DNA of 64,000 nt, from NCBI GenBank assembly GCA_033065855.1, contig JAVXUO010001934.1:1-64000 (forward strand). The letters run 5' to 3'. Origin of the DNA: Escallonia rubra (Eukaryota; Streptophyta; Magnoliopsida; Escalloniales; Escalloniaceae). The position numbers were made by a program, and so were the translations under genes. The notes under the pieces are model-generated. The model was not told the DNA's origin. It made no database searches and saw only the letters and a program-made list of their open reading frames with translations. Positions 1 to 64,000 of the stretch are shown in pieces (position 1 is the stretch's first letter; every line of letters begins with the position of its first letter).

Positions 1-1075
1 TATCAGGTAAAAATTTTAGATATTTTCAAATACTGGAAAGGGGTTAACTGATACGCGCAACCTTGTAACTTCGCAGTCTAATTTAAAATATCAAGCTAGC
101 GCGGTTTCGCGCGAAATTTTTTTGAGAGCCCTAGGATGTTGGAAAGTTCCATTCCCCATGAATTCGGGCCATTCCGAAGCCGGTAGCAATTTTTTGCCGA
201 ACGGGCTTTTAAGCGCTCGATCCGGACACCGGTTCGGGATTTTTTGACGAAAAATCCCTAAACTACTTTTTAGATCAAGGATGCACTCAGCAACCTCAGA
301 ATAGCGTCTTAAAGCACGTTTGAGATTTTTCCCGATGCCAGGGGGCATTTTCGTAATTCGTCGCCCGATAGGGGTATTCTCGTAATTTTACGCTTTCAAC
401 TTTTTCGAACGTCTTTTCAGTCCGTAAATGTAAGCACACCCTAAGGATGTTGGAAAGTTCCATTCCCCACGAATTCGGGGCATTCCGAAGCCGGTTGCAA
501 CTTTTTGCCGAACGGGCTTTTAAGCGCTCGATCCGGACACCGGTTCGGGATTTTTTGACAAAAAATCCCTAAAATGCTTTTTAGACCAAGGATGAACTCA
601 GCAACCTTAGAATAGCGTCTTAAATCACTTTTGAGATTTTTCCCGATGCCAGGGGGCATTTTGGTAATTTGCCGCCCGATAGGGGTATTTTCGTAATTTC
701 ACGCTCTCAACTTTTTCGAGCGTCAATACTGTCCGTAAATGTAAGCACACCCTAGCGAAGACTGGGAAGTGCCATTCCCCAGGAATCCGGGCCATTCCGA
801 AGCCGGTAGCAATTTCTTGCCGAACGAAACTTTTAAGCGCTCGATCCGGACACCGGTTCGGGATTTTTTTGACAAAAAATCCCTAAAATGCTTTTTAGAC
901 CAAGGATGAACTCAGCAACCTTAGAATAGCGTCTTAAAGCACTTTTGAGATTTTTCCCGATGCCAGGGGCATTTTGGTAATTCGCCGCCCGAGAGGGGTA
1001 TTTTCGTAATTTTGCCCCTTTCAACTTTTTCGAATGACTGCTCAGTCCGTAAATGTAAGCAAACCCTAGAGAAGG
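1..1075 (+). repeat. Left inverted arm of the MULE (truncated by window)
   Basis: This arm is the reverse complement of the right arm. It consists of a unique terminal part (1 to ~128) containing a CG-rich stretch near 108-122, followed by three tandem modules. Long arms with internal tandem repeats are common in plant MULEs and often hold the promoters of the internal genes. Short open frames inside it are by-products of the repeats. Confidence 0.85.
129..1064 (+). repeat. Tandem repeat, three copies of ~311 bp, inside the left arm
   Basis: Copies begin at about 129, 439 and 750, each with CCCTA followed by a run that includes GAAGCCGGT and the block GCGCTCGATCCGGACACCGG. Spacing is 310, 311 and ~314 bp. 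The same module occurs in inverted orientation in the right arm. Confidence 0.9.
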
Positions 1076-1258
1076 CGGCTAGGGTTATTAAGCGTTCGGA
1101 GTCGTTGGAAGTGAGGAATGGTTTTCATACATTAAAGTAATGATTTAATGACTATTGTTATTGCGTTGGTAAGCTAGGTTAACGATTCAGTTACAGTTTT
1201 GGAATGTAAATATTATGGACGCTAAGTTAATGTACGATTATATTTTGTTCTTACAGAT

Positions 1259-4202
1259 ATGGATTTCAACCCTGGACCTCATGATACATCAATCCTATAC
1301 GATGACGATGACCACGTCGCGAGGCACGTATTTAACGGTGTCGATAGGGGTGTTTTGGAAACACGTCAAAGCACAAGTGGCCATTCCGAGTGGGTACTGA
1401 ATGAGGAACAAATAGAACTACTGCGAGATCAAAATTTGACGGTGTTCACCGATTGCGGGATTTGGGCTCGGCACGACGATTGCCTTATATCTGCTCTAGT
1501 TGAACGATGGAGGGGCGAGACGAACTCATTTCACTTCCGGTTTGGTGAAATGACTATTACATTAGAGGACGTTGGATTTATACTTGGAATCCCATGTCAC
1601 GGTAGACCCATTACTTCGAGTAATGGGTCTGCATCCATAGCGAAGATGGCTATGCAGTATTTTCCGGGAATTCCAAGGGAAGCTCTTACAACCAACGGCA
1701 TAAAACTTAAATGGCTGAGAGAGCAGTACGGCGAGCTACCGGATGAATACACTCCTCATGATTTTTCGGTGTATACGAAGGCATTCCTTTTGTATATTAT
1801 TGGATCTATATTACTTCCGACGCAAAAAAAAAACACGGTGCATCCGAAGTATTTGGTGTTCTTGGAGGATCTTGGGGAGGTATACTCGTATTCGTGGGGT
1901 TCAGCTGTCCTTGCGCACCTATATCGAGCATTGCACAAAGCTACGAGAAAGGGTGCCAAGTCCATTGCCGCCTGCATCACTCTGTTACAGGTTTGAGCAT
2001 TAATATTCTTCGTTGACGTGCCAATATATTCGTGATTAATAACTAATTCCATATTATGTTTGCATTCACAGGTTTGGTCTTACGAGAGGCTACCCACGGG
2101 TCGTCCACAGCCCGTAGCTGATTCCGATGAGACGTGGCCTAGGGTGTGGGCCTGGGGGCCTAGGCCCAGACGGACTAAACGGGTAGACCCTCACCACAAT
2201 CTAATGTTCTATCGGGGGGAACTAGATATGATGGATGCATCCCTGGTGACGTGGCAGCCATATGGGAAGGTGATGCATCGGTTGGATGAGACGTGTTGGC
2301 AACTGCCGGTGTCGTACGTGCTGGCAGGTTTGGTTCGGGTGCCACTTATTCATTTCGAAGTATGTGAGTTTCAGATGCCCGATCGAGCTATGAAGCAAGC
2401 TGGCTGTCCACAAGGGATTCCAAAACTCGCTGTAGACATGCGGCCATACAGGGGTGGTCGAGGGCCGAACTTCGAGGTGGCTAATGCCTTGATTTTGTTG
2501 GGTGACGAGGTGGATCAGTGGAATACCTGGCAGGAAACGTATGATAGCCTTGTATCGCTCAAGGACGACGGCACCAGTACTGAGGAATACTTACAGTGGT
2601 TTCTCAGGGTGACGCGCACGAGGGTGAATCGCCCTTCCGAAGTGAGGACGTCATCGTACGCGCCACGTGAGGTCTATGACCAGTTCTGGGCATTGAGCAT
2701 TGTAAGTCAGCTTGAGTGTCGTTTCAATATTGATTTGCGCACCTTCTCGACCATGCCTGAAATGATGACGGTGATTTTTCTATGCATGTTTGTAGGTTGA
2801 CAAGGGCACTGAGATGTTCAAGCAGCTCGAGCGGTTTGACTGGTATGTCGCGCATGCGCCTGACAGTTTCAAGAGCTCCGTTGAGTCGTACAAGACTGAT
2901 CTTCACAACTTTGGTGTTGCGTACCGGGGTTACCAAGGGGAACCGTCTACTCGCTTGCCTCCTGACCCGTTCGGCTCTCAGCCCCAGCCCCAGAGTCAGG
3001 TGTGGGAGCCGTCTAGTGGCTTGCCTCCTGACGCGTACATCCCACAGCCCGAGAGTCAGGTGTGGGAGCCGTCTAGTGGCTTGCCTCCTGACGCGTACGG
3101 GTTTCAGCCCCAGAGTCAGGTGTGGGAGCCGTGTAGTCGCTTGCCTCCTGACACGTACGACTTTGTGCCCCAGAGTGAATTCTGGGAGCCGTCTAGTCGC
3201 TTGCCTCCTGACACGTACGACTCTCAGCGCCAGAGTCAGGTGACCCAAGTAGGAATCCAGGCCTCGCGCCCAAGCAACCGGTCGGATAAAGGACAAGCGA
3301 CAAAGCCATTGGGGCGATGGAAGCGGGGTTGGATCGACCAGCACTACTTCGGGCCTGAGCCTGTCAACGATTCAACAGACTTTCCTCTTGGAACATTGCT
3401 AGGTCACACGGATGTGAGAATGTTGGCACCGGAGACAGATATTTCAAATTTTGTCATGAACGCTTATATAGATCTGCTCCGGATTAGAGAGCTACGTTAT
3501 AACCATCGCGAAGATTTGAAGCTTAACATGTATCCCACTTATCTTGTCCCATTAATGGTGACCAGCATGAGGGAGTTCACAGAATCGAGGAGGCGAGGGG
3601 CAGGCATGGGTAAGTGGAAACCAGCTGGAAACTTGTTAGCCCTGTTGACCGCAGAGAATCAATGTCACGCTGCTCATGCGAACCTTGTCATGATGCCTTG
3701 CCATCACGAACACCACTGGTTCCTATTAGTTCTCTATCCAGCGAACAGAGCGGTCAACATATACGATAGCCTACGGGAGGACTCTCCCTTTCGGTCGCTG
3801 GCACAGACATACAGCGAGTACATCACTGCAGTGGTTAGTTTTTATCGGTTGACCTTGGCTCATAGTATATTCTTATCGTAACATATATTGATGACCTTTT
3901 TTAATTGTTGGATGCAGACTACTATCTTCTCGCTAGCGTGCCGAGATTATTCGGGGGAATCCATCACCAGGAATTCGACGGTAGATCCTTGGACGGTCGA
4001 GACGATACAGGACCGACCAAAGCAATATAACAGTCATGATTGCGGGATTTACGTCCTCAAGTACATGGACTACATTGCTCGCTCGGAGGTGCTCAGATAT
4101 ACGTCGTGGACAAGGAAGGCTGCCTTGACGTTTAGGTATAGGATAGCCTGGGAGCTGAAAAAAAATGAAGCTAGATGGCTTCATTACCATTATCCTAATT
4201 AG
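1259..4202 (+). CDS. Plant mobile domain (PMD) - Ulp1 (C48) protease fusion protein, transposon-borne
   Basis: Four exons give an uninterrupted 894-residue protein: 1259-1990, 2072-2701, 2796-3833 and 3918-4202. All three introns are GT-AG, short (81-94 bp) and phase 0. Residues ~45-370 are the plant mobile domain (motifs FTDCGIWAR, LEDVGFILGIP, YSYSWGSAVLAHLY). Residues ~503-603 are five 20-residue proline-rich repeats. The C-terminal part is a Ulp1/C48 cysteine protease domain with H761 (in HHW), D778 (in IYDS), Q836 and C842 (in SHDCG), the normal triad plus oxyanion glutamine in the usual Gln-x5-Cys spacing. Ulp1 enzymes cleave SUMO or related modifiers; PMD proteins such as MAIN and MAIL1 act in transposon silencing. 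Activity here is inference. The ATG follows a possible acceptor ending at 1256, so a 5' UTR intron is likely. The gene lies convergent to the transposase. Confidence 0.88.
2941..3240 (+). repeat. Coding minisatellite, five 60-bp units in exon 3 of the PMD-Ulp1 gene
   Basis: Five consecutive 60-bp units, all in frame, encode a ~20-residue repeat with the core WEPSSxLPPDxY. The period is an exact multiple of three and no unit breaks the frame. It forms a flexible Pro/Gln-rich linker between the PMD and the protease. The same repeats create a long spurious open frame on the opposite strand. Confidence 0.92.
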
Positions 4203-4765
4203 CGTGACTATGGTGCAATGAGCAAAGAACCCCTGAAAAAAATGTTCATAATTTTTTTATTGTTGCTACGAATTTGGCGATACAGTGTGCACCCATATTA
4301 ATACATTATAGGATTTTCTGAAAAATTATTTGTCTCGATTTTCGCTTAAATTCATATATATGGCCTATTAGCGTGCCTAAGGGGCAATGAGCAAAAAAGA
4401 AATGACAAAAAAAATTACGAGATTTTTCGGAAGCTATGAATTGGGCCCTAAAGTGTGCCCGAATAGGCCCTTCCTAGGAAAACCCAAAAAATAATGTGTC
4501 TCGTTTTTCGCCTGTATTTTTATGTATTTGCTAACTAGCGTGCCTGAGGTGCAATGAGCAAAAAAGAAATGACAAAAAAAATTACTCAATTTTTCGGAAG
4601 CTATGAATTGGGCCCTAAAGTGTGCCCGAATAGGCCCTTTCTAGGAAAACCCAAAAAATAATGTGTCTCGTTTTTCGCCGAAATTGTTACGAATGGGCTA
4701 ACTAGCGTGCCTGAGGTGCAATGAGCGAAAAAACAGGGACAAAAAAAGTACAAGATTTTTCGGAA
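4201..4765 (+). repeat. Tandem repeat of ~167 bp (3.3 copies) between the two convergent genes
   Basis: Units start at 4201, 4371, 4537 and 4704, each with AGCGTGxCT followed by GCAATGAGC. The first unit begins inside the TAG stop of the PMD-Ulp1 gene and the last ends ~95 bp before the stop of the transposase. Units two and three are nearly identical. The position suggests a shared 3' end or transcription-collision zone; that role is inference. Confidence 0.88.
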
Positions 4766-4858
4766 GAACAAACCAAATCACAAATTAAAGATTCAACAAA
4801 CTAAATCACAAATTTAAACATTATAAACGTTATTCGTTATACAACTGAAACATTAACC

Positions 4859-7159
4859 CTAACACTCTTCATCATCATCGTCCTCCTCGACCATACTGCC
4901 AGGTGCAAGACCTAACGCTTTATAATGGTTTCTCTTGTCATGATCAGTCATCTTATTACACAACGCACACTTTCGCAATTTTTTTTGACCCGTTTCTTTT
5001 TCAATGGGATTCTTCATGCGTATTTCTCGTTTTCGCCCTTTTGTTTGAGAAATAATTGGATCAAAAATGTCGTCCTCCTCAACTTGCGTGCTAGTGCCGT
5101 CAATGACTGGCTGTTTGGCTCGATTGAATCTACCGGCTCGAGTCGTCCGAGTAGTCGGAGTGTCCCGTCTCTGTGGATCAGCCATCCTAAACTGTGCATG
5201 CTTAGCCATATCCCGTGCGGCTGCTTCAACTTGATACTTGTACCCATCAAACGTTGACGCTGCATCCAATGATAAACTGTGCATGATGTTACAAAGGTGA
5301 TTATATCGCAGCGGCTCAGATTGTTCGAAATCAACTGAAACATTGGGCACGTAAGGAATGTGACCGTGGACTCTATTGGCTTCCTTCGTCCACCGTTCCA
5401 AGATATACTGTTGAGGGATTTCACTAGCATTCTTCGAGATCAAAAGCCTCAACGCGTGTCGACAAAGTATACCTTTATGCTCAAACAATTGACAGTTGCA
5501 ATTTACCAACCCGGTGTCCATACATTTAGCCACGGTAAAATGTCTTCTGTTCCTCGGAGTCGACGAAGAGCACGGATTGGGAAAATTCGTCACGTTTGTC
5601 AAAGCATAAACCTTGAGATCTCTGGTGGAATACTCGTGCAACTTTGTCATGCCATATTGATTCGACTTTAGTAGTTCAACTTGAAACTGTCTAAACATTT
5701 CCTTCGTATAGACTTGAGCCGCATGAGCCTCCAAAGGTGAAAAGAGTAGTATGGCTCTTTCCTTGTAAGCCGTAGCCGCGTCGGCTTCTCTCTCACGGTA
5801 CAATTGCCTATCAACGGCTTTCTGCATCTCCAGTACGAACTCCACTATACTTGAAGACTGGCTTACGTACCCATCAAAGAATGAATTCATAGCTTCGCTT
5901 CTCGAGGTCGTAGTCATTCCGAATACAAAAAACTTCTTGGTGTAGGCACCGACCCACTGTGTCTTGATCGCATACAACGATTGTAACCAGTCATGATTGT
6001 GCAAAGAGTAGTCATCCATTAACGTGGCCCACCTCTCCTCGAACACGTCTACCGTCAACGATTTCTTCACACATGTATTAAAGTCAGTCTTGAATTCCAG
6101 ATGGTTTGCATATACATGGTGAAGCCGTTCGGGATATTTGTTGCTTATGTGCCACGTGCACAGGCCATGGTGAGTATCTGGAAGGACCTTAGCGATCGCA
6201 TTGTTCATTGCCAGATCTTGGTCGGTGATGATGGTCTGTGGAGGAATACGATACATTGCTTGAAGCCACGTTTCAAATAACCACGTAAATGACTCCTCCG
6301 TCTCATCCCTAAGCAGGGCAAAGCCAAACGAGATTGACTGATAGTGGTGGTTCACCCCCGTGAACGGAGCAAAAGGCATAGAGTACTTATTGGTGCGGTA
6401 TGTGGTGTCAAACGTCACAACATACCCAAAATTTAGGTAAGCAGGTATAGAACGGGGGTCCGCCCAACATATAGTACTAATGTGGTTCTCATCATCGAGT
6501 TGGATACTGTATTACAATTCAGCATTCTCACACTGAAGGCACCTGAAGAGATCAATGGTAGCTTGAGCATCATTCCTACCGAAAGACTCTCTCTTCTGAG
6601 CACGAAGTTCATTTCGAAGGTCTACGTCGTTGAAACTCAACTTGTCAATCCCCCCAGCCTGGCCTGAGAAAACCTTCATCATCTTAGAAGGTGGAATTTT
6701 AGCGTCGGCCATTGTTGAAATCAGTTGTCTCTGTGCCGCGCGTATTTCTCGGTGTTGATGAATTTGACCAATCATACTAGGGGTGCAAAACTGATGATTA
6801 TGGCTCAACTCCACAGCCGTCACAACCCAATGGTTTTCAATTTTCCGGTGTACTGCATACACATGGGCTTTGCAGCCGGTACCCGGAAATGTGTCCCGTT
6901 TTCTTTGTCTTGTTGTCCCTTCGTCACTGATCTGAACGACCGGGGGCACATACGGTGCTCCTCTATGACACTCAAATAACCTTGCACCAATTTGATCGGT
7001 ATTCACCCGTTTTCTAGTCGTTTTAGTTCTAATACCGAAACCCATCGTTTTCGAATATGCTCTGTAGTATGCTTCGACTTCGTCCAGTGTTTGGAAAATT
7101 TGACCCAAGTAAGGTGGATCAGAACCTTCACAAAAAATATTTCCTCCAGTTGTATCCAT
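4859..7159 (-). pseudogene. FAR1/mudrA-type MULE transposase, one in-frame stop
   Basis: Reading from 7159 down to 4859 gives a 766-codon frame broken once, by TAA at 6514-6512 (codon 216). Residues ~15-130 are a FAR1 DNA-binding domain (AYYRAYSKTMGFGIR, ELSHNHQ). The MULE transposase core follows, with acidic residues at D251 (TFDTTYR), D313 (IITDQD) and E422 (SRSEAMNSFF) and the CTWHISNKYP motif. A SWIM zinc finger (CNC...CRHALRLL) lies at ~560-580, and a small C-terminal Cys/His motif (CALC...NHYKAL) near the end. Transposases of this kind bind the arms and catalyse cut-and-paste. A possible acceptor just upstream of the ATG points to a 5' UTR intron; the same site is kept in the relative at 59463. 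The stop could be recent decay or an assembly error, as the rest of the frame is open. Confidence 0.88.
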
Positions 7160-7259
7160 ATTTATACTGAAATCTAAAAAATAAAAATTATATCATTCTC
7201 AACAAGTCATAGAATTAAATAAAAGAAGAATGGACTCTATTTGCAGTGTAATTGTTGGA

Positions 7260-9060
7260 AAATTTGTATAACGTAAAATTACCAAAATAGCCCCCGATGA
7301 GCGGCAAATTACCGAAATGCCCCCGGGGGTTCATTATCACCATAACGCCCCAAATCAGCTTCGAAAGCACGTTTCAGGTGCTTTGCTTACATTTCTGGAC
7401 GAAGCAGTCATTTGAAAAACTGAAAGGGGCAAAGTAACGAAAATACCCCTCTCGGGAATGGGAATAACAAAAAGGCCCCCTGCAATCAGAAAAGCTTCAT
7501 AGTTTTTTCAGTCATCGCCCCAACAAGCTTTATCTAATTCACAACTTTAAAGTATAACTTTTCGGATGTCTCACACCCTTTCCTGAACTAAAAGTGGTTC
7601 GGGAAATTCGTGTAATGTAAAATTAGGAAAATAGAACCCGATGAGCGGCAAATTACCGAAATGGCCCGGGGTTCATTAGGACCCCAACGCCCCGCGAAAC
7701 GGCCAAATCAGCCTTCGCTAGGGTGTGCTTACATTTACGGACTGAAAAGACGTTCGAAAAAGTTGAAAGCGTAAAATTACGAGAATACCCCTCTCGGGCG
7801 GCGAATTACGAAAATGCCCCCTGGCATCGGGAAAAATCTCAAACGTGCTTTAAGACGCTATTCTAAGGTTGCTGAGTCCATCCTTGATCTAAAAAGCATT
7901 TTAGGGATTTTTCGTCAAAAAATCCCGAACCGGTGTCCGGATCGAGCGCTAAAAAGCCCGTTCGGCAAAAAATTGCTACCGGCTTCGGAATGGCCCGAAT
8001 TCCTGGAGCATGGCATCCGAAATGCCCCAAGGCAGCGGAAAAAATCGAAAAAGTGCTTTAAGACGCTATTCTAAGGTTGCTGAGTCTGTCCTTGATCTAA
8101 AAAGCATTTTAGGGATTTTTCGTCAAAAAATCCCGAACCGGTGTCCGGATCGAGCGCTAAAAAGCCGGTTCGGCAAAAAATTGCTACCGGCTTCGGAATG
8201 GCCCGAATTCATGGGGAATGGAACTTTCCAACATCCTAGGGCTCTCAAAAAATTTTCGCGCGAAACCGCGCTAGCTTGATATTTTAAATTAGATTGCGAA
8301 GTTACAAGGTTGCGCGTATCCGTTTGCCCAGATCCAGTATTTGGAAAAATATGAAATTTTTACATAATACAGATATTTTAAAAATAACTAGGATCTCTTT
8401 TTTGCACTTTGGCAAAATCTAGCTCTAGCTATTTTTTATAAATTCGTGAAAAACTGTCTAATTAAGTTTTCACCTTTAGCGACCCCAACGCCCCGCGAAT
8501 CGGCTTCAAATCAGCCTTCGCTAGGGTTTGCTTACATTTACGGACTGAAAAGGCGCTCGAAAAAGTTGAAAGGGGCAAAATTACGAAAATACCCCTCTCG
8601 GGCGGCGAATAACCGAAATGCCCCCTCGCATCGGAAAAAATCTCAAACGTGCTTTAAGACGCTATTCGAAGGTTGCTGAGTGCATCCTTGATCTAAAAAG
8701 CATTTTAGGGATTTTTCGTCAAAAAATCCCGAACCGGTGTCCGGATCGAGCGCTAAAAAGCCCGTTCGGCAAAAAATTGCTACCGGCTTCGGAATGGCCC
8801 GAATTCATGGGGAATGGAACTTTCCAACATCCTAGGGCTCTCAAAAAAATTTCGCGCGAAACCGCGCTAGCTTGATATTTTAAATTAGACTGCGAAGTTA
8901 CAAGGTTGCGCGTATCAGTTAACCCCTTTCCAGTATTTGGAAAAATCTGAAATTTTTACCTGATACAGATATTTTAAAAATAACTAGGGTCTCTTTTTTG
9001 CACTTTGGCAAAATCTAGCTCTATCTATTTGTTTATAAATTCGTGAAAATTCATAATTTT
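7260..9060 (-). repeat. Right inverted arm of the MULE, with duplicated terminus
   Basis: The arm holds several inverted copies of the ~311-bp module seen on the left (clearest at 7722-8030, 8032-8240 and 8523-8840) and more diverged versions at 7260-7690. The unique terminal part, containing TCGCGCGAAACCGCGCTAGC, occurs twice, at 8240-8460 and 8840-9060, so the arm has undergone an internal tandem duplication including the end itself. Open frames on the plus strand here are by-products of the repeat. Confidence 0.85.
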
Positions 9061-9170
9061 GACGCCCTAAAAAATCGCTATTACCGAATCTTTCGAATGT
9101 AATACCCCGATTTGTAAAAACGTAATTTTGACGCCCTAAACACGAATTTTAGACTATGGTAAGAACAATT

Positions 9171-9896
9171 TAAGCGTAACAACAATTTAAATTAACATTG
9201 AATTATAAGAAAATTCAAAATACTTACTTGTTTTGACTTTAAAAAAAATGACGAAGAAATCCACCGATCTTCTAGCGTAAATTTTTTTGACGAAAAAAAT
9301 TGTGGAGATTATGTAGGTGAGATATGGAGAATGATGAGAGCGTAAGAAATAATTCGGGGGAAGAGGGTTTTTATAGACAGAAAAGTGAGCCGTGGGAGGG
9401 GGGGGGGGCAACTGATGTTGTGCCATGTGTCGAAGAGGGGTGGGGGCCAAAACATGGGAGGAAATTGGAGGGAGGAGGAAAAGAGGGGTCTGCCGAAGGG
9501 GGGTGGGGGTCTAGGAAAAAAAATTGACAAGTGGGGAGGGGGGTGGGGGCTAGGGGGGGAAAATGGACAAGTGGGGAGGGGGGTGGGGGCTAGGGGGGAA
9601 AATGGACAAGTGGGGAGGGGGAAGAGGGGTGGGGCCAAGGTGGGGGTTACTTCGGGTGAGAGGAGGCAAGGCCGAAAAAACAAAAAAAAAATGGACCGCG
9701 CGATTGGCCCAAAAAAAAATGGACCGTGCGATTGACCTTGGGCCAATCATTGCCCTTTTTCGCCATAAATGGCCCAGTCCAGCCGTCTTTTTTTTTTTTT
9801 TGCAATCGGTAGGCTTTCAGGCGATTGGGTGGGAAAAAATATTTTTCCCACCGATGGGTGTGTAGCGAACCCCCATATGTATATATATATAGATAG
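9171..9896. other. Gene-free stretch with G-rich minisatellite (9390-9650)
   Basis: From about 9390 to 9650 the plus strand is extremely G-rich, with many runs of four to seven G. A ~40-bp unit (GACAAGTGGGGAGGGGGG...) repeats at 9526, 9566 and 9605. Such runs can form G-quadruplexes. Around 9829-9851 is a 23-bp near-perfect palindrome (GTGGGAAAAAATA...). The long open frames across this stretch on both strands are low complexity and not genes. Confidence 0.75.
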
Positions 9897-10588
9897 GGAG
9901 TTGATCCCTTGACAGCGCTGGCAAAATAGGACATCTTGCCAGCGCGATCTGGCCGTCCATCCCTTCGGGATGGACGGCCCAGATCACTTTTTTTTGCGGC
10001 GCTGTCAGTCGTCCGCTACATAGTGTAGCGGACGGACCTTTTTACCATCTTGCCCTCGCTCACCCGTCCGCAAGATGAACTCTAGATTATGAACAAAGAA
10101 AGGATTGGTTTGTGAACTTACGTGATTGATGAGACGATTAAAGGATTTCTTGCAAAGAAATTGCGCCGATCTACTTGCCAACGCCGCTAGTTTGATCGTG
10201 AGAAGAAGGAATAGTTTGATTGTGAGAAGAAGGAATGAATAGAAGTTTAGAAGGGTTTCGAATACTTGCCAACGTCCGCTACACTGTGTTGCGGACGCTG
10301 GGATAACGACAAAGTAACAGTCGTGCATCGACTGATGTGACAACTGTCAGGGGGAAGTTGGTGATTTGACAGACACAGTCGTCCGCTAGACAGTGTGGCA
10401 GNCTACTTTTTGGCGGACGATGTGGGCCCAAGTATGACGTCCGCTACACAGTCTAGCGAACAGGTGAGCGAGAGCAAGATGGTAAAAAGGTCCGTCCGCT
10501 ACACTATGTAGCGGACGACTGACAGCGCCGCAAAAAAAAGTGATCTGGCAAGATGTCCTATTTTGCCAGCGTTGTCAAGGGATCAGCT

Positions 10589-10590
<2 letters not shown>
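9897..10590. mobile_element. Non-autonomous TIR element (694 bp) inserted in a (TA)n tract
   Basis: The ends are inverted: GGAGTTGATCCCTTGAC on the left and, as reverse complement, GGAGCTGATCCCTTGAC on the right. The similarity extends for ~150 bp. The left arm carries an extra 40-bp hairpin (9946-9985) with a TTCG loop that the right arm lacks. The palindrome GTCCGCTACA/TGTAGCGGAC or a close variant recurs at about 10011, 10266, 10381, 10438 and 10496. Both flanks are TA repeats. There is no coding capacity. Shared modules with the element ending at 60221 suggest a MULE-related family. One ambiguous base (N) lies at 10402. Confidence 0.8.

Positions 10591-10639
<49 letters not shown>
10591..10639. 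repeat. (TA)n microsatellite
   Basis: About 24 TA units immediately right of the 694-bp element; a shorter TA tract abuts its left end, so the element sits within one (TA)n locus. Confidence 0.95.
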
Positions 10640-10641
<2 letters not shown>

Positions 10642-11300
10642 AGATAGTCATTGGAAAAAATGAATAACATTGTATATAAATTTAATAAATAAATTACATG
10701 TCAATAATAGCATTTTTAGACAAGACCTCACGATCAACAAAGTGACTATATTACATATATAAGGATTTAGATAACAAATCAAATATGAGATTAAGAAAAA
10801 AATAAATGATACACCTATCTAAATTAATCTGAATATATTTGATAAAAATCTATATCATTGACAATGTTATTTTTAAGGTAACTTTACAAAGCTCAATGTA
10901 ATAAAACCCTAACAACCAATAAAAAGAGTATTTTTTACATTTAGCTAAATTCACAAGAACAATGAGACCAATTAGTGTATCTTAGACTACTTATAAGCTT
11001 TAGAGCTTAATTTTGACTGTGATATATTCGTTTACAATAATGTGTGGTGAGTATTCAATCACAGTTGTGTGGCTTAACCTCTCCACTATAATTATTAGCT
11101 TTATGCAAGGATAATTGTTAAACTTTACAAGCTCATTTTAGGTAACAAATATAACCCGACAAAATTTAGTATATAACTCAAATTATGTAACTCTACAAAG
11201 CTTATATAAATTTGTCACAGATAGTAAACCTATAAGATGATGGCAAATTCAACCCTTCTAAACTTTATTTTATCCATGCATTTACATATTATGTCTTACT
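10640..11300 (+). repeat. AT-rich fragment of the Helitron-like repeat family
   Basis: Segments match, in reverse complement, the AT-rich repeats at 57000-57760 and 61030-61790; for example AACAAATCAAATATGAGAT at ~10768. No open frame of note. No termini were identified, so this is a decayed fragment. Confidence 0.5.
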
Positions 11301-11639
11301 TTTTACTATTAACACCAAAAAATACTAAAAAATAAGGACACATCATCTTTATCGATCAACCGTCTTCACAACATGTACACCCTCCATCCCAAAAAAATTG
11401 TTCAATTTTGACTTGACACGCATATTAAGGATATAAGTCATTTTCCCATTCTAACAACCAAGATGCCCCACTTTACCACAAACAAAACAAAGCCCTCTCT
11501 TTTTCTTGTTTTTTATTTTTTTTAGTCATTCCCGTTATTCTCATTATAAAACTTGTGCACGTTGTTAGATGTTGTAGATGTCAGTCGTTCAATACGATGG
11601 ACATTCCATTTTTTCCGTGATTATCAAGTGCCTCTCTCT

Positions 11640-12360
11640 TTCCAGCCTCGCTTTCAACTTGAATGTGTTGGGGGAACTGATCCAAATTCATAAACTTTTT
11701 ATTGTGTTTCAAGGATCTTTGATAATTCTTTCAAGAAGATGAAAGTTTTCCAATGGTAGTAGAAACTTAAACAGTTTATGAAATTGGTTTTCCCGCATCC
11801 ACATATTAGGTAGCAACATCACAATGTTCATTGACTTGATCCATTATAGGTCTATTATCATAAAAATCTTACAATGAATAAAGTTATTGACAAGGAAAAG
11901 ACTTATTACTGATATCTTCATTGACATACCCCTTTTGAATCGCATTATACATCTCTCGTGCCATAGTAATCTTGTGAAACATGTTGAAAAGATTGTTCAT
12001 CATGGGATTAAGATGGTGTAGCCGCACATATAGTCATCGTTTAGCCATTTCTTTTGATTCTCCGCGTGAGGACGCTTGGTTTGTTCGAGGTGCTGCGTTT
12101 GCTTGAAGAAGCAACGTTTGGCCATTACCGATTGGTGCTCCATTGGATGAACCAACGCTAGCAACTTCAAGTGTCGAATACCCCATTAAAAGCACGTAAG
12201 CCACTTTGGTGACAGTGAATTGGTAGAAAATCTTCATGCTCCATCTCTTATAATTCTACCCTTTAAACCTCTCAAGCCTCTGCACTTCTTGAGGTTGTGT
12301 AGCTTCACGATTGTTGCAGCATCCATGTTAAGATGAATACTACTATACTTGAATTATTGT
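11640..12360 (-). mobile_element. Degenerate Copia gag-like fossil (unit 1 copy)
   Basis: On the minus strand, fragments resemble a Copia gag region (VTKVAYVLL and a downstream stretch of the UBN2 type). It is heavily broken. A matching copy sits at 23340-24290 in the second unit, so it predates the segmental duplication and is older than either LTR element inserted in unit 2. Confidence 0.5.
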
Positions 12361-13193
12361 ATGGTGATTTATGGTGAAGGTGTGTGGATCGGATTTAGAA
12401 AACTCAAGACGGTATAGAATGAAAGAAAGGTTATTCTCAGGAAAGGCACTTCTAGGAAGATATCTTACAAATAGTACTTTTCCCACTATGATGCAAGTAG
12501 ACTCAAGGAAAATCTATCGACAGGATACAATGCTCAATCACTTGAGAGTTGAAGATTGCACTTGTACAATTCTCTCACACTACCAAGAATACACTTACGA
12601 TAGCACTTACAAAACACTAAGAAAGAAATTAGTTACAAATAAAGTTCAAAACTACATTTATATAGGTAATGAGTTGGTGCTTAAGCACTTCTAATGAAGA
12701 GTCGCAACTCTTCAAAAAATATGGCTGTTAGAGCCTAAAAAAATCCAGAGAAATCCGACGTTTTTAAGTTTAAGTGCTACAAAACTATTGGATAGGTGCC
12801 ACGGATCCAAGGAAGTAGATTAGCGCATCATATGGTCACATGCCAAAGAATTGCATGATAGGTGCCACTGAAATCCCTATAGGTGCTGCCGATCCGAACC
12901 TGGAGGCACCCTTTACATATTTCCAAATTAAAAACGTTTTACTGCCTCCATGTTTTTGTTTATTTCTTCTTTTTTTTTCTTTTCCTTTTCTTTTAATACC
13001 ATATATACAAATATAATTACGTGTATCCACATAAATGAAATTATCAGAAACAAAAATCAGTATTAGAAACACAGAGAGGGCCTATTCTTGATGACTTGGT
13101 AATGGTGGTCAACATTTGAGCACCAAAAGCCTTGGAATAACATTTACTTTTAGATGCTTGATATCTCACATAAGTTTTTCAACATTGACTTCC

Positions 13194-16100
13194 TCAAAAA
13201 AGGCGATTTGTGACGGTCAAACCTCCATCTACCGCTAGATTATGCCCACTCACATACCTAGACTCATCACTCGCCAAAAAAAGTGCAGCTTCTGCCACAT
13301 CTTGCTTCTGGAGAGATTTTCCCTTCATGTTGTGATATACCCTCGATATTTGATCATCATCGAGAATTTCCTTCGCCATTAATGTTGGTAACAAGTAGGG
13401 TGATATGCAGTTCATACGAATCTGGAATTGACCAAGCTCCGCGGCAACGTTCTTAGTGAGTCCCACCACGGCATGCTTTGAACTCGTGTATGCATGGGTT
13501 CCAAGTCCCCCAACAATGCCACAGACACTTGTGATTGCGATGATGCTACCGGTGCAACTTGGGATCATTACGCGAGCTGCATGTTTGGCTCCGAAGAACA
13601 CAGCTGTAGTGGTGACGTGATGACATTAACAGTTATCTTGGAAGATATAGTTTAATAAAAACAGAATTAAAATGAAAAGGGACGAAACTAAAGGAGAAAT
13701 AAGCGATATGATCAAGTTTGTTTTTTTTCTCTTTATAGTTAGTAGGTGACAAAAGTTAAAGTGTTCCGTAGACAAATGCAACTCTTGTTGAAAATTAGAT
13801 AAAAAAAAAATCATAAATAAATAAATTTGTTGATTGGTTGCAGATAAATAATCATCCATGACAAACATAGTCTTGGTGGAAATTGGCAAACAACAAATTT
13901 GAAAGTTCCCCTTGGAATTTCTTTAAAGCAATTCACTCTTGGCGTGTTTTTGAATAGACACAACTGTTGTTTAAAAAAAGAAAAGGAAGAAGAAATAGTC
14001 ACAACCTTTACGTATTCAAAATAGGATTGTTTTAGCGTGTTTTATTGTGGTCACAAATAACATTATTATTTTTTCAAACATATTCCAAAGAACATGATTT
14101 TGTTGAAAAGGTGTGACTGATAATTTATTTAACTTATCGTTCATTTTCAAAAAAAATCTAACAATTACATATTTAAAGTGTTAAGTGCCTAAACTCGCAT
14201 ACCTACACACGAATAGCATGGAGATAATTAGCACACCCTAACCTCACTACTCATTAAATCGTAAAAGCACCTTTTCAACTGAATTCCTGTTTTAAAACTC
14301 ATTTATAAGCAAATTCTCAGATTAAGGAGTTTATTTGTTTTCAAACAAACTTTTCAAACTCCAACAAATCATAATTATGGTTTTTCTGGAACACGAAATA
14401 TCACCTTACATTTGCAAAAAAAAACCAAATTCGTACTTCTGAGGTCTTGAATTCAAGACTCAACAAATTTACCATTTGAAAAGAAAGATGTTTGAATGGT
14501 GCAGGGCGAGTGTCTCGGAGGTGGCTGGCAAACTGAGTTCCGAATGAGTTCATAAGGTGGGGTTGCAACTTTGTCTAGGAGGCAATCTGAGAAACGGCTC
14601 TCACTGTTTCCTTAGCCCAGCTTGATTCAACTTCGCCATTGGACCCGAGGAGAGGTCTCCCACCCACACTAATTAAGGTTTAGGATAATTTAGTCTAGTT
14701 AAGCTCATAAGTACCCTAAGCCAGTATAGGGGACCACTCATCGTGTACTGTACTATGTCAAAAGTGTATTAAAAGTTGGCCAATACATCAAGATAGTTAA
14801 TTTAGGATAGCCAAAACTCAAAAATCATAACGTACTGCAATTTTTGGAGTGGAGAAATAATCACTTCATCATAGTTCATCATTTTCAGTTTTCTTTAATA
14901 TTAACTCTGGCCGATTATTATGATAAAGAATCTTAAAGTACCAAGCTCTTGTTTTTTTAATGAAGGAACCATAATCATTTGAAAAACAACACTATTCAAA
15001 TTTGAGTAGCACTTATGAATTAGCGCAATCATTTTTTTCTTCAATTCACGTTATGATTGTGTACCTGTGAGGTTGACTTTAATAACTCGCTCAAAGTCAT
15101 AGTTCATCATCATAGCCATTTCAGTTTTCTTTAATATTAACTCTGACTGATTATTATGATAAAGAATCTTTAAGTACCAAGCTCTTGTTTTTTTAATGAA
15201 GGAACCATAATCATTTGAAAAACAACACTATTCAAATCTATCTAACACTTATGAACTAGCACAATCATTTTTTTCTTCAATTCACGTCATGATTGTGTAT
15301 CTGTGAGGTTGACCTTAATGACTCGCTCAAAGTCATAGTTCATCATCATAGCCATTTCAGTTTCTTTAATATTAACTCTGGCCGATTATTATGATAAAGA
15401 ATCTTAAAGTACCAAGCTCTTGTTTTTTTAATGAAGGAATCGTAATCATTTGAAAAACAATACTATTCAAATTTGAGTAACACTTGTGAACTAGCGCAAT
15501 CATTTTTTTTTTTCAATTCACATCATGATTGTGTACCTGTGAGGTTGACCTTAATAACTCGCTCAAAGTCTGATGCATCGTTGTCAACAATGCTAGGTTT
15601 TGGTGGATCTATGATGCCAGCGTTGTTGACCATAATATCTAACTTCCCGTGCTTATCGACAGTGGTGTTGACGGCATTTTCGATATCAGATTCGACCGAC
15701 ACATCGCAATGAATGAAGGAGGCCACTTCAAGACCCATGTCCTGGCAAACTGACTGCCCCAAGTCATCTAAGATGTCTGCAATAACTACTTTAGCCCCGT
15801 GTTTTGCAAACATCTTTGCAATGGACTCTCCAAGGCCACGAGATGCTCCGGTGATAAGTGCCACTTTACCTTCTAATCTGAAGTGTTCAATATATGAGTA
15901 CAGACTTGTATGCGAAGATGTATATTTTCTTACTACGTCAGAAATATATTGAAAAATGTATTCACAATGCATTTATGCTTTGCAATTCAAATAAAGGGAA
16001 AAAGTGGAAGTAATGAAGTGCAAGCATCCTCCCTCGTTCTAGTGCATCAAGATTAAGTAGTTGATGTCTACCTCACTTCATTAATCCATTTTTGTTAAGC

Positions 16101-16478
16101 CAGACTAAGCCTTAACTCGCTTAGCTATCTACCGAAGGCAATAAAATTAGTGGGGAGACCCAACAACTTTAGGTGATAGGCGACCAAGAAAAGCACTTGC
16201 AAGTGTAATATAATGAACAAATTTTAACTCTTCACCCCCTTAGAGCAAGTACATTCTTCCAATACAAATTCCATTACAAGAAATCGTTGATAAAGCTCAT
16301 TAACGTCACTTGTGATTGTCCATTTAGCGACAAAATTATAACTAAAAGTTTGCAAATACAAGAACTTAATTAGATGGCAGAGTTGTGGAGGAATTGGCAA
16401 AACAATGCAATGGCGTGTAAGCATAGAAGAGCAGATATACCTTGGAACCATTGCAGAAATCGCTGAGATGCTTGCCAT
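13194..16478 (-). CDS. Short-chain dehydrogenase/reductase SDR1 (secoisolariciresinol/xanthoxin dehydrogenase-like)
   Basis: Three exons on the minus strand (16478-16441, 15877-15537, 13603-13194) with GT-AG junctions encode 262 residues, the usual size for the plant SDR110C type. The NAD-binding motif TGASRGLG is at 22-29, D47 at the end of the second strand favours NAD(H) over NADP(H), NNAG is at 97-100, and the catalytic set is N124, S152, Y165 and K169 (YTSSK). The C-terminus VSGHNLAVDGG is typical. Relatives oxidise secondary alcohols in lignan, diterpenoid or abscisic acid pathways; the substrate cannot be read here. The ATG was chosen because the paralogue shares the same short first exon. 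A TATA box lies ~75 bp upstream. Intron 2 contains two extra copies of the end of exon 2. Confidence 0.92.
14865..15572 (-). repeat. 236-bp tandem triplication across the exon 2/intron 2 junction of SDR1
   Basis: Three direct copies end near 15100, 15336 and 15572. Each includes ~34 nt of the 3' end of exon 2 and a donor site. The functional copy is the rightmost, continuous with the rest of exon 2. The other two are intronic decoys with donors near 15063 (gtacac) and 15299 (gatac, weaker). SDR2 lacks the duplication. Confidence 0.9.
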
Positions 16479-16552
16479 ATGGTGGAGTTAGTGGGAAACA
16501 GGTCTCACTGCTACGAATACAAGTGATAAATCTGGTGAAAGTGTTGCACCCC

Positions 16553-16558
16553 TTTATA
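16553..16558 (-). promoter_or_regulatory. TATA box of SDR1
   Basis: Minus-strand TATAAA within CTTATAAAGG, 75 bp upstream of the ATG at 16478. A TATA box in the equivalent place upstream of SDR2 supports it. Confidence 0.6.
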
Positions 16559-16679
16559 AGAGAGATTCCTCCCATGCTACGAATACAAGTGGGGTTTATT
16601 TTAACAACAGAACTGGTAAAGCAATTGTTTGACTTCATTTTAAAAGCGACCGAGAGGTACACATTTGAAAGAATAATAT

Positions 16680-17700
16680 ATTTTTCCTATAATACTGCTC
16701 TTTAATACACATGTGAGGATACTTAATATATCTTTTCTAAACTAATGCTCATTTAAATGAATGCGCGTGGGATAGTTGACCTACTCTTTTGTTTTTTTCT
16801 TTGTTGTACAAGTAAGACTGGATTTGGCCATGGGGACCTCTTCATATGTGAGTTTTACGTTCGTCGTAAGTCGCTACAGTACTATAAACAGCGGTCTTAT
16901 ACAGTCCATGGCTCTCACTGCATATTAGTGGGAGCTAGAGATTTGGTGCATACCCTATGCTTCCTCCGCCACCCCGCGCGTCCCGATTATCCCTTAATTA
17001 GTTTGGTACCCCGAGCATAGGCAACCCCAATGTTCACTTCCCTCTCCTCCAAGGTCATGTTAACCATTTTCCTTGCTTGTCCATTTGGTGCGATGTCTTT
17101 TTTGTTTCTAGGGTACTCGTTTGGTATCGCATTTACGTTGTAATGTTTATGTTAATATCTGCCTACCACAAAAAAAGGATGTAGACATCATTTTTGTAAT
17201 TCATTCTTTGTTACTATAATATTTAGCGACACGTGCCAATTTTGTTTTAAAAAAGTCATATATCTAACCCTTCTACTTAAGAATGGGGATTAATTTTACG
17301 CTACACCTCATATTTAGGGGTCAATTGCACCCAGCACCCTGTGATTCTAAAATTGGCATCCAGCACCAAAAAATCACAAAGTTTGACTTACATCATCAAC
17401 TGATGGTCAAATGCTTTTTGACCGCACATTTATTAGTTTTTATGAGGAGGATGAGCTTTCAGTAGAGATGAAATGAGAAATTAGAGAGCACAAAAAATTT
17501 CATAGAGAAAAGGGGAGTGAAAAAGCAGAACAAACATCCGTCCTCCTCCTCCATCTAATCTTGTTGTTGACGTGGCGCGTAAGTGTAAGTGGATTTGGAT
17601 CTAACGGCTGGAGTTAAATGTACAGTAGCTCTACTGTAGCCCTAGCTACAACAGAGGATCCAAATCCCAGTAAATAAGGCTTCAACCCAGATATTAGATG
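16680..17700. other. Intergenic stretch without recognised genes
   Basis: Only short open frames without domain similarity are seen. A block at 17310-17700 contains inverted wording (GGATTTGGATC near 17590 and GATCCAAATCC near 17655), suggesting remnants of a small inverted-repeat element, but no clean termini were found. Confidence 0.5.
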
Positions 17701-18404
17701 AAAGGTCTGAATGAAAAAAGCATGGCACTTACCATTTATAGTAAGGTTGGATTATTCCTTTTGCAACTCCATTTTGTGGAGGGAAATTAGGAGCCGAATG
17801 CTCTCTAATAATACCATGTTACTTACAAAAGGAAATGATCTCGTTAGGTTGGTATTCACCACCTCAATCTAATTCGATCCTTTTATATTCTTCCAGGTTT
17901 TATTTTTATCTTCTTCTTTGAAAATTTTGAACTTTTTAGAAGCTTCATCCCTTGTTCTTAATAAATATACATAGGTACATTTGGAAAAGTCATCAATAAA
18001 TGTAAAAAAGTAATGCTTACCACCTCTTGTAATATTATCTTTACTTTCACCCAAATCCGTATAGATTAGTTCTAACAAAGATGAAGTTTTATTGACACTT
18101 TTAAAAGGATAAATTACACACGGTACTCATTAAGTTTGCCATAAACTACACATGAGTCCTACTAGGTATCTTTATTACACTCCGCTCTCTGTGGTTTAAA
18201 GTATTTTTACACAAAACGCCATTCGGTTAGGCATTCGTGAATCAAAGTTAGGTCACCACATAATATTTTGTGATCTACCTAAATTGTCCTTTAAGATGTC
18301 TTCCCTTCTTCAACCACTGCTGTCGACTCCAGGGTACTGCCACTGGCACTGCCATCATCCCCTTTTTCGAACACCATCCCATCCTCCAAGCACCACTGCC
18401 CTCT

Positions 18405-18410
<6 letters not shown>

Positions 18411-18472
<62 letters not shown>
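18411..18472 (+). repeat. (CT)n-(CA)n compound microsatellite
   Basis: About 23 CT units followed by about eight CA units, inside the MULE-type element. The open frames running through it are artefacts of the repeat. Confidence 0.95.
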
Positions 18473-19216
18473 TACACAAAAAAAACATATTGCCCACAAG
18501 ATACTTACCACCACCACCAACAGATTTAACACGACTACAACAATACCAACAAATCTAGCACCACCACAACACCAGCCACCTCCAAACACAGCACACCCCT
18601 CTAACCCCCTCACAAACGCACACTTGCGCCGTACCACAGTCATCCACCTCACATCGCCACACTGTCGGTGTCCATTGGGCCACCATTTTCCACCCTCAAC
18701 AAACATCACCATAGTGGCGGCGGGGTTTGTTTGATCGTTGGTTGGCTGCTGACCGGGGCTTAAAAATTTATGGTGGCTATTTGTGGGTATGGTGGCTGAT
18801 GACGACCGGTCGCAGTTGGTGGGTTACGAGCGATCGTCGAAGGGTGTTGCCGGTGGTGGCATATGGATTTTAGGATTGATGGTGATTGGTGGTCGTGGGT
18901 GTGCCGGTGTGGTCATGGTTGGGCCGATTTAGATGTGGAAATTGGCTTGCGGTGGTGGGTCATGGCGGGGCAGTGTGTTGCCATTGGTGGGTCTATTGGG
19001 GTCATTGGTGGAATGCAATTGGTCGCCGGAGGATGTTGTCGGGTGATGGGGTTTTCGACGGTATCGCCGAAGTATGTTGCCAGGTGGTGGGTCGTGGTGG
19101 CTGCGGTGGTGGGTCGTGGTGGCTGCGGTGGTAGCCTGTCAATAAGGTGAAGGAACGAGCTGTTGGTGGGTGGCCATTGGTAGGATGTTGATGGGTCGTA
19201 TTTGGTCACTGAAGGG

Positions 19217-20318
19217 CAGGGGCGGAGCCACGCTTGTACGAGGGGGTGCTAACGTACCCCCTCAGATTCAGATTTTGAAAATAAAATAAAATTATATGTA
19301 TAGTTTTTTTTCACTCACAATCACACAAACCTTTGATGAAGCTCTACTTTCTGTGAGGACGATGGTTTTGGACAGAGAGAAAATGAGAGAAAATTGGGAA
19401 AAAAAGAGAAACAAGGAGAGAAGAGAGAGAGAGAGAGGTTCTTGGGGAGCCGAAGCAAGGTAACTACTGCCTATCCCCACCAAAGTAAGCCTTCCCTGCT
19501 ACACTTGACAAACAACTCCTCTAATAACGCCAATCCTTCACCCATTTTCTCCATCACATCTGCCTTTGCTTCCTCTCCTTGCGCCCTTTTTAGCTCCCCT
19601 GTTAATGGATACCACTGCAACAATATCAACATACAATTGCAGGAGTGTTAACACCATACATCTGGTCTCTGCGCCCGAGAAATGAACTGAATGATCTGAC
19701 AGCAAGTGGAAAGATGGTGCAGCATATCCAAGATATCAAGCTTGGCTTGCGTGCTTGTGTTGTTATTGCTGTCAATGGAGTCATCTGGGGCAAGGGAGGG
19801 GGTACTCTATAGAATGCAAAGCTGTCCTATTTTGTACCTACCCCACGTGAAGCCACAGTTTCTTCTCCATTCTTTATTGCTGATTTTTATCATGGAATGA
19901 TGGGGGGGAGCAAATGTCCTTTTTGGCCCTGATTTCCGGTGAAGGTGAATTTACACAGGTGGCGCTCCACCATTGACGCTAGGCGACAACGTTCTTTAAA
20001 TTGGTTATGTTGGCAATCATTTTCTACTGTCGAGATTCAAGTACTCCCCCTCTCGTTTTTCTTTGCTCCTTGTAAATTATCAGCTTATTATTGCTATTAT
20101 ACGGAGTAACATCCACTGTTTCACCCGTTACTTGTGGGGAAAGTTCGCGTAGTATTCTTCTTAGTTTGAAGTATACGATACATTATTAAATAATTAAAAA
20201 AATATTAACAAGTTAAGAAAGTGCACTCTATTTTTGTGTGTTATTTTATTTATAATTTTTTTTACTGATTGCGATACATTTTTAGCACCCCTGAGGTAGA
20301 TTCCTGACTCCGCCCCTG
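19217..20318. mobile_element. Non-autonomous hAT element (1.1 kb)
   Basis: The ends are CAGGGGCGGAGCCACG and, as reverse complement, CAGGGGCGGAGTCAGG, the classic hAT terminus. Flanks CTGAAGGG (19209-19216) and CTGGAGGG (20319-20326) form an 8-bp target duplication with one mismatch. The interior has no transposase frame. It is inserted in the element at 18107-20974. Confidence 0.88.
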
Positions 20319-20478
20319 CTGGAGGGTGTTGCCGGTCGCCAGAAGGTGTTGCCGGCATAGGCTTGGCGGGTTGGCAGCAATGTTATTGGGGAGAATGGGA
20401 TTATAGTGAAAGCTGTGGTGGTTCACAGGGGGGGGGGGGTGGTGTGTGAGAGAGAATAAATTTATTTGTTTATGAGGG

Positions 20479-20841
20479 TGATAGAATCAAGCGCTTACCA
20501 CTGCATCAAAAAAAATTGCTGTTAGTAAGGGCACAACTTTATTTCTTTATATTCCTGGCACTGCAGCCAGCGCACACGGTCAAGAACACAATGGAGTGGA
20601 TGGACGCAGCCAACTTCTGATCTGCCAACAATCCCTTCCCCAGATACCCCCCAGGGGACTCGAACCCGTGACCTGCTCTGATACCAATTGTTAGGATCAA
20701 ACGCTTATCACTGCACCAAAAATAATTGTTGTTAGTAAGGGCGCAATGTTATTTCCTTATAGTCTTGACACGGCAGCCAGCGCACACAGTCAAGTACACA
20801 AGGGAGTAGATGGAATGCGGCCAACCTTCGATCTGCCAACA
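20479..20841 (-). mobile_element. TRIM (miniature LTR retrotransposon), complete in outline
   Basis: Two ~152-bp direct terminal repeats (20479-20630 and 20689-20841) flank a 58-bp interior. On the minus strand each repeat starts TGTTGGCAGATC and ends with CCTAACA or a variant. The interior begins with a primer-binding-like TTGGTATCAGAGCAGG. Flanks GAGGG and GGGGG may be a 5-bp target duplication with one change. TRIMs have no coding capacity; this one looks whole in layout. It is nested in the 18107-20974 element. A rearranged relative is at 39062-39405. Confidence 0.85.
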
Positions 20842-21239
20842 GGGGGTATCATAGTCTTTTCAATTATTCTGATAACTGAAAAATAAAAATGTGTAGCTTA
20901 GTGTAATAAAAATATTTAGTAGGCACCATGTGTAGTTTATGTCAAACCTTAGAAGTGTCGTGGGTAATTTACCCCTTTTAAAAAGTAATTTTGCTTGTGC
21001 GCAACACTTGATAAAACTGAACCTGCATAGGAATAAAAACCTATGCCCTAATCTATTGTGTCAAACAATATTGGAATCATGACCAGATATAAGCAGAAAT
21101 ACTAGCATTCCTCTTAAGGATCCAAACGGTTGGATCCAAACCAAAACCATAACATACTTAAGAAAAAGTTTTTGAAATTCTACCTAAATAATAGTAGGCC
21201 ATCTAATTTAAACTTGTAAAACTTGTAAATTTCTTCAAA

Positions 21240-22015
21240 TAGTAGACCAAATAGTTTGTGACATGGTCTTCTGCTTTTTGAACATCTTGTGGATCGTGTC
21301 GCGTGACGTGGTTGCTAGTCGTTGTACAAGAGAAAGCGAAGGGCTGAAAAACTGTGGGGCTTAATTCCTGTTAGCTTGTTTTGATGTCTTTGGACGGCTC
21401 TTCTAGGTCCGATGATGCTGTTTTAGATTTTATGGACAGCTTTTGCTTTGTACAGATTGGTGATTAGTGCGTGTAAAGCTTTGGCGTATTCCGTCCCCTT
21501 TTCTGGCGATTTTTTTTGTCGAGAAATTCACTAATAAAAAAAAGAAAAAAAAAGAAAAGGTTGCTATGTAATGCAATTCTTGTGACACCACGTGATAAAC
21601 ATTAGGTTTGTTCCCCGGCCGTGGTCGGCATTGATTCTTATGCCTCCTTGACAATACTAATAATAAATTCAAGACTGCAGGAAATGCTAGTTAATAATGA
21701 ATGAGGAACATTAAAGAAGAACGTGAAGAAAATGATTTTTTTATTCAATAAAAGATGAAGACCACAAATGTGTCAACGTTTACACATTTGGTTTTCGTAC
21801 CAAAGGATAACTAGTTTATTGAAATCCATTTTTTATTCTGCGAGAGCTGGACCAATCATCCAATGTTTGAAATGAAAATAAGCAGCTGCTAGCTACATGC
21901 CAAGATCTACAAGTGGAACGATGGCGCAAGCCTTAATTGTTCGAGGGAGGAGGAGCCTACATTGAGGCCATTGCCTCCATCAGTGTGTTACATGTCAACC
22001 GAGTGTACTTAGGCT
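21240..22015. other. Intergenic; possible LINE/retroposon 3' tail near 21250-21560
   Basis: The stretch ending near 21560 (TTTTTTGTCGAGAAATTCAC followed by an A/AG-rich run) recurs in shorter form at 22325-22375. A shared 3' block ending in an A-rich run resembles two retroposed 3' ends, but there is no coding sequence or box motif to confirm it. Confidence 0.3.
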
Positions 22016-22249
22016 GTGTTCATATGTTTCAGCGGTAAAGGCGCTCGGGTTGAATTTGTGGACTACCTCGTTGATAGTTTGAAACGGGCAAATATTCGTC
22101 CTTTTGTAGATAGCTATGCGAAAAAAGGAGTTACTATAAGCCCACAGTTGCTGACGACAATAGAAGAGTTGCGGAGTTCGATGATCGTAACGTCCGATAA
22201 ATTTGCTGCTTCCAAATGGTGCCTTGTCGAGTTGGAGGTGATCCTATAA
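22016..22249 (+). pseudogene. Fragment of a TIR-domain (TNL-type) disease-resistance gene
   Basis: Seventy-seven codons match the first half of a plant TIR domain: FSGKGARVEFVDYLVDSLK (strand A and helix A), then ISPQLLTTIEELRSS and a DKFAASKWCLVELEVIL motif that includes the glutamate used by TIR NADases. A full TIR domain is about 135-150 residues and would be followed by NB-ARC and leucine-rich repeats; none is found. The frame ends with TAA at 22247-22249, there is no ATG at the start, and following codons do not resemble a TIR. TIR proteins act in plant immunity by cleaving NAD; this remnant cannot encode one. Confidence 0.75.
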
Positions 22250-23339
22250 GAAGAACAGGACCAATTGACATCCTGGCATGCCCATCTACATGAAAGCAAC
22301 TGTTTGAAATACTAGCATTCTTCTTTTTTGTCAAGAAATTTACTTATAAAAAAAAGTAAAGTAAAAAAGAAAAGGTTGCTAATGTAATGCAATTTTTGTG
22401 AAACCACATGATATAAGCAGAACAGGAAAGCCAATAGTGTGGTCTGGTCTTTAGCATAACCTTACCTAACAAAGGATTCTTTAACTTAAACCCAATGACA
22501 TTTCTTAACAGACGGACAATAGACTATTCTAAAGACCGGATATGTGATACACATCTTGGAGAGCCAAACACTTTGCCAGAAGTGAATAACACAAGTAGAG
22601 GAACGGCCCACGCAAACGGTTTTGTTCGCATTCATTGCGTCATATGACTTGAAAGCCCCAGATTCATTTAGAGTCACATGAAAAGTAGTGTTGTGTCTAT
22701 CTACTAATCGTCTTCCATGTTAACCATGAGGACATCGGTGGGCATTTCAACGTGTTTGTGTTATAGTCATTCCCATCACCCTGGGAGTTTTCCCTCTTCC
22801 TCTCCTTATTGTTGTTGTTGTTGTTTCTGTAGTGCCTATTCTCATTATGAAACTTATGCATGTGGTTGGATATTAGTCCTTCAATATGATGGACATTGTC
22901 ATTGTTTTTTTTATTAGCAAGTGCTTCTCCGAATTTCGAGGCATTATTTGACTCAAATTTCGATAATTATCTCTAATTTTATAGATGGGATGTATTAGAT
23001 TGAGCATTTATCTTCGTCAATCATATAAATCATTGATTTAATCCCTTACATCAGGAATAATTCACAAAATAATACCTTAAATTATCTAGGCAAAATCTAG
23101 ACACTAAGACTTGACTGACACAATTGAAGTGGACCAATGGAATGGGCACATGGCCTTGACAACTGGATCACTAAACAATTAGACTAGACTAGATAATTGG
23201 ACCCAATTAATTAAGTTGTATTACAAGGCGTATGCTTAATATAATATATTCTAATTACTAATGATGCCCAATATTTATTTAATTAAATAATGACTATAAA
23301 AGTGGGGTGTGTAGAGCAATCTTGAGGAAGAGGTCTACA

Positions 23340-24290
23340 TGAAAATTTCTAACCTCACTTTCAATTTGAATGTGTTGGAGAAACTGATCGAGGTTCATAG
23401 ACTATTTCTTATGCTTGAAGTATCTTTGGTAATTCTTTCAAGAAGATGGAAGTTTTTCAATGATGGTAGAAACTTTAAAAGTTTATAAAATTGGTTTTCC
23501 CGTATCCACACATTTGGTAGCAATGTCACAATTTTCATTGACTTGATCTATCATAGCTTTATTATCATAAATCTCGGCTTATAGGAGCTGCAATTCAAAT
23601 AGCTTGACGGGGAAGTAAGAGAAGCTAGAGAGTCAAAGTTCATTTCCGTTAAGCTAATACAATTGGCTAAATAGAGGTCTTTAAATTTCACTAGACCGCA
23701 TGTTGCGCCCGAGTTACACACACCTCGTGTCAGTTTAATCACTTGGGTATGGTCATTGATTGATCCATTTCATAGTATTATCACCTGATCGATACAATTA
23801 TTGACAAGGATAGACATAATACTGACATCTTTATCCACTGCCTCCTTTGAATCGTATTACACATCTCTCATGCCGTAGTATCTTGTGAAACACGTTCAAA
23901 AGATTGTTCCTCATGGGATTAAGATGGTGTAGGAGCACACATAGTCATGCGCAACCATTTATTTTGATTCTCCGTGAGAGGATGCTTGGTTTGTTCGGTA
24001 CTACGAATTGCTTAGAAAAGCAATGTTTGAACCATCACTGGTTGGTCCTCCATTGGATGAATCAAAGCATGCAACTTCATGTGTCGAATGCCCTATTGAA
24101 AGCACGTAAGCCACTCTGGTGACAGTGAATTTGTAGAAAAAAATTAGTGCTCGATCTCTTGTGATTCAACCTGTTGAACCTCTCAAGCCTCTCCACTTCT
24201 TGAGGTTGTGTAGCCTTCACAATTGTTGCAGCAATTATGTTAAAATAAATACTGTATTTAAATTATTGTATGATGATCTATGTTAAAACA
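23340..24290 (-). mobile_element. Degenerate Copia gag-like fossil (unit 2 copy)
   Basis: Paralogous to 11640-12360 and just as decayed; both copies were carried along by the segmental duplication. It contains a unit-2-only insertion at about 23565-23790. Confidence 0.5.
23565..23790 (-). other. Unit-2-specific insertion with LRR-like reading
   Basis: This ~225-bp block is absent from the matching place in unit 1. Its minus-strand translation contains KFKDLYLANCISLTEMNF, loosely resembling a leucine-rich repeat of a resistance protein. Given the TIR fragment 1.5 kb away it could be another piece of the same gene family, but the match is too short to be sure. Confidence 0.3.
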
Positions 24291-25053
24291 AGGTTATTGT
24301 TGGGAAAGACACTTGGTTATCTTAAAGATACTATTTTTCCAGCTATGGTGCAAATAGAATTAAGAAAAACCTATTCTACATCTCTCAGACTATCAAGAAC
24401 ACACTTAGGATAACACTTATGTAACACTCATTAAGAAATTTCACGAATTTTTATAGAGAAATAGAAGAAGATATAAGTTGCAATTAGTTACACATAAAGT
24501 TCGAAATTTTATTTGCATAGGCAATGAATTAGTGATTAAGCACTTCTAATGAAGAGTTGCAACTCTTAAAAAAATATGGTTGTTGGAACCTACCAAGGAA
24601 ACATTCGAAAATTTGAAGGCCATTGGATAGGTGCCACGGATCCAAGGAAGTGGATAGAAACTTCTATCGTCATAGGCCGAAGAATTGAATGATGTGCAGG
24701 CGATCTGAACCTTCGTTTCAAGCACCCTTTACATATTAAAAAAAAAATTTGCCTTGATTTTTTTTTTCATTTCTTCTTCTTTTTTTTTTCTTTTACTGTT
24801 ATAGGTCTACACACACATGCACACAAATAATATGTTTAAAATTATCGACCGTAAATGCAATTACAACAAAGACACGTTAGTATTTAGAATTGCACCGAGC
24901 ATATATTTTGACAATATATAAAATATATACAACAGAGATGGCCATTCTAGATGACTTGATAATGGCTGTCAACCTTGGAGCACCAAAAGCCTTAGAGTCA
25001 TATTTATTTTTAGATGCTAGAAATCTCAAATAAGTTTTTCAACATCAACTTCT

Positions 25054-28000
25054 TCAAATAAGGCGATTTGTCACGGTGTAGCCTCCATCTACTACTAGAT
25101 TATGCCCACTCACATACTTAGACTCATCACTCGCCAGAAAAAGTGCAGCTTCTGCCACATCTTGCTCCCGGAGATCTTTCCCCTTCATGTTGTAATACAC
25201 TCTCGATAATTGATCACCGTTGAGAAGTTTCTCAGCCATTGCCGTTGGCACCACGTGGGGTGATATGCAATTCATGCGAATCTGGAACTGACCAAGCTCC
25301 GCAGCAACATTTTTAGCGAGTCCCACCACGGCATGCTTTGAACTCACGTATGCATGGGTTCCAAATCCTCCAAGAATGCCACAAGTACTTGCAATCGCAA
25401 TGATGCTACCAGTGCAAGTTGGGATCATTACGCGAGCTGCATGTTTGGTTCCGAAGAACACACCTGCAGTAATGACGTTAACAATTGTCTCGGAAGACAT
25501 AGTTTAATCAAATTGGAATGAAAATGAAAAGGATCAATAGGAAAGGAGAAATAAGAGAGATGATCAAGTTCTTTTTTTGCTTATAATTATCAGATGGAAG
25601 CGAAATGACAAAAGTTAAGGGGCCTGTTGACAATTGCAACATGTTGGTAATGAAGATTTAAATTCAAATCAAACTGATCCAAATCAGTTTGATTCAGAAG
25701 ATTTGGCAACTAACCATCTCTCCAAGAAAATAGGATAAGATCATATTGGTAGTTTGTATTTCAAATTATGTAGCTGCCTTGTAGCTTTAGAACTCTAGAA
25801 CTCAAGAGATAGTGAAGACTTTAGAAGTAATTGAGACAAATTTCAAACATTAATATAATTTTCTTTAAGGTATCAGAGCCTCCAAGAGGACTCTGACCTT
25901 CTCACAGCAGCAAATTCAACCAAAATGTCTACTTCATCAGTCAAGTATGCTTATCCTTGCAACTTGAACGTAGCAAATTTTGTTTCCCTCAAACTGAGTA
26001 CAAGCAATTACCTGTTGTGGGAGATGCAAATGCTGTCCTTAATTGAAAGCCAAGATCTTTTAGGCTTCATCAATGGGGACATTGTTGCACCTGATTCTGA
26101 AGTGAACTCATCTGATGGAAATAAGAGAATTCCGAATCCAGACTTACGTCATGGGTTCGCACGGATCGCTTAGTAAAAGCATGGATACCGGGATGCTTTC
26201 TGAAGAGGCTCTAGGTGTTGTCGTTGGCCTTAAGACTTCCACCAATGTGTGGAAAGCCCTTGGGGATACTTTTTCTCAGAATTCTCAAGCTACAGAGTTT
26301 GAACTTTTGGCTCAACTTCAGGTAAAGAAAGGTAATGCTTCTTTGTCTGACCATCTACGTGATTTCAAGAAGACTTGTGATCAATTGAATGCTGTTGGAA
26401 AGCCTGTTACTTATCAAAATAAAGTTTTTTGGTTGTTGAGTGGACTTGGTCCAAAGTATGAGTCTTTTGCCACCACAATGTTAAAACCACATGTACCATC
26501 ATATGCTGATTTGATTCCTTTACTCCAAAGCCATGAGCTTAGGAGTAAAGGACATCAGAGTGAATCACTTAATCACTCCATGGTCTACTATAGCCAGAGA
26601 ACATCAAATGGTAACAAAAATTCCGACAAGAAAGGTGGAAGTTCCTATTTCACGTCAAAGGGAAAAGGTTTCCTTCAAACTGGACAAAGTCAATTTTGAT
26701 CTTCTTTTCCGCCTCAGTCTCAGCCTAAGAGCAATGTTGCAAATCCCGAAGGCCATCCGCCAATTTGTCAAATCTGCAACAAGAAAGGGCACGAGGCTCT
26801 TAAGTGTTGGCATAGGTTTAATCACTCATTCCAAGCTACTGATATTCCTAAGGCCCTAGCAGCAATGCATGTTATAGACTCTCAAGATTCTAAATGGTTT
26901 TTGGTTACTGGCGCAATTGCTCACATAACTGAAGATCCAGGTAAACTCTCTAATTTGGTTCGTTATCAAGGTTCAGATTCAGTAATGGTAAGAAATGGAA
27001 ATAAACTACACATCTGTCATATTGGTGATGGAAAGATTAAAAGTGGACATTCTGTAATCCCATTAAAAGATGTGCTAGTTGTTCCTCATATTCAGAAGAG
27101 TCTCTTCTCTGTTTCACAACTCACTAATGATTGTCCATGTTCATTCGAGTTTGATGGTAACGGATTTGTGATAAAGGAACTACGGACCAATAAAGTTCTT
27201 GCAAAAGGGAGTAAAAAATGAGGTCTTTATGCCCTGGAAAATCAGCAATTACAAGCCAACTTTTCAACTCATTTTCGGACTGTGAACGAAGTTACTTGGC
27301 ACCAAAGACTGGGGCATCCACAAGCAAGAGTTCTGCAATTCCTCTAAGTAATAGGCTTATTTCTATTAACAAAAAGTCTCATGGTTTATGCATGAGTTGT
27401 CAGATGAGTAAAAGTTGTTGTCTTCCGTTTAGCATTTTCAATCATAAATCAAATGTACCTCTCGAAAAAGTACATTGTGATCTTAGGGACCAGCCCCTAC
27501 CTTGCTTGTTTGTTCAAGGTTTCAAGTATTATGTGGTGTTTATTGATGACTATTCAAGATTCAGTTGGTTTTATCCGTTGAAAAGAAAATCTGAATTCTT
27601 TGATAAGTTTCTTCTTTTTAAAAAATTAGTTGAGACACAATTTGATCGAAAAATAAAAAGCTTTCAAGCAGACGGGGGATGAGAATTCTCAAAGCGGGAC
27701 TTTCTTAATCATCTTGCAAGTTGTGGGATTATTAACCATATTTCATGTCCAATGACACCGCAACAAAATGGCGTTGCCGAACGCAAGCATCGCTATATAG
27801 TTGAACTTGGTCTTGCTATTCTTTTTCAAGGCTCCGTCCCTCGGCATTGCGTTGTAGAAGCTTTCTCTACTATTGTTTTCTTGATTAACCGTTTGCCATC
27901 TCTTGCGATGAAAACGACGAGTCCGTATGAGCTGTTATTTTCCAGAAACCAGATTATTCTATGTTGCGTATCTTTGGATCTCTATGCTATCCATATTTGC

Positions 28001-31000
28001 GACCGTATGCTCATGACAAATTGGCTCCTAGATCGTTACCATGCGTCTTCTTGGGTTACAGTGATAAGCAAAAGGGTTATCGATGCTTCCATCGTCCAAC
28101 AAATAGAGTATATATATCAAGATGTGTAGTCTTTGATGAAACAATTTTTCCATTTTCATTGACCTCTCCCACTTGCTTACAAGAACAGGTTGAGGGTGAG
28201 CTCTCCACATTTACAGAGTGGCTTTCTCCACAAATTGCACAACCAGTTGATATTCCAACGCAAAAAGACCATTTTCAGCATTGGAGCGGGCTCGGCTTTT
28301 CACAGGAGATCCACCAGCTCTTGACCAAACAAGAGACCAGGTGCCCATTTTATTTCCACCTACTGAACTTGAGATTATTCCTCTTGTTTCATGGCCACCA
28401 TATGGAGAACCACTTGTGGTCCCTAATTCAACCTCACCCTTTACAATACCCAGTACTACTTGTGTTACTCCACCATCTAATTCCCAGTTTGATGTTAGTC
28501 CTTCATCTACATCTTCATGTGCTCTTTCCCACCCCATGATAACAAGAAGTAAGCAAGTATTGTCAAAGCCAATCCCAAGTATGCTCTCATTCTTTCAGCT
28601 ATTCCCCAAGAACCCAAGACAGTGAAATCTGCCCTTAAACATCCAGGGTGGAAACAAGCTATGATTGTAGAAATGTAGGCTCTTACAGCTAATGACACGT
28701 GGGATTTGGTGCCTCGTTGTTCTTCCTTTAACGTTGTGGGTTGTCGTTGGATATTTAAGACAAAGCTTCAAGCTGATGGATCTCTTCATAGATTGAAAGC
28801 CCGTCTTGTGGCAAAGGGCTACAATCAACAATAAGGCATATATTTTTTTAAACTTTCAGTCATATCATTAAGCCTTGGACAATTAGAGTTATTCTTACTT
28901 ATGCAACAGTGCGTATATGGTCTATTCGTCAACTTGACGTCAGAAATGCATTTTTACACGGTCTTCTACAAGAGCAGCCACCGGGTTTTATCGACAAGCA
29001 TCGACCAGACCATGTTTGTCGTCTTAAAAAGGCTCTTTACGGTCTCAAACAGGCTCCACGGGCATGGTTCGACCGATTTAGCTTGTTTTTGATCTCATAT
29101 GGCTTCTTTTGTAGCGTTGCAGACTCATCCCTCTTTGTGTATCGTCACGATAATCAAATCATGATTCTCTTATTATATGTTGACGATATAATATTGACCG
29201 GAATTAACAATACTCTTTTGGATGAATTTACCGCAGATCTTGGACATATGTTCTCTATGAAGGACTTGGGTCCCCTTTATTTCTTTTTAGGTATTCAAGT
29301 TAATCGCACCCCTGATGGCCTCTTTCTTCATCAATCCAAGTACGCTGGTGATATTTTGCAACGTGCTATGATGGTTGACAGCAAACCAATAGCCAATCCC
29401 ATGGCTCCCAAGTCGTTCTCCTTAAAAAATAGAGATTCTATCTTCCATGACCTAACTTTGTTTCAGAGCATTGTTGGCGGCCTTCAATATCTTACTATGA
29501 CTCGGCCTGATCTTTCATACGCAATAAACGTCGTCTGTTAACCCATACATTGTCCAACTCAAGCGGCTTTTCAGTTAATGAAACGTATATTGCGATATGT
29601 CAAACACACTACTCAACTTGATCTTCAAATTCGATATGCTAGTAGTTTTGACCTCTACGCCTTTTGTGATGCAGACTGGGCCGGTTGTCCTTCTTCAAGG
29701 CAATCAACCACTGGCTTTTGCACGTTTCTTGGTTCAAACTGTATCTCTTGGAGTGCAAAGAAACAATCAATTGTTGCTCGTTCAAGTGCTGAAGCTGAGT
29801 ACCGTGAAATGGCTTCTACAACCGCTAAACTAACATGGCTCTCCTTCCTTCTTCGTGATGTTGGCATGGTTCAACATCATCCAGCAACCTTATTTTGTGA
29901 TAACCTTGCTACTCTTTACATGTCTATTAATCCGGTTTTCCACGCACGAACTAAACACATTGAGGTGGACTATCACTTTGTACGTGAGAAGGTAGCCCTT
30001 GGATCCCTTGTCACTCGATTCGTCTCTTCCAATCAGCAGCTCGCTGATATTTTCACCAAGCCTTTGTCTCGGGATGCTTTTCAACATTTGCGCACCAAAC
30101 TTGGCCTTTGTTCGTACATGCAGCTAAGTTTGAGGGGGAGTAATGAAGATTTAAATTCAAATCAAACTGATCGAAATCAGTTTGATTCATAAGATTTGGC
30201 AACCAACCATCTCCCCAAGAAAATGGGATAAGATCAGATTGGTAGTTTGTATTTCAAATTATGTAGCTGCCTTGTAGCTTTAGAACTCTAGAATCTGTGT
30301 GTAAATATACAAGAGACAATGAAGACTTTATAAGTAACTGAGCCAAATTTCAAACATCAATATAATTTTCTTTAGTTGGAAATTAGATGGAAGCAAAATC
30401 ACAAATAAAGACGTTGAGGCATGTAATCATTTTATTAAAGGCTTTATTTATCCCCATTCAAAATCAAATTTGTTGATGGGTTGCAGATAAATAATCTTCA
30501 AAGACACAAATAAGTCTCAGTGGGAATTCGCAAACAGCAAATTTGAAAATTCCCCTTCAAATTTCTTTGAAGTTGTTCACTCTTGGCTTTAGAAACTTTT
30601 GAGACAAAAGAGAGTACAAAAATTGCAAGTATTATGAAAATATAGAATTATGATCAAACTTGTCAAACTCAAAAATGTAAGTTTTGGATAAACACAATTG
30701 TTGAAAAAAAAAAATAGTTACAACGGTTACATATTATATATATAACTGTTGTGACGTGATTTGGCATGGTCGCACATGGCGTTATTATTTTTTAATTTTT
30801 TTTCAAAATTACGTTTTTTTAAAAAGATGTGACTGATAATATTTCAAAAATTCTAACAATTTATATCATATAAATATATAATAAGCGAAGCGAGAGCTTT
30901 TTTCCGTGACATATCATTACAGATATATGACTTCTTTTCTTAACACGTAAACACATTATGTTTTCAATGTGAAAAATGAATTATAACTATAATAAGTGTC

Positions 31001-33419
31001 ACTAAAAGTTTAAAATATTATCTTGAATGGAGTTCTTATTTCTTGATAAGTTAATTTCCATATTACTAAGCTTTCTATAATTGAAAAACTAACTCTAAAT
31101 GTTATGAAATTCTAACTGATTGATAAACGAACTTATTAGGACTTGATTTAGACTATTGTATTCTTAAAATTACTCTCTAATATGAATAGAAAAACCTATA
31201 TATCTTAAAAACGAAAATAACATACTAAATTTAGAAGAGAGAAAAAAAATGATGCTGTAATTGAGAATATTATCTTAGATAGGGTTCTTATGTCTTGATA
31301 AGTTAATTTTCATATTACTAAGCCTTATATAATTGAAAAACTAATTATAAACGTTCTAAAACTCTAACTGATTGATAAACTAACTTATTAGAACTTAATT
31401 TTGACTGTTGTATCCTTAAAACTATTCTTTAATATGAATAAGAAAACTCATATATCTTAAAACAAAAATTACATACTAGATTTAGAAAAGAATAAAAATG
31501 ATGCTAAAATTGAGAATATTATCTTGGACGGGGTTCTTATGTATTGATAAGTTAGTTTTCATACTACTAAGCCTTATGTAATTGAAAAACTAATTCTAAA
31601 CGTTCTAAAATTCTAACTGATTAATGAACTATTTATTAGGACTTAATTTTGACTATTGTATCTTTAAAATCACTATCTAAAATGAATATAAAAACTCATA
31701 TATTTTAAAAGCGAAAATAACATACTAGATTTAGAAGGAAAAAAAATGATGCTACAATTGAGATTGAAACAATAAAAATAATATAATAGTTATTTAATTG
31801 GTTTAAATTATAAAATTTGTGTATCGTAATTGATGTAATAATTTGTTAATATAGTTTAGTAACTTTTAGAATCCTTTTGATAGAATAAAAAATTTGATAT
31901 TATTTTTTGGATGGAACCACACAAAAAACAAATGACTGTACAATTATTATTTATTAAACCTACAATAATGATAAAACTTATTTATAAATCTGATAGTGGA
32001 AAATGAATTAAGGCGATATACTAAACATGTCTATATATCGAAAGGTATGCAAATATTATTTTGGATTTGATTCCTATTTTTAACTTTATTCAATTTTACA
32101 TGACTATATAAGGGCTATATGAGAAAGCCTTATATAATGCGAAAACTAATGCTAAAATTTTAATTATACGAATTTTTTAGGATTTAATTTTGAGTATCGT
32201 GTTCTAAAAGCCAACCCTATCATACCAAGATGAAAAATCATGTATCTAAAGAACATAACTTATGGAAATTTAGAAGAAAAAGACTATGTTACAATTAATG
32301 TAAATTTATTGTAATGTAATAAATGTATGTTTATTTAACATAACATAGTCATTCCAAAAATTATCTATATAATATGTAAAATCAATAATTAAATTATAGG
32401 ACAATTTTTTACTTCGATAAGACCGGATGACCGACAAAATGGTTCTATAAGCATAAATGAGATTTTGAAAAGAAATCACACATGTCTTAGAAGAAAAAAA
32501 AAGGTGCAATCATATCAAATAATTCTTAATTACTATATTTGAGAATATTTAAAAACTTTTAAGATGCAAAAATATGATATCAATATTGTATCCTTAAAAA
32601 CCACTCTGTAATATTAATATATAAATTCATATATCTACAAAATAAAAGTAATATTATCTTGAATGAGATCCTTATTTCTTGATAAGTTAATTTGCATATC
32701 AGTAAGCCTATAACTGAAAAATTAATTCTAAACATTCTAAAACTATAACTAATTAATGAACTAACTTATTAAAACTTAAGATTAACTATCGTATCCTTAA
32801 AAGCTTCATATATCTAAAAAACAAAAATAACATATTAGATATAAAAGAGAGAAAAAATGATGTTACAATTGAAATTGAAACAATAAAAATAATGTAATAA
32901 TTGATCCATATTTATTTTATTCTGATACATGTTTACCGTAATCAATGTAAAGTTTTATCAATATAGCTTTTAGAATTGTTTTGATAAAATAAAAAATTGA
33001 CCATCATTTTCTGGGTGGGACCACATGATCAACAAATGACTGTCTAATTATTATCAATTTAAATTATAATAATGGTAAAGCTTATTTATAAATTTAATAG
33101 TTGAAAAGTATTTGAGGCTATACACTAAACATGTTGGTGTATCTAAAGATATGTAAATATTATTTTGGATGTGATCCATATTTTTTAGTTTTGCAGGAAC
33201 TATGTCAAGGCTATATTAGAAAACTTTATATAATTTGAGAACTAATTCTAAAAAAATATATATAATAATTTATTAGGATTTAATTTTGACTATCGTGTCT
33301 TTAAAAATTAACTCTCTCATATGATATTAAAAATTCATGGATATAGAAAATAAAAATATCATATGAGATTTAGAAGAAAAAAAATTATATTTCAGTTAAT
33401 TTAAGTTTATTATAATGTA

Positions 33420-33498
<79 letters not shown>

Positions 33499-33702
33499 AA
33501 TCATTGCAAAAAATTATCAATGTAATATTAATAATCAATGAACGAATTATAGGATAGTTTTTACTTTGATAACACCGTACAATAATCAAAGTGGCTACAT
33601 CGCATATATCAGATTTGAAAAGAAATCACGTGTGTATTAGAAAAAAAGGTACAATTAAATCAAATAATTCATATTTACTATATTTGAGAATATTTAAAAC
33701 CT

Positions 33703-33739
<37 letters not shown>

Positions 33740-36193
33740 CTATAAAACAAACAATTAACCGGTTTATTTTTGCATATGGCCTTACAATGAATGAAAAGAC
33801 TTTTTTTTATTTATATTTAATTAAATTTTCATGAAAAAAATATGAGTGCACTTAGTAGATATAAAAGCTATAATTTGACGACAAGTCATTGAAGGTGTAG
33901 AAAATAATTCCAACACTTTAAAAAAGGACATGTCATCTTCATCAATCTAATTTTGTCATTACTAGTATCTTACAAGAATTAAAGAAAAAACACGTGTGAG
34001 CGCGCGCGCGCGCACATACACACACATACATATATATTAGATATTATATTGTTGTTCTGTCAAATTTATTTTTACAAATAATAATAACTTATTTGAAAGT
34101 AATAAGATACATACATGTAACACTTCAAAAACTTTTGAAGTTAAAGAATTATACTCATATATAACACCTACAGTTCAAAAAGAATATGTCAAAACCTCGA
34201 TCATCACTTTTTAATTTCAACCACAATCATATTCATTATATAACTCAACGTGCTACCAGTATGACTATTCTACTAATATAAGTGTTAAGCCAATATTCAT
34301 TTGAAATATTACTTGACAACTTAAAGTAAAAATTTAAAAAAGATAAGTATCTAGCAACTCTACTGTGTCAATATCTATTCTTTATAACCAAATAAGATAT
34401 TTTTTTAATAATATTACTGTCTTTTTTGTCTCACATGGTACATATAAATACTTTATTTAAGACTTTATAGTATACTATATTTTATAAATCGACCCGAGCT
34501 TGACTCGGGTTACTGGGTTAGTTGCTTATTGAAAGTATTAAGTGCGCCAAATCTCGTTCATTTGATTACAAGCAGCATGAAAACTAGTACAACCGAACCT
34601 TACTACTAGTCAAATTGTAAAAGCACCTTCCTAACTAAAATGATGTTTCAAAACTCATTTCTAAGCAAGCATTTGCGAAAACCCAAACTCTGTACTGTTG
34701 ACGTCTTGGATTCAAACAAAATTGCCATTTGAAACGCAAAATATTCGAATGGTGAAGGGCGATAGTGTCTTCGAGGCGGCAGGCAAAGTGAGGGGTAAAC
34801 CTCAAGTAATATTTGGTATATGGACAGAGTTCCGAACGAGTTCAGAACGCGGGGTTGCAACTTTTTCTAGGAGGCAATAGAGAAACAGCAATTTCTAGGA
34901 GGCAACCAGTTTGATTCACCTAAATCTCCCACCCACACTAATTAAGGTTTAGGATAATTTAGTGCAGTTAAGATCATAATTGAGTACCCTAAACTAGTAT
35001 AGGGGACCTCCGTGTACTCTTCTTTGTTAGAAGTGTACCCATAGTTGGCCAATACATCAAGATAATTAATTTAGGATAGTGAAAAATCATAACATACTGC
35101 AATTTTTGGAGTGGAGAAATTTAATCACTTAATCACAATTCAGCATGCCCATTTCAAGTTTATTTAATATTAACTCTGGCTGGTTGTGACAAAGAATATT
35201 AAAGTATCAAGACTGTTTTTTAAATGACGGAACCATAATGTGTCACATCAGAAAAACAACACTATTTGTATCTGAGTAACACTATTTTTTTCAATTCAGC
35301 CATAATGATGTACCTGTAAGGTTGACCTTAATAACTCGCTCAAAGTCTGATGCATCGTTGTCAATAATGCTAGGTTTTGGTTGATCTAAGATGCCAGCGT
35401 TGTTGACCATAATATCTAACTTTCCGTGCTTATTGACAGTGGTGTTGACGGCATTTTCGATATCAGATTCGACCGATACATCACAATGAACGAAGGAAGC
35501 CACTTCAAGACCCATGTCCTTGCAAACTGACTGCCCCAAGTCATCCAGGATGTCTGCAATAACCACTTTCGCCCCATGTTTTGCAAACAGCCTTGCAATG
35601 GACTCTCCAAGGCCACGAGCTGCACCAGTGATGAGCGCCACTTTACCTTCTAATCTGAAGTGTTCAAACAATGAGTACATACTTGTATGCAAAGATGTAT
35701 ATCTTCTTACTACACGAGAAATATTTTAAGAAATTAATTCACAATGCATTTATGCTTTGCAATTCAATTAAGAGGGAAAAAGTGGAAGCAATGAAGTGCA
35801 AGCGTCCTCCCTCATTCTAGTGCATCAAGATTAACTAGTTGATGTCTACCTCACTTAATTAATCCATTTTGTGAAGCCAAACTAAGCCTTAACCCGGACA
35901 ACTATTTCACGAACTTAATAATAATTAGTGGGGAGATCCAACAACTTAAGGTGATTGGCGTCTAAGAAAAGCACCTGCAAGTGTAATACAGTGGCCAAAT
36001 TTCAATGAAGAGAAGTCGTCGATAAAGCAAATTAACGTTACTTTTGATAGTCCACCTAGTGACAAAGTTGTAACTAAAAGTTTGCAAATACAAGAACTCA
36101 GATGGCAGAGTTGTGGAGGAATTGGCAACGGTGTTTGAGCATAGAGCAGACATACCTTGGAACCATTGCAGAAACCACTGAAATGCTTGCCAT
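25054..36193 (-). CDS. Short-chain dehydrogenase/reductase SDR2, paralogue with a 9.85-kb intron
   Basis: Exons at 36193-36156, 35654-35314 and 25463-25054 have exactly the lengths of SDR1 (38, 341 and 410 nt), the same phases and GT-AG sites. They encode 262 residues with TGAARGLG at 22-29, D47, NNAG, N124, S152, Y165 and K169 (YVSSK). Identity to SDR1 is ~86% by my count: about 92% in exon 2 and about 80% in exon 3. Differences cluster at ~195-225, the loop that usually shapes the substrate pocket. Intron 2 holds a 4.7-kb Copia fossil and a ~3.66-kb Helitron-like element; without them it would be ~1.46 kb, like SDR1 minus its triplication. The coding sequence looks intact. The reaction (NAD-dependent alcohol oxidation) is inferred from the family. 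Confidence 0.88.
25648..25867 (+). repeat. 5' LTR of the intronic Copia element
   Basis: 220 bp, starting TAATGAAGATTT and ending TTTTCTTTA, so the termini are not the usual TG...CA. The exact target duplication fixes the boundary. Confidence 0.9.
30141..30374 (+). repeat. 3' LTR of the intronic Copia element
   Basis: 234 bp, colinear with the 5' LTR and ~94-95% identical by eye apart from one ~14-bp length difference. It begins directly after the polypurine tract. Confidence 0.9.
31010..31760 (+). repeat. ~250-bp tandem repeat inside the Helitron-like element
   Basis: Three diverged direct copies; GTTCTTA occurs at 31032, 31284 and 31533. A fourth partial copy is at about 32650-32880. Related sequence occurs inverted at 61800-62600. 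Confidence 0.8.
33418..33494 (+). repeat. (TA)n-(CA)n compound microsatellite
   Basis: About nine TA units followed by about 29 CA units within the Helitron-like element. Another (TA)n lies at ~33703-33737 and a (CG)n run near 34001-34013. Confidence 0.95.
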
Positions 36194-36283
36194 ATGTTGG
36201 AGTTAAATGGAAAACGGATCTCACTCTTAAAAATTCTGCTTCTGGCCGAGGGCTTCGCAGTGTTAACCCACCCACCTTATGGA

Positions 36284-36289
36284 TTTATA
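36284..36289 (-). promoter_or_regulatory. TATA box of SDR2
   Basis: Minus-strand TATAAA in TTATAAATCC, 91 bp upstream of the ATG at 36193. The Copia LTR begins only ~47 bp further upstream, so the core promoter is kept but everything distal has been pushed 6.8 kb away. Confidence 0.55.
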
Positions 36290-36599
36290 AACCACGTATA
36301 CAAGTGATTGTTTGGCTTAAAAGCGCCCAGTGAGGTGTTGGTGTTGGCTTCACATTATGCCATCACACCTGAATGAGAAGTGGAGAAGAAAGTCTCAACA
36401 CGTGGAACCCACAAGTAGGAAATTGGAGTAAACGAAGACTTTTCAAGTTTCCACATCAAGCCAAGTATTGAACGGTATTTCAATCCGACTAAATGGATGG
36501 TCTCTATTGCAAAAGTGGCTATCCATGAAAAACAAGGATTATGTACAGCTCCTTTGGCTGCTTTTGACCAAAAGAATTATCACCCACTCCTCTCCTATC

Positions 36600-37990
36600 T
36601 ATCTATATCTATATACAAATATAAAAGTATAAATGAGATTAAATGACTAATATTTTTTTCTTCGAAATATCCCTTTTTTGATAAGAGTGTTATTAAAAAA
36701 TTGAGAGTGATTAGGAGCATTTTTCACCTATAAAGTTTCTTTCTTAAAATGCCCTTATTATATTGGAGTATATTGATTTTATTAGAATTAATGGTTGTTT
36801 TGACTTTTACTAAAGAAAAAAAAAAACTTAAAATACCCTTATCGGAATGTATGTTTTTATTAGAGTTAATGGTTATTTTGACTTTTAATAAAGAAAAAAA
36901 AACTTATAAAAGTCCTGTAGAATCTCCTTTCAACTACTGCTACATGCTATTTGAATATCGTTACTGAAAAAAACCTTATCAAATCCTACCTCCATTTATA
37001 TTGAAACTAATAATTGGTTCTAAATATAGACATATTGGTGTAAGGAAACTATCGTAAAACTAAAGTTTTCTAAATTTTTTTAAATACATATATTTGTATG
37101 AAAGTTGTTAAAGTACCGTTATTTGCATGATAACATGTCGTTCACATGGTTATTTTCTTTGTGTGTTCCGCTAACCTGAAATACTATATATTTACATGAT
37201 AACATGTTCTTGATATGGTATCATTTTTATATATTCCACTCTCATGGATGATAGTATTAGTTGAAACCAAATTGATAAAGACACCAATTTACTTAAGCTC
37301 GAATGGTTGATGATTTTTTTTTGGGGATTGAAAACTCTTAAGTTTTGATATGCAAGGGGTTAAACGGCTAAACAATTTTTTTCTTGAAATACCCTTATCA
37401 ATTTTAAAAGGTTTCTAAAAATTAAGAGCATTTTTTACTTTTGAAAGAGTGAGGCTAAATTATAACCTTTTAGATAATTTTTGTCATTAAAGAGGTTAAA
37501 AGTTCAGCAAAGCATCTTTTAATAACATATGAGTATGAATTTGACCAAAACAGGTGGAGATCTAGCCCCATCGTATAACAATGATCCGAAGGAGGGGTAA
37601 ACACTTTTTTTTACCATAATAATACCCTCTTTAAATTAAAAAGGTTAACGTACGGATGTGGTTAAATGACTAATCTTTTTTTTTTCACGAAATACCCCTT
37701 TTAAATCTAAGTCTTCATAAAAGATTGAGAGTGATTAGGGGTATTTTTTACTTATAAATTTTCTTTCCATAGAATACCATTTTTTGATAAGAGTGTTATT
37801 AAAAAATAAGGGTATTTTTTACTTCTCATACGATCTCAAGTTTCTTTCTTAAAATGCCCTTATTGGAGTATACTGATTTTATTAGAATTAAGGGCTGTTT
37901 TGACTTTTACTAAAGGAAAAAGAAAAAACTTAAAATACCCTTATTGGAATGTATGTTTTTGTTAGAGTTAATGGTTGTTTTGACTTTTGA
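36600..37990. repeat. AT-rich insertion in the 5' LTR with an internal 1.1-kb-spaced direct repeat
   Basis: The LTR match breaks at ~36600, where TCTATCTATATCTATATAC begins. A ~150-bp block at 36740-36900 (including TTCTTTCTTAAAATGCCCTT) recurs at 37850-37990, and shorter related stretches occur around 37350 and 37660. The TC start after A hints at a Helitron-like end, but no 3' end was found. Confidence 0.5.
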
Positions 37991-38690
37991 TGCCAAGGAA
38001 GTGGGTTCGCAGTCGACATGGAGGTACCACGAGGAATATAGTCCGAGTCAGATGCTAAGTATATTGATGTGGGATACAACATGGAGCGAGGTCAGAGACC
38101 AAGGGCTTCCCAGACAGAGCCTGAGGGTGGTAGTATTGCGAGGGCGATAGCGCAGGGTGAATACACGACGACAGTCACAGTCCAATAATTAGGTCCAAAG
38201 TTAAGGTCCTGTATGTTTCTCTCTCTAGAATTCCAGAGTGAGAAAGTGAATGTGAGTTCTAAAAATGTTCAAGAATCCCAAATGAATTCTCAAGATCCCT
38301 ATTTATAAAGGTTGAGATGATGATGTCATCAATTGACACATGGCACTCCAAGGCAGTGACACGTCACCGAGGGGGTCCATAGTTGCCGGTGCCCCACGGA
38401 CTGTGAATCCCATATTCACTCAGCCTGCCCCTCTCTGTCTCTGTCTGTCTGTCTGGAAAGACTGGCTCCCACAGTACCGGTGTGGCCAGAGAAACCCCTT
38501 GATCTAGCCATCAGTCCAAGCCTTTGCAGAGTCCCATAGGCCTGGTAGCGGTGGGGAAGACCCGACGCCCAAATTCCAGGCAGGCTAGGCGCGATGCCCT
38601 CCAGAGATATGCTCCCGTCTCGGAGTGACCCGGGGGTCCATAGACCCTAGGGTTGTCGATGAAAGTCCTCAGTGCTGGAGTACGTAGGCT
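37991..38690. other. Unclassified repeat-derived sequence inside the second Copia fossil
   Basis: No LTR partner and no domain recognised. GC content rises sharply from ~38330, unlike the AT-rich block to the left, so a different insertion probably starts here. Confidence 0.35.
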
Positions 38691-39064
38691 TGTCACGCAG
38701 ACACCCTGGCGAAGATAGTGTCCCAAAGTAGTCTTCTACCTGGTAGAAGGAGAGTCTTCATGCCGGAGCACTTAGAGCTCCCTAGCGGAGATAGTGTCCT
38801 GGAGGAGTCGCCTACCTGACGTGCCGAGGTACCATCCTGGAGGAGCCGTCTACCAAGCAGAAGGGGAGTCTTCATGCCGAAGCACTTAGAGCTCCCTATA
38901 ACTGTGCTACCTTGTAACAAATAAAGACTATTTTGTTTCAACCCCTTCATCACAACAAGAGCATCCTTCATTATCCTCATAATTCTAGCTGCAGCCCGAT
39001 AGCTACAACCATTGGAGTCAAGCGTACCCAAAGAAATCAGATTTTTTCTCAGCTCTAATATCAA
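38690..39064 (-). mobile_element. Fragment of another Copia element (pre-integrase region), opposite strand
   Basis: The minus-strand translation includes KNLISLGTLDSNGCSYRA and a LYLLQGSTV motif, typical of the Copia gag-pre-integrase domain. It runs opposite to the surrounding Copia element, so it is a separate, nested fossil. The left half (38690-38880) is an imperfect repeat containing GCACTTAGAGCTCCCT twice. Confidence 0.6.
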
Positions 39065-39405
39065 TTGTTAGGATCAAGTGCTTACCACTGCACCAAAAGC
39101 AATTGCTTTTGTTGCAGTGGTAAGTGTTTGATCCTAACAATTGGTATCAGATCAGGTCACGGGTTCGAGTCCCTCCAGGTGTATCTGGGAAAGAGATTGT
39201 TGGCAGATCGGAGGTTGGCCGCATCAATCTACTCCCTTGTGTACTCGACCGTGTACGTTGGCTGCTGTGCCAAGACTATAAGGAAATAAAGTTATGCCCT
39301 TACTAACAACAATTGTTTTTGGTGCAGCGGTAAACACTTGATCCTAACAATCCCTTCCTCAGATACACCCCGGGGAACTCGAACCCATGACCTGCTCTAA
39401 TACCA
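39062..39405. mobile_element. Rearranged TRIM pieces forming a hairpin
   Basis: The same family as 20479-20841. A 31-bp near-perfect inverted repeat (39062-39092 and 39113-39143) joins two terminal-repeat ends head to head. Then come a primer-binding-like interior (from ~39142), one full terminal repeat (about 39217-39349) and an inverted interior piece (39350-39405). It is broken and of at least two insertions. Confidence 0.7.
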
Positions 39406-39790
39406 CTTGTAAAGAATATACTAGATTTCGCACTAAGCAATAAAGAAGAGAATAAAAAATAATAGCAAAAACTAAAGGCATAAAAGACACAAAATTTATG
39501 TGGTTCGGCAAAATCCTACTCCACGTTGGCAGTGATTTTATTATGTCTGGCTATGGAGATTATAGATCTTTGTCTCTCCTAACAAACCCTCTCGAAGAAT
39601 GACTCTTCTCTCTTGTACATAAAACACAATACAAGACAACATATATATACTTAAAAGATAAATAATGACTTTCTCTAAATAACCATTGTGGGACAAGACC
39701 ACTTATATACTTAGGGCCAAGTTGCAATCTTATCTGAATAACCGATGTGGGGCACCCACACATTCTGGGTTTTTTTTTATCCAAGACACA
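39406..39790. other. LTR-like sequence at the edge of the integrase fossil
   Basis: It contains TATGTGGTTCGGCAAAATCC, wording often found in LTRs or leader regions of plant Copia elements, and the AT-rich make-up of an LTR. No partner copy is present, so solo-LTR status is a guess. Confidence 0.3.
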
Positions 39791-42374
39791 TTATCACATT
39801 TACTCTGATCCATGTGGTCCTATTGAGGTGGAGTCCTTAGGTGGCAACATATATTCTGTCACGTTTATTAATGATGCCTGAAGAAAGTTGTGGTGTATTT
39901 CTTGAAGATGAAAAGCCAGGTGTTCCAAATTTTTTAGAATATCCATGCTATGGTGGAAAGGGAGACATGAAAGTCCCTAAAGTGCCTCCGCACTGATAAC
40001 GAAGGTGAGTACACTTCGATCAGGTTTAAAAAATACCTCTCGGAGTTTGGCATTCAGCGTGAAAAGACCGTACCTGACACTCCTAAACAAAATGGTATAG
40101 CAAAAAGAATGAATCACATAATTGTTGAGAAAGTGAGATGCATGCTAAAGATGGCTAATTTGCCTAAATCATTATGGGGTGAATCTATTTGTACGACATG
40201 CTACCTGATCAACAGATCTCCATCAGCTCACTTTGACTTTGACATTCCCGAGAAAGAATGGACCGGGCGGAATATGTCCTATTCTTATTTGAAGGTATTT
40301 GTTCACAAAGCATTTGCACATGTACCGAAGTAGCAAAGGTTAAAGTTGGATGATAAGGCTATTCCCTGCACATTTATTGGCTATGGTGATGATGAGTTTG
40401 GATACAGATTATGGGATCCTGAGAAAAAAAAGATCATCAGAAGTAGGGATGTGGTATTCAATGAGCACGAGATTGCGACAAACTCAACATCTATCAATTC
40501 AAAAGTTGTAGCGGATGGTGTTACTAATTTTACACCAGTCTCTTCTCAATCAGATACTTTCTTAGATGGTGGAGGTATTCCAGAAGAAGAACCTGATGTA
40601 GAAGATAAGCAAACACTAGTTGACAATGGTGATATGCCGGGTGATGAAGGTGTTGAGGGTGAGTAAACCCCTCCACCAATGGTTGCGGAACCTCAAGTCA
40701 AAAAGTCCACAAGAGAGCATAGACCATCCACAAGGTACCCAAGTTCAAAGTATGTTTTAGTTACAGCAGACGGTAAACTAGAAACTTTTCATGAAGCATA
40801 ATCTCATAAAGACAAAGACAAACGGCTGAAGGCCATGCAAGAAAAGATGAGTTTTTTGCAGAAAAATAGTACTTATGAGTTGGTGGAGCTTCTGAAAGGT
40901 AGAAAAACCTTAAAGAACAAGTGAGTGTTTAAGTTAAAGGAAGATGGTGACAAGCTAGTCAAGTACAAAACCAGATTGGTGGTCAAAGGTTTTGATCAGA
41001 AGGAAGGTATTGACTTCGATGAGATTTTCTCCCCGGTTGTGAAGATGAGCTCTATTCGTGTTGTTTTAGGTCTAGATGCTAGTTTAGACCTTGAGCTCGA
41101 GCAGTTAGATGTAAGGACTGCATTTTTTCATGGTGATCTGGAAGAACTTTATATGAAACAACATGAAGGGTTCAAAGTCAAAGGGAAGAAGCACATGGTC
41201 TGTAAGTTAAAGAAAAATCTTTATGGGTTGAAGTAGACACCAAGACAGTGGTACAAGAAATTTGACTTTTTTATGGTAAGTCATGGCTACAAGAGGACCA
41301 TTACCGATTCATGTGTATATGTCAGAACATTGCCTAGAGGTAACTTTGTTATATTATTGTTGTATGTTGATGACATGTTGATTGTTGGACAAGATAGGAA
41401 AATAATCGAAGAACTCAAGAAAGAGTTATCAAAGTCCTTTAAGACTTGGGTCAAGCACGTTAGATTTTGGGAATGCAAATTGTATGTGACAGGAAGAGCA
41501 AGAGCTTGTGGTTATCACAATAGAAGGACATTGAAAGGGTACTTGAGAGGTTCAAAATGAAGGATGCTACGCCGATCAGCACACCTCTCGCCAATCATTT
41601 TAAACTGAATAAGAAATCTTTTTTAAAGGAAGAGTTGATGGATACTTTGTTCTCCTCAGCAGTTGGGAGTTTGATGTATGTAATGGTTTACACTCGAACG
41701 GACATTGCACATGTCGTTGGTGTGGTTAGCAGGTTCTCTGCTATCCAGAAAAAGAGTATTGGGAAGCAGTGAAATGGATCTTCAAATATTTGAAAGGCAG
41801 TTCTAAATTCTGCTTGAGTTTTGGAAACTCAAAGTCAACTTTAGAAGGCTATATAGACTCGGATATGAGAGGTGGCCTTGATGGCAGAAAATCCATGTCT
41901 AGATTTCTATTTAGTTTTGTAGCTGGAGTTGTATCATTGCAGTCCAGACTAGCGAAATGTGTTGCCCTATCAACAACAGAGGCCGAGTACATAGCAGCTG
42001 CCGAAGCAGGAAAGGAAATGCTATGGATGAAGCGATTTCTCCCTGAGTTAGGTTTGAAACATGATGAGTACACAATATTTTGTGATAGTCAAAGTACTAT
42101 TGACTTGAGAAAAAATTCTATGTATCACTCTCAAACAAAGCACATTGATGTGCGATATCATTGCTCCACGAAGTCACTAAAAACGAGATGATCAAGCTAA
42201 AGAAGAACCATACAGATGGGAATCCGTTAGATATAATGACGAAGTTTATTCCCAGAGAAAAGTTTGAGCTCTGTACTGAACTCGCTGGTATGAAGTATTG
42301 CTAAGAAGCCCCTAGGGGGTGAAGGCGAAGACAACTGGAGAATGTTTGCGAGAAATAAAGACGAGGTGGAGAAT

Positions 42375-43091
42375 TGTTGGTGTTGGCTTCACATTATGCC
42401 ATCACACGTGAATAAAAAGTGGAGAAGAAAGTTTCAGCACATGGAACCCACATAGCAACTTGGAGTAAATGAAGACTTCAAGTTTCCACATCAAGCCAAG
42501 TAATGAACAATGTTTCAATCTAACTAAATGATTTCCACTATTGCAAAAGTGGCTATACATGAAAAACATGGGTTATGTACTGCTCTTTTGGCTGCTTTTG
42601 ACCAAAGGAATCCTCACCTACTCCTCTCATATATAAAGAGAAGAGTGCAGAAGCATTCGACACACCACACAAAACACATCAAACACCATTGAGAAACATC
42701 AGCCATTAAGAGCTAAATGCAGTGAGTTAGCCAATGAGAGCTAAAAAGGGTGTTAGTCATTTAGAACTTATGATTGTAACTCAAATGCTAGTGTTAAGTG
42801 CCTTTATAATAGCACTAGTGAGTGAGAAAAATCACAGAGAGTTTTTATTCACTAAGAGAAATAGTAAGGTGAGTTTTTGGTGTGTTCGAGCATTGGGTCC
42901 AAGTGAAAGTTTCCTTGTAACTTCTCCACTTTATAGTGCAACATTCTCATTGTATTCCTGTGGACGTAGGCAAGATGCTAAACCACGTTAAATATCTGTG
43001 TCCATATTTTTGTGTGTGACAGTTTTTTATATTTTCTCTTTATTTTCTTGTTGTGCTAGTTTTACCTGTTTCAGGGGCTTAAATCCCAACA
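42375..43091 (+). repeat. 3' LTR of the second Copia fossil
   Basis: 717 bp with TG...CA ends. A TATA-like ATATATAAAG lies near 42630-42640. The first ~265 bp match 36336-36600. Confidence 0.88.
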
Positions 43092-43096
43092 TGAGG

Positions 43097-44620
43097 TACA
43101 TCCAAACTCTGCATTTTGGATTTAACGACCGTCCAATCTTTCGTCCAACAATCTTCTTTGCCTTTCTCTCTTTAGAAACCCCCTCATCTCCCTCTCTTTA
43201 GAAATCCACACTTGAAATCAGCTCCTCTTTAGGAACCGATCTACCTCGTTTAATCATGTGGTGCTCATAACTTCGACAGATGGGTGAGGGAGGATGGTGG
43301 ATGGTGTTTGATGCTTGTAATCGAAGCGAGAGACTGTATAATTGTGGTCGTGTGTAGATCGTGGCTAGTCATTATTGTAGATCGATGGTTGCTTGGCTGG
43401 TCGTTGTAGATCGATGCTATGGATATGGGTGAACGACAGTGGGTCCGTGTTGTTATATGATGGTGGTAGCGTGAATATCGATTTCTAGCACGGTGGTTAT
43501 GACATGGGGACTTGGGCATGAGAGGGTAAATGAGATACAATGTCGTCCGGCTATGTCGTCACGGAAGGTAGAGAGTCCTCACAGGTAGATAAATTGTAGA
43601 GGAAAAGATGAAATATGGAGGGTAGTCACTGGCAGATTGTTTGTTAGAGAGAGAAGAGAAGAAAGTTGGAGATCTCGCCAGATCTAAAAACCTAGCTCCT
43701 TTGGAAATTCTGGTAGATCTGGCTAACCGAATGGTGCCTTTTAAACCTCCAAACGACAAGTTTTGGCCCATTTTGTGTTGGTTTGCTGACATGACCCAAT
43801 ATGAGTCCTCAAAATTGATTCGACGGTTGTAACTAGAGTTACAGCATGGATCCGCTGCGAGTAGCTACTTATTGGAGTTTGTGGAGCAAAGTGAAGCTTT
43901 ATGCCGGAGCCTTGATTTGGACTAAAATGCCTCTGATATGTGAAATCGCAAAGGCTAGAAGCCGAGGGAACAATAAATATTTTCGATGTAGGAGTTTTAG
44001 TAGATCTTGTAATGAGACAGTGGTTTTGGTTGCTGTTAAATTGTTTGGTTTATCGCAAGGCCATAACCCCCTTATTCATATTGAGCTTTGGCTCTATAGT
44101 TGCAATAATATTACTAATCATTTACAAAACCAATCAGGCAGGGGACACTAATTATTGCCTAATAACAAGCAATCTTTGATGTGAAACAGAGAGATTAACA
44201 AGTACTAGGAAGCTGATAAAAACACATCAAAAGCTTCCGCTTAATATCACATTATTGAAGCCCAAAGAAAGGCCAATCATAAAATGTAACTAAACTGGCG
44301 AAGTAGTTAAAGATGGGTTCTGTATACTATACTCACTAATTTTCGAGAATTAGAAAGTATTCTTTTTACTTTAGATAAAAGTTGGAAGGCGACTTAGAGA
44401 TCAAAAGCTTGGTAGTAGTTTTACTCCACCAGTGAACCCAGTGTGCTCAAACTAGTCGGCGTAGTAGTCAAGATCTTCTTCTAACAACCAAGATGGCGAG
44501 ATAATTGGAGCATCAAACAGATTTCCAAAGGCTTTACCTTTAGGGAAATAAAATGGACTGGGATCGCGCAATGTTAAGAACTTCCTGAGAATTGTTTTAG
44601 TATCAGTTGGGCAAACACAA
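43097..44620. other. Intergenic stretch without recognised genes
   Basis: The first bases continue the SDR2 upstream region. After that only short frames without domain similarity are seen, such as 43641-43832 and 43846-44151 on the plus strand. A GA-rich/CT-rich part lies at 43160-43200. No repeat termini were recognised. Confidence 0.5.
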
Positions 44621-44630
44621 CTTCTATCTC

Positions 44631-44902
44631 AGCCAACAAGGGTTGGTTCAGCGGTCCCCAGGATCCCAATCCAGGTTTCCCACCTGGGTTCGAATCCTGC
44701 CCGCCGCACTTGTTGGTGGCAAACTTACGTCCTCGCCCTGCTTGTGCTCCACACACGGGTCCTTGTGCGCTTCGGCCCCGACATAGGTGCAGGAATCGGG
44801 GGCTCAGATGTATGTGGCGGCCTTGTAGGTCCCCGAGGAGCAATACTCCCTGCCGGTTGGATTAGAGCCTTACGGTCCAACCTTTTTTGAACAAAAAAAA
44901 AG
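44631..44902 (+). mobile_element. tRNA-derived SINE (272 bp)
   Basis: An A-box-like TTGGTTCAGCGGT is near the left end and a B box GGTTCGAATCC at ~44689-44699. The 3' end is TTTTTTGAAC followed by nine A. A perfect 10-bp target duplication CTTCTATCTC flanks it (44621-44630 and 44903-44912). RNA polymerase III boxes, size and A-tail define a plant tRNA-derived SINE, similar in its 3' ending to the Au family. It would be mobilised by a LINE; none is intact here. Confidence 0.9.
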
Positions 44903-44912
44903 CTTCTATCTC

Positions 44913-45865
44913 TCCAGGTTCCTGCAGCATAAAGAAACATGCTATCCTCTTAGGATTGATCATAACAGGTCTTGGCCACAAATTCCTGCCTTACAAGAGG
45001 TTTACATGAAGAGGAGATGGATTTGGATTAAGATTTCCTAGCAAAGTATTCTTCAATGTGTGAAAGCTATCGTGATTTGTGTGTTATCTTTAGCATCAAC
45101 AATAGTCAATTAGAACAACAGCTAGGAGCAGTCACATGCTGCTTTGGCTTCTTGAGAGGATGTAATAGCAAGGGTGCATGAGGAAGCTAAAACTAAAGGG
45201 GGAAAGGTCGTGAGGGATGACATGGTATGCAGATTCCAACCCAGTCACGAGACTAATCACCATTGAATATTGCTTGTACGACGATGGGAATGAAGGATAA
45301 AGTGAATTTCTTCCTGAGGCACGCAAAAGCAAGAAAACGTCTCATATACTAAGTAAAAAGGCATAAGTACAACTCACTCGTTTACTTTGTAGTGCTCTTC
45401 AGTGACTGAACTAAGAATAACTTCTGCAACTGACTGCAAGTACATGGTGTTACAGCTTCATCGAGGTAACTGGCAAATAATCGAATTCGTGCCCACATCG
45501 CCCGGAAAGGTTGTAACTGAAGTGAGATATCCACTTCTAGCACCTCAAAAATGTAATTGGGTACATTAGAATAAGTTGATCACATTTCACTTTCACTGTC
45601 CATGGCAAATTACGCAGTTCTGGTGCTAGTGATACAACCGTAAGAAACGATCAAATGCATGTCTTCTTTAGGTAAAAGGTATATTATCAAATTCAGGAGT
45701 AAAAACTCAGTATACATAGACAGACACTAACTAGGTAAATCTCAACACAAATACAGCCTAATAAAAAAGGAACTAGCTAATAATGTACTAAAACACATCC
45801 AACATAGAGATTCCAATATGCTAAGCATTACATAGCAGCCACTACAAGCCTTCTACGTCAAGCTA
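44913..45865. other. Intergenic stretch without recognised genes
   Basis: Mixed-composition DNA with no open frame over ~70 codons and no recognised repeat. Confidence 0.5.
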
Positions 45866-45869
45866 GAAT

Positions 45870-46990
45870 AGTTGATCCACTGTAATCTTGAGCAAGTTGA
45901 GCCATTTCAATCTCTTATGACCATGGAGCAAATGAAAATTGATTACGAGCAAGCACAATCGTCCAGATAGTAGACGAGTAACACTGCAAATTTATCTAAT
46001 AAATTTTGAGTTCTTGAATATCAATGGAAGCATCAGCATAGATGGTGTTGCTTTGCTTTGCTAATCACGTATGCCAGTGAAGAATGCGTCGGATTTTGGA
46101 GGCACAAAATCTGCCGTAGAAGCCCTAAGAATAGAACACAAAATCTGCCCCAACGATACAAAAAAAGGAGCAGAATTAACTTTTGTGAAACGAACAAAAA
46201 TAAAACATGGGAAAGTTAAAAAAAAAAAAAATAAGCAAACTCAAACTCAAACGGCGTGGATCAATGCTGCCATTTACAAGCTCTCCTTCCATCACCTCTT
46301 CAATTTCTTAATCTTGTTAGATAAATGTAATTAGGGTTTTCTTCTTCAGATGTTTTACCACAAGATCTTCCCACATTGACATTGCTAACTTATGTTTGCC
46401 TTATCTTTTTGATAAAAACAACATAGATGGCAGACACTGCAAGCCTTCTACATCGAGCTAGAAAAATTGATCCACTACAATCTTGAGCAAGTTGAGCTAG
46501 TTCAATCTCTCATGACCTCAGAGCAAATAAAAATTTATTATGAGCAAGCACAATCTTCTAGATAGCAGCTGAGTAACACTGCAAATTTATCTTTTAAAAT
46601 TTTGAGTTCTTGAATATCAATGGAAGCATCAGCAGAGATAGGGTTGCTTTGCTTTGCTAATCACGTATGCTAGTGAAGAATGCATCGGATTTTGGAGGCA
46701 CAAAATCTGCCCCAACGATACAAAAAAAAAAAAAAAAAAGAGCAGAATTAACTTTTATAAAACGAACAAAAATAAAACTTGACAAAGTTAAGAAAAAGAG
46801 CATACTCAAACGGCGTGGATCAATGCTGCCACTTATAAGCTCTCCTTCCATCACCTCTTCAATTTCTTAATCTTGTTAGATAAATGTAATTAGAGTTTTC
46901 TTCTTCAGAATTTTTATCACAAGATCTTCCCACATTGACATTGCTAACTTATGTTTGCCTTATCTTTTTGACAATAACAACATAGGTGAC
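45870..46990 (+). repeat. Direct tandem duplication of a ~596-bp unit
   Basis: Two copies (about 45870-46430 and 46440-46990) share long nearly identical stretches, for example TCAATGGAAGCATCAGCA at 46021 and 46617. The main differences are a short insertion in copy 1 and a longer A run in copy 2. The small open frames in each copy (46071-46334 and 46667-46870) differ after that point, so no protein is conserved. Confidence 0.85.
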
Positions 46991-48293
46991 AGGGTAAAAA
47001 AGTATCAGTGACAAATAAACCCTTGTAAGTTTCCCTTCTCTTGTGTATTTAGTTGCGGTAAACTGAATGATCTTTATCCAAACACATCCGGTGAACATTT
47101 TTACTTAAAATTTCTTCTAAGGACCACAATTCATCCATTTGCATGTGTACAGACAAAGCAATTAGTGCATTGATCAACTTGCAAATGCAGCAGGAGTCTG
47201 CTCCTGTCTATTTTGTGTAACCACCAGTAGGGCTGTATATGAACAGAGTTCAAGCCGAACATGGGTATGTTCGAACTCGGTTCGTTTAAGTTTTGGTATG
47301 TTCGAGCTCAGCTCGAGTTCGTCAAGAGCCAAAATATTAATATTCGAACTCGGTTCGAGTTCGTGACGGTGAGACTCGGGCTTGCTTAACTTGTTTAACA
47401 ATACGAGCCGAACTCGAGTTCGGAAACACGGCTCGCATTCATGTTCAAATTCCAATCAAAGCTTAAACTTACTCAAAATCCTCAAATTGTTCAAGCAATC
47501 AAGCTAAAATTAATAAAAAAAATGATACATAGAAGATACAACGAGGGATGCAAAATAAAAAACACGAAAAAAATAAATCTGATACATTGGCGATGAAGAC
47601 ATAGACAATGAGTTGATGCATTCGAGGTTGAGCTCTTGGCTTTGCAGGCGATGGATTTATAGATCGAAAACTTGGCTTTACGGATTTGTAGCTTTAAAGG
47701 TTGAATCCGACAATGTAGGTTGATTCGGCGACTCGGAGATGACGGCGGCGAAGACAAGCGACGTGATGTCCCTATGTGAAGACTGAAGAGAGAAAGGGGG
47801 AGGAAGGGGTCTACGTGCGATCTGCATGCATGCATGCGTGCGTGTGTGTGTCGAGGTACGAGACGGATATTGCAACTGTCTGAGTGAAGAGTGCGGTTGT
47901 GTGAGTTGTTGTGATGTTTAAGTTTAGGTTTTAGTTTTAGTTTATATAGTTAGGGTTTTCAAGTGTTAAGCTTTTCATAGATTGGACTATCTAAGGGTTG
48001 GGCTTTATGTTTATCTGTGGGCTTCGGGTTTTGGGCTGACTTAAAGGCCTGGCATTTTGCTTTAAAATTTAATTTATGTGATTTATGTAAATATATTATA
48101 ATTAATTTAATATTTAGACAAGTGTTCACGAACATGTTTGTGAATATTTTAGTGTGTTCATGTTCGCCTCGTTTAATAAACAAGCCCTTAAAACTTGTCC
48201 ATGTTCGGTTCGTATATTATACGAACGAATGTGAACGATTTTTGTAGAAAACGAACCACGAGCCGTTCGTGAAAGGCTAGGTCATTTAAAGGC

Positions 48294-49045
48294 CTAACAC
48301 CAGAGGTGGTGCGCCCCTATTAGCTGCAGATGCAGCAATATAGTAGGGACTAGGTTGTTCTACTTTATATTCCGGTTGTACAAACAAAAAAGAAAACGAA
48401 AAATAAGCAATAGAAAAATATAAATACCCTATCCCCATGTTTAGTCGCCCGAGTCTTATAAGTCTCGCATTTCTCCTTGGTTCGTTCCCTTCCAAATTAA
48501 CCAAATTCCATTTTTTTGTGGCACCTATACCAACTTGGCTATTTACTGTCATTGAGCCACTTTGGTGCCAAAGGTTAAACTCTCTTCAATATTTTTGCTC
48601 CCGCCAAATATGGCACAACTGATCTTACATCCCACCAAATAACCATGGACCATTACTTGAATTGAAACAGAGATTCCACACTTGTCGTTTCGAAGGCAGA
48701 ACCGCTTGCTTTTCGGGCAAGTTTACACGAGCTCTACCAGAAAACTTCCATCTCAGTATTGCTCTTGCTCGTGCCTTTTTCAAGAAGAGGACTACGCTAG
48801 ATGCCTAGCACTCGCATACCTTCTAATGGCAACACTTACTTGTTACATTCTACTATCAACGACGATATAACAATTATTTGAGCTATCAGCCTAAACAATC
48901 CAATGTATTTCAAGTGTCTAAGGAATCTACTTTTCCACGTCTCGGTTGGCCTAATTCTTGCCATCTAACACTAGTACAGTAACAACATCATAGCAGGAAA
49001 TTTTGGAAGAATCACGTAACAAGTATGGGTTATTAAGTATCTAGG
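48294..49045. repeat. Spacer C (~750 bp), first of three copies
   Basis: Nearly identical to 50791-51538 and 53477-54226. It starts CCTAACACCAGAGGTGGTGC. A minus-strand frame at its left end is long in copies 1 and 3 but altered in copy 2, which argues against a conserved protein. Confidence 0.75.
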
Positions 49046-49990
49046 TGGGGTTATAAATTAACCGAGCCGTTCACGAACTGCTCGTTGTTCGTTCTCCACA
49101 AAACTCGTTCACATTCGTTTGTATAATATACGAACAAAACATGAACAAGTTTTCAGGGTTCGTTTATTAAACGAGCCGAACATGAACACACTAAAATATT
49201 CACAAACATGTTCACAAACAGCTCGTCTTAATATTAAATTAATTATAATATATTTACAAAATTAATAGTTACATAAATCACATAAATTAAATTTTAAAGC
49301 CTGAGGCCAGGCCTTAAAGTCAGCCCAAACCCGCAAGCCCAATTATAAACATAAAGCCAAACCCTTAGATAGTCCAATCTATGAAGAGCCCAACACTTGA
49401 AAACCCTAACAATATAAACTAAAACTAAAACCTAAACCAAAACATCACAACAACTCACCCAGTCGCACTCTGCACTCAGACAGCCGCACTCTCCTTCCGC
49501 TTCCTCGTCACACACACACGCGCGCGCGCACACACACACACACACACATATTGCACGCATATTGCACGTAGACCCCCAAGAGCTCAACCTCGAATACATA
49601 AACTCACTGTCTATGTCTTCATCGCCAATGTATCAGATTTATTTTTTCGTGTTTTTTATTTTGCATCCCTCCTTGTATCTTCTATGTATCATTTTTTTAT
49701 TAATTTTAGCTTGATTGCTTGAACAATTTGAGGATTTTGAGTAAGTTTAAGCATTAATTGGAATTTGAACATGAATGCGAGCTAAGTTTCTGAACTCGAG
49801 TTCGGCTCGTATCGTTAAACGAGGTAAGCGAGCCGAGCCCGAGTCTCATCGTCAGAACTCCAGCCGAGTTCAAACATTAATGTTTTGGCTCTCGACGAAC
49901 TTGAGCCGAGCTCGAACATACCAAAACTTAAACGAACCAAGTTCGAACACATCCATGTTCGGCTCGAACTCAGTTCGTATACAGCCCTAT
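49046..49990 (+). mobile_element. Representative B copy: non-autonomous DNA element rich in GAACCGAG-type motifs
   Basis: One end starts GGGTTATAAATTAACCGAGC and the other ends GTTCGTATACAGCCCTA. Subterminal regions carry many short direct and inverted copies of GTTCGAAC, CGAGTTCG and GAACATG. The other B copies are 51539-52694 and 54227-55332. Dense subterminal motif repeats with GGGCTxTA-type ends suggest a hAT-like non-autonomous element. No transposase is seen and the target duplication is not clear, so the superfamily is uncertain. Confidence 0.55.
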
Positions 49991-50194
49991 ATAAATCAAC
50001 TCTCAGTAGACAGCAGTGCACTTTCTGAAAGGGATAAAGGACTTCACAAATAAGTTCTAAAGCATAAATGCATGAGAAATATTACCAGTGTGGCTTTGCA
50101 GCTTTAAAGGTTAAATTCGGCGATGCAGGTTGATTCGACGATTGGGAGATGATATCGGCAAAGACAAGCAACGTGATGTCCCTTTGTGAAGACT

Positions 50195-50195
<1 letters not shown>

Positions 50196-50267
<72 letters not shown>
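50196..50267 (+). repeat. (GA)n microsatellite in an A copy
   Basis: About 36 GA units. The same place in the other copies has shorter GA/CT runs (e.g. 52099-52131, 52902-52917, 55541-55552), so it is hypervariable among units. Confidence 0.95.
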
Positions 50268-50274
<7 letters not shown>

Positions 50275-52089
50275 AGGGGTGTACGTGCAATATGTGTGTG
50301 TGTGTGGCGAGATAGGGGACATAGAGTGCGGCTGTCTAAGTGCAGAGTGCGGTTGTGTGAGTTGTTGTGATGTTTAAGTTTAGGTTTTAGTTTTAGTTTA
50401 TATAGTTACGGTTGGGTTAGTTTAGGTTTTAGAAATTTTCAAGTGTTGGGTTCTTCATAGATTGGACTATCTTAGGGTTAGACTTTATGTTTATCAGTGG
50501 GCTTCGGGTTTTGGGCTGACTTAAAGGCCTGACGTCCAGCTTTAAAATTTAATTTATGTGATTTATGTAAATATTAATTTTGTAAATATATTATAATTAA
50601 TTTAATATTTAGACAAGTGTTCACGAACATGTTTGTGAATATTTTAGTGAGTTCATGTTCGGCTCGTTTAATAAACAAGCCCTTAAAACTTGTCCATGTT
50701 CAGTTCGTATATTATACGAACGAATGTGAACGAGTTTTGTAGAGATCGAACCACCAGCCGTTCGTAAAAGGCTAGGTCATTTACATGCCTAACACTAGAG
50801 GTGGTGCGCCTCTGTTAGCTCCGCTGCAGATGCCACAATGTAGTAGGCACTAGGTTGTTCTAATTTATATTCATGTTGTACAAACAAAAAAAAAAGAAAA
50901 AGAAAAATAAGCAATATAAATATATAAATACCCTATCCCCATGTTTAGTCGCCCGAGTCTTATAAGTCACATTTCTCCTTGGTTCTTTCCCTTCCAAATT
51001 AACCAAATTCCCTTTTTTTGCGGTACCTATACCAACTTGGCTATTTACTGTCATTGAGCCACTTTGGTGCCAAAGGTTAAAATTTCTTCAATATTTTTGC
51101 TCCCGCCAAATATGGCACAACTGATCTTACATCCCATCAAATAACCATGGACCATTACTTGAAATGATACAAAGATTCCACACTTGTCGTTTCGAAGGCA
51201 GAACCGCTTGCTTTTCGAGAAAGTTTACATGATCTCTACCAGAAAACTTCCATCTCGGTATTGCGCCTCTTTGAGGAAGAGGACTACGCTAGATGCCTAG
51301 CACTCGCATACCTTCTGATGGCAACACTTACTTGTTTCATTCTACTATCAACGAAGATATAACAATTATTAGAGCTATCAGCCTAAACAATCCAACGTAT
51401 TGCAAATGTCTAAGGAATTTACTTTTCCACGTCTCGGTTGGCCTAATTCTTGCCATCTAACACTAGTACAGTTACAACATCATAGCAGGAAATTTTGGAA
51501 GAATCACGTAACAAGTATGGGTTATTAAGTATCTAGGTAGGGTTATAAATGAACCGAGCCGTTCACGAACTGCTAGTGGTTCCTTCTCCACAAAACTCGT
51601 TCACATTCGTTCGTATAATAAACGATCAGAACATGAACAAGTTTTCAACGTTCGTTTATTAAACAAGCCGAACATGAACACACTAATATATTTACAAACA
51701 TGTTCGCGAACAGCTTGTCTTAATATTAAATTAATTATAATATATTTACAAAATTAATATTTACATAAATCACATAAATTAAATTTTAAAGCTAAAGGCC
51801 AGGCCTTTAAGTCAGCCCAAAACCGCAAACCCAATTATAAACATAAAGCCTAACCCTTAGATAGTCCAATCTATGAAGAGCCCAACACTTGAAAACCCTA
51901 ACTATATAAACTAAAACTAAAACCTAAACCTAAACATCACAACAACTCACCCAGTCGCACTCTGCACTCAGACAGCCGCACTCTCTGTCCCCTACCTCGT
52001 CACACATACACACACGCGCGCGCGCACACACATACACACACACACACACATATTGCACACATATTGCACGTACACCCCTTCCTCCCTTT

Positions 52090-52133
<44 letters not shown>

Positions 52134-55100
52134 AGTCTTCAAAAAGGGACATCACGTCTCTTGTCTTCGCCGCCGTCATCTCCGAGTCACCGAATCAACC
52201 TGCATCGCCGGATTCAACGTTTAAAGCTACAAAGCCGTAAAGCCAAGTTTTTGGTCTATAAATCCATCGCCTGCAAAGCCAAGAGCTCAACCTCGAATGC
52301 ATCAACTCATTGTCTATGTCTTCATCGCCAATATATCAGATTTATTTTTCCGTGTTTTTTATTTTGCATCCCTCCTTCTATCTTTTATGTATAATTTTTT
52401 TTTATTAATTTTAGCTTGATTGTTTGAACAATTTGAGGATTTTGAGTAAGTTTAAGCATTGATTGGAATTTGAACATGAATGCGAGCCTAGTTTCGGACG
52501 TCGAGTTCGGCTCGTATTGTTAAATGAGTTAAGTGAGCAGAGCCCGAGTCTCATCGTCAGAACTTGAGCCGAGTTCGAACACTAATGTTTTAGCTGTCGA
52601 TGAACTCGAGCCAAGCTCGAATATAGCAAAACTAAACGAACCGAGTTCGAACACACCCATGTTTGGCTCGAATTCGGTTCGTTTACGGCCCTACATAAAT
52701 CATCTCTCAGTCGACAGCAGTGCACTTTCAGAAAGGGATGAAGGACTTTGCAAAGAAGTTCTAAAGCAAAAATGCATGAGCAATTTTACCAGTGTGGCTT
52801 TGCAGCTTTAAAGGTTGAATCCAGTGATGCAGGTTGATTCGACGACTGGGAGATGACGTCGGCAAAGACAAGCGACGTGATGTCCCTTTGTGAAGACTGA
52901 AGAGAGAGAGAGAGAGATGGAGAGAGGGGAGAGGAAGGGGTCTACGTGCAATATGTGTGTGTGTGTGTGTGCGCGCGCGCGCGCGTGTGTGACGAGGTAG
53001 GGGACAGAGAGTGCGGCTGTCTGAGTGCAGAGTGCGGTTGTGTGGGTTGTTGTGATGTTTAAGTTTAGGTTTTAGTTTTAGTTTATATAATTAGGGTTTT
53101 CAAGTGTTAGGCTCTTCATAGATTGGACTATCTAAGGGTTGGGCTTTATGTTTATCAGTGGGCTTCGGATTTTGGGTTGACTTAAAGGCCTGGCATCCAG
53201 CTTTAAAATTTAATTTATGCGATTTATGTAAATATTAATTTTGTAAATATATTATAATTAATTTAATATTTAGACAAGTGTTCACGAACATGTTTGTGAA
53301 TATTTTAGCGTGTTCATGTTCGGCTCGTTTAAAAAACAAGCCCTTAAAAATTGTCCATGTTCGGTTCGTATATTATACAAATAAATGTGAACGAGTTTTT
53401 TAGAGAACGAATGTGAACGAGTTTTGTAGAGAACGAACCACGAGCCGTTCGTGAAAGGCTAGGTCATTTACAGGCCTAACACCAGAGGTGGTGCGCCCCT
53501 GTTAGCTGCAGATGCCGCAATGTAGTAAGGACTAGGTTGTTCTACTTTATATTCCTGTTGTACCAACAAAAAAGAAAAAGAAAAATAAGCAATAGAAAAA
53601 TATAAATACCCTATCCCCATGTTTAGCCACCCGAGTCTTATAAGTCTCGCATTTCTCCTTGGTTCGTTCCCTTCCAAAGTACCCAAATTCCCTTTTTTTG
53701 CGGCACCCATACCAACTTGGCTATTTACTGTCATTGAGCCATTTTGGTGCCAAAGGTTAAACTGTCTTGAATATTTTTGCTCCTGCCAAATATGGCACAA
53801 CTGATCTTACATCCCACCAAATAACCATGGACCATTACTTGAATTGATACAGAGATTCCACACTTGTCGTTTCGAAGGTAGAACCGCTTGCTTTTTGGGA
53901 AACTTTACACGAGCTCTACCAGAAAACTTCCATCTCAGTATTGCTCTTTCTCGTGCCTTTTTCAGGGAGAGGACTACGCTTGATGCCTAGCACTCGCATA
54001 CCTTCTGATGGCAACACTTGTTACATTCTACTAACAACGACGATATAACAATTATTAGAGCTATTAGCCTAAACAATCCAACGTATTTCAAGTGTCTAAG
54101 GAATCTACTTTTCCACGTCTCGGTTGGCCTAATTCTTGCCATCTAACACTAGTACAGTAATAACATCATAGCAGGAAATTTTTGGAAGAATCACGTAACA
54201 AGTATGGGTTATTAAGTATCTAGGTAGGGCTATAAATGAACCGAGCCGTTCACGAACTGCTCGTGATTCGTTCTCCACAAAACTCGTTCACATTCGTTCG
54301 TATAATATACGAACAGAACATGAACAAGTTTTTAGGGTTCGTTTATTAAACGAGCCAAACATGAACACACTAAAATATTTACAAACATGTTCGTGAACAG
54401 CTTGTCTTAATATTAAATTAATTATAATATATTTACAAAATTAATATTTACATAAATCACATAAATTAAATTTTAAAGCTGGAGGCTAGGCCTTTAAGTC
54501 AGCCCAAAACCGCAAACCCAATTATAAACATAAAGCCTAACCCTTAGATAGTCCAATCTATGAAGAGCCCAACACTTGAAAACCCTAACTATATAAACTA
54601 AAACTAAAACCTAAACCTAAACATCACAACAACTCACTCAGTCGCACTCTGCACTGAGAAAGCCGCACTCTCAGTCCCCTACCTCGTCACGCACACGCAC
54701 AGACACACACACATATTGCACGTAGACCCTTTCCTCCCCCCTCTCTCCATCTCTCTCTCTCTTCAGTTTTCACAAAAGAGACATCTTGTCGCTTTTCTTC
54801 GCCGCCGTCATCTCCGAGTCGCCGAATCAACCTGCATCGCCGGATTCAACCTTTAAAGCTACAAAGCCGTAAAGCCAAGTTTTTGATCTATAACATCACC
54901 TGCAAAGCCAAGATCTCAACCTCGAATGCATCAACTCATTGTCTATGTCTTCATCGCCAATGTATCAGATTTATTTTTCGTGTTTTTTATTTTGCATCCC
55001 TCCTTGTATCTTCTATGTATTTTTTTTTTTATATTAATTTTAGCTTGATTGCTTGAACAATTTGAGGATTTTGAGTAAGTTTAAGCTTTGATTGGAATTT

Positions 55101-57758
55101 GAATATGAATGCGAGCCGAGTTTCCGTACTCAAGTTCGGCTCGTATTGTTAAACGAGTTAAGCGAGCCGAGCCAGAGTCTGAGTCTCATCGTCAGAACTC
55201 GAGCCGAGTTCGAACATTAATGTTTTGGCTCTCGACAAACTCGAGTCAAGCTCGAACATACCAAAACTTAAACGAACCGAGTTTGAACACACCCATGTTC
55301 GGCTCAAACTCGGTTCGGGTATACAGCCCGTCATAAATCAGCTCTCAGTAGACAGCAGTGCACTTTTAGAAAGGGATGAAGGACTTCACAAAGAAGTTCT
55401 AAAGCGTAAATGCATGAGCAATTTTACCAGTGTGGCTTTGCAGCTTTAAAGGTTGAATCCGGCGATGCAGGTTGATTCGACGACTGGGAGATGACGTCGG
55501 CAAAGACAGGCTACGTGATGTCCCTTTGTGAAGACTGGAGAGAGAGAGAGAGGGGGGGGGGGGGGGAGGATGGGGTCTATGTGCGATATACGTGCGTGCG
55601 TGCACGCGTGCGTGTGACGAGGTAGGGGACGGAGAGTGCGGCTGTCTTAGTGCAGAGTGCGATTGTGTGAGTTGTTATGATGTTTAGGTTTAGGTTTTTG
55701 TTTAAGCTTATATAGTTAGGGTTTTCAAGTGTTAGGCTCTTCATAGATTGGACTATCTAAGGGTTCGGCTGGGGTTTCGGGATGACTTAAAGGCTTGACC
55801 TCGAGCTTTTAAATTTAATTTACGTGATTTATGTAAATATTAATTTTGTAAATATATTATAATTATTTTAATATTTAGACGAGCTGTTTGCAAACATGTT
55901 TGTGAATATTTTAGTGTGTTCATGTTCGGCTCGTTTAATAAACACGCCTTAAAAATCTGTTCATGTTCGGTTCGTATATTATACAAACGAATGTGAACGA
56001 GTTTTGTGGAGAACGAACCACGAGCCGTCCATTCTTATTTTTCTTCAGGAATCATTGTTTCAAGAAATTACCAACTTCTTAAGATACGAACATGATATCC
56101 AGTAGAATAGTTATTCGTCTCATACACATTTAAAATTGCAGTCTTCATTAGATAGTCATGCAATTGTTACGTAATATATATGCATACGCATATATGTTTG
56201 CTTTAGTTTTTCTGAACTGTAAATTTAAAGAACAATGAGTAAATTGTGTTACAGTGCCGTTGCTAGATATTTGCGTTCTTTAAGGTTTTCTTTTACATCG
56301 ACAAGCTTCATATCAAGTAATATATGCTTAGCATTTGGAATAGTTGAATAGTCCTCCAGATATCATGAATCCCAATTAGCAAATATAATAATAATTGTGA
56401 AAAAAAGGGTGGCACTTTTTACATATCCATTTTAATACTCCTTATACATAAATCCTATCCTTTAGGTTTAAAGAGCTTTTAAGGTGCTAATGACAAGAAA
56501 TATTCATAGGTGTTAATAGTAATTAAGCAAACATTTAAAGACTTATAGACATCTCACTAATTTCAAGTAAGTTATTCACTTTTGTCGAAATAATTTTAAC
56601 AAATCACAAAACAATATCGAATAATTTTTTTCTATATTTTTTTCTAATTTTTGTGAAATGCATGTGTGAGGACATTCAATGAGCAAAAATGTGTCATTTT
56701 TTTTACTTCTTTTGAGGTGTTAATAATAAAAAATAATACATGATATGTAGGTACATTGATGAACTAAGTATAGTTTAAAAGAGGGGTAAATTTAACAAGT
56801 AACCTTTGCTTTTCATATTACTACTATTTGTCACAAAACTATAGTTCATACATCTAATAAATGCCTTTAGTAGTACTTTTTCATGGATATTTATTTTCTC
56901 AAAATATAATGTAACTTTTGCATACCAACTTTGGTCGGATTATTCTTGTTCACTAATTAAACTCGTAAAATTTAGGAAATATCCTTATGTTAAGCTAACG
57001 ATTGCAGGGTGGAGATTAATTAATTCATATAATTGTTACCAAATGCACACATCAATTACCACTCATAGATATAATCGACTCTATCATAGTTAAAACTATG
57101 TTCCAAAGCTTATAATTAGTCTAATATTCACTAATTGGTCTTGTTATTCATGTGAATTTAACCAACTATAAAAGTAATATATTTTATATTGGATCCTATT
57201 AGAAAAAAAAATTGCTTGATTATAATATGCTTTATAAAATTACTTAAAATAAATTCATTGCTCAAACATACTAAGAGTATATTTATCGTATCTTTTTTTT
57301 TCAGATCTCATATTTGATTTGCTTCCTAAATCCTAGGAGATATAACCATTTGGACGTGAGGTTTTATTTAAAAATGGTGACTTATAATTCGTTTATTATG
57401 TCTACACATTCATTTTTAGTTTTACAATGACTATCTTATGTATATCGTATATATCTATATGTAAATAAAAATTATACATTTAAGTCAATTAGAACGACAT
57501 TTTTTCTGTCTAAATCTAATATGTTATTTAATTTTTCAGATATATGTATTTTACATATACATTAAAGAGTGCTTTAGGGAATGCAATAGTCAAAATTAAA
57601 TCCTAATAAGTTATTGTATTTATTGGGTTGAGTCTTAAAATGATTAGAATTAATTTTGTATTACACAAGGCATATGAATTATCCTCATTGTTCTTGAAAA
57701 ATTAATCAAACTTAAAAATAAGGGACCTATCGAAGTTTAGATCAATTGTTACATATAT

Positions 57759-57806
<48 letters not shown>

Positions 57807-57808
<2 letters not shown>

Positions 57809-57939
57809 GTCGTGATCCATTGCTAGCGTTGCAATGTTGCTAGCGCTGTTAGGCCGTCCGCTACATAATGTAGCGGACGATAATTTACCGTCCGCTACAT
57901 TATGTAGCGGACGTTGCTAGCGCTAGCAACAGATCAGCT

Positions 57940-57941
<2 letters not shown>
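57807..57941. mobile_element. 135-bp hairpin MITE in a (TA)n tract
   Basis: The ends GTCGTGATCCATTGCTAGCG and, as reverse complement, GGAGCTGATCTGTTGCTAGCG are inverted. The middle is two copies of the palindrome GTCCGCTACATxATGTAGCGGAC. Flanks are (TA)n at 57761-57806 and 57942-57992. The same palindrome fills the 694-bp element at 9897-10590. Confidence 0.85.
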
Positions 57942-57999
<58 letters not shown>

Positions 58000-58649
58000 G
58001 GTAAGGCTCATAAGTTGTTTAACCTAAATTCTAACATTTATTATTTCTTCTAAATTAAAAATATTATCTTCATATATATACACACACACATACACACACT
58101 TTCTCCACCACATATCTAGCTGTCCACGTGTACCAGTGGATGGCCCAGATTTACTTTTTTTTTTTCTTAAAAAAGTGCTAACCGCCACTCTTATTGGCGG
58201 TTAGGATAAATGCCAAAATTACCATTTGTAGTGTAAAATCCCCTAACCGCGGGTTTTTATAGCGGTTAGGGGCCTACCAAAATTGCCCTAACCGCTGCAC
58301 TTACTGGGGGTTAGTGGCCCACAAAAATTCCTAACCGCTACACTTACTGGGGGTTAATGGCCCACATAAAAAGAAAATACCCCACGTAACCGTCACAAAG
58401 AGTAGTTGTCAGTGGGCCCCTAACAGCTACTCTTTGTAACGGTTACATGGGGTTTTTCATAACCCACGTGAAGTGCACCGAGCATTTAATGAGAGAGAGA
58501 GTTACAAACCAAACCTTCTTCCATCCATATTCCAACACAGAAAGCTACGACCAATGATCATAAATGTCTACTAGTTTCACCCCACTTATTCAACATCTCA
58601 CGACTTCATTTCGGCCATTAATTATCATAGTTATCTTTCACAATCTTAG

Positions 58650-59463
58650 TTGTTAAGCCAAACAAGATTGATTGGTAATGGTGGTTCACCCCGCTATTTG
58701 TGCGGTATGTGGTGTCAAACGTCACAACATCGCCAAAGTTTTAGTAAGCAGCTCTATAACGAGCATCCACCCAAAATATAGTACTAATGCGGTTCTCATC
58801 ATCCATTTGGAGATTATAGAAAAAACCAGAATTCTCACCTTAAAGGCGCTTGAAGATATCAAGTGTAGCTTAAGAATCACTCTTATTGAAAGACTCTCTC
58901 CTCTGAGCCCGAAGTTCATTTCGAAGGTCTACTTCATTAAAGCTCAACTTGTCAATCCCCCCAGCCTAGCTTGAGAAAACCCCCATCATTCTAGAAGATA
59001 GAATTTTAGCCTCGGCCATTGTAAAGATCAGTTGTCTGTGTGCCACGCTTATTTGTCGTTGCGAATGAATTTGACCGATCTTACTAGGGGTCATCAATTG
59101 ATGATTATGGCTCAACTCGACTCCCGTCACAACCCAATAATTTTCATTTTTCCGGTGTACTACATACACATGGGCCTTGCAGGCGGTACCTGAAAGTGTG
59201 CCTTTTTTTTGTCTTGTTGGCCCTTCATCACTGATCCGAACCGCCGGGGGTACATGCGATGCTCCTATATGACACTCAAATAGTCAGGAACAAATTTGGT
59301 ATGTTTTGGCCTGTTTTCTTGTTGTTTTAATTCTAACACCCAAGCCCAGCTTTTTCGAATATGCTCTATAGTATGCTTTAACTTCGTCCAATGTTTGAAA
59401 AACTTGACCTTTGTAAGGTGGATCATAATCTTCACAAAAATTATTTCCTCCAATTGCATCCAT
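58650..59463 (-). pseudogene. Truncated FAR1/MULE transposase pseudogene
   Basis: Reading down from ATG at 59463, the translation follows the transposase at 7159-4859 closely: PPYKGQVFQTLDEVKAYYR, then TTRKQ, then WVVTGVELSHNHQ, and near the end VVTFDTTYRTN and GVNHHYQSI. It stops matching soon after the first catalytic aspartate, so the rest of the transposase core and the SWIM finger are deleted. There are several in-frame stops, including one near 59294 and one near 58964. An acceptor-like TTTTTGTAG 14 nt upstream of the ATG matches a similar site in the large MULE, so both genes probably share a 5' UTR intron. Confidence 0.82.
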
Positions 59464-59877
59464 ATTTACATTGAAATCTACAAAAATATTTTTTATTATA
59501 AATTCTCAACACATCATAGAATTAAATGAAAAGAATTGAAAAGAAACTGAAATGAAATGAAATAAAATTAAAAGGAAAAACTTACTATTTAGTATTGTTG
59601 CTTTCAATTGTCTCCTCCTTCAAGATAATTGCTCAAATTTTGGCTTCAAGGTAATATCACCAATTTTGAATAAACTAGCTTCAAGATAGTGTAAGTAAAA
59701 ACTTACTAAATCTAACTGAACTTGGATTCTTGGTAGAGACTTAAAGTTTGTAATGGTGGAAGAATTTAATAGAGTTTTTGTTTGGGGTTGATTGAAGATG
59801 TAGTGGTGAAGAAATGGGAGTTTAGGGTTTATGGAGGATGAAGAAATGCTTAGGGCTCGAGAGTGAGTAAGTGGGGA

Positions 59878-59884
<7 letters not shown>

Positions 59885-59917
<33 letters not shown>
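59885..59917 (+). repeat. (GA)n microsatellite
   Basis: About 16 GA units, upstream of the FAR1 remnant inside the 2.1-kb MULE. Confidence 0.9.
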
Positions 59918-59919
<2 letters not shown>

Positions 59920-60221
59920 AAAGGAGATAAAGGGGGATTGAAAGGAGCCCGTGTAACCGAGTAGCGGTTACATGGGGTGATTTTCAATAAGTATGGGCCA
60001 TTAACCCCCAGTCTTTGTGACTTTTATTTGGGCCCCTAATCGCTACAAAGACCGGCGGTTAGGGGATTTTGCACATGAAAGGGTATTTTTGGCATTTAAA
60101 CTAATCGTCACTCTTATAGGCGGTTAGCACTTTTTGAAGAAAAAAAAGTCAAATCTGGGCCATCCACGGGTACACGTGGACGGCCAGATATGTGGTCACC
60201 GGTAGACAGGGATCGGCTTCC

Positions 60222-60269
<48 letters not shown>

Positions 60270-62862
60270 ATGTGTGTGTGTGTGTACACACACACATACA
60301 TATATATAGAGATAGGGGGGGAGATTTTCTTTTCAGTTAATTTGTAGAGTTCTTTTAATGAATATAATTAAAATAAAGTCTTAATATGTTGATATATTAC
60401 TGATTTAGAACTTTAAAATGTTCAAAATTGAATTAATAGTAAAATAATAACACCCTAAAAAAAGATTGGTTTAGTTTTTCTTACGGATAAAGTTTATTTA
60501 GTTCAATTCATGTTTTATCTACTATATGTGTAGAACATTTGTAAATTAATATTGGTAGAATGATGAGCGTATCTATCAATCTACACCCATATTTGCTCGT
60601 TTACATTTTACACCTTCTTTATTCGCTAAAAGATAAACAAAATTATGCTATTGCCTTTTCATGTAAGTACGATGTATAAGAAAAACTTTCCTAGATTAAT
60701 TTTGAAACATTATAAGTTTTTAACATTACATGCTAAAAATAGTTAACAATTTAATCTTCTATTATAAAACTCAGCTGTGGTTCTTTTTTTATTGTTTTAA
60801 ATATGCAGGTTTTTGTTTTCATGTTATCTAGGTTATTATATTGGATTGACTGTGCTTTGAATGTTAATGAATGATAAAATTAAGAATCTTGTAAAAGAAT
60901 AATTTGTCTATAGCCCATATACCATAACGTTATAAAGTTCAATATAAATTTAAAATAGTACCTCATTTTTCTTCTTAAATCTCTCAAGTAATATCGTTTT
61001 ACAGGTGATTATTTCATATTAGGGAGCTTTTTTGATATATAATATTAACTACAATGACCACTCATAGTTATAAACAACTCTATTATAGTCAAAATTAAGT
61101 TTCAAAACTTATATTTAGTCTAAAATCCACTAATTGGTCTTATATTCTTGTAAACTTAATCAACTACAAAAATAATATATTTTTGTTAGTTATTACGGTC
61201 TTATTAAAAATAAAATGTTAGTCTGTAGTCGATTACGATAAGCTTTGTAAGATTACTTAAAACAAATTCATTTTAAGCGATATATTTTCTCAGATATACT
61301 AAGGGTAAATGAATCTTATATTTTTTTTTTTTCAAATATCATATTTGATTTGTTTTCTAGATCCTTATATATGGGATATAACCAGTTTGGTGATCATGAA
61401 GTCTTATTTAAAAATGATGACCTATAATTCGTGTATTAAATCTATATATCACATTATTCATTTTTACGATGACTATCTTATGTATCTTAAGTGTATATNT
61501 ATATATGTAAATAATGATAGTACGTATAACTCAATTAGAACATCATTTTTTTTCTTCTAAATCTAATATGTTATTTTTATTTTTCCGATATATGCGTTTT
61601 ATATTCACATTAAAGAGTGATTTTACAATAGTCAAACTTAAGTCATAATAAGCTAGTGTTGATTAGGTTGAGTTCTAAAATATTTAGAATTATATTTAAA
61701 ATTATAAAACCCTCATTATTCTTGCGAAATTAATCACATTTACAAATGAGGAACCTATAAAAATTGAAATCAATTGTTAGATCACTTTTTTAAGTCTTAT
61801 AAGTTGTTTAATCATAATTGTAGATTTGTAAGTTTTAGAATGATTAAAATTAGTTTTTAAATTAATTTTTTTCTAGATGGAAATTATTATTTTTGTTTTT
61901 TGTGTATATGAGTTTTTGTATTCATATTAGAGAATACTTTTGAAGACACAATAGTCAATATTAAGTTCTAATAAGTTAGTATAATGATTCAAGTTAGTGT
62001 AATGATTAGGTTGAGTTTTAGAATGATTATAATTAGTTTTTGAATTTTAAGGACATAATTGTCAAAAAGGAGTCTTAATAGATTAGTATATTAATTATGT
62101 AGGATTTTAGAATAACTAGAAGTAGTTTTATATTAAATAAGACTTTCTAAGAAGTTAATTAATTTTAAAATAATGATCTGATGACGCGTCATGTTAAGAA
62201 GTGTTATTAGATCACGTTCTTATTCTAAATCTCATAAGTTATTTTTTGGGTCTATGTATTTTAATTTTTCATATTAGAAACACTTTTAAGTAATTGTCAA
62301 AATGAAGTCTTAATAGATTTGTATATTGATTAGGCAGAGTTTTAGAATGACTAAAATTAGTTTTTAAATTAATTTTTTCTTCTAAATCAAAAGTATTATT
62401 TTCGTTTTATATATATATGAGTTTTATATTCATATTGGAGAGTATTTTTTAAGACATAATATTCAATATTAAGTCCTAATAAGTTAGTCTAATGATTATG
62501 TTGAGTTTTAGAATGATTAGAATTAATTTTTGAATTTCAAGGGCATAATTGTCAAAAAGAAGTTAATAGATTAGTATTTTGACTATGTAGAGTTTTAGAA
62601 TGACTAGAAGTAGGTTTCAAAAATAAATAAGACTTACTAAGAAGTTAGTTCATCTTAAAATAAGGATGTGATGACATGCCACGTAAAGAAGCGATGATGT
62701 GTCGCGTAAAAAAGTTACCAATATCTTTTTCGCTTCGCTTATTATATATTATATAGATAGATAACTCTATTTTACATTGAAAACATAATGTGATGATGTG
62801 TCGCGTATATAAGTTATCACTTTCGTTCTCGCTTCCCTTATTATGTATAGATAGATAGATAG

Positions 62863-64000
62863 GTTGTTCTGCAAGATTAGTCAGATTGGTCATTTTGTAA
62901 TTTACATGCCCCAGTTTAGGGGCAAAACAGTCATTTCATGCCCCCAAAAGTCTCACCCTCTCTCGGTCTCTCTGCACACCCATAATCCCTAACCCCTTCC
63001 TCGACCCACAGCTATCACCGCCAGTATGACCTCATCCAGCCTGTGGAGATACAGTTAGATGGCTTTCACGTACGCTTCTGGTAAATCAGCTTGCTATATA
63101 AACTCGAGCCGAAAAGGTGGATTGTCAATTTGTCATAAATTTTTTGCCTGCCACCACCAGATAAACATGCTTTTACATCATGGATGGTTTTCACAAATAA
63201 GCCAACGACTCTATCCAGACTGTTGAAATGGAGTAGAGAACGCTAATTGTGTGTTTTTGCCATACGGCTTCTCCCCACAGATCTGCGCAAGATGGAAAAG
63301 TGGGTCTCTCATCTCTGTAACGTTACACTCGATTTTTTTCAACATAGTAGACAGACATCTTTCGAGAAATTAGGTAGGAGGCTTTTGGTTTTGTTGCTTC
63401 TAAATTCCACGTTTGGCTTCCGAGATATGATTTTCTGTTCAGAAGCTCTCTGCAGACTGCTATGGTGGTCTTTGTGTAAGCTACATTTTACGTTGGAGTT
63501 CAACTGGGAGAGTATGTTAATTTTTATGCACGGAAGACAACCAGATCTGTCAAGCCTGGTGCTTAGGATAGGAAGGGGGAAATAAGGTACACATATATAA
63601 GAAAAGTGAAAAAAGATGAAGGTGTAAAGCATAATTTCTGCTGCTCATTTATTTAAATAATTGACATCTCCAGATTGGAATTTTTATCCTCAATATGACC
63701 TTACAAGCCAACATCACATGAGCCACTACATCCATGTAATGGATCGAGATGTTTGAACCAAGTCACATATTTGTGCCCTCTGAATATGTCACCGGTGTCT
63801 TTAGTAGCAGCATACTTTTAAAGGTGATCACCAGCATTCGCACCTGCCATTTGTACAAAATGGCCAGTATTGAAGACAGAAATCCACGCAATCAGCAACG
63901 GTCTTGCACCGTGGTCGATGGCCCCCTAATTGTGCCAATACCTTCGGCATCAACAAGCCTGCCATTTTTATGTTGTGTTAGTCAACATCTTATAGTAGGA
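62863..64000. other. Right-hand end of the window without recognised genes
   Basis: Composition becomes less AT-rich after the Helitron-like repeat. Overlapping frames exist on both strands (63247-63585 plus, 63339-63632 minus) without domain similarity. A neighbouring gene may lie beyond the window; nothing here proves an exon. Confidence 0.45.

Follow-up and report, generated by a model that had tools for sequence, protein, structure and literature searches.

A Jittery-type MULE with a convergent PMD-C48 gene that may encode a VANC/KIU-like anti-silencing factor

The window (the whole 64-kb stretch of Escallonia rubra DNA that was analysed) carries at its left end a MULE with two convergent genes inside inverted arms, one for a FAR1-type transposase and one for a fusion of plant mobile domain (PMD) and C48 protease domain. 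We observed this gene pair and its order, its conservation, the kept catalytic residues, an architecture of repeats and motifs, and a marginal HMM link to the DUF1985 domain of VANC. With just short of even confidence, we read the element as a recently active, TA-microsatellite-targeting Jittery-type MULE whose second gene may encode an anti-silencing factor like VANC/KIU, addressed to its own family and bearing a deSUMOylase head. That the PMD-C48 gene interferes with the host is a fair inference.

Structure and insertion site of the element

A preliminary description had placed the element at positions 1..9170 and reported long inverted arms. The arms were confirmed at 94% over 405 bp within the window; in C1828, a fuller copy and the one copy measured, they reached ~1.75 kb at 93%, giving terminal inverted repeats (TIRs) of roughly 2 kb. 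The extent had to be corrected, as the right terminus lies at ~9873 with a TA-rich tract after it. The left terminus is off the contig, which starts within the left arm, ~1 kb inward of the terminus by comparison with C1828 (Table 1).

Exact 30-base termini were found 127 times, versus 0 for the reversed control, and TIRs are present both as inverted arms and as paired exact termini. Flanks were read for 10 pairs out of the 127. TA-rich tracts surrounded all ten paired copies, with (TA)n on both sides in nine and a degraded TA-rich right flank in the tenth, and the length between the tracts was 10.2-12.6 kb in 9/10. When these TA-rich flanks were compared for a target-site duplication of 8-11 bp, the two sides agreed in 7/10 paired copies at several odd lengths (9 bp among them), in 2/10 at even lengths and in 1/10 at no length. 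Through its TA tract the element of the window abuts a 0.7-kb foldback copy with family B ends, which has (TA)n on its far side and contains three palindromes of the type found in families B and C (see below).

CG and CHG transitions per site were 0.098 and 0.141 in the arms versus 0.04-0.06 in the genes, indicating that the arms have been methylated. CpG decay, looked at as a possible trace of protection against methylation, gave the opposite pattern.

Table 1 Features of the element and its right-hand neighbour (window positions).
Feature	Position	Strand	Details
Left terminal arm, inner part	1..1076	.	outer ~1 kb off contig
Tandem units in left arm	129-1068		three units of 311 bp
16-bp motif GGGGYATTTTSGTAAT, left arm	342..1010	+	three pairs 29 bp apart (342/371, 653/682, 966/995)
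PMD-C48 exon 1	1259..1990	+	start codon, N-terminal half of PMD, below-cut-off DUF1985 match
PMD-C48 exon 2	2072..2701	+	C-terminal half of PMD
PMD-C48 exon 3	2796..3833	+	linker, then N-terminal C48 part with presumed catalytic His and Asp
Tandem peptide array in exon 3 linker	2938-3242		20-aa unit
PMD-C48 exon 4	3918..4202	+	C48 (oxyanion Gln and catalytic Cys, both presumed), then stop codon
Noncoding tandem array between the convergent genes	4321..4766	.	167-bp unit
Transposase gene	4859..7159	-	FAR1, MULE, SWIM; in-frame stop at ~6512
GGGGYATTTTSGTAAT motif upstream of transposase gene	7278..7667	-	three further, more degenerate pairs (7278/7308, 7434/7464, 7622/7652)
Right arm, inner unit	7709..8013	.	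of the 311-314-bp series
Right arm, outer unit and GC-rich terminal part	8512..9873	.	end ...CCCACCGATGGGTGTGTAGCGAACCCC
TA-rich tract	9874..9895	.	insertion site
Short foldback copy with family B ends	9896..10590	.	neighbour outside the element

Transposase gene

The FAR1-type transposase of the preliminary description was borne out by Pfam matches to FAR1 (5e-14), the MULE (DDE) transposase domain (PF10551, E=7e-33) and SWIM (4e-7). The gene of the window has a single internal stop and the frame was open in 13/20 other copies; FAR1, core and SWIM lie on two ORF pieces in the window and on one frame in copy L046. These three are the domain set of Jittery-family FAR1/FHY3-type proteins in the available part of PMC2528002, and by this set (FAR1 + MULE + SWIM) the transposase is assigned to the Jittery type.

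The element had also been called MuDR-like. FAR1 was the only N-terminal domain found in the transposases of the window and L046, both of which lacked a match to PF03108, the MuDR-type N-terminal domain. MuDR membership was therefore ruled out. The second gene had been described as standing in the place of mudrB; given the Jittery-type domain set, a replacement of mudrB is not supported, and by its domains the gene is PMD-C48.

PMD-C48 gene and its conservation

The PMD-C48 gene (1259-4202, plus strand) is intact, with four exons encoding 894 aa and GT/AG borders at 3/3 introns. Pfam matches in the window to PMD (E=3e-45 and 1e-17) and Peptidase_C48 (E=2e-6 and 4e-9) agreed with the convergent PMD/C48-protease gene noted previously. 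In a sequence alignment, His, Asp, Gln and Cys of the C48 domain align with SENP2; we take His, Asp and Cys to be catalytic and Gln to be the oxyanion residue. By the residues kept, the domain is presumed to be a catalytically complete Ulp1 head. The peptide array in the linker ranged from 3.3 to 6.4 units across 20 copies. PMD exon 1 folded alone had a mean pLDDT of 36, and the structural approach was dropped.

The PMD region also matched DUF1985, at 30.3 bits in the window protein, under the Pfam cut-off of 35.1. In a decayed copy, C949, DUF1985 scored 35.3 and passed by 0.2 bits, with PMD at 159.8, above its cut-off. The DUF1985 score was 13.7 bits in family B, family C had no match, and DUF287 had no match in the four ORFs covering the PMD-C48 exons. 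We regard the HMM link of the PMD region to VANC's DUF1985 as marginal.

The family is large, with 95 scored transposase copies of 97-100% identity from 3701 first-look candidates. A C48 match lay near 86 of the 95, convergent in 86/86 and at a distance of 1.7-3.4 kb. The search for further copies with both genes inside the same arms, suggested in the preliminary description, found the second gene in 20/20 fetched copies (20 of 39 other scored arm copies, in nearly rank order with C2098 skipped); C48 was partly or mostly deleted in two, and 18 were without C48 deletion. The second gene is integral to the element. A one-off insertion of the PMD-Ulp1 gene between the arms, which that description had named as the finding that would overturn it, was ruled out, since the gene is shared across the family.

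A diverged family B has the same convergent pair, with identities of 43% for PMD and 51% for the transposase, and the presumed His, Asp, Gln and Cys of its C48 domain were kept, by eye, at 25% identity. The C48 core was lost in the family C copy; for both B and C, one copy each was read in part. Within the present family (family A) pN/pS was 0.56, pointing to modest constraint. Between subfamilies A and A', Ka/Ks was 0.47 for PMD, 0.65 for C48 and 0.49 for the transposase. A' was represented by a single copy in each case, L039 for PMD-C48 (with a frame-shifted linker) and L046 for the transposase, and the values suggest that constraint on PMD-C48 is much like that on the transposase.

These data make it highly improbable that the gene is passive cargo, that is, a captured host gene fragment without function. 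MULEs often capture host genes, according to the available part of PMC2528002, and in keeping with cargo the within-family pN/pS was just 0.56, the family C copy had lost the C48 core, and PMD-C48 was intact in 12/21 copies and broken or mis-spliced in 9/21. However, the 172-aa C48 piece was without a stop in 149/150 scored matches (a count biased upward, like the other counts of open frames, by scoring that favours good copies), Ka/Ks was below 1 between subfamilies, and the presumed active site persists in family B at low identity.

The kept residues would also suit a general host modifier, in which the C48 head lowers SUMO conjugation nucleus-wide and weakens silencing or stress responses with no sequence address. 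ULP1 genes do occur in MULE and CACTA families regardless of TIRs (PMC2528002, available part). We consider such a modifier distinctly unlikely, as it leaves unexplained why PMD, a variable linker and the protease stay joined in families 43% alike, and why the motif arrays are family-specific.

Tandem arrays and DNA motifs

The intergenic array was scored in 16 of the 20 fetched copies and had 2.3-5.2 units in these. At the two sites where family A has its peptide and DNA arrays, family B has arrays unrelated to them, and a comparison of all three families (A, B and C) showed no 12-mer shared by their intergenic arrays. Families B and C contain a 23-bp palindrome, which like the 16-bp motif was picked after inspecting the sequence, with ~9,800 exact sites genome-wide. 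It occurred 25 times in B (0.03 expected) and 13 times in C (0.01 expected), with none in 7567 bp of B and C gene stretches and none in family A. Twenty-one of the 25 family B palindromes lay between the genes, 16 in one intergenic array and 5 near the transposase 3' end.

The Arabidopsis 'DOWN' motif CATGCAGTTT (PMC9899485) was absent from family A. K-mers common to unrelated noncoding parts of family A numbered 96 versus 89 expected pairs at 8 bases and 35 versus 30 at 9, with a small excess at 10 (18 versus 8.7), and the test as a whole was counted negative. In an unbiased context test, the palindrome half-site was favoured at 8 bases in family B, where it had 8 contexts versus at most 5 in shuffles; at 7 bases it had 9 versus at most 10, and in family C it equalled the shuffle maximum of 6 contexts; family A yielded nothing besides A/T-rich runs. 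Unbiased perfect dyads exceeded expectation in noncoding DNA (26 versus 4.8 in A, 41 versus 2.6 in B, 48 versus 3.9 in C) and occurred in gene stretches as well (10, 17 and 10, respectively).

Transposases commonly bind repeated subterminal motifs, and the palindromes and 16-bp pairs might be binding sites of the transposase through its FAR1 domain, a DNA-binding domain per Pfam, with the second gene unrelated to them. The motifs near the ends and in the short foldback derivative fit this explanation, which is compatible with an anti-silencing role of the second gene. We nevertheless hold it to be doubtful, since the 16 palindromes of the family B intergenic array and the 5 near the transposase 3' end are in unexpected places for transposase binding.

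It is unlikely that the PMD-C48 protein is a helper working in the transposition reaction, like mudrB or a subterminal-repeat binder, with the motif arrays as assembly sites: a SUMO-protease fold is not known to take part in strand transfer, and most family B palindromes are far from the ends. AutoMuTAnT, a putative autonomous element with a like target choice, also manages with a single ORF (PMC4486113). Yet PMD-C48 is closely paired with the transposase, and motifs are found near the ends too, including the three in the foldback copy. In the available part of PMC6446971, mudrB is apparently required for integration, and a paper on the single-gene Jittery listed there is titled 'excision without reinsertion', which fits the need for a second protein.

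Proposed role of the PMD-C48 protein

For the anti-silencing reading that we prefer, we infer DNA binding, deSUMOylation and loss of silencing as follows. The PMD/DUF1985-like region and the variable repeat linker would bring the protein to short family-specific motifs, which are concentrated in the noncoding DNA of the element itself, in the arms and intergenic tandem arrays. There the C48 head would free silencing proteins of SUMO or of a tag resembling it, so that both genes could be expressed and copies could move. Counting for this reading are the integral gene, its Ka/Ks like that of the transposase, the same pair in family B, the kept residues, the arrays, the palindromes and the VANC precedent. 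Counting against it are the thin DUF1985 link (the passing copy is decayed, and families B and C have none), the mostly non-TIR nature of VANDALs, the three genes of VANDAL21, arms that have been methylated, motifs that could belong to the transposase, modest constraint and the negative family A k-mer test.

A bolder and rather doubtful extension is that PMD-C48 proteins are addressed deSUMOylases, each family's protein reading its own motif (the 23-bp palindrome in B and C) and de-SUMOylating silencing proteins only there, with PMD and DUF1985 as one lineage and co-evolving arrays. If so, the host (MAIN/MAIL1) would silence with the same domain lineage with which transposons undo silencing, and motif arrays and peptide arrays would co-evolve as lock and key.

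For plants, the well-studied example of a transposon that undoes its own silencing is that of VANC in Arabidopsis. The present element is a separate, TIR-bearing MULE type with a like kit, namely a PMD region weakly matching DUF1985, a linker with peptide repeats, an Ulp1 head and motif arrays, and it joins two literatures, on PMD/MAIN-MAIL1 and on VANC. Anti-silencing use of PMD in MULEs has been proposed as speculation in the available part of PMC5418596, and becomes directly testable with a named DNA site.

Comparison with known systems

Experiments have shown that VANC, encoded by VANDAL elements, is a transposon protein that counters silencing (PMC5735166, PMC10398659). VANC of VANDAL21 and VANDAL6 (Hiun) in Arabidopsis is, as here, the second-gene protein of a MULE, its DUF1985 is weakly matched by the present PMD region, and its variable region contains tandem peptide arrays, as does the present linker with its variable unit number. 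VANDAL noncoding tandem arrays with short, family-differing motifs likewise have counterparts in the present families. In contrast, VANDAL21 has three ORFs versus two genes here, and VANC has DUF287 beside DUF1985, whereas the present protein has no DUF287 match, a C48 head and PMD as a far stronger match. VANDALs are described as mostly non-TIR, unlike the long TIRs here, although some elements grouped with them do bear TIRs (PMC6446971, available part).

VANC-Ulp1 fusions are the KIU genes, in which the role of Ulp1 was stated to be unknown (review PMC13317346). Kaonashi/KIU elements have Ulp1 antisense to the transposase and joined to a VANC-type protein (PMC13317346; PMC2528002, available part). 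Ulp1 and the antisense orientation are alike in the present gene, its VANC-type part being represented by the marginal DUF1985 match alone. Kaonashi/KIU elements are non-TIR, whereas the present element has a FAR1/Jittery-type transposase, roughly 2-kb TIRs and TA-microsatellite insertion.

ULP1 in Jittery-like MULEs is already in print, for melon and grapevine (PMC2528002, section 10, citing van Leeuwen 2007). Those elements share with ours a Jittery-type transposase and a downstream ULP sequence; PMD is unmentioned in the main text of PMC2528002, and tandem arrays or motif architecture are undescribed in its available part. Antisense PMD is a common second ORF in MULEs, in groups MUDR, MUDRAVI2, MDR and others, with VANDAL as 'PMD and/or DUF' (PMC6446971, its Table 1), so that a MULE-borne PMD, often antisense to the transposase, is shared with the present element. 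The plant Jittery sub-group in the same table has FAR1 and no PMD, whereas the present element has both. PMD is fused to the transposase in the MULE cases within the available part of PMC5418596 versus a separate gene here, and no C48 fusion like ours is named in the available parts of PMC6446971 or PMC5418596. VANC as nearest precedent, KIU, antisense PMD ORFs and ULP1-bearing Jittery-like MULEs had all been overlooked in the preliminary description.

In target choice, the element resembles MuTAnT of Medicago and the SaTar MULEs of guayule and rice, which have (TA)n flanks as here (PMC4486113, PMC5907723). SaTar elements are stacked in one microsatellite, as in the window, and MuTAnT shares the GGGGTT.. 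terminus and a Jittery-like transposase with our element, AutoMuTAnT being 4.9 kb with a single ORF versus 10.2-12.6 kb and a second gene here.

An integral second gene

The PMD-C48 gene was found in all 20 copies fetched, which had been picked by their left arm from 39 other copies scored; deletions had removed most of C48 from one (L020) and the C48 end from another (L028). Among 95 scored transposase copies, 86 had a C48 match at a distance of 1.7–3.4 kb, convergent in every case. The remaining nine had no C48 among the matches listed; in one of them (contig C1160) the C48 deletion was seen in the sequence (L028), and three others (C1798, C195, and C100) lay less than 1 kb from a contig end where C48 would sit. 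Conversely, 64 of 150 C48 matches had no transposase among the matches listed, both lists being the best-scoring matches of longer ones. Thirty-seven of these 64 showed 94–96% identity, the band of subfamily A', below the 97–100% identity spanned by the transposase list. The second gene thus lies within the same element as the transposase, as the preliminary description had proposed, and it is integral to the family A element, being family-wide rather than a one-off insertion.

The 245-kb contig whose first 64 kb form the window belongs to a genome of 566 Mb. Its PMD-C48 gene is uninterrupted and encodes 894 aa, with Pfam matches to PMD across exons 1–2 and to Peptidase_C48 across exons 3–4. 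The gene was intact in 12 of 21 copies, window included; a thirteenth open frame (L012) had lost a splice donor. The transposase gene had one internal stop in the window and an open frame in 13 of the 20 other copies, nine of which had both genes intact. Pieces of a Copia-type retrotransposon (gag, SH3-like, and RVT_2, in separate frames) were also present at 26106–30192.

Features of the family A element and its neighbor in the window
Feature	Position	Strand	Basis or remark
MULE copy, one end truncated	1-9873		Left end of window
PMD-C48 gene, four exons	1259-1990, 2072-2701, 2796-3833, 3918-4202	+	Borders placed by reading frame and GT/AG, without transcripts
167-bp tandem array	4321-4766		Meeting point of the two convergent genes
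Transposase gene, FAR1 + MULE + SWIM domains	7159-4859	-	Pfam
Foldback copy, 0.7 kb	9896-10590		Family B ends, three B/C-type palindromes

Arms, termini and insertion sites

Tandem units of about 311–314 bp formed part of the inverted arms, with three units in the left arm of 19 of the 20 fetched copies and four in the other, and 1.9–4.1 units per right arm in the 16 copies with a score, some of which were truncated where the fetched sequence stopped. Full copies of family A terminate in GGGGTTCGMTACACACCCACCGGTGGG, and the exact 30-base terminus occurred 58 times forward and 69 times reverse in the genome (reversed control, 0). The right end in the window lies at ~9873, beyond the previously described end at 9170.

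Ten pairs of ends were compared. (TA)n flanked both sides in nine, and the tenth was TA-rich with a degraded right side. In seven pairs the flanks agreed at odd lengths, 9 bp among them; two pairs agreed at even lengths, and one at none. A 9-bp target-site duplication is compatible with this agreement, a fit and not a demonstration because flanks agreed at several lengths and some pairs at even lengths or none. Nine pairs spanned 10.2–12.6 kb, of which eight enclosed both transposase and C48 matches and one (C909) a C48 match alone, among the matches listed. The tenth (C1968:293321-299883) spanned 6.6 kb, with neither transposase nor C48 among the matches listed. The same was true of family A termini ~6.5 kb apart at C254:20495-26904, where a short match to the DUF1985 model was retained. 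These two short-spaced pairs are perhaps non-autonomous deletion forms.

In the window, the foldback copy, 83–91% identical to family B, directly adjoins the TA tract of the family A element and is followed by (TA)n again. This sharing of one TA microsatellite is modular stacking, as described within microsatellites for SaTar MULEs (PMC5907723, accessible part). A pair of family A-type ends at C1449:1273-14860 (also L040) stops ~1.4 kb short of a family C PMD gene, a further instance of close neighbors.

Selection and traces of methylation

Within family A, the 12 intact copies of PMD-C48 gave a pN/pS of 0.56, and the 13 open-frame copies of the transposase gave 0.42. Between A and A', Ka/Ks was 0.47 for PMD (0.034/0.073) and 0.49 for the transposase (0.024/0.049). 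C48 gave 0.65 (0.028/0.042), on a mere 7.5 synonymous changes. Therefore, the two genes are under similar, modest constraint. The 61 codons 3' of PMD had a Ka of 0.10 and a Ks of 0.05 (14 and 2 changes).

CG and CHG transitions per site were 0.098 and 0.141 in the arms, 0.039 and 0.042 in the PMD-C48 gene, and 0.057 and 0.051 in the transposase gene, while other changes were similar (0.040 in the arms; 0.033 and 0.051 in the two genes). The comparison covered the window and 19 copies, with L019 excluded for its poor arm match and the left arm taken as window 1–1076. The higher frequency of these transitions in the arms is a sign of past arm methylation, although part of the gap arises because selection removes changes in genes. 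Such traces would speak against an anti-silencing role of the second gene.

A marginal DUF1985 link to VANC

DUF1985 is described as a domain of VANC proteins (PMC5735166, accessible part). Exon 1 in the window scored 30.3 bits against it, under the cut-off of 35.1. A copy on C949 (L068) passed narrowly at 35.3, with PMD at 159.8 and DUF7745 at 30.7 (cut-off 26); this copy is decayed, with frames broken on either side of the first half of PMD. A copy on C2889 scored 33.1 alone and 35.1 with its neighbors. Genome-wide, the best 150 of 1019 candidates gave 145 DUF1985 matches, of which 16 exceeded the cut-off. A-group PMD or PMD-C48 places coincided with five of these (C949, C2034, C1136, C2889, and C2965); the strongest four were on C2826, C1254, C1809, and C1710. 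Against the VANC link, family B scored just 13.7 (E 0.064), and DUF1985 was unmatched in family C, two genes on C922, and the C48-less L038. The PMD gene on C306 had a weak match (20.5).

Related families and other PMD genes

The convergent gene pair of A recurs in family B (C1503), with identities to A of 43% in PMD, 25% in the C48 region, and 51% in the transposase. The His, Asp, Gln, and Cys of A that align with SENP2 are also in B, as judged by eye. The exact 17-base family B end occurred 310 times forward and 304 times reverse (control, 0); among the ends listed, it lay 1043–1067 bp upstream of 7 of 11 PMD matches taken as B-like on contigs up to C525, as compared by eye. The PMD of family C (C1449) is B-like, but the copy read had lost the C48 core, and the 7.5 kb read there yielded no transposase; by its likeness to B, family C may be a MULE.

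In a tree of 11 PMDs, A, B, and C grouped together (90/99) beside the C306 gene (84/91), which we take as a host gene, and separately from MAIL-like genes on C922 and C48-less PMDs. This grouping is tentative because the program flagged long branches; two of the four C922 genes were included. Those four are strong full-length PMD matches in tandem at C922:1278226-1296817, all on the minus strand with the domain free of introns, and are probably host MAIL-like genes. In L037 and L038 (C2557 and C2383), which carry many-copy PMD genes, C48 was not found within the stretch read.

Peptide arrays, noncoding arrays and motifs

The PMD-to-C48 linker of A is a tandem peptide array of 3.3–6.4 units of 20 aa (20 copies), and different peptide arrays occupy this position in B and C. 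Intergenic array units measure 167 bp in A and, in B, 133 bp (78 + 55), and C has an array of 154 bp (2 x 77) 3' of its gene; no 12-mers were common to the noncoding arrays of all three.

The palindrome TCCGC-N6..14-GCGGA occurred 25 times in 3460 noncoding bases of B (0.03 expected; maximum of 1 in 200 shuffles). The intergenic array accounted for 16 of these sites and the left arm for 4, and the other 5 lay close to the 3' end of the transposase gene. It occurred 13 times in 4330 bases of C (0.01 expected), three times in 699 bases of the window's short B-type copy, and not at all in 4625 bases of A or in gene stretches, introns included (5397 bases of B, 2170 of C). The pattern was picked once the arrays had been seen, and copies within one array are not independent; an unbiased context test backed it in B only. 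The exact 23-bp near-palindrome GTCCGCTAYANNRTRTAGCGGAC gave 9822/9840 strand counts (reversed control, 0), which are largely the same ~9,800 sites. It occurred in several repeat spacings, e.g. in L036 at about 4542–5715 and 6469–6695, and, by positions alone, near both ends and in the middle of C17:22232-31826, between two exact B ends.

In A, a paired 16-bp motif with up to 3 mismatches occurred 12 times in noncoding DNA, once in C, and never in gene stretches, ten shuffles, or B; up to 4 mismatches gave 16 noncoding and 2 gene-stretch sites (shuffles, 0–3). This motif is weaker evidence because it was likewise chosen after inspection and sits in arm units and diverged arm-like DNA. The arm units also have a recurrent ~23-bp dyad, GGGATTTTT-N5/6-AAAAATCCC, at six sites.

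Comparison with known elements

The statements that follow refer to the accessible parts of the papers cited. ULP1 in Jittery-like MULEs is already in print (PMC2528002). Antisense PMD is reported in many MULE groups, and the plant Jittery sub-group is given with FAR1 and no PMD (PMC6446971, Table 1). PMD-MULE transposase fusions have been described with an anti-silencing guess (PMC5418596), and some genic proteins are said to join PMD with a 'protease' (PMC7156037). VANC action has been published (PMC5735166, PMC10398659), as have VANC/KIU with Ulp1 (PMC13317346). Among the papers listed by our search, with most subscription journals outside it, none named PMD together with Ulp1/C48 or with DUF1985.

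On the features tested, the element is not a member of MuDR, VANDAL, or KIU. The earlier MuDR-like label was accordingly dropped for this element, whose transposase combines FAR1, MULE, and SWIM domains. Its best placement is among Jittery-type MULEs that target TA, the second gene being VANC/KIU-like. It shares stacking in microsatellites with SaTar MULEs (PMC5907723). MuTAnT, a Medicago MULE that was mined with GGGGTTTGCTAGAACA, likewise targets TA microsatellites and has a Jittery-like transposase (PMC4486113).
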